From Protonemura montana (Eukaryota; Arthropoda; Insecta; Plecoptera; Nemouridae), in the NCBI GenBank assembly GCA_947568835.1, contig OX387602.1, forward strand, positions 24,355,021 to 24,419,020: a DNA stretch of 64,000 nt, given 5' to 3'. Both the position numbers and the translations under genes were made by a program. Position 1 is the stretch's first letter. Every line of letters starts with the position of its first letter. Positions 1 to 64,000 of this stretch are shown piece by piece. The notes beneath the pieces are model-generated. The model was not told where the DNA came from. It worked only from the letters and a program-made list of their open reading frames with translations, and searched no databases.

Positions 1-163
1 AGAAATAAAATAGAATGCAGGTGTTGAATGAGTTTGTATTTAAATCCTGAGAGTGAAACAATTTTTGAAATAAATTCCTACTTTTAATGGCGCCTTTGCA
101 TACACAAAGGCACTATTTACTTCTGTGGCTAACAATGTGCCATGGTTACCTACTGCATTGTAG

Positions 164-3100
164 ATGGGGACCTTGAGGCAGACAACGCAAGTGCCAGCGG
201 CAGCACTCTGGAGACGCCTCCAGCCGAGGAAGAGGAAGAAGAGGGTCCCATGCAGTTCCCAGCACCTCCTGGAAAGGGTTGGTACTACAACTATGAAGAA
301 GACCACTACAGCCTCTGCGAAGACTCAGAGGACGATCTTTCAGAAGAAGAAGTACGCGTTCTAAGGTAAGAATTGCAAAGTGAAGAAGTTGGAAATTTAC
401 TTGTTTAATTTAATCTCGAGTATAATATATTTGTTCACATTACAGCAATAGAGCACCAATCAAGGAGGCCCCCACATCACCTAAAGTTGCCACTGAAGAT
501 GAAACAGACGACGAGGAATTTGAAGAAGTTGATGAGGGAGATGATGGCGAAGATGAAGAAGAAGAGGAAGAGGAAGAGATGATAGTCAGAGATGTAGCAG
601 CAAACGTTGTTGCTGTTAAGGTGCCTGTAGTGGTGGTCAAGGAAAATCTAGCGGTGCCCCCCGAAATCCCACGACTCCCTGAGGCGTACAGCGCGGTGGC
701 GGGAGGTTCTCGTGGAGGGCTGGCTCCAATGCGGCCCGAAGAGACGACAGGAACGCTAAAGCTCGGCTGGCAGTGTCCAGTGTGCACACTTGTCAATGCC
801 CCCACTCGACCAGGGTGCGCTGCATGCACCACCGAGCGGCCGGAAAATTACGTCGTACCCACAGCATACCGGGCCAACAAAGAAGAGGGGCTGCGGCTGG
901 AGAGGGAACAACAGCTTGAAGAGGTACGTCCCCCAAGGAAATTTTTAAAGATGGACTTGTATGTTAGTAACTTCGAGCATAAGAATATTTGTATTTGTAT
1001 TTGTATTTTTTTTTTTTTTTCCCAGGACAGTTACATAGTAAATGTATAGGTTACGTCAGAGAGGATAGTTATGTACATAAGTTATAAAAATAATCTATAA
1101 ATAATCTTATAATCTTATTTATAGATAATAGATTATAGATTTATAGATTTATAGATTTATAGATTTATAGACATTCGTTCAATTAGTTCAATTAGTTCAA
1201 TTATAAAGGTAAAAGGTAGCTCGATAAATATTCCAAGACCTGGCAGATTACATTACTAAAGCACATCTTAATTGCTTTTCTTATGTTTGTAATGCTGAAT
1301 ATATTTGGGAATATTTGGGGAGAAAATTACCAGGCTAGAAAATGTCCAATTTCAAACAGATTTACTTTGATAACACAGAAACACAAATACCGCAAATGAA
1401 GCCGGCACCAAATACCGCTGCAGAAATAGGAAACTCTTTTCATTATAAAGGATAAATCCAATTTACAATATAATAAATAAAAACAATAAATATAGCAAAA
1501 ATCAATATAATACCTTTGTAATTCAAGGCAAGTGCAGAGGAGAAGAGACAGGAAGAGGCTGCTCAGCACCAGCACTACCTCCAGCTGGTCAACCTAGACA
1601 AGACTGACTTGGTGCCAAACATGGAGGCGTTTGACTGCTCTGTCTGCCTTGCCTCATACGGCCCCAACGACGGCACGGTTCTGCGAGAGTGTCTGCACAC
1701 GTTCTGCCGGTGAATGCAAGGGATCCCCAGAAGTTGTCAAGACTGTACCACTTTTATGATGTTCACACTAGTTTTTATTGAGTACTTTTTTGAATAAGCA
1801 CTAAAAATGTGTAGTTCTTTGAACCAATATGTTGCAACTTATAAACAGGCGCTTATCTAGGGCTAAAGCTCGACTAAATCCCACTAATTGCAGCCAAAAA
1901 ATTGAACTGTAACAAACTCTAGGCTTTTAGGAACAGTTGCAGTCTCAATGGATTTGAATTTGACAAACTCACACATTCATAGTGCAAAAAAACCCTTGTT
2001 TGCAAAATTGCCCCTGCCTTCATAACAGATGAGAGCTATTTTATGGCAAAGTTTCAGGAGGCTGGAGGCAATGTCTAAAGAGTTTATCTTCCAGGCCATG
2101 TCTGGTGAATACAGTGCTGTTCAACCAGGAGGCAGAGGTGAAGTGTCCTTACCGAGATGCAAACTACGCTTGCGACAGTGTACTGCAAGAGAGAGAAATT
2201 AAGGCTGTAAGTTGAACCCCATTCATGATTTTAAAATGAACCTGGAACCCCTTGTTGAGATTCTAGTTTGAATAGTCCTGGATCTTGGATCATTTCCAAA
2301 ATACTCTAGCCTGCAACATACCTAAATTAAGTAAAGATTAGAAATTCTTGTTGTCTAATTTTACCAGTCATAGGTGACTTAATTTTTATTTGGTTTCAGT
2401 TGGTACCCAAACAAGTTTACGAACAGCACTTGGCTAAATCAGTTGCTCAAGCTGAGAATAAAATTGGCAATGCGTTTCACTGCAAAACCCCTGACTGCCG
2501 AGGGTGGTGCATTTTCGAGGACAACCTTAATGAGTTCCACTGCCCAGTGTGCGTGAAAACAAACTGTCTTACGTGCCAGGTAAACATACGAGTTTACTCA
2601 GTTCTTATTTTGCACTAGAAAACTTATCAGTTGCAATAACCAGAATCTGGATTATAACTCTTTCAGGGCTCTGAAAATATTTTAAAATGTGATACTAATT
2701 ATTGAAAATTATATTGCCTAGTTCAGTTATTTTTATAATCTTTTGTGGAGTCGTCTGATTTGTGGGTCTGAATTGATGGGCAATGTAGTGCTTACACACC
2801 ACTGATAACTTTATGTTTTTAATTGACAGGCGATTCACATAGGAATAAATTGCAAACAATACCAAGAGAAAATGAAACAAGAATCTGAGACAAATATTGA
2901 GGCAAAGAGAACAAAAGATATGCTGGAGGTGAGAGAACTACAATAAGACATCATAATTTACAGGCAGGATTACATTTCGTCCTCTTTTTGTGATCGTAGA
3001 CAAAATAGCCTTTTTATTAACAAATTCATTGCGTGCTGGCATGGATTGGACTGATTTTTGGTGTGCATGGATCTTACAGGGTCTTCTCTTTTAGTAGCTA

Positions 3101-3869
3101 GTTTACTTTTAAAGATCTGATACAGTGATACTTACTGCAAAGTTTTAAAAAGATGTGTTTAAAGTGTAGTTTAGCAGTTTTAGCCATGTAATGTTGCCAA
3201 TGGTTTCAGCATTGGTTTCAGAATACTTTCCTTTTTGTCATATGAATAGCCACTAGTGAAGTTCACTCCAATTACCACTAAAACATAGAAATCAAACCCA
3301 TGCTATTAATGTTTTGCTGAATTTTTGTTGTCTGTAGTTCTTATGTGTAAACACAAATTGTTGATTGCTTGTGAGACCGTCTGATGCGTTCCTTTGGTAC
3401 AGGATATGGTCTACCGAGGGGAAGCGATGAAATGTCCAACATGTCAAGTGATACTCATGAAGAAGTGGGGGTGTGACTGGTTGCGGTGTTCTATGTGCAA
3501 GACGGAAATATGCTGGGTGACCCGTGGTCCTCGTTGGGGACCAGGAGTAAGCATACACAATAACATATTGTTTGTATATACATTGTTTTTAAGCACTAGC
3601 TCCACTCACAAGCTTAAGGTACTAAACCACAGTTAAGTGAAATAAAATAGGACAAGGGATTGCTAATTTTGAAAAGGATGCTGTTATTATAGATGATTCT
3701 GTGGTCTTAAAAAATACATACTTTCCCTTTCTATTAGACATTCTTCATAAGCATTCATGATAAGCAATGAGATGATGTTCTGTTTCAGGGGAAAGGTGAC
3801 ACCACTGCTGGCTGTCAATGTGGACTGAACGGATTTAAATGTCACCCTAGGTGCAACTACTGCCATTGA
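164..3869 (+). CDS. RBCK1: RBCK1/HOIL-1-like RBR E3 ubiquitin ligase (5'-partial, 8 exons)
   Basis: Exons 164-365, 446-923, 1528-1709, 2095-2206, 2400-2579, 2830-2928, 3403-3546 and 3789-3869 (stop TGA) all join in frame at GT-AG sites, giving about 491 residues. In order: an acidic Glu/Asp-rich linker; a Npl4-type zinc finger (WQCPVC...CAAC, about 766-840); RING1 (CSVC, then RECLHTFCR across the exon 3/4 junction); an in-between-RING domain ([19 protein letters not shown]); and RING2 ([20 protein letters not shown], then WGPG and a final CHPRCNYCH). The RING2 cysteine expected to be catalytic and the C-terminal His reported as important in human HOIL-1 are both present. In vertebrates HOIL-1 is a LUBAC subunit with oxyester ligase activity; the insect role is inferred. 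The ubiquitin-like domain is expected upstream of the window. The acidic linker looks longer than in human (510 aa). Confidence 0.93.
985..1202. repeat. Simple repeats in RBCK1 intron
   Basis: The intron after the NZF exon contains TATTTG repeats running into a T tract (about 985-1020), an 8-bp TAGATTTA tandem (about 1133-1171) and a 9-bp TTCAATTAG tandem (about 1178-1202). These are ordinary microsatellites with no coding content. Confidence 0.85.
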
Positions 3870-4107
3870 AGCTTTGTAATGATGGTACAGAAAAACTTAA
3901 TTGTGATCTTCTTACAAGTGTCAAGTGATATATGCCTGTAAAATTTCACTAGGGCAACAATATTAGGTAACAAATGTACCTCAAAGGTGCTTCAAAGTTT
4001 TTGTAGCGATCTATAAGTGTAGGAAGTATGTTTAATTTTTGAAAATAACACAGCTAATAATGCCTGATTATGTGATATGAATCTTTATTTATAGGGACAA
4101 TAATATG
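3870..4107 (+). other. RBCK1 3' flank / probable 3' UTR
   Basis: AT-rich sequence after the RBCK1 stop codon. No canonical AATAAA was seen close to the stop, so the poly(A) site is not placed. It ends where a repeat shared with 15.4 kb begins. Confidence 0.4.
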
Positions 4108-4560
4108 CTAGTGGATACTTAGCTCGCAAAATCTAAAACGCGATCTAAACACATCGCATCCACAAAAGAACCTCCAAAACTCATAAGCCTTAGCCTCCAA
4201 TAACACGCAATTTGTCTCAATTAAATTCAGAATTCCTCTCATTTTTTTCCTCACTTTTATACACCTAAACGTACAACGAACCCCCTTAATTATTTCAGGG
4301 ATGATAAAGGACAAGACCAGCTATCTAACTGCTATACTCTAAAATTTTTGCCCAGCTTTGAAAAAAAGCTAACAATTACAAGAAAAATTGCCTTGATTTA
4401 TTTGCTCGAAAATGAAGGGGGATACCTCCTTGAATTTTTCACAGATGATAGAGAACGTGACAAGCTATCAAATTGTGATAGTCCTAATTTTTGGCCCAGC
4501 CCAATGTTTTGGCCCAATGTTTGTACATTGAGGGTAGTTTTTATATTTTGATGCGTTTTT
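4108..4560 (+). repeat. Interspersed repeat, single-monomer copy
   Basis: It begins with CTAGTGGATACTTAGCTCGC and carries one monomer with the landmarks TTTTTCACAGATGATAGAG, CGTGACAAG and TTTTTGGCCCAGCCC. The same leader and monomer occur at 15419-15960, where the monomer is repeated. Two dispersed copies with the same leader indicate a transposable or satellite-derived family. No coding capacity was seen. Confidence 0.7.
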
Positions 4561-5726
4561 TTTTTCAATTTTAACTACTTACATTTTTTCAGCTTTCTAT
4601 TGGTTCTTCGTTATCTTTAACAAGTCGTTAGCTAAAAGCCCAAATGCCGTGGAAGGCGTACCAAAACACTGAAAAATGCTTACTGACTGCTACTGCGCAT
4701 GAATGGTGCGGGACAAATTTTTGAAATTTTTTTTAAAAAGTCTGCTTTAAGCCTACTTTATGCATAAGCAAGCATACTTTTATTTCACATGAAAGTTGGT
4801 CAGGTTTAATGATGTGTTGATTTTGTGTGGTTTATCCTATAGGTATGCGTAAACACATGTAAAAACAAGCAATATTTTACACGCGGCAATACTTTTGAAT
4901 TTTTATCTAAAAATTTTCTTGCGTTCCACTCTGAAACTATCAGAAAATTGAGCGTATACTTATAGCTATCAAATAGATTTTTTTCAAGAAAATCAAAATA
5001 CATCTTTGAAAGATATAAGAGTAGGAAAAATAAAAAGGGGAAGGGAGTATTTTTTATTTGTTTAATAATCAAAATTTATGTTTTATGAAACAATATTTCA
5101 ATACATTTCAAGTAATTTTTTTTTCATTAATCAATCTTTACTACAGCCGACGCTATTTGAGAAAGTTATGCGGCGTGTGCACCCCAAAATTCAGTGCTGT
5201 CCCGCCTTTTCGGGGCCTTACCGGGCGAATCATTTTACTCAGAGGCAAACAAAAAAATTAATCAACAGTAAAATGTGGTCACCATCGTACCAAGTTTGAT
5301 CGATTTCTGAGAGATGACAGTTTTTTGGTCGGTTAATTTGATATGGAATGACCCTTGGGGTTGATTAACTAAAAATAATATCTTTGAGTGAAATGTCTCA
5401 TTACTGAATCCTTCAACAAAGGGAGACCATTTTTACAATAGTGATAGAATATTTATTAACAAAAAAATGGGTTTTCGACCTTTTATCCTTAAAAAGATGG
5501 ATTCGATGGGAAAGCTATCATATTTCTATGACCGTGAATTGTGATCTTATCTTTCCGTGGCTGGAAAGTGAAAACATCGATCGTTCTGGCCACAGAGAAA
5601 ACACAACGAAAACCTTGAATTAAACAATTTGAGAATGAAACATGTTGGGCACCGGATTCACCCTCCACTGGCTTGTTGCTGATGTTGTCCTTGTGTTGTG
5701 TGGTCGGCTATCGGCCGACACAAAAG
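4561..5726. other. Intergenic, no gene seen
   Basis: AT-rich sequence with short open frames only, none with recognisable motifs or splice-supported continuation. Single-copy by inspection within this window. Confidence 0.5.
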
Positions 5727-6044
5727 CATGGGCGTCCGCAGGATTTTTTCCAGGGGGGTGCAAATGCTTCCAAGGATATCGACAAAAGGGCTTTAACTAG
5801 GGGGGGGGGGGGGGGGGGGAAGAATCGCACGTTTTAAATATGTTGAATGAAAACTAGTCTGGGCGAAACACTCACCTACCGCCACTGTGCACGTCAGCTT
5901 TGTATGCACTCGGAGACCATGTTTTTGTCACCAGCGTGTGTCTCAGCTTGTCGGTTAGGTCCTGATTCACGAAGCGACCAATATCAAAGCAGCTTGAGGA
6001 CCTAGATCACATTCAGTTTCAAAGGCTGGTATTGGATTTTCGGA

Positions 6045-6251
6045 TTACGCCGTCGTCGATGTAGATGCACTTGCACTTTCAATACTGCGATCGCTGTTGC
6101 CATGGCTGTCCGAAATTTCACGCGCGTCATCGTTCGCCTTTCTCTTCACACTCGCACTAAAACATTTGCGTAAATCCATACTCCCACAATCAACACACTT
6201 AACTAAAACGCCCGGACTAACAAACCACCCTACTCGAGTCGCTCCCGACAC
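6045..6251 (-). pseudogene. Short ORF resembling the N-terminus of a hAT/ZMYM-like protein
   Basis: The reading frame contains an internal start giving MDLRKCFSASVKRKAN, then an Asp/Ser/Thr-rich stretch, and stops at 6045. Basic-then-serine-rich starts of this kind are common at the beginning of hAT-related or ZMYM1-like proteins. A GT near the end (GGCGTAATCC) could be a donor. No BED finger, catalytic region or downstream exon was found, so this may be a relic inside the element proposed around it, or chance. Confidence 0.25.
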
Positions 6252-6629
6252 GTAACTGACTTACGTACAGTTGGGTTCGACCGGTAGGAAAACTAAAACT
6301 TCATTAAGTGTAAAATTCTGTTCGCGGAATTGAAATCACGAGTGAGAATTTTGGGGAAGTAGGTACCTGCAAAGTTCAACTCTTGTAGGATCCCAGTTTC
6401 ATAGAATTACGCCGCGATTGTTTAGCTGGAAAGGTTGGATGGTCACTCACCTTTCCTCTCTATGAATGCAATACAAATTTAGCGTTTTCCGTTTAAATTA
6501 CACTATTTTCATCAATTAAATGAGAGAATATGTTTAACTTGCCCTTTGAATGCCCTTTGAGATTTGTGGACTGGCGGTAAAAGAAGCTACATATTATTAC
6601 ACCACAATAATCAGTTCTCACAGGAAAGT

Positions 6630-6855
6630 GCATCTCGAACAGCAGGATTCCTCCACAAATCCATGCAGTCGAATGTTTGATAAGCAAGGCTAATGAAGTT
6701 GCTGTACTAACTTGCATTCCTCCAACCTCTCTCCCGAACATAACTGATCATGTGTATGATGGTCACCCATCCAATACCTGACCCAGCGTAGTGTTGCTTA
6801 ACGTCGGTGATCGCACGAGAACCGGTGTTTCCAGCACCAGGGCTCGTAAGCCCAG
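6630..6855 (-). mobile_element. 5S-rRNA-derived SINE, copy 1 (with 5S head)
   Basis: On the minus strand, 6852-6760 matches 5S rRNA, including the internal promoter: ACCGGTTCTCGTGCGATCAC, GTTAAGCAACACTACGC (A-box region) and TATTGGATGGGTGACCATC (C-box region). The body that follows (TGTTCGGGAGAGAGGTTGG, TGGATTTGTGGAGGAATCC) is shared with the copies at 7.6-7.9 kb and 29.6-29.9 kb. This architecture is that of SINE3-type elements transcribed by RNA polymerase III from a type 1 promoter. Confidence 0.85.
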
Positions 6856-7089
6856 CACCGGACCCATCCAATGTTGTCTATTGGACCCGCTGTGTGACTT
6901 GATTAGGTCAAGAACACTCACATTTAACAAATGCTAACATAGTTAAAATGCATCTAATTAAACATCCGCAATTAAAGTACGAGAATTTGCAGTTCTTTAG
7001 CATCTGCATGCCTGGAAAACATTTGGTCTGTGATAGCAGCCGTGGACGCCATTGCTGTTATCACCTCGTTCCACTTCGAAAACCGGTCA

Positions 7090-7170
7090 GCCAATGGGAG
7101 CCGAGCTTCAGTCGATCGGAATTACGAGGCGGGGTCGATCGAGCACGTGTTGTGACGTCACTTGCACAGC
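7090..7170 (+). promoter_or_regulatory. CCAAT and CRE-like motifs
   Basis: A CCAATGGG motif and a perfect TGACGTCA palindrome lie about 60 bp apart in a GC-richer patch. This could be a promoter of an old transposable element; no transcript start or downstream gene is visible. Confidence 0.25.
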
Positions 7171-7551
7171 GATGCAGTAGGTTTCAGGCGATACTCTTCA
7201 GTCGGCTACTCGCCTGGTACGAAGAGACAAATTTTCGCCTCGTTCTAGACGATTATTTCAGTTGAAACTTGTCATGGTTGGATTAACCGTACGTATAGGC
7301 AGTCCCGTGGCACTCACGCGTACCACGAGTTGCTTCAAAGTTTTCACAGGCAAACTAAATTTCTTGACAACGTCATTCGTTCCCAGCTACTTGACACAAT
7401 TTTATGAAATATAGCTTTGCATTTTAGGCATAGGGAACGCCTCAAAATAGGACCGATCGGGAGATAAAATGTGTGATATTCTGACTATTGCAAACCTTTA
7501 CAAGATACGATATTTTCAGCGTTGTAGTGTGATCTTACAGATCTTACAAAT

Positions 7552-7950
7552 TGATTGATTGATTAGTGACGTTTAACGACGCAGTGTTTTGACAACGGAC
7601 AATGTAGCACTGGTCTAATAGTGCCGGTAAATGAGTGAGTCATGATGAGAATGATGATTTACCTTCATAATTAAGAAGGGAGGAGGGGAAACCCGGTGCA
7701 CGTGGTCTACTCCTGTCGAGGAGCACCAATGGGACCACTGGCTTAACGTCCCCTCCGCAATTGAACAATTGAAAAATTGACAGGAATTGAAAAAATTGAA
7801 GGACGGTACAACTCGAACCACAGGATTCCTCCACAAATCCATGCTGTCGGGAGGTTGAGAAGCAAGGCGAGTTAAGTTGCTGAACTCACTTTCAACCCTC
7901 TTACCTCTCTCCCGAACATAACTGGTCATGTGTAAGATGGTCACCCTTTT
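7552..7950 (-). mobile_element. 5S-SINE, copy 2 (body and 3' tail, head lost)
   Basis: It shares with copy 1 the segments TGGATTTGTGGAGGAATCC and TGTTCGGGAGAGAGG. With copy 3 it also shares a longer tail containing GGAGCACCAATGGG / TGCTCCTCGACAGGAG (opposite strands) and an ending built on ATTGATTGATTGATT. The 5S part is missing: homology stops where GGTGACCATC would begin. Confidence 0.8.
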
Positions 7951-8598
7951 TTCAGAAGTCAAATCCAAAATCTGACAACCATGTGAAATGATTTAAAGCA
8001 TAGATTTAAATTGCAAATGGGGTTGGATTGTTTCGCTCGCTACGCTCATCAAACACATACAATTTCAATGTTTTGATGTCGAAGTCGATACGGGAAAAAT
8101 AACTTCAATAACTACAATTTAAAGGTCAAATTAAGTTGCAGGAGACATTTTGCATTACATGCATGCTCCCTTATGATATCAGCGATCAGAGGCGCCGGAG
8201 CAGCGATCATATTTCAGAGATCAGCCAGATCAGTGAACTCCAGTCTGCTAGAGCCTCTCTTGCAGTCCTGAAACATCAAACATGGAGAGAGATTTTTCTG
8301 CTTTTTTGACTGCCGCGATAAATTTTAACCAGTGGACTTGTTTCCCGGCTCTGAATGGGCGCGGAGTTTCGTGTCTGCAAGATAGCCGTCAAAAACAAGG
8401 TGTGAGCTTACCGATTATTTTGAAATAAGGAACCTGGACCAATACTTTGTTCGCTGCCAGCAAAAATTAAAAATTGATATCGTTGCGTGGAGTGAAATAA
8501 GCACCCTGTTACGGAATGTCCTGCACAGAGGCGACGGCGAATGTTATTTCCAGGGGGATGCAAGCGCACCCCCTTACACCCCCCTCCGGACGCCAATG

Positions 8599-8858
8599 CA
8601 CCAAGGTGGTGCCAACAGATCAACCAGTCACTGCGTATGCTTCGAGCCTGCACCAACGCAGCCGAGTGAAGACCGAAGCTCACTTGCCTTGCTTTGTCTT
8701 TACCCTCATTTCACAACCTAACCTTTACCTTATAAACATTACCTATCTAACCTACAGAACATAGATGTATTTCTTATATTTGTATTACCGTTTTATTATG
8801 TGTAAATGCGTGTTGCTGACAAGAGTAAGATTGATTAACAATTTGCTGCTATATTAGG
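8599..8858. other. No gene seen
   Basis: Short AT-rich spacer with no supported features between the proposed transposon end and the fold-back SINE. Confidence 0.4.
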
Positions 8859-9105
8859 ATGAAATCTTATTTAAATTGCAAACGCTTGCAATGCGCGGGG
8901 TATTTTATTATTAACAGCACTATAACCGTCTCAAAAATTGATGCCCAAACGCGGACTCGAACCCCGATCTCCACGTTTCGCTTTTGTCCAGATAGCTCAA
9001 TGATTCAGAGCAACACCCGCGAAAGGTGGAGATCGGGGTTCGAGTCCGCGTTTGGGCATCAATTTGTGAGACGGTTATAGTGTTGTTAATAATAAAATTT
9101 GCTGC
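8859..9105. repeat. Fold-back of tRNA-derived SINE (family A, copy a)
   Basis: Two copies of the same SINE lie head to head. The right arm (+) has a tRNA-like A box (ATAGCTCAATGATTCAGAGC) and B box (GGGGTTCGAGTCC), then GTTTGGGCATCAATT and GAGACGGTTATAGTG. The left arm is its reverse complement, from about 8920 to 8973. The centre near 8975-9010 keeps a single D-arm. Related copies are at 34.3 and 55.6 kb, sharing the outer GCAATGCGCGGGGTATTTTA module with this one. Confidence 0.88.
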
Positions 9106-9386
9106 TAGTTTTGGAAATAACTTCAGATATAGAAGTAATATTTACAATTTTACAAATGTCTGTTTTACTGGTGAGTTATGATATGGTGGCAATAATTGTA
9201 TCAAAATGAAGAACAAACGTGATAATCATAGAATATTCATGAAGGATATCAACAAGGGGAAGAATTTCAAGGGAAGTTGAACGTACACCCCCGTTTGTGT
9301 CTCAGATTATTATTAGGGGAGTTAATTTAGTTCAAATGTTAAAAACCAATATAGCGGCTAAAGTATGATTTTTGCGCAAAAATCGA

Positions 9387-10549
9387 ATAGCCCATCGTGT
9401 TCAGGGGTCCAAACATCCCCTTAGACAACAGTATGGGCGAATCTTAAAAATCAAGAATTTTTTCAATATTTTTAAAGTGGAAATTCAAGTGACGGATTTT
9501 GACCCGTAAGGGTTGTCAACAGAGGTAGAATTTCAAGGGGAGTTGAATGCACACCCCTGTTTGAACCTGCGATGGAAACTTAAATTACTAAGTTTTTCTT
9601 GATTTCCTATTTTGAATTCCCCGAGTTCCTCGACTCCCAACGCCTGGGCTGTGGACACATGTCTCCCTCCTCAAATGATCAAGTGAAGGGATGGGGAGAG
9701 ATGATCTAAAGTATAATTTTTAAGATTTTTTTTTTTACTAAGTCCAAAAACGAATGCATATATACGACTTCCACTGACGAGTTGTCATCAGGGCAGCGTG
9801 GCTCAATGGTAACGTGCTAGCTTCGAAGCTGGGATAGGAATAATCGTTAAGGGCAGTGTCGGACTGGCCAGGGCAGCCAGGCGGCAAATGCCACCGGGAC
9901 CTCCAGCCGGCGGGGGCCCCTGGGGCCCCCATTTGCAATAAGAAAGTTTTTTAAAACATTTTTTAATTTATAGTCATTTGATTATGTTGTCTTAATGTTG
10001 CAAATAGCCAGTGCTTGTTATCATTGAGCCACGCTGCCCTGATGGCAACAGGTTGGTGGAAATCGTATATAAACACTTGATTTTAGACTTGGTAAAAAAA
10101 AATCATGAAAGTTATATTTCGGATCATCTCTCCCCATCCCTTCACTTGATCCATGTTCCAGGTGAAGGGCTTTGAGAGACAAAAATAGGAGGTGCCGGGA
10201 AGCGAACTGCGGACCCCACGCGTTGGAACTCACGACCATCCCACTGCGATACGAGGACACATATGCTGTGTCGGATTTGTTATCAACATGCAAGTCAATA
10301 ACAAGATGTAAATAAATCACTTCTAGCAGTAATATTTATGTGTGAATCCTGATGGGTAGGCCACTCATCGTACACGTGTGCACTGACGTCGTGTTTACAG
10401 TCCAGGCGTTGGGTGTGCAGTCACTTCAATTTCCACTCAAAAAATATTGAAAAATCAATGGACGTTTCTTACGTTTATTCTTGATTTTTGAAGATTCACC
10501 CATACTGTGGTCTATAGGGTAGTTTGCACCCCCGAACACGATGGGCTAT
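9387..10549. repeat. 1.2-kb mosaic inverted repeat
   Basis: Arms pair in nested blocks: ATAGCCCATCGTGTTC (9387) with GAACACGATGGGCTAT (to 10549); the CAGTATGGG...AATATT block; GTGGAAATTCAAGTGAC with GTCACTTCAATTTCCAC; CCAACGCCTGG with CCAGGCGTTGG; AAGTGAAGGGATGGGGAGAG with CTCTCCCCATCCCTTCACTT; and GGGCAGCGTGGCTCAATG with CATTGAGCCACGCTGCCC. Each arm carries unpaired insertions (about 9500-9635 and 10155-10400). The right-arm insertion contains a tRNA-like sequence on the minus strand (10190-10262). Confidence 0.85.
9854..10020 (+). mobile_element. hAT-like element end inside the fold-back loop
   Basis: CAGTGTCGGACTGGCCAGGG followed by GC-rich sequence ending in GGGGCCCC is the type of terminus seen on many animal hAT elements. 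It starts in the loop between the two arms of the 9387-10549 inverted repeat. No matching right terminus is visible before the right arm begins. Confidence 0.45.
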
Positions 10550-10959
10550 TATGGGCACGATTCCGTTATTTTATAGCTTCAAGGTTGGCAGCTAAGCAAG
10601 GTGGGTACACAGGTTACCGACCGATGGCCGTGATTTATCGACATTTCAATTGATCAAGTACATTTGATATCCAACAGATTGCGTTTGCGATCACTTTGTG
10701 CTTTAACTCGACTGCTGGTTCGGTGATACTTGTTTGGTATGGTTGACCAGGAGACCTGCTATCGAACAACGGGGTTCGACTGGCGTTCCTCCAGTCGGAC
10801 TTCAAGGCTTGCATTTTCGCGTTAGATCGTGGCAACTGGTGAAAGCCCATTTTTTGGAGTGGCCGCGTGCTTCAGCACTGCTTGGTGTTGGGGTCCGGTC
10901 CGGCATTTACACATTGTGTAGAAGCGAAGCCTTCTTTCTCTATTAGCGCATGGTTGATA

Positions 10960-11045
10960 TCGTGGTGGTGGTGGTGATGGTGATGTTGGTATTGTTGGTG
11001 ATATGTATGTTAATGGTGATGTTGTTATTGTTATTAGTCACCGTT
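10960..11045. repeat. GTG/GTGATG microsatellite
   Basis: Imperfect tandem of GTG, GTGATG and TTGTTATTG triplet-type units. Confidence 0.7.
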
Positions 11046-11379
11046 ACCTTTGTTATATTGTTTGTAGTGATGTTTGTTAATTACTGTATATATGTCGCAT
11101 GATTATATCATTTAATTATAATTCCGAATAACTCGTGTATATATTTATTTTTCCCCCTTTTCCTACTTCTTCTTACATATTTTCTTTATATAATTTTCTT
11201 ACTTAAGTCACATTTTCTTTTAGTAACAGTAGCCATATTTTCATATTGCGTTCCCCACCATGGCCAATATTGTTTCGTCGATGCTTTCACCCCCTGGTAG
11301 CCAGGCTAGGAACTAAAACATAATTTGAAATTTTTTTTCTTGCCCTGGAGGATGATTGGTGTGATTAAAAAAAGATGTA

Positions 11380-11468
11380 GGCAACGAGGATCGAACGCAG
11401 GACGTTTGAAACCTGATGCACCCACATAAACCGTTCGACCACAAGACCAGCTCTCCATGTTGCGTTTT
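11380..11468 (-). repeat. tRNA-like unit G
   Basis: The minus strand reads AGCTGGTCTTGTGGTCGAAC (D-arm/A-box-like), then about 35 bases on, CTGCGTTCGATCCTCG (B-box-like). Size and spacing fit a type II (Leu/Ser-like) tRNA shape, but a 7-bp acceptor stem does not close. It is in the same orientation as the array at 12352-13400. Confidence 0.6.
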
Positions 11469-11730
11469 TTTGGGATACAAAAACTGTTCAACTGTGACAA
11501 CTCCGTCAAAAAATCCGAAAAACCTCAAACACCATGATTTTCAATAAAAGTTATTTCGATGAAACATTATAAACACCAGCTTCAGTATTGCCCATCATCG
11601 TACTAAATAAAAAATACGTTCGAAGTCTTGTGCAGTTTACTCATCCTGGATCATTCACTATGTATGAACAGACAGTCGTATAACATCACTTGGACACCCA
11701 GGACGACGGTGCCATATTCTGGCGCTGGCC

Positions 11731-12020
11731 CTTAGGTCTAGCATCAAGCGTATAGGAACGATTATAATGAGTGTTACGCATCATCAGCGCCACCTGTTGA
11801 CAGGATTTTGTACTACACTTTGGACAAATATGTTGATATTTTCCTGCTGTATTTTCATAGTTATTTTTCGATTAGTTAATGAATTAGATTAAAAATCAGA
11901 CTTGGCAAATGTCTTAAATTATTACAAGTCCAGAGTATAGTACAAAATCCTGCCAACAGGTGGCGCTGATGATGCTTAACACTAATTATAATCGTTCCTA
12001 TACGCTTGATGCTAGACGTA
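11731..12020. repeat. Fold-back with about 85-bp arms
   Basis: The left arm (about 11736-11815) and right arm (about 11938-12018) are near-perfect reverse complements sharing TCTAGCATCAAGCGTATAGG, AACGATTATAAT, CATCATCAGCGCCACCTGTT and AGGATTTTGTACTA. The loop is about 120 bp and AT-rich. The right arm ends about 10 bp before the hairpin cluster at 12030. No coding sequence. Confidence 0.9.
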
Positions 12021-12029
12021 GGAGCCCGG

Positions 12030-12298
12030 GTGCGTGAGCGACTGGCGCTCCGCGCCAGTCGCTCACGCACGCTGCTGGGCCCTGGCGCGGAGCGCCAGGG
12101 CCCAGCAGCGTGCCGGTGCGCCCGTGCACCTAAGCGCGCTTCGCGCGCTTAGGTGCACGGGCGCACCGGCGGGCGTCCAAGCGCGCTCCGCGCGCTTGGA
12201 CGCCCGCCTGTGCGCACTCACGCGCGCGAAGCGCGCGTGAACGCTACAAAATTGCGGAGCGCGACTGGCGCGAAGCGCCAGTCGCGCTCCGCAATTTT
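12030..12298. repeat. Cluster of six abutting perfect hairpins with 3-base loops
   Basis: Stems and loops: H1 12030-12048/12052-12070, loop TCC, 19 bp. H2 12067-12088/12092-12113, loop GGA, 22 bp. H3 12112-12139/12143-12170, loop TTC, 28 bp. H4 12168-12186/12190-12208, loop TCC, 19 bp. H5 12218-12227/12231-12240, loop GAA, 10 bp. H6 12248-12271/12275-12298, loop GAA, 24 bp. Every stem is mismatch-free. Every tip is GCGC-loop-GCGC, and read on the appropriate strand every core is GCGCGRAGCGC. Neighbours share terminal bases (H1/H2, H2/H3, H3/H4). H1 and H6 share the arm GCGACTGGCGC, H2 shares CTGGCGC, and H3/H4 share AAGCGCGC. Confidence 0.97.
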
Positions 12299-12351
12299 CG
12301 TGGTATCTACACTGTGCGCTCAAAAAAAAAAATAAGATGTGGCACAGCAGT

Positions 12352-13400
12352 AGTTGTGCTGACGGGATTCGAACCCGGGACCCCGGCAATCTCATGATTA
12401 TTCACAAGAGGTAGTGCCTTGTACCGCACGACCACGCGGACATCTAGTTCGGTGGCATTTTTATGGTATATAATTCCTTCAGACTGCAGCTACCATATGT
12501 GAACACTTTGAATGTCGTATTCCAATAGAAAAAATATCCTGTCGGTGAGCGGGATCGAACCAGGTCACAATGTAGCTTGATGGTTCCGATGTAACGACAT
12601 GTCCATAGTGCAACGCAGACGGTCGCCCCTGCTGTGGTAAACTGAATATATTTTAATTTCAAACCTGATGTCCCTGTTTACCGGGTTGACTATAGGCACA
12701 TTTCACTGACGGCACTCAATGTATACTACGGTACAACAAAAAGCGGAGCGGACAGGACTCGAACGCGGTCACATCCGAATTGCTCTTCCGAGGAGCGACT
12801 TTTCCTACCGGCCATCGAGACGAGTTGATTATCGATGGAACAAAGAGATACATGAATAGCACAAGACGACTAGAGTGTAATAATGAAAAGAGTCAAACAT
12901 ACTTTGAGAGTTTCGATGGATGAACGAGCGATGCAATATTTGCAGCATTCAATGAATGCCAGTCGCCACTTGATGAAGAACAAAATGAGGATCGGGCAGG
13001 ATTCCAACTCGAGACATTTAAGAAATGTCCCCATGAAGAAGTGGCCGTACCTCACGGCCACTGAGACGTGTTGCTATACCAGAGGAAATAACATATACTT
13101 GAATAGCAGCTGGCGGGGATCACGGTACACCATCGAGAAGAGATGTTAGTTTTCTCTGTAAAGATTAATACATATCCAGTAGTTTTACACACATGTGACA
13201 TACCTGCTTCGAACCAGCGACCCTCTGAACCCTGGCGCTGAGCACGAGAGCGATCTTCACTCGCCGCCGAATGGACGCTACGAAGATCGGCGAGAGTTGC
13301 ATGACAATAGGTACTTTAACAATCTTGGTAGGTGATTGATTCTTAGTTAAAAATAGTGCACCAAGCGGGATACGAACCCGGCCCCGTTTATCCTCCGTTC
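12352..13400 (-). repeat. Tandem array of diverged tRNA-like units (A-F)
   Basis: Six B-box-like sites on the minus strand lie near 12370, 12556, 12760, 13004, 13210 and 13374 (spacings 186, 204, 244, 206 and 164 bp). Unit A reads GTCCGCGTGGTCGTGCGGTA ... GGGTTCGAATCCC. Unit B has GGTTCGATCCCGC. Unit C has GTCTCGATGGCCGGTAGG ... GCGTTCGAGTCC. Unit D has GTCTCAGTGGCCGTGAGGTA ... GAGTTGGAATCC. Unit E has TGGTTCGAAGC. Unit F keeps only GGGTTCGTATCCC. Spacers C and D share AxAxATACxTGAATAGCA-type sequence, which supports tandem duplication. Acceptor stems do not close, so these are not functional tRNAs. A lone plus-strand B box (GGGTTCGAATCC) lies at 13460. Confidence 0.75.
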
Positions 13401-13674
13401 CACTTTCCTGTACCTTTTGCAGGAAGTAAATAAAACAAGATATAAAGAAATCACATCTATGGGTTCGAATCCAGCCTACTGCGCGGTTTTGGAAGCGGCT
13501 AGGGACTTTTTTATTTTTTTTGCGGACAGGAAATGGGCTAAGCGTTTTTTGGAACAAAAAACCTTGTAAGCAAATTTTTGTTTTTATTGTTAGTCATGGC
13601 AGTACATTTCACTATCACAAGCAGCAACAAAGTTGCATTTAAACACACTACTTTCGACTAAGTTTTTTGAGTGC

Positions 13675-13857
13675 CAAGTGAAGAACAACTAATTTTCCCA
13701 AAGTTTTGCAACTTATGACTGTTTTTTTATCAAGTGTGAAAGCAGTCCTGACACTTCTCTGATAACAAAAAGAACCACAAAAATATAAACAATTACTTTT
13801 CCTTCTGTAATTACCCAACAATTACTGTGTTGGGAAAATTAGTTGTTCTTTACTTAA
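13675..13857. repeat. Inverted repeat with about 25-bp arms
   Basis: AAGTGAAGAACAACTAATTT on the left pairs with AAATTAGTTGTTCTTTACTT on the right, and the arms continue into TTCCCAA/TTGGGAA. The interior is about 130 bp, AT-rich and noncoding. Size fits a small MITE-like or snap-back element. Confidence 0.8.
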
Positions 13858-15418
13858 CATTAAAAAACCCAGTTGAAAAGAGTTTTCTCGAAACCAGTGA
13901 GAAAGTTCTTATCCGATTCCAAGACACGATTTAACACCAACAACCATCTCAAGTTCAAAGGAGAACACAAAACGGATTTCAGACCACCCTGGAAGCTATT
14001 GGGTCCAACAAAAAAATCAAAATAAGTTTTACATTCCAGTTGACCGGTGCTTTTGATTGGAGGTAGCTAAAGAACAGCTGACAGTTTCCCAAGATATCTG
14101 TCCCAGTCATTGGGACTTCTCATCCTGCAGTTTTTTAATTCCTAACAATTCTTGTATTGTTATAACTATGCCGATGCCAAGAATCAATCACTGTGATAAA
14201 ATTAAAAAAACTTGCTTTTCTCCCCGAGGGATGGAAAGTGGACAAAGCAACTGGTCTTGCGTTGACGTAGATCAATGTTTCCCCAGTCAAGTTCTCTTTC
14301 CGTTGGGTGCAGCGAGTCGACTTTCACGGCCAAGAGTGGAGGGAACGCCAACCTACAAAATGAGGGAAGCATTAAGGCACGTCAGGATAGCCAACCGTGC
14401 CAGACTGGCAAGCTAGCAGGTTGCAACTGTGGTTCTTCAATCCGTTATGCATCCAACAATATGTTGCTGGTGCTAGAAGCCATCCTTGGGCTAGGTTAGC
14501 TGCAAGCAAAGAATCAATACCTAAACATAAACTGCATTGAGTAAATCCCAGGCCTTATGACCAAACATAAAAAAATTGTTTATTTGGCAGACTTATAGAA
14601 AAATGGACATGAATAAAAGCTACTGGGGAGACTAATGGTAAGACTAATTGGGAAAGGGATTGGAATTTTAGAAATAAGTTAAGAGTGGAACGAGTTTAAG
14701 TGATTGGAAATAGGTGAACAGAATTTTTATAGATTTAGGAAGTTGTTAAAAGACATATTCTAAGATCTGAAATGCTACTATGTTAAGAAATTACCGAACA
14801 AAAAACAGTTTTAAATTAGTATAAACATGGATTGGCGAAGTGGTTCACAGTCGTGGGTAGATGGGGTTGTGTGGAAGGGTATTGCTATGTTTTAATTAAC
14901 TTGCGGTCCTGAAAAGGCTAAAAAGAACCTAAAAAGTTGACGTTGAATCGGCGTTGTTAAGATAATACAGAGAATGAAAATAGTTCGAGTTGTTTAAAAT
15001 GAATAAAAATACAAAGTTAATGATCAGAAGATGATCAGAAGATGACGATGATCAGAGAGAGATTGGGTCTGAGTATACAGATGGCGATTACTAGATGAAG
15101 TCTTCTCGAGGTGATGTTTGCATGGATGTTTGCTTATTTTTAACATTTTTGAGCTCTCCCTTACTTATGAACTCATTCTCCAAGGTTTTCCAAGTCAGGT
15201 TTCACGTCAGCTGTTCTGTGTTCTGGTGCTGCAAAAATTATTGAAACATTTTTCGTATCGGGTTCAGTGCCCAAAAAACAACAGGGTAACCACCAACCAC
15301 AGTAGAGAAACATTGATGGAAAAAAAATTATTGTATAAAATAATTTTTAAATTGGGCAGAATATTAACAGTTTATCTAAATGGAGCTGCAATCTGAGGCT
15401 TGTCAGCCAGTAACAATA
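13858..15418. other. Intergenic, no gene seen
   Basis: Open frames up to 119 codons occur (14057-14416), but their translations are low in protein-like character and have no splice-supported extension. No repeats shared with the rest of the window were noticed. Confidence 0.45.
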
Positions 15419-15960
15419 CTAGTAGATACTTAGCTCGCAAAATCTAAAACGCCATCTAAAGGCAGCAACTCAACATAGCGCATATTTGCTCAAAAATGAA
15501 GGAGAGGTACCTGCTTGAAATTTTCACAGATGATAGAGTACGTGACAAGGTGCCCAGCCCTGGACAAAAAAAGGCTAACTTTTACAAAAATTTCGTTTTC
15601 ATTGATTTGCTCAAAAGTGAAGGGGGGCTACACCCTTGAATTTTTCACAGATGATAGAGTACGTGAAAAGGTATTGAATTATGATAGTCATCATTTTTGG
15701 CTTAGTCCTGGACAAAAAAGGCTAACATTTACAAAATTTTGGTTTTCATTTATTTGCGCGAAAACGAAGGGGGGGGGGGGGGAGGGGGGGGGGGGGGGGC
15801 ACATCATAAAAAATTTTACTGATGATAGAGTACGTGACAAGGTATTGATCCGTGATAGTCTCAATTTTTGGCCCAGCCCCGGACAAAAAAAGGCAAAAAA
15901 GGCAAAGGTCTGTGGCAAAAGGTAAAAGGCAAATTTACCAAAAATTTTGTTTTCATTCAT
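15419..15960 (+). repeat. Tandem copy of the 4.1-kb repeat family (about 145-bp monomer)
   Basis: It opens with CTAGTAGATACTTAGCTCGC and then has three monomers starting near 15495, 15613 and 15759, plus a partial fourth. Each carries GATGATAGAGTACGTGA and TGGACAAAAAAxGGC. The first monomer lacks about 28 bases. The third is interrupted by a G tract at 15771-15799. Clearly related to the single-monomer copy at 4108-4560. Confidence 0.85.
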
Positions 15961-16017
15961 TTATTTATTTTATAAATAAAACCCACGAGCCATCGCTCGT
16001 GGTTCCCCCTTTCAGGG

Positions 16018-16075
16018 AAAAACCTCTGGGCCCGGTGGCGGTCGCCCCGCCTGCCCTGCCGGTAGTTACGCCACT
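16018..16075 (-). mobile_element. hAT-like terminal fragment
   Basis: The minus strand reads AGTGGCGTAACTACCGGCAG followed by GC-rich sequence, a very common animal DNA-transposon terminus (CAGTGGCGTAACTACC). No partner terminus or transposase was seen. Confidence 0.5.
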
Positions 16076-16083
16076 TTGTGTGC

Positions 16084-16883
16084 ATAAAGGTGGGTTTCTA
16101 CTCGCAAATTTTTTCGAAGTGGTTTTTGTTGGTTGACCATTTTTATACGTGATTATTCAATCGATACATTTGATACACTTGAAATAAGTGCACCTATAAA
16201 AGTAGCTCCTACTCCTACATCAACGAGAAAATAAAGCCCATGAAAAATAAGTAATAAATAAAAAGTGATCCCAAAATTCCTGTTTATCTCATACTTGAGG
16301 AGATGCACAAGATCTCAGACTTAAAAATGAAAGTTTATCTTTCAAGTCGGCCATAAAGGTGCAAACCGAATTTAAGCAAAAAGCAATAAAAAGCGATATG
16401 TCATTTATCTCGCATTGTCAAGCCACAGTAGTATCACGATAAACACGATCTGAGAACCCAACTGAGCTTGGTATTCATTTCACTTTAGTATAAATAAATA
16501 GCTTACTGATTTAAGTGTCGATTTGGATTCCTTCGATTTTTCGATTCTTTGTCAGTAGTATTGTCATTTTGAAACTGGTTGAAATCTTATTAGTGCAGTA
16601 TTTTCGTGACGTAAGCGCTAGTGTTGCGTAATGACGATACTCGAGAAATGGTGGTCATCTTTCTGATGGGATGAATTATGAAGGTTTGCGTTCGAGTACT
16701 GGCTATAAATGTGTTATTGCGTAATTATGTTTACCAGCTTGAAGCCAGAGAGATCTTAAAGGATATGTGATACTTAACGAACTTAAAATAATCTTACATA
16801 TTTTTTAAATATTTTAGGTTATTGTACGTGCAAACAATTCCTGTCAAAAACTACCTACCCATTCAAATTGTTTTGGCTTAACT
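16084..16883 (+). other. ZFP64 upstream region / probable 5' UTR
   Basis: AT-rich sequence. TTTAAATATTTTAG just before 16818 would serve as a 3' splice site for a 5'-UTR exon running into the start codon at 16884. No clear TATA box or CpG island was seen, so the promoter is not placed. Confidence 0.35.
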
Positions 16884-19800
16884 ATGCATACTGCAAAGTC
16901 TTTGCCGAAACGCTTCTCGTTGTCTAAAGACATGCATATTTGTGGTACCTGCAACCATAACTTCAACGACTTAACTCAGTTTTTAGGTCATAAGGATAAG
17001 TGCAATGGGACTGTGAGTGTCGTTGTTACCACTGGGTTGGCAACTGCTCAACAAGAACTACCAAATGATTTCCAGATTAATTTAGACAGGGTTAAATCAG
17101 AACATATGGAATCTAACCAAGAACATAGAAGACAGACTGTGTTGCATAGTTTACCGCTTACAGAAAATACCAAATCAAAAACTCCTACAAAAACTTTGTC
17201 AGCAAGACTTGATCAACATGATGTAGTGGATCCAGAAAAATTAGTTAACACATCTCATCATCCTAGAAAGCAGTACCATAACATAATGGCTGATGAGGAT
17301 GTTGCTGCTATTCTTGCCAACCAGCTGTCTAATGAGGTAATCTCAATACCAGTAAAATATTCATCTGACCAAGACGGTTCTTCAGCAGAAAGTGAAGTAT
17401 TGGTTTACCATCAAGACAATCCTCCTTTGGCTTTTCAAGAAATTGTGATAAGCCAGCAAGAAGTTGAAGATGATTTCATTGAAGAAACGGAGCTTTCTGG
17501 CAATGATACCGAGACAGTTAATGGCGATGTTGTTTTGCTGTCACCAAAGAAAAGACACGAGTGTATGGAGAGGAACTGTAATTTTAGCACAACGTATCTC
17601 AAGGACCTCGTGCGGCACAATCGAACTCATACAGGTAGGTAAATTATTATAGTCTCTCTTGTGATAGAAAATAGGTATCAACTGGTCCTGCAGTTAGAAT
17701 AAATGAAGAAACCTGTTGACTTATCAGTGAATCCCTTGGGTTTTGATCAATAGCATTTTTGGCTGGCCTGCAACTGGGCAGGTTTGACTCTAGCTTAAAA
17801 ACTTCTGCATTTTTTACATATACAATTTAAATTTTTTGTTCCCAATTTTACTGGCCGTTTATCGACTCTGGCTTTGATTATGGTGCTGCATTTTTTATGC
17901 GAAAGTTGTGTACAATCCAAAGGTTTGTTCCAATTATTTTAATACTTAATTAATGTGCTCCATTTCTTTTGTGACGCCGTGTTTATTTTGAAGTTGTGAT
18001 CCACATTTTACCGGCCAACATATTGACTGCAAATTCTGCACATACCCAAAATAATAAATGCAATTTATCAATCAAAATTATTATTTCGTAAGAAATCCTA
18101 CAATTTTTTCGAGCAACTGTGGTAGGTAATCTGTGATTGATAATCACCGACTACTAATCACTCCTCATTAAATCACCAAAAGTGGACAGAAACTCTTTTT
18201 AACCCAAACATTTTTGCATTTAGCCTAGAATAGAGATTCTTGCTGAAGTGTGGTAAAAATTTCAAATTGTAGTTAGTCGCAAATGTTCCTCGACAATTAG
18301 AAAAGAAAAACATATTGTTTCTCCACAAATTTGTGTTTCAGTCATTTTAAATTTTTTCTTCAAGGCAATAAACGATTTAATTCCATTGAAAAGTTTGAAA
18401 AAAAGCTGAATCCAAAGATGAACCAATCACAGTGGTTTTTAGACTTTAGAACTCTTTATCGAAACCCAGTTCAAATAGTTTTTGTCATGAACCAATCTTT
18501 TGTAATATGGAAACTATGCATTAATCAAAAACTGTGTTGGTTTGTTTGCTAACCTTCAGGTGAACGACCATACATCTGCACACTCTGTTCTCGATCGTTT
18601 AGTCGCAGCGATAAACTGCAACAGCATCAGCGAATCCACATTGGCATGAAACCTCATCACTGCCACTTGTGTGAATACAAAGCCATCGATGGAGGCAGTC
18701 TAAAGAAACATATTCGTATTCATAACAATGAGAGGCCATTTAAGTAAGAATTGTTCTTCTACACAAACTTTATCGATTAGCATTGAAAAGAAAATCGCAA
18801 ATTATCTTATCACCCAATAAAGGTTGTACCAGCCAAATGGGTGCACAATTTTTTTATTTGATTCCCAGGGTACCTTTTGGTGCTTTCAAATTTGACAGCC
18901 AGTGCTTTTCTGAAAATTTAGTAAAATAGTGAAATATTTTCAGAATTTAGATTTTATTTTTTAGTTTTGTGTCAACTTTTAGTGCAGCTTTTAGTGAATT
19001 TAATTAATTTTACTTTTTAGTACCCTTTCTAAAGATTTTGGCAGATCTGTTTTCAATTTTAGTTCCCAAATATTATTTATTAAACATTTTCAGCTCTTTC
19101 CCTCAGTTTGCCCTCACTAATTTACAACCAGTAAAAAAACTATGCACTTATACAAAGGAACAAATTGTGATCACAATTTTCCCTAGAAAGATAATCTTTC
19201 CTTTAAAAAATCACCTTAATACTGTAATTATCCAATGTCTAAACGTTTGCAAACCTCTCTGGAGCTGTTCTAAATTTAAGTTAATCTTACAGATGTCAAA
19301 TGTGCTCATACTGCTCGAGAGACTCATCACAACTTACTGTACATCTACGGCGACATACAGGTATGCTTTTACTCTCTTAATTAACTCCTAATAGTTATTC
19401 TGCGATGCTCTCTTCACACCAACTAGAGAATGTATGTACCTAATAAACTTAAAGTACTCTTTAGCAGGCAGTAAGTACATTTTATATTACAGGGGACCAG
19501 CCATTTGTGTGCAGCTACGATTTGTGCACGTCTGCTTTTAAAACGAGCTCATGCCTGAAGCGTCATATGCGGCGTCATACTGGTGAAAAGCCTTTTCGCT
19601 GCGCTCAGTGCGAGTACAAGTGCTCAATCAAATGTGAGTTAGGAATCTGCTATTTATACCCAAGTCTTAACTTAACAGCATAATCTTGTTTTAACATGAA
19701 AAAAATAACTATTCTTAAATGGAACCAACAATGAAAAGCAAAGCTAACCAAGTTGATCAAGTTAAATTCTTAATTGTGCATTTTTTTAGCTAATCTTGCT

Positions 19801-21301
19801 GTGCACATTAAGATCAATCACGAGACTGCCCTGAAGCGGCCGAGCTGTAAGAAGTGTGATTTCATTGCAACCAATCGCGTGGAGGCCCGTAAGCATGCCA
19901 AAATTCACTCAGGTGAGTTCGGATTTTGGTGCAACTACAAACTTCTAGCACTGGTACATGATGAATTCTTCATGCACCACCTCAATTTCACCTCTTTGCC
20001 TAAATATGTTGCTCCATTGGAGTTTTCTATATCTTACACTTCCAAATTATGTGGATACGTCAGTGTAAGCAGAATTTTCCAAAAGCCCTAGGATTTTATT
20101 TTTAATGTACATAAATCCCTTTTTAAAAAACTGCCAACAGTTGCAAAACTTGCCAAATTCCATTACAAATTAGTAATTGGAAAGCTGGTCTTCTCACAGT
20201 ATACATTATCACTTCAGAACAGTTTTTGTCCTGGGATTGGCAGCAAAGCTGGGAAATGTTTAAAAAATAGGGAATTTAGAAAAAATACTTTTCTTTTGAC
20301 AATTACCTTCCCAAATCATAAAATTGGCTTATTTATCAGTCCAAATTTTTGTGCAAAGGTGCATTCACAAAGCTTGCCCGTTCAAATAATCCACTAATTG
20401 TTCCAACAGCTCCAATCCAATTAAAATTATTTCAATCACTCCACAGATCTTTGTATTTGTCTTTTTTTTCAGCCGAGGTTCTCCAATGTGGGCTGTGTGA
20501 TTTTTCGTCTGAGAACCCCTCCACTATGCGGAACCACTTAAAAACACATTCAGGAGTCAAATCTGTCAGCTGCAAGTTTTGCCCATACACATGTTGGAAT
20601 CTCGGTAAGTTTATTCCACACTCTCCTTAGCTTTGAAATCCTTGTTATAGGCCACAACTTCTTTGCCTCCAAGCAAACATTATTTTGTCGTTCCTTTTCC
20701 AGGCAATCTGAAACGGCACCTGAAAGCAAAACATACTGATTTCTCTAGCGGAGCGCAAGACGACATCAAACTACAGGAACTGAAGTCGTCAGAGTTCAAA
20801 TCTCATCAGTGCCCGTGCTGCAACGTCGCTTTTGTTCGAGAGGATTCCTGGCGCAGTCATGTCCGTCAACACGCCGCTGGCTTGAAGCACACGCTGTCTG
20901 GCGCTGACTTCATTGTCTCCGAACCCACCATCGTCTTCAGTCACAATCAGAGCTCGGTAACGAAACAGCTAGACACAAAGGCACAGCAAATCCTCGATAG
21001 CAGCGCTCTACAGTCCGACACCATGTACCTATTCGTACCAGCTAACACCAACCGTAACGCCTCAGAAAACGTCCTGGTGTCCGATCAGGTTCACTTTGTC
21101 ACCTTGCCTGGAGAGCAGAGCGAAATATCGGACTGCACTTCTCGCTTGGCTGCTGATAGCGGGATTTTAGGACGGAATCAGTCTGGAAGGAATGTGCCTG
21201 ATCTTGATGAGTGTGGTTCCGAAGCTAGTGCGGTTACAAGGGAGTCCAGTCACGAGAAAACCAGCGGTCCCACAAATAATTCAGTCATTAAAAGATTCTG
21301 A
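16884..21301 (+). CDS. ZFP64: ZFP64-like C2H2 zinc-finger transcription factor (7 exons)
   Basis: Exons 16884-17634, 18560-18743, 19293-19360, 19493-19633, 19790-19912, 20473-20604 and 20703-21301 join in frame at GT-AG sites to encode 665 residues (human ZFP64 is 681). An atypical first finger (MHICGTC...HKDKC) near residue 13 is followed by a long acidic linker. Then come ten fingers, with TGERPY/TGEKPF-type linkers, ending with HQCPCC...SHVRQH, and a C-terminal tail of about 150 residues. Orthology rests on finger order plus diagnostic stretches: DMHICGTC, ERPFKCQMC, SSQLTVHLRRHTG and a last finger with REDSWRSH, which closely parallel vertebrate ZFP64. Most introns sit at or near finger linkers. 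Expected to be nuclear and DNA-binding. Vertebrate ZFP64 has been linked to Notch co-activation and MLL promoter control; the insect function is unknown. Confidence 0.93.
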
Positions 21302-23517
21302 CATCGGACTTTGTGATATTTGAGGAGGAAAGTGGACACAATTTGCCTCCTGTCAATGCTTATACTCTTTTTGTTGCATGTGTTTTACAAGGCTTCAGAC
21401 ACTATAGTCGAAACTAAATTGGTTGCTGAGTAGCCTGACCAGTACCGATGCATAAGCCTTTATATGAATCAATTGCAGAATAATTGTGGTCATTGTTGTT
21501 GAATGTACCTATTTATATATATATTTTTTTTTTTGGGTATCAGGGGACTTTATCCAAGATTCATAATTAAAAAATCACTTAGCCAGATGGCAGAACCAAA
21601 TGTTTGCTTTTAGAATGTAAGGGGGCTTTCCTCGTGGGTGCTAATCAGTGGGTTGAAGTGTAGATTATTACACATGGGCCGGCTTAATGCAGGCACATGT
21701 TTATGTGCTCTCATATTATCCTTTTATGTGCAACCCTTGTGCCAAACCGCTGCAATGAACATGTTGTGGAATTGTGTTCACCATTATCACAGCGCTAGTT
21801 TAACTGGTTGAAAAAAGAGACAATTACGCTTGATTTTCGGCATTGAAAGTTTACTCTCATGACGGCTTACTTTCATGTATATTGGTCACTCATTGGCAAT
21901 TGATATTAGATAATATTCAAATTAAATCGAGTGCAGTGACATTGACTCAAGAATACCTTTGCAGGGTATCAATGTGTGCTGAATGAGCAACAAAAGTGGA
22001 TTTGCATTAATTTAGTTTGCAATATGCTGATATTTATTAGTAAGCCAGGTCCTCCTTGTCCCAAGGGGAAAATCTTGGTAGCATTTGTGATTCCCCTATG
22101 CAGTCATAGCGGTGTCTGTGTAGGCACTAGATCAAGGAGTCGATAGCGACCAGCACCTTCGGTTGTAATGCTGGTCGTCTGTCAGTGTGGCCGAAGGACA
22201 TGGCATTATCTCATAATCATGATCATAAATCATAAAACTACATATTGTAATATGTAGTTTTTGTTTAATGCAGAGTGGAAAATCCTATGCTGTTCACAGC
22301 TTTACTGGGTAGTAAGGTACCTGCAAATATCTGGTTAAGATTCATATTAATATAGGATTGTATAATGCACGTTGTTGAGTGTATATGTGTACAAATTCAA
22401 CACCACCATGTATAATAATGGAAAATTTGCAACAAAATTGATTTTCATGAAAAATGCAAACATGTGTTGACATATTCCATAAAATACTTGAAATCCTTGT
22501 TTCCCGGTGGCATATTCCATAGTGTCAAGCTCTCTTACTAAATGCTAGGCCACATAGGTAAAACATCACTTAATTTTTTGTGGTAATTTATAAAAAAAAA
22601 TATGAATTATTTCTGGGTGATCTCTAAAAAATGTAGCAACTTTTGTTTCAAGTCTTTTGCAAGTCAAGTGAAGTTTCATGCATTTCACTTTTTGATATAA
22701 ATGAAATTAAATGTTTTTTTTTTTTTATTTACATTTATAAAACTTGTTGAAAGATTTGTGTTTCAGACTGTGCACATCGATTTGCCTTCTCATTCAATTT
22801 AGATCCAGTAAAAAGCAACACTGCAAAACAACTGCAAAATATGCATTCAACAGATGCAATTCTGACAACTATTTTCAACTAAGAGGCAAAGAAGTTTCCC
22901 AGGGAGCTTAGTGATATCATGGATTCAGATACTGGCTGGCAAAGTCTGCCTGCTGCCCCTCAACAGGACATCTACGCTGCATTCTCTTTGGCTGCTGCCC
23001 TCAATGCTACTTGCTGCTTGGAATCGATGCTTTTTTTCTTTTGTCTCTTAGGAAGGAATGCTGTGAAAATATCTTGGCATCGTTCTTCTCAAACACTGCA
23101 TAAAAAATGTTTATCTTTTTACTATCCAAATCTCATTAGTGCCACTTTACTTCATTTCCATTGGGTTAAGTTCTTGTGCCAAACCATGCAAATAAAAGTA
23201 ATTGATTGAGAGAATGCTGGTTAGAAGAAGAGGTGCCAGCGCTAGGTACTTGCATATTTAGGTAATGAATTCCAAGCTAGCAAATTGCTCGGAACTGTCA
23301 ATTGCAAAAAATAGCGTTGTAATGAAAGTGAATGGTCGATTTAATTACACAACTGCCTCTTTATGCTTCATACTCAATAATATACTTGCCGCAAAGTTAT
23401 TGAATTATTACTCAAGGCTGGGAACAATTATTTGATTTGCATGTATTTTGAACTGCATGAAATCTGAGTGTCTTGCCTGATTGATTAGCCATTCTGAAAC
23501 CAATGTCAGCGTTTACA
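21302..23517 (+). other. ZFP64 3' flank, probable long 3' UTR
   Basis: AT-rich, no supported coding exon. The 96-codon frame at 22919-23209 lacks protein-like features. CAAATAAAAG near 23190 is a candidate poly(A) signal, so the 3' UTR may extend about 1.9 kb. Confidence 0.4.
22234..22261. repeat. 28-bp palindrome with 2-base loop
   Basis: AAAACTACATATT, loop GT, AATATGTAGTTTT. A perfect 13-bp stem in the ZFP64 3' flank. Confidence 0.85.
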
Positions 23518-23577
23518 TTATTTATTTTATTTTTATTTTATTTATTTATTTTTATTTTTTTTATTTAATGTCTTTAT
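23518..23577. repeat. (TTTA)n/(TTTTA)n simple repeat
   Basis: On the minus strand this is an A-rich AAATA-type repeat directly after the reverse-transcriptase reading frame, as expected for the 3' tail of a non-LTR element. Confidence 0.85.
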
Positions 23578-24438
23578 TAGCTTGGTTCAGCTATTTACAT
23601 TGTCAATATATAAGTCTCATACTCTATAATTATCATTACACATTTTAATAAATTTTGCTCTAAATTCTTTAACATTTTCAGCCCTTTTTATTAGTATTGG
23701 TAGTTGGTTATACTCTCGTATTCCATTATAGAAAATTGATCTTGCTGATTTTGTGGTTTTGATGCTGCTTAGATATAGAGAATTGGTAGTTACATTTCTA
23801 GTTTTGTGGGTATGGACATCTGTTATTTTTACTAGGTTATCTTTAAGGTAATCTGGGAGGAGGCTCTTTTCTATTTTGAATATAAAGATCATAGCATTCA
23901 TCTTCAGCCATTCTTTCATGTTAAGCCACCCTATTGTTTGTAGCATATATTCTATTGATACATATCTGTCACATCTTAGAATGCATCGCATGCCTTTATT
24001 TTGTAGGATCTGTAACGCCTTTACATCCTGAACTAATGTTTGGTACAAAATTGTTGAACAGTATGTAAAATGTGGTAGTACAATTGTTTGGTAGATAATT
24101 AATCTGGTGTAACATGACAGGTAGCCTCCTATTCTTTGTAGGTATCCAATTTTCTTTCTTATTTTACTTTTAACATAGTCTACGTGTTCCTTAAAATCTA
24201 GCTTGTCATTTATAATTACTCCTAGGTATTTAAAGTTACTTACTAGTTCTATTTTTTCATCTTGTATTTCCAGGCAATTTTGATCATATTCAGCTCTAGT
24301 AGCTCTAATACATATAGCTTTTGTTTTGGCAGCATTAAGTTTAAGCCTATTAATACCTAACCAGTGATTTACATAGCGCAACTCTTTGTTTATGGCTTCC
24401 ATTATGTATTTGGTATCAGTACCTGATATAAACAACAT
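23578..24438 (-). mobile_element. 5'-truncated non-LTR retrotransposon (RT C-terminal part)
   Basis: A 273-codon frame at 24438-23617 begins MLFISGTDTKYIMEAIN, which corresponds to sequence just after the catalytic YADD motif of jockey/CR1/L2-type reverse transcriptases. It continues with LNAAKTKAICI, NFKYLGVIINDKLDF, KIRKKIGYLQR and LPHFTYCSTILY (the palm/thumb region), then a typical hydrophobic C-terminal region. The endonuclease and most of the RT are missing, so it is dead on arrival. The frame is uninterrupted, which suggests a relatively recent insertion. It lies antisense, downstream of ZFP64. Confidence 0.9.
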
Positions 24439-25080
24439 GACAATTATGTAATTGTTTCACAACATTTGTTGTGTTTTAGGTATTGACTCCGCAGTCTTAG
24501 CGCTGTTTTCTAGAGCCAGGATGTTTTTTGATTTATATGTTTAAATAAACCTTGCATGAATCTAGTCTTGTTAATGATTTTATTTTATTTTTTTATTGAA
24601 TACTTGTGACTCAAGAAATAAAACTTCCATTATCTTGCCTGTTTAAAACAACAAGTTATGCACAATGAAAGTGAAGAGGTTGTTAAAATGTTGGGTCGAT
24701 CTGGGTTTACGCTGAATTTGCTGCTGTGGTGGAGGTCAATGCCAAGTCATGTTCTGTCCGCAAGATGTGAACGGTTCGTTTGAACCTATTTTCTATGCTC
24801 ACATGAAAGATATTTTAAAATAAAGCTCTGAAACAACAAAACTGTTGTTTGGCTCACAAAATTGCCTTCTGCTACAAATCTTTCTTTTATCTCCTATCTG
24901 CAAGCACCCTGGTTCTTTGAGCTTTCGCCACGATAATGCAATATATAAATAGCTCTTCGGGTTTTATACTCTCCTGGTGGAAACGGTCAAAATATCGTAG
25001 ATATTTAAAGCCCTGGGGCATTTTACAAAGTACTGAGGCAAAGACCTTCTTGCTCATAATACTTTATAATATACTTTACT
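24439..25080. other. Intergenic; poly(A)-signal candidates
   Basis: AT-rich with AATAAA at about 24543 and 24830 on the plus strand. No coding content was seen. Confidence 0.4.
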
Positions 25081-25804
25081 TTATGACTCATTTGACTCTT
25101 TAGTGAAGCAGGAAAGGTGCAAACTGGGGCGGAGAAACAGCACCTTGCCTTCCATTTTGAGACTTGGTTTTCTGCCAACACCCAGCTTTTGTAGAAGCAT
25201 CTTCCAGGCTTCTTTAACATGTTGATCTCCTACAGCATTCCAGTGCAACGAATAGTTTGCGATAAACATACCTTCCCATGCCGGTCGAAACAGTTGGTGG
25301 ATGCTCCCAGCTGCTAGTCTTTGAGGTGTGTGTACGTCTATGACATCACAGCTAAGATGAATTGTCAAAGTGATCACCAAAGCAGCAAACGCTGCAACAG
25401 AGTTCAAGGAAGTTAGGTTTGTGGCTTCAGAAGTAAGACTTTCAGAAACCAAATTTGAGGGTGTAAGAAAGAAAAAACTTGCAGATTGGTGGTAGGTACA
25501 TGGTGCTTTAATCATACCTTGTACAAATCAAGTGCAACATGCAACGCTACATCCCTTGACCAGCCCTTTGGCACCCTAATGTGGGAAGTGAAAATTGTTG
25601 GTGCTTTTTCAGTTTATAATGGTTTGACTTACAAATTCAGTTCACAGGTTTGATATAATACCAGTCATAACTATTATTTGACAGCAAATCTACTTCACTT
25701 ATTATTAAAGGCCTACCTAGACGTGCTTGATTGTGGCCGTTTCCAGTGCAGGACGACCATCTCAACGGAAATTCAGAAAGGGTTTTCACGGCAAATGGGC
25801 GCAT
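25081..25804 (-). CDS. Unrecognised small protein, two exons, one predicted membrane segment
   Basis: Exon A 25804-25717 starts at ATG (MRPFAVKTLSEF) directly after a good acceptor (CTTTTGCAG) and ends at CTAG|GTAGGC in phase 1. Exon B 25391-25081 follows acceptor CTCTGTTGCAG and continues in the required phase to a TAA stop. Together they give 132 residues. The sequence reads as protein: a basic N-terminus, a hydrophobic stretch (AFAALVITLTIHLSC, about residues 30-44), and a soluble part containing NYSLHWNAVGDQHVKEAWKM and KLGVGRKPSLKMEGK. A basic start plus a single membrane helix would fit a small mitochondrial inner-membrane protein, but that is speculation. Because an acceptor abuts the ATG, more upstream exons are possible. 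I do not recognise the family. Confidence 0.55.
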
Positions 25805-27235
25805 CTGCAAAAGCAAAGTTTTATTGGATTTGTTAAGTGTATGTGGAAGAAAATTACTGCTATTCTGCACATGCAAGTGCTCTCTCCCCGGAGCCGAGGC
25901 ATATTATTATTAATTTTATTATTATCTCAAAAGCGCATACAAACACCATGTACTTGTCCAAAGCTTCGAAATAAATACAAAATCAAAAAATTCCTACGTG
26001 TCTATCAAATGTTTTTAGTTCTGAAAATAATCTTTTTTGAGTCGAGTTTCATTGCCGGAAGCCTAAAAGAAAGGTGCCAATCATTTCTTTCAAGAGATAT
26101 ACCGATAAATCACGAATTCATTGGCCAAATTTGGGCCAAATGCTTTACCCTTAACCTCATTGTTCTGTCAGGAGCACGAGGTGTGGGAAAATAAACCATC
26201 TCTATCAATCTTCTCTGTGATAATCTTGCAATCTACGAGTTAATGAAATAAAGAAAGTCATACTCTTTTCTTAAAGACGTTACCTGCTCTACAGCTCATC
26301 AGTAAGACAGAGATTTTACGTACGATCATCGACTTAACATAATCACAACGGACTCGGCAAATGCATACCGAAAATATCTGCCTGACAGGCGGTCCAATTC
26401 AAAGTTTCATTGACGCAAAGTGACTCAAAGTTACAAAGAAAAAGCACCCACCACACAGCTCGGGAAAATGATAATACAAATCACGTGAAAATGTTTCGTC
26501 CTTATGATATTCAAAAGGTATTTTTTTTTTAATGTCAATAAATTTCAAGAAGAATCAGTAACATTAATTAAAAGTTTGGTACATATCGACAATCTTCATC
26601 ACCATATGGACCCGAAGGTTATATAATAGTATCTTTGATATGGACTATGGCCAAAACCTAAGACCATATAAGCCTAAACTATAGCTATAGTATAGTTGAG
26701 CGTGTACTATATACACACCAAAGACTACATATGATACACACTCAACGATAGCATATCAAAATGCATGTCAAAATCCTATCAGTATTAAAACATAAATAAT
26801 CAAACAAATGATCGGTCATGTTGCCGAGGATTACCCTCCCACCCCCTCACACAACCGATTTTTGGAACAAAAACAAGTTCCAATAAGTCTTCATAGGGTG
26901 CGCTAAAGACAGTTTTTAAAAGTTTAAATTTTAACTTTATTTCACTGCAAATCGATCAAAATCTAGTGCTTGAAAACTTCACGAGAACGTACTTGGTGTT
27001 GCAAAGAATCCTACGAGACTTTTTATCCGTGCAAATCATGTGGCCTATTCTGAGCGAAGTACGAAATAAGAGACTAGCACTACTCTCTGTTCCTACGAAT
27101 CGTATGCGTAGGATCCGCCCTGCTCTAAGCTAATCTTTGGGCCGCTCCACTCACACATTGCTTTGGCAAACGAGATCTAACCTAACCTGACACAACCCCC
27201 AACTAACAGCTGTCCCTACGGGGAAGGAGCGGCCC
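25805..27235. other. Intergenic, no gene seen
   Basis: AT-rich, with open frames that are antisense shadows of the small gene or lack protein character. GC content rises after 27.2 kb. Confidence 0.4.
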
Positions 27236-27343
27236 GGTGCTAATAGCGCGCTTGCCTGAGCGGCCGCCGGTTAGCACCACGTCGGTCGACACCACATCGC
27301 CTTCCGCCTCACGGCAATAAAATGAGGGCGATAGGGTCGACCG
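27236..27343. repeat. GC-rich double hairpin with tRNA-like sequence
   Basis: GGTGCTAA (27236) pairs perfectly with TTAGCACC (to 27278). CGGTCGAC (27283) plus ATCGCC pairs with GGCGAT plus GTCGACCG (to 27343). The first hairpin encloses AATAGCGCGCTTGCCTGAGC, reminiscent of a tRNA D-arm. Possibly a SINE relic. Confidence 0.6.
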
Positions 27344-28174
27344 GCGGTAGAGAAATAGGTCTGTTCGCTGGCGGCCGTCCGATTTATGGGCTGCCCGGCA
27401 CTAGACCGACATAATATTGAGAACCTGTGTTAAGTGGGTTCACTCATTACTGATCAAGCGATCGGGCAAATTGGACAAAATTTGCAAGACTGCGCCGAGC
27501 TTAGGATCCGATTTAAACTCAATCTTTACTCGCGAAAGAAGCTTATGCGCTAGCGAATGTCGAAGAATTTAGGGAAACCTGGCAGTAGCAAATGGTCCTT
27601 AAAATAAATCATTATCACTAGTTGATCTAAAATTTCTCGGAAAAGTTCTTCCGAGAAACAAACACACTTTCAAAATGATCCTTTGAGGTAAGGTCAATCT
27701 CATCACCATTTCAATTCCTTTTGATGCACTCGTTGTTAATGATAACGCATTAAGCAGCGCAAATCAAAATGGAACTCAAGGTGAAAACCGATTGCCGTAG
27801 AAAATCGTTTAAGACCAATTTGACACAATCTACATTAACGTGTCGAATGCACTCGCGGACGCAATAAGCAATCGACTCGTTGCACCGAGACGCATGTTGT
27901 CCCGTGACGTGCGTCAGTGCGTGGCGCGTCGGCACGCACTGCAGGCGGCGCACCGTCGCCGGCGCATGCCCGAACGCGCGCCTTCAACAAACACTCGTAC
28001 GCGCTCGTGATTTCAATAATCTCGCATATTCATATTTAATCTAATTATCAGCATGCATTATTAATTAAAAACATTCTCGTCGCGAAACATTTAACAGCTA
28101 GTTCCGGTGAGCTAGATGGTGTTCACGCCCCACATGGCCTAGACTACATGCATAATATGTGTACCACAGGCTTC
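27344..28174. other. Osiris upstream region
   Basis: Mixed composition with a CpG-rich patch at 27890-27975. No supported coding exon. Confidence 0.35.
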
Positions 28175-28211
28175 TTTAAAAGCAACCCCACACTCTCAGA
28201 AAATTATCATT
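28175..28211 (+). promoter_or_regulatory. TATA-like box and initiator for the Osiris gene
   Basis: TTTAAAAG at 28175-28182 is followed by an initiator-like TCATT at 28207-28211, a spacing of about 34 bp, which would give a 5' leader of about 55 bases before the ATG at 28264. Confidence 0.5.
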
Positions 28212-28263
28212 ACTCAGCGAGCAAGCAAGGTGATCATACGGATTAAACAACACACCAGCAGCC

Positions 28264-30077
28264 ATGTCTTCATCGATTGTAATAACTACAGTGACAGTGT
28301 TCTGTGTCGTTCTTGCTGGTGCGACGGACTCGTGGCGTCCAGTCACCCACCAGAAGACTGTCGTCCCGACGCCGGAAGAGGCGCAGGCCCGCAGCGCTGG
28401 CGACGCCGACAACAAGTGGTGGCTTCCGGTGTCCGAGCTGCGCAGTCTCCGCAGCATCTACGTCGACTGCATCTCGAAGAACGACGACTTCGGCGTCGCT
28501 TGCATGAAGGGCAAGGCGCTGGTGCTTCTCGATCGCGCCATGGGCAGAGAAAACATCGTGCTGGGCGAAGGCGTCACTCTGGAACGCAACAACGAGGCCG
28601 CAGAGAAGCTGATTACGTCCGAGGAGCAACTGGATGCTAGTCTGCCCAGGGAATTGAGCCAGCGCGAGAAGAGACTGGATGAGCTGCTGTTCGAACACTT
28701 CGTCGCCTTCCTTCAATCGCACACCGTCAAGTTGAATCTGTCCAGCCGCGCGCTACAGAACACCTTCTCTGAAGGTAAGTCGACTTCCTTGAAGTTTCTG
28801 TATGGGAAGTCACAGGTGCGTATCGCCCTCTTCACAGTTGCGGTGCTTTTCCGATGGTCAAACACCTAATCGCGTTGAAGAATGAGCTGAGCAGAGATAA
28901 GCCCGAGGAACACTTGAGAGTTTCTGTGCTGAGCTCATGGTTGTTATATTGACATTGGCTTAAATATGCGACCAAGTACAGTTATTCCAAATTTGACATG
29001 CATAGAATCTGGGCAAGCATTAGATCGACTACCCATTATACAAATGCTACTAAGAATGAAACTACCTCCGCGCTGTTGATTTTCCTGCTTCTTACATTCC
29101 GTTGCTTGTGTTTCAGCGAGGAAGAAGGGATACAAGAAGCAACAGCCGTACATCCTGTTCGCCATGCTGACAACGGGCAAGCTCATCCTCGCGTACTCGC
29201 TCAAGATGATCGCGTTGATAGCTGGAAAGGCGCTGGTCATCGCCAAGATCGCGCTGGTGCTGGCATCAGTTGTCGGGCTGAAAAAGCTGTTTCACCACGA
29301 GCCTGAGCACAGCACACACGAGGTGGGTGCCGGTTTTCAGAAATATGCTGAATACCTCAGTCAGCACCAACTGTGGACACCCCTGGGCTAGATGTTTACG
29401 GGCCAGAGATGATAGCGCGTTTCACAAAGAGATTCTATGGACGCGCATGGATTCTAGGATGGCCCTTAGGGAACGTAGCAAGTTGTGGGCGGCATAAGTA
29501 AGGGGTCGAGCAAAAATTTGCCCAACAGGGTGAAACGAGCTAACGTAAGATAGATTGGTGGCGGTGAGGCTTAAGACACCAAATTACTTTACACATGACT
29601 AGTTCTGTTTGGGAGAGAGGTTGGAGGGATGACACTTAGTACAGCAACTTCATTCGCCTTGCTTATCAACCTCTCGGCAGTATGGATTTGTGGAGGAACC
29701 ATCCTTCGAAATGGACGTTAAGCCGGTGGCCCCATTGGTGCTCCTCGACAGGAGTAGGCTACGTATCGACACCGGATTTCCCCTGCTCCCTTCTAGGCTA
29801 AGTTAGCTCATTCACCGACGCCATTAGACCAGTGCCACAGAGCCCGTTGTGTGCGTCACTAAAAACAATAATCAATCAAACCAAATTACTTGACGCTGCT
29901 GATCAGGGGTGTAGAGGGGTCGTCTGGTCCATGTCCTGGCTAAATGCAGACTTGTCTTCGCAGGTGATCGCACACGAGCCGTACCACCATTCCTACCACG
30001 GTCGCAGCTTCGGCGGAAACCAAGAGGAGGCTGCCCACAAACTCGCCTTCAACATGCAGATCCCGCGGCCTGCATAA
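28264..30077 (+). CDS. Osiris family (DUF1676) secreted/endosomal protein, 3 exons
   Basis: Exons 28264-28774, 29117-29322 and 29964-30077 join in frame to 276 residues, the usual Osiris length. A signal peptide (MSSSIVITTVTVFCVVLAGA) is followed by the paired-cysteine region (DCISKNDDFGVACMKGKAL, then LGEGVTL). The DUF1676 junction is SEG|ARKKGYKK, next comes one long hydrophobic helix (about residues 182-222), then a His/Tyr-rich tail and AHKLAFNMQIP, a variant of the family's AQxLAY motif. Osiris proteins are insect-specific, usually clustered (the Tpl dosage-sensitive locus of Drosophila) and act in endosomes of cuticle-secreting epithelia, for example in cuticular nanopore formation. The paralogue number cannot be assigned by eye. 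The coding exons are GC3-rich compared with ZFP64. Intron 2 contains a SINE. Confidence 0.94.
29600..29881 (+). mobile_element. 5S-SINE, copy 3, in Osiris intron 2
   Basis: TTTGGGAGAGAGGTTGGAGG, CAGCAACTTCATTCGCCTTG and TGGATTTGTGGAGGAACC match copy 1. TGGTGCTCCTCGACAGGAGT and the tail CCATTAGACCAGTGCCAC...AATCAATCAA match copy 2 in reverse. The 5S head is absent. The copy lies about 280 bases after the donor and 80 bases before the acceptor. Confidence 0.85.
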
Positions 30078-30429
30078 AACTAGGTCTTCTAGGGCGAGCT
30101 TGCATTGTATAGTCATCAAAGCACTCTATTTATGAACTTATTTATTGAATATTTATAAACTTGTTTATCTTTATTAGCAATCCGATAGTTAGATAAAGCA
30201 TGTAAGACTTCGCAAAATGCTATAAAAGCCATTCATTAAATTAGGTATACCTGTTTGAAGATGGCTACTGATAATGGCATAATACACACAAGACTGTAAT
30301 TAAATCAAACGGTCGAATGAAAATTACGACACGTAACGAAATTATAAATCTTTTTAAATTAATTAATCGAGTACTCGTCATATATATTTTATTTGCATGC
30401 GTTACCATGCGGTGCGTAAGCTTCGCACC
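30078..30429 (+). other. Osiris 3' flank
   Basis: AT-rich. An ATTAAA-type signal near 30235 and repeated TTTATT motifs are compatible with a short 3' UTR. No coding sequence. Confidence 0.4.
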
Positions 30430-30512
30430 CTAGATTCTAGATGGAACGAGCGGTCTGAATCCACGCGAAATTCCGAGAGCTTTCCCCTTGAGCTAGATCG
30501 GCAGCGACCCAG
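30430..30512 (-). repeat. tRNA-like SINE relic
   Basis: The minus strand reads ATCTAGCTCAAGGGGAAAGC (A-box/D-arm-like) followed by GCGTGGATTCAGACC (weak B-box). The spacing is short and no acceptor stem closes. Confidence 0.4.
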
Positions 30513-33500
30513 TTCTACGTTTACCCACCGTCGCAGCGCCGCCAAAGGCGACAGCAAATTCTGACGGCGTCCCTATTCCGACGGTGGCCTACAAATTTGT
30601 ATACTATCTATGCCCTCCCGAAAGTCGCATTGTATAAAACTTTCTATCAACGGTCGAACAGGACCCTAAGGCCTCAAGTGCATAGTAATGGTATTATGTA
30701 AAAACAAGCATCCGATTCGGACATTTTTGCTCTCTTTTCTTCCAAATCACATGCGTTTAGTATTGGAAATTTAAGATGCGTTGCATTTTTGCAAGGATCT
30801 TTTGGACTTTTACACCCCCTATTTGTATTTGTTGTGAAAGAGCTAACGAAAAGAAACTCTTTTAAGTTTTACTGACGCGTCCATTCTAGTCGGAGGAGCG
30901 CGATCTAACAATTTGTCGAATCGCAGAAAATTCTGGAAGGACATGTCCTACCCTGCCTTAGCTGAGGGTAGAGCTAGATTACTGCTGACCGATTCTTGTC
31001 AGGGACAGAAATTTCTCGTCGAGAAATAGAGAAGTTTAAAAGAAGAAAAAGAAAAGAAAGAGAAAAAAACCGAGAGATTTTCAGCCAGAGAGAAAAGGAC
31101 TGCTATTTCGTGAGGCCGGATGAATTAAAGATGACAACGGCAGCACAAATTACTGGCATCCTATGTGCCATGTAGTACGCTTTGAACTTTTGGTCCCCGG
31201 TGCTGTACCTCTGTATCAGCCCCCCGAGACCCCACGAGACTCCAACCAAGTCCAGTTTTGAACGACGCTTATAAAATCAAGTTAGTAACCCTTTGACCCA
31301 AGAGTCACGTTGGATATTCACCGTTGTTTCAAACCCGGCCGAGAGATGGCAATGTATTCAGTAGAGCAAGTCGTTCTATACGCGCAAAGCTATTTGTTAT
31401 CTCTCCATAGAGAAGATGAAATCATCCCCACACCCTACCTCTCAGCTATTTCAGCCGAGACGAGAGCTTTTATGAGATTTCATAAGAGACGCTCCCCTTT
31501 CTGTATGGAGCATCCATATCGCTGGAATCTCTCGCTATATATATATGTCACTACTTTGCATAATCTTCGCTATTAACGGATGATAACGATGCTGCGAGAT
31601 TTGAATATCTTGCCTAGTTCCTGCGATGGGATAAGGGCTCTTGGCAAGGGCACACCATCCCTGTTATATCGTTTCGATGTAAGTATGTGATACAAAGAAG
31701 GTATTATCGTTATTTTGAGACGAAGGGAAAATTTCCCGTTGTCAGTTTCAGGTTCAAAATATCGACTTTGTGTTGATGCAAATTATAATCGTGCTTGGTA
31801 TTTTGATAAGACTGCGAAAATAAATGGGTAGGTGTAGACTTCATAAAAAAAAGCTGCAGTTTTAAACTTCATACTTCAGTTCAGAAAATGCAAAATTCGC
31901 CAGAGCGTGAACGCGCAGAATGAGTATGACCACACCATCAAGGAAGTTGAACACCGTGAGTACTTTCGCTTTGTTCATCAGTGAGCGGCACGCAATTGAT
32001 TGACTTTGAGTAGCGTCAAATTAGGCACGTATTTAAAAGCTGGCACCTACCTACTAGCCAGAATACTCATGGCGAACTAGCCTTGCCGTTCGCTGATTTT
32101 ATTTCTCTCTAAATTACACACTTTGGAGTGTCACTCTGTGCATCGAAATATACTCAATTACAGGCTCGACAACTCTGTGACGAAGAATGTCCAGTCCCAT
32201 TTCATTTTCCTCGTGCGTCCGCGTGTACTGAGTCTACTACACACAAATTGCGAAACTCGTTAATAGGCAATTATACTAAAATTCTTTTATGCGATGGCTG
32301 TAGCACCAGGATATGGCCAGGCCGGTCGGCATGGGGTCGACTGGCTTCTAGACAAGCAAATCCCGGCGGACGACCACGCGGATCGGGGGAGGGGTTACGC
32401 GCCCAAAAACCTGCTCGGACTCTGAACCGGTCGAATTGACGCCTCGTCGGCGCCGCGACGGTGAAACGATGCAGTGACGCAACGACGGTCACGTGCGATG
32501 GATCCGGTAGATCATTTCGCTGTCATATAATGGCGATACCAAACATTTAATATTTAATGATATTTTGTGATTATCTTCTTTTTACATTTAAGATGTATTT
32601 TGGTCGTATTCGAGTTTACGGTGATAAAATATTAGCATTCTGAAAGGTATGGAGGTACAAACCTAATGATACACATGCTGTATTTGATCGGTATCACATC
32701 AATTTAACTTTTCCCCCATTGAGAAACTAAATAACACAAGTAGCAACGGCGGCATTAAAACGCAAACAAACTGAAGTTGTCGAGATGAGATGAAAAAAAG
32801 CAGACAGAATGTACCATCTTGTATGTGCGTTCACTTGTGCGTAACCCTCGTTTCACGCATAACAAGCGCAGCGTAGGGCGGTGTTTAAATGTAATAAAGT
32901 TAAGGTAGCAGCGCATCGTTTCGAGCGAGAAAATACGAGACAATCTCGTGCTTTTGGCGGGAAACATGCAAGTCACGGACGGCGCGATCTGGCGAATACG
33001 TAATAAACGGGAACGCGCGCGATGAACATGAAAACGTGCACAACCACATGATCGAATTAATGTTTATTCTCGGGGCATACTAGATGGAATAATAAATCCT
33101 TCTATTTCGGTATTTTGCCTATACCAAGCCTCTACCATGTTCATAAGAAAATTTCAGCAGTGTAGCGAAGGCATTTTTTTAACATTCAGAATTTGTTTAG
33201 ACCTTCAGAAAATCATTGGTTAGTCTTAGATTAACCCTAGATACTTGGTAGTGACTCATTTATGCCTGCGCTCTCTTGCCGAGGAATCTTTGGCCAAGTG
33301 TTCCCGTGCGCTTTGATACCTTCTGAAACTTCGCGAGGGAGAAGTTACTTTAAAGTCTGGAATGTTTCAAGATCTTGGTTCTACGGAGAGGTGAGGAGAA
33401 GATCTCTCAACAAGATCCTGACCAAGATACCATAGCCTCGGTATTGAAGCGAGCATCAATAGCTTGACCAAAACCGCACGAACACGAGACAAGAAGAGGC

Positions 33501-34319
33501 GAGAGCAATCCTGGAAACAGATCGATTTCATTGGAGCCGAGATTTCTCCATGGCAGGCGTTAGTAAACACATAAGCAGACTGCAAGCTTATAAAACAGTT
33601 TGTTCAAACAAAGCCGAAATGAAGCAAACAAAACTGCATGAAATGGCAAATCAGCGCCGTTGCTCAAACATCTGTTTTCGCATCTCGATGCAAAACGTCC
33701 TTGCTTTCAGGTCCACCCCAAACACTTTATTAATACGCAAAGGGTTAGACATCCCAAGGGGTAGGGAGGACATGGACGTGTTAAAATAACGTGTATATGA
33801 TATGAGTAAGGGGTTGTAGATAATATGCCATAGCACACGGCCCGTGAAAAACATGGACATGGGGAAGGGGGTGCGGGTTAAACGGGACCCATCAGGGCCA
33901 CCAATTTTCCAGTCGCTGCCCTCGAATCGAGTGAGATATCTGATACATCAAGGGGGTGAGGGGGTCGAATGAATCAGTCAAGTTCTTCTCCCCCTGACCC
34001 CCACCCCTTCCACTCTCCCTATAGCACCATGTCACCCATGCTACTGATAACACACATGACGGTTTTGATGCACCGGGACTCGGCGCAAGACCCCTAGGGA
34101 CCGTGACGACCTAAAATTGTTATCCCCGTGGGTGAGTTGGGGTAGGGGGCAGAGCTGTCCGAACTGCTAGTGACTTAACCTCTGAAAAACTGCAGGTACC
34201 TCAGTAGTCAGTGCACTGAATTTGAAAAGAGTTCCTTAAAAGACTGATATTGGAATGCTGGGTTTTGCTTGCTGGCATTGTTTAACAAAAACCAGACTAA
34301 ACCAGAAATAGTAAATATC
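30513..34319. other. Intergenic, no gene seen
   Basis: Mixed AT-rich and GC-rich patches (notably 32.3-32.5 kb, GC-rich). Open frames up to 103 codons lack motifs, signal peptides or splice-supported continuation. A purine-rich stretch lies at 31030-31080 and G-rich runs at 33.75-34.15 kb. Confidence 0.4.
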
Positions 34320-34324
34320 GGTTA

Positions 34325-34515
34325 TTATTAGAAACACTACAACGTTTTCAAAAATTGATGCCCAAACGGGTACTCAAATCCCGATCTCCACCTATCGCGG
34401 GTGTTGCTCTAACCGATTGAGCTACTTGAACACATACATTGCGATAGAATTTTAGTGCATTCCAATTTAGTGTTCCTAATTATATAAAATACCCCGCGCA
34501 TTTTAAGAGTTTGCA
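34325..34515 (-). mobile_element. tRNA-derived SINE family A, copy b (rearranged)
   Basis: The minus strand has GTAGCTCAATCGGTTAGAGC (A box), CACCCGCGATAGGTGGAGAT, GGGATTTGAGTACC (B box) and GTTTGGGCATCAATTTTTG. The GCGGGGTATTTTAT module, which lies beyond the SINE 3' end in copies a and c, is here upstream of the head in the opposite relation (34487-34515). Confidence 0.85.
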
Positions 34516-35319
34516 ATCGAAATCAGATGATTTGTTTAGAAAGATTTTCAGAAAACTTATTGTAGCACACCAAAAAGTAAATTTTGTGTTGAAGGCACCA
34601 TATGCAGAAATCAAATCAAAGAGACTGAAGAAAAGGTAATTTGCAATTTTTTGACACCTAAACACATGCAGTCTTTTTTAAATTAGTCTGTTAATAACTT
34701 AGATTTGAACTTCATTCATCGTGGCGATGGATATATTTAACTGCGAGCAAAAAAATTGTTCATACAGTTAACAATACATTTTTCAGAAATCTAAAAACTC
34801 TATTTGGTGCATTTTTCTCACAGTTCTTAGAATAAGTTATACCTTCCAACAAATTAAAAGTAAATCCGATGAAAAGTTGCTGCAATTTGTATTTATTTTA
34901 ATCAATATGCTAGAACTCATCTAAAACTAGATGCCAAACATCTCACGAGTGTAGCTCTTTCCCGGGTGTTTTTCTTATTCGCTGTCTCGGGTGAAAGACG
35001 GCAGCTGCCAGTGAATTGTTAGTGGCTGCCCTCGGCAGATCGACCGGCGGACTCTGGTCACTCATCATGCTCACAAGTAATCTAATTGCCACGTCGCAAT
35101 TCCTTCCTGCAGGCACTGGCCAGCCGCCGGACTGTCAAAACAAAGGGGAAGCTGCGCTGAACAATTTTCCTTCACCAACCATGACCACGTGAAATATGAG
35201 CAGGGTAAAATTGCTAAGAGAGGAAACTGGGCTCAATTTGTCAGCGATTACCACATTTTCCACATTTTTCTGCCATTCTAGCATTTTGAATTCATTTGAA
35301 GGTGCAAGATTTACGAACG
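34516..35319. other. Intergenic, no gene seen
   Basis: AT-rich. No repeat shared with other parts of the window was noticed. Confidence 0.4.
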
Positions 35320-35396
35320 GCTAAAAACAACGAAGCTAAAGCTAAATAACAGCTAAAAACAACAAAGCTAAAGCTAAAGATCAGCTAAAAGTAACT
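35320..35396. repeat. 32-bp tandem repeat, about 2.4 copies
   Basis: Unit starts at 35320, 35352 and 35384 with GCTAAAA(A/G). Each full unit contains AACAAxGAAGCTAAAGCTAA-like sequence. Confidence 0.75.
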
Positions 35397-36222
35397 ACAC
35401 TGAAGAACTATGTCAACCAACGCTTTGCACCGAAAAAGATCAAACTGAAGAGATCAAACCGACTGAAGAGTTAAAAGCTATAAATAGTAAATCTATGTAC
35501 ACTCTGAAATCACATGGTTTTTCAGCCTACAGTTAACGTTTGAATCCATTATTAATATCGCATGTTCCATGAAAATGTTTGCTTCTACTAGACTGTACCA
35601 TTGACCGATGTCCAGGATTCTCGTTAGTGTATTCCGTATCGCTATCTCTGTCTTAGACCATTAGCGATAATATCCCTTCCTTCTCGCTCCTAGCTCCCAC
35701 CATGCTGCTGCCTGTAACTATCTGTAATATTCTAGGAAATGTGCAGTTAGGGCAGTTAAGGGTAACTTCCCATTAACCAGCCCTATACTTGTTTTATTGT
35801 GCAGGGCATATGAGAGAGAGAGAGATAGAGCGAGCACGAGCGAGCTTGACCACCGGTCACTACATCATTTGCACGGCGGGGGCGCCAGGGAGGGTGGGGG
35901 GGGGGGGGGGGGGGGGGGGGAGAGGGCAGAAAGGGAGAAACTACCCTAATACTAATGTTGGCCGAGCAGTGTTATTATTATACATGGACAGACTGATGCC
36001 ATTATGAAATTGCCTGAGCAGATGAATGACTAGGGCTGGATGATTTATTTATCTCGCCTATATGTAGGTATAGAAATAGAGGTACAGTCTGACTGGGAAG
36101 CTGGACAGAGATTATGGTACATGAGACAGATTGGGTTTGTTTGAGATTGAGAAGTTGTCCTTTGAAATTTAATGTTAATTTCATGCGGGGATGTACTTTA
36201 GAACTTAAGACATTTTTAGAGT
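35397..36222. other. Intergenic with GA-repeat and long G tract
   Basis: GAGAGA microsatellite at about 35813-35827 and an almost pure G run at 35896-35920. No gene seen. Confidence 0.5.
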
Positions 36223-36275
36223 TTGCCCCTGAACGCAACCCCCAGAGCAAATGTCGTCTGAACTCGGCACCTCCA
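36223..36275 (-). repeat. Short dispersed repeat R1, copy 1
   Basis: The minus strand reads GATGGAGGTGCCGAG ... TTTGCTCTGGGGG TTGCGTTCAGGGGCA. The same arrangement occurs at 37359-37405 and 41978-42036. Confidence 0.7.
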
Positions 36276-37358
36276 TCACATATTGGAGCCATAATATTAA
36301 CCAAACAATGTATATTTATAAGTTACTCTGTTTTTTTTAGGCGTAATACATTTCTGTGAATACAAAATTAAACGTCGGTCAAATATAACGCATTAGCTAT
36401 AAAAGACAAAATATGTTTGAGTATAAAATGAAGTGTGCATTAATATGCAAGGACGTTTATGACAATACTTTGATGAGATACGGACCAATTAGAGATCAAA
36501 GCTTGCAGACTGTTACAGACATTTTACTGATCGCCACAAAGGGGATTGTTTCAAGCTAAATATCTTGACAATTCAATACTTTACCACTTTTTTTCTTTTA
36601 CTAATCTACTGAGTGAAGTCGAAGCATTTATTATTTATATTGCAATTTGTGTATTTCACGCTTGAACCGTTTCGGATCACAAAAATTCGCAAACTATAAA
36701 TTGGCAATATTAGTTACGTCCAGACGTAATGGCCAGTAGAAGGGAGGGGGCTATAATATCATGTGCTCCGATCAAAGTCCCAGGACTGTCATTTGGACGG
36801 AATAAACGCGTTGAACCAATCGCCCCCACCTTTCTCATATGCCACCCAAAATAAAGCACCCCATCCAAAGTGTTGACCCCCACTTGCGAGCAGAAGGCAT
36901 TGTCCGAAGATGACCGCTGGTCGCTCGACACAAAATGACCATTCGAATTCAATGCTTTCAGGTTTCGCAAGTCCAGTACGTTGCGTTTGTCACACCATTT
37001 CGAGTCGGTCATTTGAGTTTATTTGCTCTGTGAGTTAATTCTCTGTGTTTATCTTGTACTGTCTTGTAAATCATCATTAACTAAGACTCGACCAGGTCGG
37101 GCTGTGAACGCTGCTAATCCAAGAGCCAAGGTAAGAAGTAGCAAACCGTAGAATTAAATCATACGCACGTAAACCTGAGGAATTCTATTACACAATTTCA
37201 AGTTTTTGCGACATGTTGATAATTTATAAAAATACAGTGTGATTGAAATCTGTCAAATGCGAGAATTTTTGTGACAGACCAAACGCTTCATGTTAAATGT
37301 GAACCAAGCTGCTTATAAGCCAAAAACCATAGCGTGCAATTGTAAACCCCCGCTCAAG

Positions 37359-37405
37359 TGGTGGTGCCATCATGTGATCTGTGGGCTGCGTTCAGGCGCA
37401 CTGAT
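37359..37405 (+). repeat. Short dispersed repeat R1, copy 2
   Basis: GTGGTGGTGCCATCATGTGA then TCTGTGGGCTGCGTTCAGGC; the most diverged of three copies. Confidence 0.6.
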
Positions 37406-37599
37406 CCCAAGTTCAATTCAACGAAATAACAGAATACAAACTAATTACAACAACGGGCTAAATGATGCAGTCATCACGCATCGAACAGTCCCTACTCGAG
37501 TTTTACCGCCAAAATGCGAAAAGAACGCGGCAAAAGCAGCAGCATGGTCTTGCACAAAGTCGAGAGAGTCGAGTCGACTGTCTCTTTTCCCTATTGATT

Positions 37600-37830
37600 A
37601 TACTCGGCGTGCATGTTAATGCCAGCTGACTCTGTGCCGGTCGGGACGCCGACTGCAAGCCGGGCCCAGCATGCCGGCAGAGGAGCGTCGAACCACCGCA
37701 CGACGCCCGGCGTCGGCCCAAACCGCGCGGCGCATCGCAGCAAATGTACAGGCGTCGCGAGCCGCCAGCTTGGAAAACCACACCGACGTCGCCGTCGCCG
37801 TTGCCACCGCACGGGAAAAGTGAGTGACAA
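37600..37830. other. CpG-rich patch, possible promoter or 5' exon
   Basis: Markedly GC- and CpG-rich against AT-rich surroundings, ending with a strong donor-like AAAA|GTGAGTG at 37816-37826 on the plus strand. It has open frames in several phases on both strands, as expected from composition alone. No protein family is recognised. Confidence 0.3.
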
Positions 37831-38132
37831 TTCACCAACATTTTAAGCTTGTCGTAACACAGTTCAGACTCGGGGCAAAACTTAAATACGTACCGCGGAA
37901 TTGGTCAAGAATGTGATTTTTAATTTCATTTGGCGAGGGTGTAATGTTTGGTATCAGGGAGTACAAGTGGTGTAATAGTTGTGAGGTATTTTTTGAGAAT
38001 TTTCAAGCGACTTCATGTGTTGTCATCGTCGGTAGTGCATTTCACCAATTAATAACCTCGACTGCTCGCCTCTCAAGTGTCCAGTGCTTATTTATATAAT
38101 ATCGCGTCTCACCGCGACGCCTTCTGCGCCGG
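37831..38132. other. Intergenic, no gene seen
   Basis: AT-rich DNA between the CpG patch and the TATGATAT cluster. Confidence 0.35.
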
Positions 38133-39000
38133 TTATGATATCCAACCAACACCGACGCCTGGCGTCGCTTCCCAACAGCCAATAGCGTTATAGAATATGA
38201 TATTATGCAGTGCTTACGTCATAGATAGGGGCGACTGGAGCGCGCGGCCGGTACCTGCGGTCAAACAAGTGAACTATACTACACGAGATGATCTTTTGTT
38301 GGTAGAAGTGTGAGAGAGATGGGCTGAAAGAAAGGGGGACGAGAAAGAGAAAGTCAAAGGGGAGAGACAGAAGGGGGCTCCAACGGTATGATATTGATTT
38401 GAGGCTGAACGTGGTTGGACATGGCCGAAGTTTGGAAATGTACGTTTTTTTTAAACCTTCTGAATTTTCGTCTGAAAATCCAAAAGTTGTCGATATAAGG
38501 CAGAAATAAGCAGTTAGAACTAAGGACATATTTATTTTTGCTTTAGGTGCGAAAAGGAAATAATAAATAAGGATGGATAGAATTTACTTTATTCTTATGT
38601 TTTTTTCACCAGTGCAACGCGAATGGCGTTCGATTTGGGACAGCCAATTTAATCTCCTTGTAAATTTTTTGAAACTTCGAACTGAGTGGCAACATGATTC
38701 TATTACAAAATTGTGATGGAGATGAATCCCCCTCCCCCGCCCCTCCCCACCGGCGCGGCACGTATTGATCGGGCATCAGCTGGGAGGGAGGGAGGGAGGG
38801 TGCCATCAGGGGTGCGTTATGAAGCAGCGAGGGGTGCCAGGGTTGAGAGAGGGGGATATGGCTTGTTATCATAACGTACGCACCAATCCCGACGCGTTAT
38901 GATATGATAGGCTGAGTTATGAGTCGGTAGTGGGGGAAATTATTAAATCGATGGCAATAAGCAGCACCAATCACAGCTCGCTTATGATATCATATCAAAC
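38133..39000. promoter_or_regulatory. Cluster of TATGATAT motifs
   Basis: TATGATAT occurs at 38134, 38196, 38387, 38899 and 38983 (all plus strand), with one reverse copy overlapping the last. Three sites extend to TTATGATAT. Such homotypic clustering can mark a cis-regulatory module; the cognate factor is unknown. Confidence 0.3.
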
Positions 39001-40820
39001 GTGAAAACCATGATTGGTGGAGGCTGCATATTCATAAAACAAAATGGAGATGTTTAGCGTTGAGATGTTGACAGGGGGTCTGCCGTCATGCGGCATATTA
39101 ATCAGGGTATGGTAGGTGTACTGCACGAGTGCGCAAGAGATAGCAAACCAAATGACCCCACAACCCAATTTCCCAATGGTCTGCACTTTCACCTCTTTCT
39201 CAGATTTGCTAACTTACATTCCAGGAAATGTCGACTTTTCAAAGAGATAATATAGCATGCATTAGGTCACGTGCCAATTGCACTGTGCATTTATGTGACG
39301 GTATGCCTAGACTCGAGCGGTGCCGGTTAAATGCCGATATGTAGAGTGCCAGAAGTTAATATTTAAGAGACGGGTTGTGCCAAGGGATCTAGCATCTCTT
39401 TGACATTTCGAGAGTAGACTTGAGAGATTCTGTCCTGTGCTCGCCCTTCGTGCACAGTATTGAGAAACGACATCGGGACATGGCAGGAGTTTTTAATTCT
39501 CCCCGTGGACAAAGATGCTCGCATCAGAGCATCCAGAAAAAAACGAAAAGAAAATTGAAAATTGCTGAGGCAGCCTCAGAAGCAAGAAGGCAGGAAGGAA
39601 AAAAATAGAATGAAATAATCTTCCCCGGTCTTTGTCAGTCTCTTTTGCTCTCGACTATCTTTCTTATATATAAACTGGAAATAGAAAGAATAGAAGTGAG
39701 TTGGATGATGGCGTGTTTTTGAAAGCCAACAAGATTAAAGTAAATTCCTTGAAAAGACGATGCTCGCCGGGGCGGGATGGAAGAGTATGTCCAGTGAACA
39801 CACATATCGGGGCAAGGGATACATTTTCCACCCACCCCCGAACACGTCCCCCCCAAATCATGGCCTGAACAAACACAAGCACCATCTCGTTCAATAACTG
39901 CCAGAGAACTCGTATACAATACACTGACGGCTTCAGTTGCATTTACCTTAGTCTTCTCAAGACGCTACCTTAAAATTATGCAAACATGGCTTGTTCAAGA
40001 AAGAAAATCGCATTGAGCTTCGATACTGTGTTCCTCCAAAAAACCACTACGTTCGATATTTATAACCTTTAGGTCATTTCCAAGTTCCAAAGACTCGTTC
40101 ACCAACTGCCCACCGCGAATTTACTCGTCTGTACACCAACTGTTTACCATCAAACAAACCTCCATTCGCCCGCCACATTGAGGCAAAATTGGAAATCTAT
40201 ATAAAATGTGAAATGCTTAACTGATGCGTGATGAAGAGCAAAAGCAATCCAGAAAGGGGAGAGTATACACCGTATTTTGCGAATTGAATATTGACCAGTG
40301 GGTTCCATTGTGAGGCTGCGATACGAGTCGTGCGTAGAGAAAATACAAACGCATCAATATGTGTACGCGTAGGATGTGGGGGCGCCCGGATCAATGCCAC
40401 ACCCGCGTGACGTTCCACACGCACGGAGTCTGTGTGCGTAGATACATCGGCATATTGTGTGCACACACTGCAGACAGAGAGCTTTCAAAATCGGATCTTC
40501 GGATTCATGTAGAATATATCTCGGCAATATGGGGTGAGGTTGGCCATGGCAAGGCGATCACAAAACAGCATAGAAAGTCTTTTTTATGAGCACACTCAGA
40601 GATGCTGGCCATCTCACCATGAAGGAGAAAGAAATAGAAAAAGGAAATCAACGGATGTCCGTCTTTCTTCCTTTATCTGCTCATCCTTTGCCATTCCTCC
40701 CTCAATTCGTGCACCCACCACACCCACACCCACGCATTCTGAGTCCGTTCGTCGCATCTCTCTCCCTCGCTCTACACCCTGAGCTTTTCCGTCACAAGTA
40801 AATACTAATCCTATTCTATA
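39001..40820. other. Intergenic, no gene seen
   Basis: Several GA-, CT- and C-rich low-complexity patches. Open frames lack protein character. Confidence 0.35.
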
Positions 40821-41010
40821 ACGAGTGACCCCTGGCCATCTCGGCGGCTCCCCGACAGCTGGTGCCGTTCCTGGGAACGCGGTCTCGAGACACCGCGCGC
40901 CGCGCACGCCGCGCACGCGCCCCCGCCACCGGTCATATCGCGGCGTGGCGGCGGCGGCGGCGGCGAGCTTATCGCGATCGTCCAACCCCACGGAGGTCGA
41001 GACAGAAAAA
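40821..41010. other. CpG-rich patch with GGC repeat
   Basis: GC-rich with CGCGC and a GGC tandem at 40941-40963. Frames on both strands are open because of composition. No recognised product. Confidence 0.3.
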
Positions 41011-41977
41011 TTCAATATTAATATTGAGGCGGAGAGAAGAAACGTCCGCAATGCGCCAATCCCACCGGCTCCACCTCCCACCAGTCAAGGGGTGAACCCT
41101 CTCCGCCAATGACGATGGACTTTGCACTTTCGAACCCGATGGATATGATGAATTTATGGATCTAATAAAAAGCACGTTTCCCATTGGAAGAGAAGAGATA
41201 GCGCTGCAAGGAAGCGAAGGGGGTGAGGCTGGGGGTCTGTGGGATAATATTAATCTGTCGGAGATGAAAAGTCGTCCTGAGTGGGGGTGCACGATCCAGC
41301 GAGGGAAATAATTATGTTCGTCTCAAAATTAGCAGCACGATTTGTCAATGTCTAATTGCGTTTTTCCGCTTCAATAATTTTTCGTCTCAAACAATCAATC
41401 ATTGGTTTTACTCATCATGTAACTAACCTCGGTTCCAGCCACACAAAACTACTTTTATTGGAACCGTCCATTTATTTCCCGCTTAACACATAAAGCGCTC
41501 TTATTTGCTCTTTCAAAGAAATCGCGACGACGTCGGGCAAGTTAAAAGTGCGCATAAAATTGACCCATTAAAATCATCTGAGCTTTACAGCTTGAAGATC
41601 AAGCAAAAGAGGTTCATTTTCCGGGCGGTTACGCCTCGCCTGGCCCACCACAAGCGAGCCTTTGAGGGTTGACGGAAGTCGCCGACTCGCGGGTGGGGGC
41701 GGGGGAGGGAGGAGGCGGAAGGGAAGGGGGAGGGGGGCGAACACGCTTGATCTGCATACACTGCTCTCGACGACGCGAAGATATCGCGCGAGTCGACCAT
41801 CTCGCGGATAATCGATTGCGCGGTCCGTCCGGCGCTAAATCGCACACTCTTTCAAGTCCACTGGACAATTGGCCAGGGTAAAAGCTCTTCTCATGATAAA
41901 AATTACCATTTGATCGCCAGGTGTCATGTTGGTGTAGGAACATGAAAAAATAAATACAAATATTAAATACCGAGATG
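41011..41977. other. Intergenic, no gene seen
   Basis: Includes a G/GGA-rich segment at 41690-41740 and a CpG-richer patch to 41830. No supported gene. Confidence 0.35.
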
Positions 41978-42036
41978 TGGAGGTGCCGGGTCCATCCCGC
42001 TTACCGTTTGCTCTGCGGGCTGCGTTCAGGGGCAAT
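41978..42036 (+). repeat. Short dispersed repeat R1, copy 3
   Basis: GTGGAGGTGCCGGGTCC ... TTTGCTCTGCGGGC TGCGTTCAGGGGCA; nearly identical over the last 28 bases to copy 1. Confidence 0.75.
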
Positions 42037-45000
42037 GCATTTTAAAGTGAAGCTTTTTTTTGCAGGTCTCGAGTTTACCTGACAATTACTTCGGCGTGTG
42101 ACGCAAAACAAACAGTTTAGGGTGAGGGTGCGGCTTTCGCAGTACAACAAGGGGAGGCTGATTCCGCGTTTCTTTTTGAACTGCGAAACTCATACTTCCT
42201 TCTTTTCATGGGTATTCACACAGCGACAAAAAAAACGCGTCGAGGGAATCCGAAAGCCTATTCATGACAGGCAAGTGATAGCGACGTACACTGATTGGTT
42301 GACGTTTTAACTTCCCCTTTGCAGCTTGTCAACTAGATAACGCAAATGTTTGCCTAACGGGGCCAAATTGTTCTGATCGTACGAGGATTTGTAATTGAAA
42401 CGTGGTTAAAAATTGACAAGCGTGTGCCGCTGAGAGGTCGCAGCTGACAGCGCTCCCGGCGAGACGGCGAGCAACAGAGGTAGCTGAGCCGTTTACGGCA
42501 CAAAATGCACTGAGTGCTCCGTGCCGGTGCCGTGCCAGGTCTTGCGGTAATTTAGCAATTATGCAATTTAATTACATGCATTTATTGTGCAATCAGATGT
42601 TTGTGCTTTGTATGTAGCCAGCACCACACGTAATTGAAACTGAATTAGTAATTAGTGCTTCAACTCGAATGTAAACTTAGATCCCCTCAAAGTTAATGTT
42701 GATGTCCAAGTTCTTGCCGCGGTGGAGGGAGTGCAAGAAGGACACCGGGCGGGCGAGACCGGGACAGAGAGAGTTTCGCTTGCGGTGCACCGAGCAAGCG
42801 GCCGAAGTAAGACGCTGGTGACTGGGACATCCAAGACGACGGCAGACTCGACGCCGGCCGCAACCACACCCTCGGAGACGGGGGCTGCCGCCGGGAAGAC
42901 ACTCGGACTGTCGTATACAGATCTTACACTAGTTCGAGCCACCGGGATTAACCTCACGCTGACGAGCAAATTGGATTGTTGCGAGCAAGCAAACAATCTT
43001 GGCATTGCTCTACTTTCGTCCCATCCGAAGAATATAAACAAGCATCAAGGGATTTTCGCGATAATCCTTTCGATAACTAAACTGAACTTGATGCCAGTAG
43101 GCTTCAGCTGATACAAACTCCGTGACAATCATTTTAATTGAAATGCACAGCGTTCTCGCTGCAGTATCAATAGCGTAATACCATTTGGTTATTGTTTTTT
43201 TTTCTGTAGAAAGCTTTTACTCATTTTCTTTGATGAACGGTCAGCACCATAAGAAAAAGATATGTACTAACATAGAGGAAAATGCGTCTTGAAGATGGAA
43301 GATTTTATCTTTCTATTTCCTTTTCCTTTTCCATCTCGAAGAGTGGGTGGAGGGTGGGTGTTAGGGTATATAGAGTGGTCATCGCGCCCCCTTCCCCCTT
43401 CCAGCTCCCCGCTGCCGCCGCCCCCACCGCCGCCACGGGGCACAGGCACGTCCCTTGCCCATCACGTCGATAACAGGCTCCCGGCTACCATTTGGACCGA
43501 GCACACATGACGAGGCCGTCAGAGTGCGAGACCGAGACGGAAACAGAGGGATGCAATGCACTACAGTCCAATAATACAGATAGAAGAACAACCTTAGGCC
43601 ACCAGCTCCTGTACGACACCCCTCTCTCTCGGCCGGCATTCTCCTCTCGCGGATACCAATCTCTTTGTCTCTCTTTTAACCCTAACACTAAGTTTTCTCC
43701 CGTCCCTTTTATCTAATCCTTGTTGGAAGCTGATGGAAGCTCCGACCCCCAGCCCCAACACCCCCGCTCTTACCCCCCTCCCCCGGGCGAGTGGTCACTG
43801 TATGTACTGGGAGGAGGTCGTCAATACTTTGAGACTGTGCACCCGGTGTCCGTCCGCTAACTTTATCGATGAGCCTCACTCACAATCCAACTATCGGAAC
43901 TTTTTCTTTCTTAGTTCAATTTGTTGGCTTGAGGCCTACATGAGAGGATTGTGCCGTGCCCGCACCTCGGGGAGTGAGGAGGAGGCAAAGAGGACGCCGT
44001 CGACTTGCGGATAAGTCCGAGGGAGATGCAGTGCGAAATGAACGAGATTTTGTAGAGGCCATTACGACCTCTTTAAATAATCCATGTCCGGCGCTATGGC
44101 GAGCGTATTGACAAAGAGGAAGTGCTCGGACATAATAGAAGCGAGGGTGGGTGGTGGAGGGGGGGGGGGGGGGGGGGGGCAACGCAGCGCAGCGCGGAGG
44201 GATATGACGCGACATGAAACATTTATAACGGAAATCTGGATTCCAAACACGACACTGGTCCTCGAGTCCAGGAGAAATTCAAATATCCCCCTTCGTTCCA
44301 CGGTAAATGTACATATAACATTCAATTTCATTGTGGGCATTGTTGCCGAGCAAGCGCCTCGTAGAAAGAAAAATATTCAAAGTAGTTTATATGTAAGGAA
44401 TCCACGAAAACACTTTTTCGTGTCGTGTTTTCGAAATCCGTGACTGAAGTACCGCGAAGAAAAGCAGCGTCCCCTTCAAAGAGAATTGTCTTCCCATGGC
44501 AGATTATTCTGAAAGAATGTTGTCATTTGGGCATAATATTTGCGCGCCGACGGCAGCTAGCCGATATTGGTGTTGTTTTCTCGCCAGACCCAAGCACTCG
44601 ACAGTCCAACCCTTCCCGTAGAGGGCGCGGACCATGCGTGCAGTACGATATTGTTTTCCTTGTCGGGGGCAGCACCTTCGCGGGGGGCGGCGGTGGGGGG
44701 CGGCGAACACGTGGCTTGGAGGGCGTCCGGTTCCCAGGGAGATACGCGTGATAGACTCACACATCATTTACACCAAGTGCCGGTCCATATCGGCTTCCCT
44801 GCAAATACCGTCACTTTTCACAACAAACAAATTACAAAAAAAAGGACGGAAAAGTGGGGACGTATTTCATTCATGTTTGCTAACGGGTGCCCGCTGCTTA
44901 GCCGATAATTAAGTGGACGAAAAAGTAATTGCATTTTTAATGAATGGATGGAATTGATGATCGGATTGTTTTTCGCTGTTTTCGCTGTGTTTGAGGCATG

Positions 45001-46630
45001 CGCAATGCCAAGAACAAGATTTTAGAAAGCTTTCTTGAGAACAAATTGTAACATAGTGATTGCATTGCAATAACAGAGAATTTATGAGCACTACCGGGCC
45101 CCGATTTCTCTTTTGGGAAAATGATTTCATTTTCTCGTTCATGAAGCTCGGAAAAACTCCAAAGTGAAATATGTGGACCATGCTTTTAAGAATGTCGATG
45201 CAATATGCTACATGTTATCTTAGGTGGGTAGACCGTTGATTTCGGTCATGCTACAGAGTAAAGAGTATTAATTATTGCAATTTTCAAAATAGAGTTGGAT
45301 CAGGTTCATTTGAAATTAAATATCCACTAGATTTCGAATAATTCGACGGAGAAGCATAGCAACTCACTGGGTTCTTCAAGAAAACGGTAGTCGCCAAGAC
45401 GAAAGATACACGATTTATAATTTAGCGATCTCATTTTCGCAGATTCTATTTCCAATTGTCCATGAAACATAAAATCACAGCGTTCGATTCCTCGGGGGTG
45501 AATCTTCTCTTTATCTTTTCTCGAAGACGTAGCCCCGATGTCCGAGCGGTCCCCGTTGATCGAGTGAACCTGCCGCGATGTCCAACATGGTAACATTTCA
45601 ATCTGAGACAACACTAAGAACCTTATCTTCGATAATAAAGCCGCTTGCAAGAACAATCTACCAGATCGCTCTGAAGGCTGCCACCAATCTTTTCATTAAT
45701 CCCATCAAGCCTGAAGATAGAGTACATATGAGTTGTGCCGACTTCAGAAAACTAGAAAAGAGGACTAATTATATTCAAACTTTTCGCTCCCTTAGTGTTC
45801 TATTTTCATGGCGAAAACCATCACATGCATCTCGATTTTGAAAAGCCAATTAGATTGTGCTTTTAAATAGGATTGAGGCTCAAGCTGTAAATAGTTTGAA
45901 ATTGGACTCTCGTTCCAGGAATTAACATACAAAAGTACAAACTACAATAACATTTGAAGTAGGTCGCAGCCTGAGTTCTGTTCGGACAGCAAGCGCTGAC
46001 GGTTGGTTACATTTACGAGTACCAACCCCCGGACCTCGCAAGCACAATATTTTTGCTCTAATATTGATACACTTCGGCAAAGCAGCACAACTTTTCTCAT
46101 CATGCAACGCGTCTCCTTCAATTACCTGATGAAGACGTGCCATTAATACAATATAAAGGTTTACGAACTTCTTCTTTTCTTTATATAGACATGTACTGGC
46201 CTCGGATAGAGATCAGCCAACCAATTACCGGGCTTCAGCTAACTCGTAAACCATTTGTCTCCTTTCCCTTTGTTTCTTTGTCCATTTCCTACTCTCTCTG
46301 GAAAACAGCGGAGATGTGTGAAGATTGGACACCTCTTTCTCCTTAGTCTTATTCTACTCCTGCTTCTTCCACCTTCTTCTTCATCTCCTTCTTACAGATA
46401 GAAGCTCGTGTTTGGGCTGTTAAGACTATCAAAGTTTGATTAGTTCGCTGGATGCTTTCTGTGCCTTTCTATGTAGAGACCATCGTTGCAAAAGCCGAAT
46501 AAGTGAGGACGGACAGTGGTCATTTTTCTTCTGTTTTCAATCTACGCTCGCTCGACTGGGAACTCTACTTCTCTCTCTTTCTTAACAGACTTATTTCTTT
46601 TCCCTTTTTCATTTGTTTTTTTCTTTCTCC
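42037..46630. other. Intergenic; GC-rich ORF at 42.7 kb and G tract at 44.16 kb
   Basis: A GC-rich segment (about 42700-42930) is open in three or more frames on both strands (for example 129 codons at 42722-43111 plus and 42652-43041 minus). No domain, signal peptide or clear splice structure selects one. A pure G run lies at 44159-44179, with pyrimidine-rich stretches at 43.3-43.45 and 46.3-46.6 kb. Confidence 0.35.
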
Positions 46631-46831
46631 TTATATATAAGGCCATCTCTTTTCTCTTCGGATGTGTGTTTTGTTTGCAACTTTTCCTTGTGAAATTAGC
46701 GACCTCCAATTCGAAAGTCTTAGCAAAGTTTCGTGCCGGTCCGGCGTCTTCGCAGCGAGCGCGCTCCTTGGCGACGCAGACGCCGACGCCGCGTTATTGC
46801 CTGGAGAGACGAAGCACGCTCCAGGTTTGAG
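46631..46831 (+). CDS. Candidate first exon of an unidentified gene
   Basis: TATATAA (46632-46638) precedes an ATG at 46662. The frame runs MCVLFATFPCEI ... ALLGDADADAALLPGE through a CpG-rich segment to a consensus donor TTTGAG|GTAAGG at 46831/46832; without splicing it ends two codons later. The TATA-ATG distance is too short for a normal leader, so either translation starts elsewhere or the exon is noncoding. No downstream exon was identified. Confidence 0.25.
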
Positions 46832-46832
46832 G

Positions 46833-49800
46833 TAAGGGGCAGACAGCGTTCAACAACGGAGCGGAACACGACGATAAATGAGTCTGTCCACGGCAGAAAC
46901 CTGCGAATTTGTCGAATGTCCCCAGCCCCTTATAATGCATGTTGTATGCTTACTACAATGCGCCAAGAGTGGGGAACCGTTTCACTCTGGATGGTGCTCC
47001 TGATTTATAAGCTATGCCTAAACAAGATCTATTAAAAGTGGTCGCCGCCAATGTCTAGTTTTTAGCAGTGTTTCAGAGTGTTTCAGAAGAGCTATTGTTT
47101 CAGCCGAAATGGGGGGTGGAGAAAGAGAAAGATGATCCTATCGTCAGTAAGTTAGCTAACTTGACTGCGATCATAAACCCTTGTCAGACTTCTGCGATCC
47201 AAGCAAAAGGTTCGACAATATTAACGACGGGGGGATAGCAGCCCCCTCTAGTCGCATCCCATGGCGGTTTGCGCAAGCGACTGAATCATGTACTATTTAC
47301 TATCACACGATTCCTCTTCCAATGCAAAATAATTACCAGCAAGTTTGGCCATCATTCAATCAGCGCCGAGTTGGCACCTCCGCGGTAGAGAAGGGCGGCA
47401 GGGGGCGAGATAAGTGTTTCGCACGGATAACGTCTTACCTTGCCCTCTGACCTGGCAGCTCAAGGCTGATTGAACCATGCTGACCCCAAGGTCCTGCTGT
47501 TGCCCGCTAGGCGACCTCCGCGTCGGCTGCCACCACCTAAAAAGAGCACGGATTAGAGAGTAAGACGTCCTGTTAAATAAATCAGGAGTGAAATTTAATT
47601 CAGTAGGTACAGGTTGTCCCCAGAGAAGTCTCAGGGCGTACATGCTTTCAAACGCAGATTTACACAATGCGGAATATTTCGAACGTATTGTTGTAACTAA
47701 TATTAACTTACGCCGTTTCGTAGGGAAACTGCGAAAGTTCGCGAACGTGATCTCCAACATTAAACTGTTAATCTCTATTTTGTTGTCTTACTCGGATCGT
47801 TATTCTTCATGAAAGAGTCCTGTGCAGGCAGCCTAGGCTCGTATAACGCAAAGCAATCTAACTGGAATCAAGATATTACAGGGACATTTCCAAAAGAATT
47901 ATTTCTCCACGTAGGCAATATAATGTTGGCTGCCTGCGGGCGAGTATCATCTCAACTGTTTGGATATGGATCTCAAGATGGCGACAGAGAGAGGATAACG
48001 CCAGTCGGCATGCACCGAAAGAGATGAAATGGCAACGGGCAAACAGAAGTGGCATTGCTACCGAGCAACTTAATGGCCGGATCCCGGAAATTGTGCGCAC
48101 ATATATATCTCACAGCAGATTTATGAAAGTGCTTTTCTTCTCGAGTAGTGGGGAAAGCGGGGCGCTAGCAAATGGAAAGGGTAGAAATATATACAATGCG
48201 CTGTTCTCTCCGTTCCTGTATGCTTCTCTTTCTTCCCTATCTGGGAACGCATTGCTGTAATTTTCTGCCACGAGATTTATATGCCGCTAAGGTGCGTTCT
48301 GCCCTGTTATCGGTATGGAATGTGAAACGGTGTATGGCGGCGTCGGCGGCGTCGGCGTCGGGAGCTACTGCCGGGAATTACCGCCGCCAGCAACTTTCTC
48401 AGCATAAGAGGCCAGACAAGTGGGAAATATTGCCGGCTGGAAATTGAGTGTGCATGGTACCTACACCTTCTGAAGTCGTAGCTTATACAGCAATGGGCAG
48501 TTATTTCTCGCTCGGCTATAGTGACCAGTAGTTGGTTTTCACTCCAAGATAAATGATTCTCGCCCAGGTCGGAGGTCAAAGGGGTGGAGTTCCACTCTGC
48601 GGTCGCCGGCATTGCAATAGGATTGATGTTGAAACCGAGGAGTAGTAACTTACAAGTGAAAGAAAATAACACGAAATAACGGTCGACGCTACGGTTGAAG
48701 AAAAATAACCTCAGTCAATCCCTCGAGTATTGGTTAGAATCTGCGAACTGCGAAGTGTTGCTGCAACACGGTTTGAAATTAAAGTTTGAGTGGAGCGGGG
48801 AGCATTATCGCATACGTAACTAGTTCGCGGAGGGTCTCGTTGCGACGTACGCCACCGCTTCTATGCGAAGAGTGAGAAACGAGGATGATCATTCGACATG
48901 CTCTTTTGTCTTCTCGAGACACACGACTGGTCGCGAGCATCCCACTAATCAGATCCTCACTTCCTTCGATGAACGTGATTCGGATGCCTTTGCTTGCATA
49001 TTTTAACAACTCCTCAGCATCCACGAATATCACCGTCTCTTCCAAGGCTCTACATCGTCAAAAAGAATTACCACACTTATCTAATATTTAGCTGTCACTG
49101 CAATCGAAACAAATCAATGACTATCAAAACATTTTTGATATTTAACTAATGGCTAGGAAAGTAATTTTCCTAAAAAAAGACACTCTCCTAGAACACACAT
49201 AAAGTAGATTGGTAACAAGTACTTCATTATGACTAACCCTCAAACTTTCAACAACATCACCTTAACAACCCCAATAACTTTTCCCGTTCCCTGCGGCTCG
49301 TGCAGGCCTGGAATGCTCAAGGTACCTTACACCATTATTTCCAGGATAATAATAATATAATAACACACCGCTTGATGAACAATATGGAACGCGCTTCGCG
49401 TCCAATTTATTGTTCTTGTGCATGAGGTGGTTTAATTACCTCATTTAAATGATGTTTATCTAAATTACATTTCCCAGGCTGAGATAGCGCGCTGGCGAGC
49501 TAGTGCAGAGTAAACAGCACGGCGAGGCTGGGGTATTATTGTTTCTGTCAGTTTTACTGCTTTGAAGGGGGGCAGAGAAGGGGGGGGGGGGGGGTAGGGG
49601 GCGAGGTAGCAATAATAACTTGCTGGTATTAACTGAAGGTGATGCCATAGTTGCGTCTCTAGCAGGCGTAAGCCTCGTGTAATTGCCATGCTCTAATCTG
49701 TTCGTTTGGGTTAGCGCTATTTGTTAGTTGTTACATACGAAGATATTGCCATGCATAGTGCATGCACCGCAACGGATAATGGGGAGATATTGTTTAGATT

Positions 49801-51764
49801 TATAGAGGGTCTCTTGTAGAGGGACCAATGAGAGATAGAAGAGATATTTAAATAAGGTAGGAGCCGAATACAGTGAAATTTGATCATTTTTGTATGGGTA
49901 TGGTCGCTATTCCCAAATAGTTTGACACTTCTTTACATTAAATACCATAGACCTCTCTATTGGCATTCCCATTGAATGGAAAACGCTCACAAAATTCTGC
50001 AGTGCGTGTAACATCAAATTTTCATGAGATTCTCCCTGCTTGTCAGTCATCCACGAGCACATTTAATTTGCTCGTGTCCACGCGTCACGGGCGCTAGACC
50101 TGTCAGGGTTACATCGGTGGTCGATACCATTCGAGTGGTTCCGTCCATGTCATGATTGACTCTCTGCACGAACCGCAAGATTAATAACTGACACCCCACC
50201 TCTCGTTCGCTAGCTCTGTGTGGCTAATAACTGTGACGCTAAACAAACGAGCATTGTTGTGTTTGTCCTCGTAAAGGACGCGCCGTGCGGTGCGCCCTAC
50301 GTCAATCCGGGGAACTAGGAGGCACCCCGACGCGTGGCGACGCCGACGACACGTGGCGTCGTTGATGAGCTTCAGCGATCATAACCTAGGTGCACGCATA
50401 CTAGAATTGTGACGTGTGCTGATGAGATTCACTATGAAATCAATAATTTCTCATTAATTTTTTCGGCGTGGAAATTTAAAAAATGAAATTTCAAGTGTTA
50501 CGTTTGAAGCACAAGCCACAACCATTTCATATTTGTGGAGCATGGTTTAGAGCGAACGAAAACTTAAAGCAAAAATATTGAAGAGAAAATAGCAATTTTC
50601 ATTCCATTCGAATTAGTCATACTCGGTGCAGATTCTACCATGCGTGCGAGTGCGTAGGTACTGAGCTACACATAAGCGTGCAAAAACGCACAATTAACGC
50701 GTGCATAGCTCGGCGTTGAGAGTCAACAAGAAAGTATGCTGTGCTCGCCATGTACACAATTTATGATGATCCTCTGAAAAAATTAGTCTCCTCTCTCGCG
50801 CGGCCACGAGCATGATAATATACTTGTGAAAAATAGACGGCACTTAGCCAACGCATTCGCATGAAACATAAAAGCATTTCTGAACGAATTAATCTATGCG
50901 TGTTAATCGGTGTCCATGGACCATTTTGCTCGCGCCGCCACCTTTCCGGTCCGCGGGAGGCGCGGTGATCGCAGCGCGATTATTATGAGAGGACATATTC
51001 ATCGGGGGGAACACATAATGTAATTTATAAAAATAGCTGCGACTCGTCATAAGACTGGCTGGCCACGGCTCGCAATTAGAGTGATTAATATGGCAGAAAA
51101 TGAGTGCTTTTTCTTTTTATGAGCTGGATTTATCCTCGGCTGCGTCAAGTTTGCGCTGCCAACGGAGAGGATGGATATTGCACGAGAGGAAATCATTTCG
51201 GCTAGATTATGACAGGTCGTAAACAAGTCGACGACTTCTAAAAGTTGATATTACGCGGATATGAGAGCCATCCACCAAAGTTTTACTTATTAATACTGGG
51301 GCTGGTAACTCGTTAATCTCACCTAGTTAATGTCATTTTTGACACTTGGCAAGGTTTCATGCGGGAATTTATGAAAAAAACATTTTATGAAAAAGTTATG
51401 CCAGAAAAAATTGGTTTAGAATTCCGTTCCGCAGGTTCTTATTATGAAAGATATTAAAATGTGAGGTCACAAAATAGCTGATCGCTTAGTTGTTTGAACA
51501 AGATTCCAGCCTGCTTCTCTTATAAATCAATACCAAGTTCTGACAAGTTGTTTTTCGGGCATGATGAAAATAAAATGCGATTCAAAAGTTTTTGCAGATC
51601 AGAAAGCAATTTTAAAACATTGTGAGAAGAAAATAATTTATTGGAAATTACTGCTGTGGTCCAATCATTCAAAACTAGGGTAAAATGCAGCAAAAAATGC
51701 AATTTATAGAAATAAAAAAAAATAAATGAAATTGCCATCCGTTCGAACGGTTTTTACGTGAAAT
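46833..51764. other. Long gene-free stretch
   Basis: AT-rich DNA with repeated GGCGTC/GACGCC-bearing patches (48340-48362, 50330-50360), a G tract at 49580-49594 and many homeodomain-type TAATTA/TTTATG motifs. Could be a long intron or regulatory DNA. No coding exon supported. Confidence 0.35.
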
Positions 51765-51794
51765 AAAATACATTTCGGTAGCGAAATGTATTTT
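51765..51794. repeat. Hairpin, 13-bp perfect stem
   Basis: AAAATACATTTCG, loop GTAG, CGAAATGTATTTT. Confidence 0.85.
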
Positions 51795-54700
51795 CGTAAT
51801 AATTTCGGCGCAAACAAATCATCTTCCCGTGACAGAATTTGACACTCTAACGTGTCAAAAAAAAAAAAAAAACATTTCAACATTTAATAACGCTTATAGT
51901 TTGACAGATGGTTATGAAGAACGGCGTCGTAATTTGTCGAGACGTCACGACGCTTCAAACAACTCGCAACAAATTATTCAAAAACAACAATTTGACGTGT
52001 CGTCGTGTAAAATTCATGAAAAAAGGGGAGAATTTTGCTCTCCATCATAACTAGCCTCGTCGGTGAAATGTTTATGATGGAATGCGACGACGCAACACGA
52101 CGCCTCAAGATGCTGCCGACGCCGGCGTCTTGAAGCTCAACTTCATCATAAAAGGAATGTCTTGGAGATATTTGAATTGCTCTCGCATACCGCAAGAGCT
52201 GGGAGCGGGGGAGGTATTAAGAAGTCGCGAGAACATGAGAAATCTTGAAAGATGAAAACACTTTGCCTCCAAGGAATAAAGAACGGTTTTTTGTTGTAAT
52301 TATTACAACACATTATTTAATTATGTAACGTGAAGGTCTAAACATGCTTTTTAACAAATGAAAAAGAAAATAATGGAAACAAATTTTTGGACACATACCC
52401 TTTCATAAATGTGCAATGGGAACTTTCGATATCCCGACATGGTATCCATTTTTAAGTAGGCAGTAAAGTTTATATTAATAAAATACTCTGCTCATTGCAA
52501 GCTTACGTATTTGAAATAAGTAAGTTATTTGAAATAAACTAACTAATAGTTAATTTATTTTAACATTGAAGCTGCAATTGGAACGAAAATAATTTAATAA
52601 AAGTGGGGATTTATTTTCTGCTTTATCACAATAATATCACAACCATGAACTATCTTACTATATACTCTTATCACAAATATCTCAGAGTTCGTATTAATTT
52701 AAACTTTTGTAACAAAAATTGCGGGCGGCAATGAATGAATGCATGTAGTTCTCGCTTTGCATTAAAACTCCAGAGAAATTTCCTCGGGGACACACACACA
52801 TATAGTCCAGAGGATCTTAGCTGAAGCTTGTAATTATTACGGCCCCAAAGCCCCATCCTGAAGACAATTCAAAGTAATTTTACATTATAAAGATATATAG
52901 GGACGTGAAATTGTTCTGTGTAGTAAGGTATGAAATAAGTAAACCAAGGCTTGCTCGCGAGAGACAAGCTGTGGTGGCTCAGCCTTAATTATCCTATCGT
53001 TGTTCCCATCTCGTCTGAAGCTCATCTTACTAAAGCTTGGAGCGTCTTTCCCGTGGTCTTCTTAATCTTTCAGCAAGACAAACCAACCACAGCCTATCCC
53101 CGACCACCCCCGACCGCCCCCGCCCTCACTTTGTTCCGGTAACCAAGCAACCAAAATTAACTACCACTTTTTATTTGCCCTGTGAGAGCAGCAAGCTGAG
53201 CGGCAAAGAGGAGCGACGGCCGCACAACTTAACTAGCACGAACTCAAGTTTTCATGTTGTGGAAAATCAAATGATGGACATGAAAAATTATGCAGACTTT
53301 ATAATTAAAATTAAAAAAGTTTTCCCTGAGTTTCCCCTAGACTTTTTTTCTTCTTTTTTTTTGCTTTCTATTGAAACATTCTCTCTGATTATATACTTTG
53401 TCGAGTAGGATTAGATCCGCAATGCACGCCATTGAAGGTTATTTTATTATCTTACAACTGAGTCGCGTTTCTTTTTCGAAAAGAAAATAATTTATAACTA
53501 AAGTTTCACCCATTATTAACTTTATTTGTACACGGTTACGAACTACAAAGTACAGAAAAATAAAGAAAATAATCAGGTAGAAAAACCCGTGGCCTCAAAA
53601 GCGTACAAACCTCGTACGGTGGAGGTGCCGTGAATTATCGCAATATCACCAAAAAAACACAAAACACGAACAATGTCGACGCAGATATTTTGCACCTGAC
53701 TGTAAACTCGTGTATAGCGCACACAATAAACCAATTGCGATCAAGCATTACCCGATGATTGCATTCAAATAGGTTGTAAAATTTTAATGAAATGTTTTGA
53801 TTTCCGTGCATGTATGTTTCGCATGCTGTTAGTAACAAGAGCTCTTTTGATGGCATGTCAATGAATAATGCGCCGCTATATCAAGACCCCCCTCGTCGGA
53901 ACTGCCACCGTAATACGATTGGAGCTCGTCAATAATGCATTCCTCCCCTCCCCCCCTCAGCGTAGTTAGTTATACTATTATGTAAATCCATGGACAGCAT
54001 TGTCACAGTGACGCGCGACCTCACCAGCGTAAATGTCACCCTCTGCAATGCAAGTCTAGACAAAGGCTACTAGCACTGTACTCTACCATTTCAAATTACA
54101 GGCATATATACTGTACCTACTGTTATATATTTTTTTACCAACTTTTTCTCCCATGAACGCGTGTAGTTGTGTAATACGTAAATGGCGCATGCTACTAATT
54201 TCGACGAAATTTGCATATTTGGTCAATTTGTGCGTGGTACAGATTGAAATGAAATTCCGTGCTCGGAGAGATGCCTTTATACATGCCAGGGAAGCAATGC
54301 AGCATGTGCTCCTCTGCGCTCACCGGAGGCAAACTTTTAATTGAATAGAAAATCTGCATGCATGCATGGGAAAATAGCATTCTCCGGCTTTTTATGCAGT
54401 TCCCGGGAAATTAATCAGGCATTAGGTGTACTAACTTTCGAAATATGTAGCCTCCTATCTTGTTTTAAATTACAAAATTGGCTGATTGGTTAAAGTTGGG
54501 GAGTGATTTCAGCGTAACAATGATAACGCATTATTTTAAAAGCGAATTATCTTATTTCCATTCATCCATGACAATTAATATCTTCAACTCTCACCTATTA
54601 TAAGACTGAAATAAACACACTCGAATCTGTTAAAACTTGCACCATTTTTTTAACACTTGTTTCGTGGTTAGTTAAAGTAGTCATCGGCAAAGATTTGGTT

Positions 54701-55548
54701 GGCTGCCAAATATGCGACGACGGCCTAAAGTAGGTGAATAGGTCCTGAAGTTTACAAGTGAGCGAATTGTCGATATTCTAAGGGCAACTTAGCGCAGAGT
54801 CTCCTTCAAATGCAAACAATTTAAACAAATAAGTTGCTCCAAAGTTTGAATGTTTCAACTAGTTGCTCCAAGCGACTTTGCGCGAAACGCTCTTTTGTAT
54901 AAATTCCGGATATCATATAATACCTTGATCCTATTAGTCTTCTTCTAATTTTCAGAGCTGCATAATTAACATAGGTTACATCGACAGGTAATTTCGCGAT
55001 TTTTTTTAAGTGTATAAAAAAATATTTTTTACAAGTTCAAAGTGTTTTTATAAGTAGTGATAAAAAGCAGCTTTTCCACTGGCAAAATGGAAAGAAAATC
55101 CTCTGCAAGGCAAAATGGCCTATGCCGAGCGCGATATAGTCCGATATAACCGCAAGAAAATGGTGGACACCGGACAAGGGGCAGCGAGCGTGCTCAGTCA
55201 AGAAGAAACCCCTCGCCACCCTCCCCACCCCCCGCAAACTCTTCGTCTTACACCCCTTTCCCTGGTCCCCCTGGCCGCGTATTGATCTTCTCGGAGGTCC
55301 AGAAAGTCCACGCTCTAGCTTTCAATCGCAGAAATACAAAACAATTCGACCGCGTTCACACCATGCGTAGGTATTCATATCAGTTATGATTATGATTATG
55401 AATATGAATATCATTTCATAACTCGGTTATGAATTATGATTTTTTTAAATCTTACGAATTGTAGTGTTATGTATATAGTTTTGTTTAGTGAAGCCATGGT
55501 TAGTGTCACATTCACCATACTTTTTCTAAAAGAAGTGCTTTTAACTTT
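51795..55548. other. Gene-free stretch
   Basis: An A tract at 51857-51873 and a CpG/GACGCC patch at 52080-52135. Mostly AT-rich single-copy sequence with no supported exon. Confidence 0.35.
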
Positions 55549-55705
55549 AGATGAAATCTTATTTAAATTGCAAACGCTTGCAATGCGCAGGGTATTTTAT
55601 TATTATGAACACAATAACCGTCTCAAAAATTGATGCCCAAACGGAGACTCAAACTCCGATCTCCACCAATCGCGGGTGTTGCTCTAACCTATTTAGCTAC
55701 TTGTA
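55549..55705 (-). mobile_element. tRNA-derived SINE family A, copy c
   Basis: The minus strand has CAAGTAGCTAAATAGGTTAG (A box), CACCCGCGATTGGTGGAGAT, GAGTTTGAGTCTCC (B-box), GTTTGGGCATCAATTTTTGA, GACGGTTATTGTG and the 3' module AAAATACCCTGCGCATTGCA. Colinear and single, unlike fold-back copy a. Confidence 0.88.
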
Positions 55706-58700
55706 CATTTGCTTTTTTGAGGCGATTTCAGTGTATTTGATGACGCTATAGAGTTCATAATAATCAAAAAAGCTGTTAACTACATTTGTAAGAGTATCCC
55801 GGAAAATTGCACTAGAAACGAGTGTGGACTGGAACACAGGAATTGTCCAGTGCTAAGAAAGGAAGAGAATCATTTGAGTTAAGACAATATTTCAATGTAA
55901 GATCTGCAAAATATTTCGGGATATCAAATAAAATTCACTGTAAACTGACTTAAGAAAAAAACTAGCCAGTGTAGTTGTTAGATTTCCAGGTCCCGATTTA
56001 ATGAAAATAAGTAACTTTTATTATTTTTTTTTTGCGTATCTAATTCTTCCAATAGCAATCAAAGTCTAACTCCAAACACATACTTGTAATTCCTGGCATA
56101 ACTGCAACTTGATGTTCAGAAAATGATTTGCTGTCAATGAAATATATACCAAGCTGGAGAGAGGCCGGGCAGCTTGTTTCATGTTTGTAATGTTATTTCA
56201 TTAGCTTCGTCTATAATATCAGCCACACATAAGAGTTTCATTCCCCGTAATAAAAAGCGACCTGGTGACTTGAGCTAGCCGCCCGAGACGTTATAGGGCG
56301 GAAGATCCATCCATTTGGTTACCTTCTCGGGTTTTTCAATTTCTTGTCATTGTGTAAAAGCTTTCATTTATAAGTCCACAGCTTCAAACATTTGCCTCAA
56401 AGTATAGAGGATCTGGTTCCGACTAATTATTGTATGACGACTTTTATGACTTTAACTTTCTTCGTTTCTATAAATTTATGTTGCAATTATGCTTTCTTCG
56501 GTTATTTCGTCGAGCAGCGAAATGTTCCCCCAGTTCACCCCCACCCCGCCCAGCCCTCACCCTCCGACTCTTTTCCACAAAAAATTATGTCCGGAAAATT
56601 TAATCACGGCTCCATCTTATCTTCATTCGCAAGAAAAGCAAAGAATGGCATAATAAAAGGAAAAGTGAGACACGAACTTTATACAGCTTTTCCGTTAAAA
56701 CATGTTTGCCAACGAAGGAAAAATGTTTAAAAATTCCGTTCAAACAACCCGACGCAGACAAAAGACAATTCGAGTGAAAGAGTAAACCTTTGAATTTATA
56801 ACGGGGTTCTGCGGAAAATTGAAAATTCTATTAAAACCACGGATTACCAAAGCGCTGTGTCCGGTGTCGGGGAGAAATACATAAAAAACGCGTGTTATTC
56901 TTTCTGCTTCAAGGGATTATTGTTTTTAATTGATTGAAAAGAGGGAGAACTGGAGATTAAAAAATAATGGGGTTGGCAGCTCTCGAGCGAAGGAGAAAAG
57001 GATGGAAAGAGAGAGAGAGAGAGACGAGCACGCAATTCAGAATTCATGTTGTCAATGCTCTAAAACATTTTATTTCCCCTACCTAGCCGACACGATTGGA
57101 AATTCTGTTTCACTTGCAACACACGCGTAATATGTTTTGGAATAACGAACGTAGCTAAACGAACATCTTCCGGATCATTTTCACGCAGAGCGCAAGCGTT
57201 TTTCATTTCATCAAGCCCCTCTCGACAAGAGAATAGTATGCAGAGTAACATTTCGGAATCAATTTGTTTATAAATTCAATGCACGAATTTAGTTATAGCA
57301 AGCTCATCGACTTGATCCCTAAGCCACGAGCTTGCAGACGTCGGTAGGTATCGGCAAAGGAAGCTGAGCCAGCGCCTTCGCCTTCAAATGAAGATGAATG
57401 AGAACGACGCCCGGCGCCGAGACGCCTTGTCACACTTTACTCAGCAACCACCCCCTCCATTAATATCGCTCGTCCACCCATATGTCACCAGCATTAATAA
57501 ATCACCAGGTACACTCTCTCAAAATTGGTGGTTGACGTCTACATTGGCAGAAAATGCTGTCCGTAAAACTCGTGATAGTAACCTCAATGCCACATACAAA
57601 ACAACGTTGGACATGGCGACGTAGGCATGCCTTTGGATATGACCGCGTAATACGACAGAAACATGATTAGTCGCGGCAATGAAATGTTGGTTACCCAATG
57701 ATAAATTACGCGGAGAGTTATTAAAAAATGAGCGGTAATGTTTAACACGAGAAATGTTTCAAAAATGTTTGGCCGTTCGCCAAAGCCCTGCCATTTAAAT
57801 GAGGTGGCGAGTTAAGTGGACTATGTTGATATGCATCCGTCCTCTGCCACCGTTTCATATATTCATCATCCATGCGCAAAATGACAGAAGGTGTAATATA
57901 TGTTATATGCCAGGCGAGTTTTTCCACCCCACGCCCTCCGCCTGGTGGATCCAACCGGGCATAAGTCAACACCGCACTTTTATGCCGCCGCGTCAGCCAA
58001 CTTATTATTTATGCCTGAAAAAGCAGCCAGAGAGGGAAATTGTGTTACTGCCAGCTACAGATTAAGAAATATGCTTCGCTGCGGTGTGTGATTATACAAA
58101 ACGAGAAGATTTATCGACGAGTTTTTTAAATGCAATTTTACTTCGAGATGACTAGTTGACTAAAGATACCATCAAATTTAAGAAAACCACGCGCACGAAG
58201 AATGATGAACGCAGGGTCTGAAGCTCGTAATCGAATTGAAACATGCCGGTAAGCGCCCGGAAAAGGTCGTTTCCATGTTGGAGGTAAAAGATTCATTCCA
58301 GACACAATTCCGGGGTGCACTTATGTCCAATTACAAGCAGTATCGGCGCTGGTTGACGGGCTCTCCTCGCGCGACGGCGTCGTGAAGAGGGCGGAATGGA
58401 CCGAGGAAGAAACTGAAAGGTGCCGTTGCGGTGCTACGACTAACTAAGAGGCGACGCCACGTTAAAGAAGACAAGTAGTGATGCCCATTTAAAGAGCGAG
58501 AGAGGTTTCTATCTATCACGTTCCTCTCTCTTTCTCATTCATATAAACTAGGTATAGTACTTGTCCGATTCGAGCCAAATAGCCCATATACGATCTGGTG
58601 CGGCCGCCATTTCACGAGTTTTGTAGCCACATAAATAAGATTGATGCACGAGAATAGCAGAAAGAGGTGGGAAAGAAAATAGGAAGGAGAGTTAGACCAC

Positions 58701-59340
58701 CTCCCCGCAGCCCCAGCCCACTTTCCCAAGCAAGCACTTAACCAAGATTAGAAATAGCCAGTGGAAAAAAAGCTAGGGACATTGGATATATTGTTCAAAT
58801 TTGAAACCCTCCCGAGTGTCGCGCAATATGAGAACGAGAATGGGCAGCCTGCTTGGCGGGGGTGGGTGAGGAGGGGATGTGGACGGAGAGAGGGGGGGGG
58901 GGAGGTTATCTATCAGAGATGACCGGACCCTCCCTTCACAACATCCGTAACGGCCATCTCCCGGTAATAAATCCTGGACACAGACCACGACTGGTTGGCT
59001 AACTCTGAATTCAGACAAAAGTATGGAAAGCCACCCCCGAAACCTTCAGAACAAACATTCGTGCCATATTTCAGGAGTGGATCTTCATTTTATGAGCCGT
59101 ATCGTTGGCTAAGCCCGAGATGCATAAAGCACACTAATCGCCCTGCCCTGGGTCCGTGCGGGCCTGGATCCTGGACGGTGGCAAGGGTTCCCGAGCAGCG
59201 GTCTACTATGATATGGTCATTGGAGACGCTCTGGTCACAACCGGGAGAGGGTCAAGCTTTCTAATAAAAAACATGGGAAAGTTATTCGATCGTATTTTTG
59301 CAAAGTGTATACCATTGAAAACTCTCTTGACCACTTTTAT
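55706..59340. other. Gene-free stretch
   Basis: GA microsatellite at about 57007-57023, a GACGCC-bearing patch at 57400-57430 and a G tract at 58892-58902. Open frames lack protein character. Confidence 0.35.
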
Positions 59341-59341
59341 C

Positions 59342-59386
59342 CATTTCACAATGCTCCCTCCTACATTTCACAATGCTCCCTCCTAC
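59342..59386. repeat. 22-bp tandem duplication
   Basis: Two copies of TTTCACAATGCTCCCTCCTA in direct succession. Confidence 0.85.
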
Positions 59387-62300
59387 TACCAGTTTGTGTC
59401 TCCTTCGAGCATCCCTTGCTGCTAAAATTGTGTCCATCAAATGTTGAAAACTTGTGTGAAATTGACGAGGGTGTGTGGGGTTGTCTGGACGTCCTCGTTT
59501 CAGATGAGGAGTTGCAGAGAGAAAATTTGCTCGACCAGAGTAATTCCGAGTCCATGCATTCGTCGAACGTGCCGCGTTTAATAAATGCTTTCGGCCACTA
59601 ACTAGAAAGAGGAAGATCCATCTAGCCAGCGCCGGGCGTACAATATGACTTACAAACAAGGGTGCACAAATGCTCCTGGCTCACATATACCCAATTGGAA
59701 AACTAAATATGTCTTTTTGTTTTTAAACTAAGTGACATTCTTACTTTTCTCTGCACTTCAGTTATGATGATTTAATTATAAATTACATTAATATCCATAG
59801 AACAAGTTTTAACAAAAGTATATCAAATTATTAGTGTAATCAAAACAGTTTTCGTCTCTATGACGTTTTTTTTTTGGGACCCACTACAATTGGTGCCAGC
59901 GTTGCGCCAATGGTCACGAAGTGTGTGTGGGGACACCATGTGAAGCGCATGGCTCTGTGGTAACGCGATTGAGATTCCAACGGCAGATCAAGCAACGCGG
60001 CCAGAAAAGGGCACCGCCAAATCACAAGCAAGCAACAAAGTGTCGATAAACTTGAATGTCTCTGGGCGCGTTCGAAGAACCCTTTCGCCCCCAACGCGTG
60101 CACACTTTGGGCACCACTGTGGTTTCTGGGTTGCGATGGGGAAGGGGAGAGGGGGTGGCTGAAGAAGGAGGATCAGCCAGGAGATGCGAAGTGGAAAGGG
60201 ATGGAAAGCAAAGGAGGATGATTTGTATGCCGAGGAAGTATACCGCAACTTACAGACATGAAAGATGCGCACATCACTTGTGCGCAACATCAGTGGTCAG
60301 CAGGCTGATCATCGTGACGCTCTCTCTCGCTCGCTATCTCGTTCTCTCTCGTTCCCTAGGGGTATTGACGTAGTGGCAGCCGCCACCCCGCGCGCCACCT
60401 ACCGCCTTCCAGTGGTCTACCCCGGCGCGTCCATTTCTGGAATTTATATGATGACCAGCGCGCGCCTGTGTGCGCGTGTGGATGACGGCCCGCAGAAATG
60501 GTTTGCACAATAATATGAGAGGAACGCGGAGCCAATAATAGGAGCGACGCCATTTTGAAGGAGTAAAAAATAACAATCCCCTTTGCAGGCTTCGTGGCAT
60601 GCAATATTTATACGATGCTCTTCTAGATCTTGAGCTGTTTGTCTGCATTCCGAGAAAAACTGTCTGTTATTAGGCTGGAGAGTTCAATGGGGGCAACTGG
60701 GCAACATGTTTTCCCGGAGTTTTATTTCCAGATAGGTTCCTAGATGATTTCACTAACCTTGCCCTTTTCATTCAAATAACCGTCCAACTCATTGGCACCT
60801 CTATGCGGGAGATAAACTTTCATAAATGTTTCAAGTTCAACACTTGGCCCATCTTTATCGCAGTGAAGTAAATTTCCCAGCAGACGAGATTGCCGGCCTG
60901 CCGGGTCTTTTCATCTGCGATTACATGCAAAATGTCTCCCACCAAGTCCGTCGGTCTGAACTTTGGAGGTTTCCCGGTTTTCCAGATGGTTCTGTCTCTG
61001 ACCACGGCGAGAAACTTGTCAAAGCACGCAGTTTCCTAAGACCATTTGCTCCTTTCATCTTCTCTCGGCTCCCTTCGTGCACTACGCCGTTTAAATACGG
61101 ACAGATGTAATTTTAGTTGAAAAGGACGAGTCCGACAGGTTATATAATTGAAAGGGGAAGGAGGAATGGGCCCGGGGGAGGGGGTTGCAGCCTGCAGGAG
61201 AAAGGGCATGTTTGCAGTTGGCAGTGTCCCTCATTCTCTGGATTTCCCACCCAAAAACCACCCTTTCTGCCCTAATGTTTCCTCGTCCCTACTTCTTTCC
61301 TTTCCAGCATGTCTGGCCGCTTACCTCGTCGGCTTGAATGCTCCACAAATCAATTTCAATTACTTCTCGTAAATCATTGTATCCCGTCTAGTGTTCCTTC
61401 CACGCATGCTTTTCGAGCAGTCCAATAACCGATTAAATCAATCAATTTCTAGACATGTGACCCCATTTACCCATGACTTGTTGTAGTACCAACAATTAAT
61501 TCAAACAGATTTGTTCCAAAATTTCATGTGCCTGACGTATATTATTTATTTATTTCGACGGAGGTACACACCGTACACCGTTTGGGAATCAAGCCAACTG
61601 CGAAAAACAACAGAAGTGCGCTGTTTTTTCGTTTCAATCAATTGTCACTGTGCATACCTCTAGCTCAATGAATGTCAAGGTTATTTATTTCGAACTCCAC
61701 TGGCCGACCAATCGGCCGGCATGTCTTGCCAGCTAGCGCCCATCCTCGCGGCACGGGCATGAAAGTACGCAGTGCACCAACCGACACCAAATTGATTGGT
61801 TCGCAGAATTGACAACATGGATATTTGCAAATCAATCACAACTGATTTATGGCGTCCATAGTTTACGCAAATAAAACATTCCCTTTCTAGTGAAAAAACG
61901 CACAGTTATTCATTTAGCTTCAAACAAATGCCCAAATTATTCCACTTTATTCGATGAATGATTCATTGTCATGTAGCCTACCACTGATTAAACCATTGAA
62001 ACATGTTACCGCAATGAGACCGTGTGTAAAAATGCAATTACTGATCAATCCACCCGTTGGTAATATGACGCAAAGGATCATAAATTAGTCATGAATCTGC
62101 GAGCTAACAAGGAACCAATAGGCCACAAATTAAATTATAAATTCCCGCGCTGGTAAATGATCTACACTCACATGCTGCGCCACCCCGTTTCGCTACTCAC
62201 CCCACGATGAGCATCGCCCCTTTGGACCAAAACGGAGACTGGAAGGCACATCAGCGGTCCATCCCGTCTATGCTGGCGGATTCCCTCCTCGTGAGCTGGC

Positions 62301-64000
62301 ACGGGAGCAGAGCCTACGGTAGAAAATGGTTGTGTGTTAAAAAAGAAAGAGAATTTTGGTCCAGAACATTATCTATAAACTTTATCACAGCATTTTCTTG
62401 GCCAGCATCTTGATTCCACTTCAATAACGAAGCAGATAGATGGGTGGAGGTGCCAAATTTGAGTATTGCGTGATAGACCACTATTATTTCTCACCAAAAG
62501 TCTAAAACAGTCTTATACCAGTTACGGCTACTTACGAAAATGATATAATATTAAGAATACAAAAGCAATTTAAAATTGAATGAATTGTTACCTTAATAAT
62601 TGTTTTTACCATCCACTCGAGCTTGAAAGTTTCCCTGCTTCGCCCGCCTTGTTTTAAGTGTTTAATGCATATCATCATGCAATCCGCTATGGTCTGCTCG
62701 AATATTGATTATTGATATAATAACACGAACTTCATTTCCAGCGTCACAGCCATGAGTCGAAAGCTATTTGCGTGCGACTGCGATACTTAAAAACCGGAGA
62801 AAATTGAAGGGGAAAGGGAAAAAAAACCAAATCGATTCATTTTAACTTATGCATGATGACCACCCCCCAGTCCAATGAAATTATTTAATTGCTGTGTACG
62901 ACCGAACCAAAATTAACGACACGCAAAAATGACACAATTTTATATAACGAACAGTTGTTCAAATTGATTCAGCTGCCTAAATGTGTTTTATAGAAATCAA
63001 TCAGTACACATGACGCATCGTTCTGGGTGGATGTATTTATAGGTTAGCTATATAGATGTGTACGTGTGTGGCTCATCATGGTCCTATATCGTAAACCAAT
63101 CCTGAGCAGCCTAGGACGGTCCCACATCCACGTCGGGGTGGCGGGCGCTCAGTCCGCTTCACCTCAGCCATTTACCAAATCAACTAATTCCATTTGAATG
63201 TACTAGATTGCAGATTTACATAGTAGTCAGCCCAGGCACCAGGAGCGCCAATCACCACACTGCATGTGATCCGACCAAGGCACGATAGGATTAACTAAAT
63301 TACTACATTAAACTAAGTTACTAGAGTTGAAAATCATTAGCTATGCCCTGGTATATTTGATAATGAAATCTATACACCGTACGTGCTAGTTGAATAATCG
63401 CGGCACGGGTAATGTTACAGTTTGGTGGCAGAAGGAATATTTTGGGGGTGTCATTTGGCCCTGTGTGTTTGGGCTGTAGGAGGGTGGTTGTTGTATGGGA
63501 TAGGGGTGGGTGGGTTGGTGGGTGGGTGAATTCAGACGGTGTTTTAGTTTCTAGTCGTGTATAGATAGCTCGGAGGTGGATTTCAGGTTTATAAGCTCAA
63601 AACTTCATGAATGTGACCGTAATGCATGGTTATGCCAGGCCAAGATGAAGCGAAAGCAAATTTTAGCTCTTGGTCGATAGATAATCAGCGGGAAAATATT
63701 ACAGCGAGATAAGAAGGTACGTTATCCAAAGTACTATCAAAAGAACTTCCTATAAACCGGATTGGAAACAAGATAAATGAAGGTTCTGTTTTCTATTTCC
63801 ACCACTGGTTCTGGTGTTATTCCCCATTCCCTTTAATACAGACTCAAATTCTAAACATCAACGATATAACGGAATCAGGAAACTCCATGATTGCTCTCTG
63901 TGAATACACTATTGCTGGTATCTATTTTCGCTAGCCTCCACTCTATCCGCTTGCTATAAGCATACCAAATTGGCCTCTCATATTCGAGCAACTCCCGCTA
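59387..64000. other. Gene-free stretch to the window end
   Basis: AT-rich with many TAATTA/ATTTA motifs and a G/T-rich segment at 63430-63545. No gene, RNA gene or recognised repeat was seen. Confidence 0.35.

Follow-up and report, generated by a model that had tools for sequence, protein, structure and literature searches.

A cluster of six perfect DNA hairpins in a putative non-autonomous hAT-type transposon of Protonemura montana: arms that change together and loops that invert

Inverted-repeat scans of the window (the whole stretch of DNA analysed, 64,000 nucleotides), together with DNA folding, confirmed what an earlier note made from the sequence alone had described between positions 12030 and 12298, namely six mismatch-free hairpins with loops of 3 nt, overlapping at three junctions and sharing one tip. 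The hairpins (H1 to H6) and the arms of a larger imperfect inverted repeat beside them, which served as an internal control, are located as follows.

12030-12070, no strand assigned: H1, stem 19 bp, loop TCC at 12049-12051
12067-12113, no strand assigned: H2, stem 22 bp, loop GGA at 12089-12091
12112-12170, no strand assigned: H3, stem 28 bp, loop TTC at 12140-12142
12168-12208, no strand assigned: H4, stem 19 bp, loop TCC at 12187-12189
12218-12240, no strand assigned: H5, stem 10 bp, loop GAA at 12228-12230
12248-12298, no strand assigned: H6, stem 24 bp, loop GAA at 12272-12274
11727..11825, no strand assigned: left arm (99 nt) of the larger imperfect repeat, whose arms are 92% complementary (internal control)
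11928..12026, no strand assigned: right arm of the same repeat, which has a spacer of 102 nt (internal control)

The overlaps amount to 4 bases at H1/H2, 2 bases at H2/H3 and 3 bases at H3/H4, and GCGC-GRA-GCGC forms the tip of all six hairpins when read independently of strand, three on each. The modules said to be shared were also found as stated, GCGACTGGCGC being common to H1 and H6 and AAGCGCGC to H3 and H4. When all 64 kb were scanned for mismatch-free hairpins (stem of at least 13, loop of 0-7), five of the six cluster hairpins came up and only two others, both AT-rich and of 13 bp; H5 was missing because its stem lies below the cut. The fold of positions 12026-12302 reached −177.6 kcal/mol, compared with a shuffle mean of −89.4 (sd 4.0, n = 200; z = −22.05), and none of the 200 shuffles folded as well, the parameters used assigning equal energy to GAA, GGA, TTC and TCC loops. 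The hairpin cluster is far beyond chance expectation.

The cluster is not one of a kind, as it is present in many copies inside a putative hAT-type element that the earlier note had missed. It sits within a dispersed module whose copies have ∼3.5-3.9 kb in common, and the following parts were recognized in the window.

9854..9867, plus strand: left hAT-type terminal inverted repeat, CAGTGTCGGACTGG, exact match
9931..13459, no strand assigned: dispersed module carrying the hairpins, its start taken from the comparison with copy L052, its end being ...AAATCACATCTA(G)
13460..14437, no strand assigned: a different repeat that adjoins the end of the module here and in the C1:23781018 copy (L011/L090)

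Copy L052, which sets the module start, is without the terminal repeat, and the window copy is without ∼350 bp at 12732/12735 that are present in the three other copies aligned there. The 14-base end CAGTGTCGGACTGG has 270 exact copies in the genome compared with 2 for its reversed control. Both ends (CAGTGTCGGACTGG ... CCAGTCCGACACTG), in some cases with one or two changes, were found in six cluster-bearing copies, and each of these six is flanked by an 8-bp target duplication, exact in four (GCCCTAGC, CAAGAGAG, GTATCTTG and GATTTGCA) and matching at 7/8 positions in two (GTAGTTAC/GTAGTCAC and ATTGTCGC/ATGGTCGC). The copy at C16:12485262 is a whole 6.3 kb unit running from CAGTGTCGGACTGG to CCAGTCCGACACTG with GCCCTAGC flanking both sides, and includes a 440-bp stretch missing from its relatives. 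The right end was absent from the stretches read in seven copies, which are the window copy and those at C1:17881699, C11:7216993, C1:19653378, C1:26373259, C1:18713834 and C1:24805241, while the copies at C1:17020861 and C1:16499743 are without both outer ends, stop at ATCTA(G) and showed no target duplication at their ends. The hAT dimerisation domain (PF05699) has 77 matches in the genome, none of them linked to these ends, and two stretches around such matches held no such end.

On the strength of its ends and target duplications, the element can be classed as a putative non-autonomous hAT-type transposon. It resembles the non-autonomous members of the hAT superfamily in having short inverted ends of the CAGTG type and target duplications of 8 bp; particular to it within this comparison are the internal repetition of the left end, the internal hairpin array and the finding of no coding capacity, with no open frame longer than 135 aa in the element copy scanned. 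As the module ends in CTAG, a Helitron was considered, and was rejected because the ends read showed no A/T insertion pattern and the outer unit has 8-bp duplications. Two further end pairs, in neither of which the cluster is known, had one exact duplication (CAGATAAC) and, at C3:20492190, none. The former, in which the same hAT ends enclose 1.9 kb at C4:5203590-5205511, is probably a shorter relative that lacks the hairpin module. The 14-base end also recurs at 34-bp spacing, five times at C5:921508-921657 and twice at C5:1421856-1421903.

Other features were seen in and near the window. By eye, tRNA B-box-like motifs run through the module on the minus strand, often ∼200 bp apart (10197, 11390, 12363, 12551, 12757, 13208 and 13369), and an Rfam search up to E 5 gave no tRNA match at them. 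Outside the module, 5S rRNA-like matches over the Rfam cut-off lie at 6730-6850 (minus strand) of the window and at 150-257 of L046 and 2905-3025 of L047, these being the only matches over cut-off in the search of the latter two; 5S-derived SINE-like repeats seem common in the genome. A tRNA-Ser (cga) at 8985-9060 (plus strand) lies within an inverted duplication (8902-9098), and a frame at 579-1049 (plus strand) matches a RanBP zinc finger. Another frame, at 28264-28869 (plus strand), matches DUF1676 (PF07898), which we take to be the insect Osiris family, and to that extent marks the window as insect DNA; a protein search with it found nothing.

In the 258 Mb assembly, at least 36 copies of the cluster were found on eight contigs (C1, C2, C4, C5, C11, C13, C15 and C16), a lower bound as the best 40 of 396 first candidates were scored. 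H5 is absent in eight of the 36 copies and cut in one. Given this number of copies on eight contigs, and flanks that differ among the copies compared, a local assembly artefact does not account for the cluster. Searching with its left neighbour, the best 40 again being scored, recovered 32 of the 36 copies and eight others, of which two have no such hairpin remaining (L091 and L094), four carry a damaged cluster (L093, L095, L096 and L069) and two a different hairpin cassette (L092 and L097). The right-neighbour search led to more copies with a second cassette in or near the cluster position. This second cassette comprises two oppositely oriented hairpins ∼600 bp apart; H6 resembles its hairpin, and the H6-like hairpins within it indicate that the exchange of modules proposed in the earlier note took place to some extent. 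An assembly-wide search for the shared tip, which the same note had suggested, found GCGCGRAGCGC 905 times compared with 183 for the reversed control, and GCGCGYAGCGC 126 times compared with 205.

Several loci showed local peculiarities. Tips of the GCGCGRAGCGC type alternate in strand with a period of ∼817 bp at C1:11452316-11455545, which probably represents the second hairpin cassette in tandem array. In L031, the copy at C1:16009546, ∼40 extra bases of GCGCGCTC-type repeats adjoin H5 as a local expansion. In the damaged clusters L069, L102 and L096 the loss seems to go from tip to tip, and in L069 the left arm of H1 is fused to the right arm of H2, as if the tips were deletion end points. 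The exact 21-base tip pattern had three matches in bacterial metagenome-assembled genomes, regarded as unrelated hairpins, and matched 0 viral contigs. No published description of such a cassette was found in the open-access literature and, as far as these searches go, this part of a hAT-type element had not been filed before.

The arms were compared over 119 stem pairs in 35 of the 36 copies, L031 being left out for its insertion, and 98.5% of the stem cells pair. Two-sided change was detected at 25 of the 119 pairs, compared with 9.6 (sd 2.0) in shuffles and with 1-4 pairs when the partners were slid, and in 84 cells compared with 14.0 in shuffles; neither count was reached in any of 500 shuffles. 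The internal control, an inverted repeat with a 102-nt spacer, had two-sided change at one of 77 mostly paired positions (one of 92 counted). One-sided changes comprised 20 G-T cells, 20 A-C cells and 39 others, and 10 of the 28 compensated types were of the transversion kind. Among 12 close copy pairs (1351 pair comparisons), eight two-sided matched changes stood against 38 one-sided ones, so that correction is not instant, since one-sided changes still outnumber matched ones between close copies. These data support active homogenisation of the arms. The earlier note had attributed the perfect arms to recent formation or to active conversion; only the latter part is supported, as the arms vary between copies yet match within them.

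Loop orientation was followed on a tree of the 36 copies built from the flanking DNA minus the cluster, 14 of whose 33 inner branches are well supported. The minimum number of inversions on the best tree was nine in H2, six in H3 and seven in H4, and zero in H1, H5 and H6, with ranges over 200 of 1000 bootstrap trees of 8-11, 4-8 and 5-8 for H2, H3 and H4 and again zero for the other three. This corresponds to ∼6.4 inversions per hairpin per substitution per site in H2-H4, and at that mean rate zero inversions in one hairpin has a probability of 0.00065 (H1 and H6 each). The H1 loop has one orientation in 35 of the 36 copies and reads TCA in the remaining one; the H5 loop showed no inversion among the 27 copies with an intact H5; the H6 loop showed none in the 36, and reads TTC (inverted) in the damaged outside copy L069. 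The arrangement of three loops up and three down described earlier is correct for the window, but H2-H4 flip from one copy to another, so that it is no constant design. No inversion was seen among 33 matches of the second-cassette hairpins, whose perfect tip is ∼7 bp, a number of these matches being double-counted across overlapping loci.

One inversion was present in six of the 12 close copy pairs, which are not all firmly supported sisters, notably L037/L060 and L019/L020, and in H2 of L009/L013 and of L037/L060 the loop is the sole difference at the hairpin. Loop orientation is weakly tied to the tree, label shuffles needing no more than the observed changes in 48/300 cases for H2, 8/300 for H3 and 1/300 for H4, and such a weak tie would be expected from frequent flipping and from exchange between copies alike. 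Copies L024 and L025 have an H6 tract in common, contrary to the tree; because of this tract and the weak tie, some of the inversions counted may instead stem from exchange between copies. Across these orientations, the loop is GRA or the complementary triplet in 204 of 207 cases, and the middle loop base switched between A and G 2, 5, 0, 5, 2 and 1 times in H1-H6, respectively.

The tips, in turn, stay nearly constant. In the 84 columns of the seven pairs next to the loops, four changes were counted compared with 72 expected at the near-flank rate, and two singletons compared with 28.5, in copies that had first been found by cluster similarity, damaged copies, some with tip changes, standing outside both the tree and this count. 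The count was still four in the 32 copies also found via the left neighbour. No change occurred at d1-5 (60 columns), the rate jumps at d8, and from d8 onward (159 columns) there were 189 changes compared with 137 expected from the flank. Columns just outside the hairpins had 129 changes compared with 43, three times the flank rate, so that the cluster is not uniform in rate. The right arm of H6 toggles repeatedly at d8-d9. The tip sequence CTGGCGC is common to H1, H2 and H6, and AGCGCGC to H3 and H4. Symmetric arm-to-arm correction does not predict such conservation, as half of the new tip mutations should then become fixed on both sides.

We consider it probable, at about 0.7, that the cassette is part of a non-autonomous hAT-type transposon and that its short-loop palindromes fold, polymerase template switching both keeping the arms matched and flipping the loops. 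Arm matching and loop inversion match the template-switching signature in published accounts (PMC8604942; PMC8794818), and from this we infer template switching. The palindromes would fold while the DNA is copied or repaired, and the polymerase would switch template; a switch inside a hairpin would copy one arm onto the other and restore perfect pairing, and a switch to the opposite strand and back would turn the loop round. Folding would be easy, a GRA loop closed by GCGC being known as an exceptionally stable DNA mini-hairpin, and the hairpins would stay perfect without any need to be useful to the host. Neighbouring hairpins with shared tips may also re-copy one another and so keep the last seven pairs near-constant, which is a guess and the weakest step of the scheme. 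Template switching leaves two observations unexplained, the conservation of the tips and the failure of the long-armed H1 (19 bp) and H6 (24 bp) to flip in the 36 copies. A more far-reaching version, which we hold to be doubtful, is that the cassette is a self-repairing DNA structure in which abutting hairpins that share a near-invariant 17-base tip serve as each other's templates; this would restore the tip, the arms and the type of loop and let the loop orientation of the middle hairpins drift freely, the tip perhaps being recognised as a single-strand DNA signal of use to the element. If true, this would constitute a class of selfish palindromes that owe their upkeep to copying errors and are not kept in spite of them.

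The constancy of the tips could also reflect selection, with the element needing its hairpins as a DNA structure for protein binding or priming and the constant GCGC-GRA-GCGC tip with its seven pairs being recognised. The deficit of tip changes and singletons, the empty d1-5 columns, the near-uniform GRA loops and the excess of GCGCGRAGCGC over its control, with no such excess of GCGCGYAGCGC, all agree with this, although plain descent can explain the motif excess, and neither loop inversion nor compensated transversions require a function. As end branches make up 0.88 of the 1.14 tree length, dispersed copies without selection should moreover have decayed there, and other copies have the second cassette at the same place; we therefore regard selection on the hairpins as unlikely. 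Selection acting on RNA, by which transcripts of the cluster would be kept as hairpin RNAs (a small-RNA source or structural RNA), is consistent with the strong two-sided change and with weak microRNA-like scores over the hairpins, but every Rfam score was far under the curated cut-off, nothing within the module in the window exceeding it. RNA pairing would favour G-T, yet G-T and A-C cells occur in equal numbers, which disfavours it as the keeper, and inversion would turn an RNA loop GAA into UUC. On this balance of G-T and A-C and on the loop inversions, RNA structure was rejected as the keeper of the arms, and we give it very little chance.

Exchange between copies, by gene conversion or recombination, might instead have propagated a small set of old variants of loops and arms, new inversions being few. 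The H6 tract of L024/L025, the toggling in the H6 right arm and the weak tie of orientation to the tree speak for such exchange. As an account of the whole it is nevertheless highly improbable, since the hairpins of L009/L013 and L037/L060 differ by the loop alone, the neighbouring 102-nt-spacer repeat, equally exposed, is almost without two-sided change, and both loop orientations in three hairpins would still require an origin. Palindromes of this sort are difficult to sequence, which might point to an assembly or library artefact, if not to a chance run of inverted repeats; with 36 copies on eight contigs, matched changes specific to single copies and the fold at z −22, which refutes chance, the likelihood of either is negligible.

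REP/BIME palindromes are bacterial and are mobilised by a Y1 transposase. By the description in PMC2817692, the cluster resembles them in its runs of small hairpins, alternating orientation and many spread copies. Closer is template switching in yeast, for which Abraham and Hazkani-Covo (2021; PMC8604942) report arm homogenisation with spacer inversion, the inversions occurring only with arms >9 bp, and list two cases with 3-nt ttc/gaa spacers; loop inversions also occur in RNA genes, and a template-switch model for RNA hairpins was put forward in 2022 (PMC8794818). Identical arms, inverted loops, short spacers and inversions with longer arms are common to the cluster and to these cases, whereas abutting hairpins, dozens of copies of one mobile element and at least 22 inversions on one tree set the cluster apart, as do the near-constant tips, which that model alone leaves unexplained. 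Actively maintained perfect palindromes, for which maintenance without evident function was proposed, are described in nematomorph mitochondrial genes (PMC6649704); these are likewise mismatch-free and lineage-variable with arms kept identical, but reach 284 bp and are mitochondrial and protein-coding, unlike the short, nuclear, transposon-borne hairpins described here. The reading of the tips as GNA-type mini-hairpins, put forward in the earlier note, fits the G-N-A loop closed by G-C pairs in all but three loops; GCGAAGC has a Tm of 78 °C (PMC4686876), as a short oligonucleotide, whereas here the motif tips genomic stems of 10-28 bp and N is A or G.

We thus regard the cluster as a known mutational process at unusual density. 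Evidence for template switching at hairpins usually comes from isolated events dispersed across genomes, whereas this cassette, repeated at 36 or more places and accompanied by a long-spacer repeat as internal control, yields rates: about six loop inversions per substitution per site for each of H2-H4, and none for their neighbours H1, H5 and H6. Rates from one repeated cassette make it possible to test what lets one hairpin flip but not its neighbour, and whether replication can maintain perfect palindromes as a by-product. The element also carries a warning that matched stem changes alone are no proof of RNA structure, and would provide a natural archive of the slips made when DNA is copied at hairpins.
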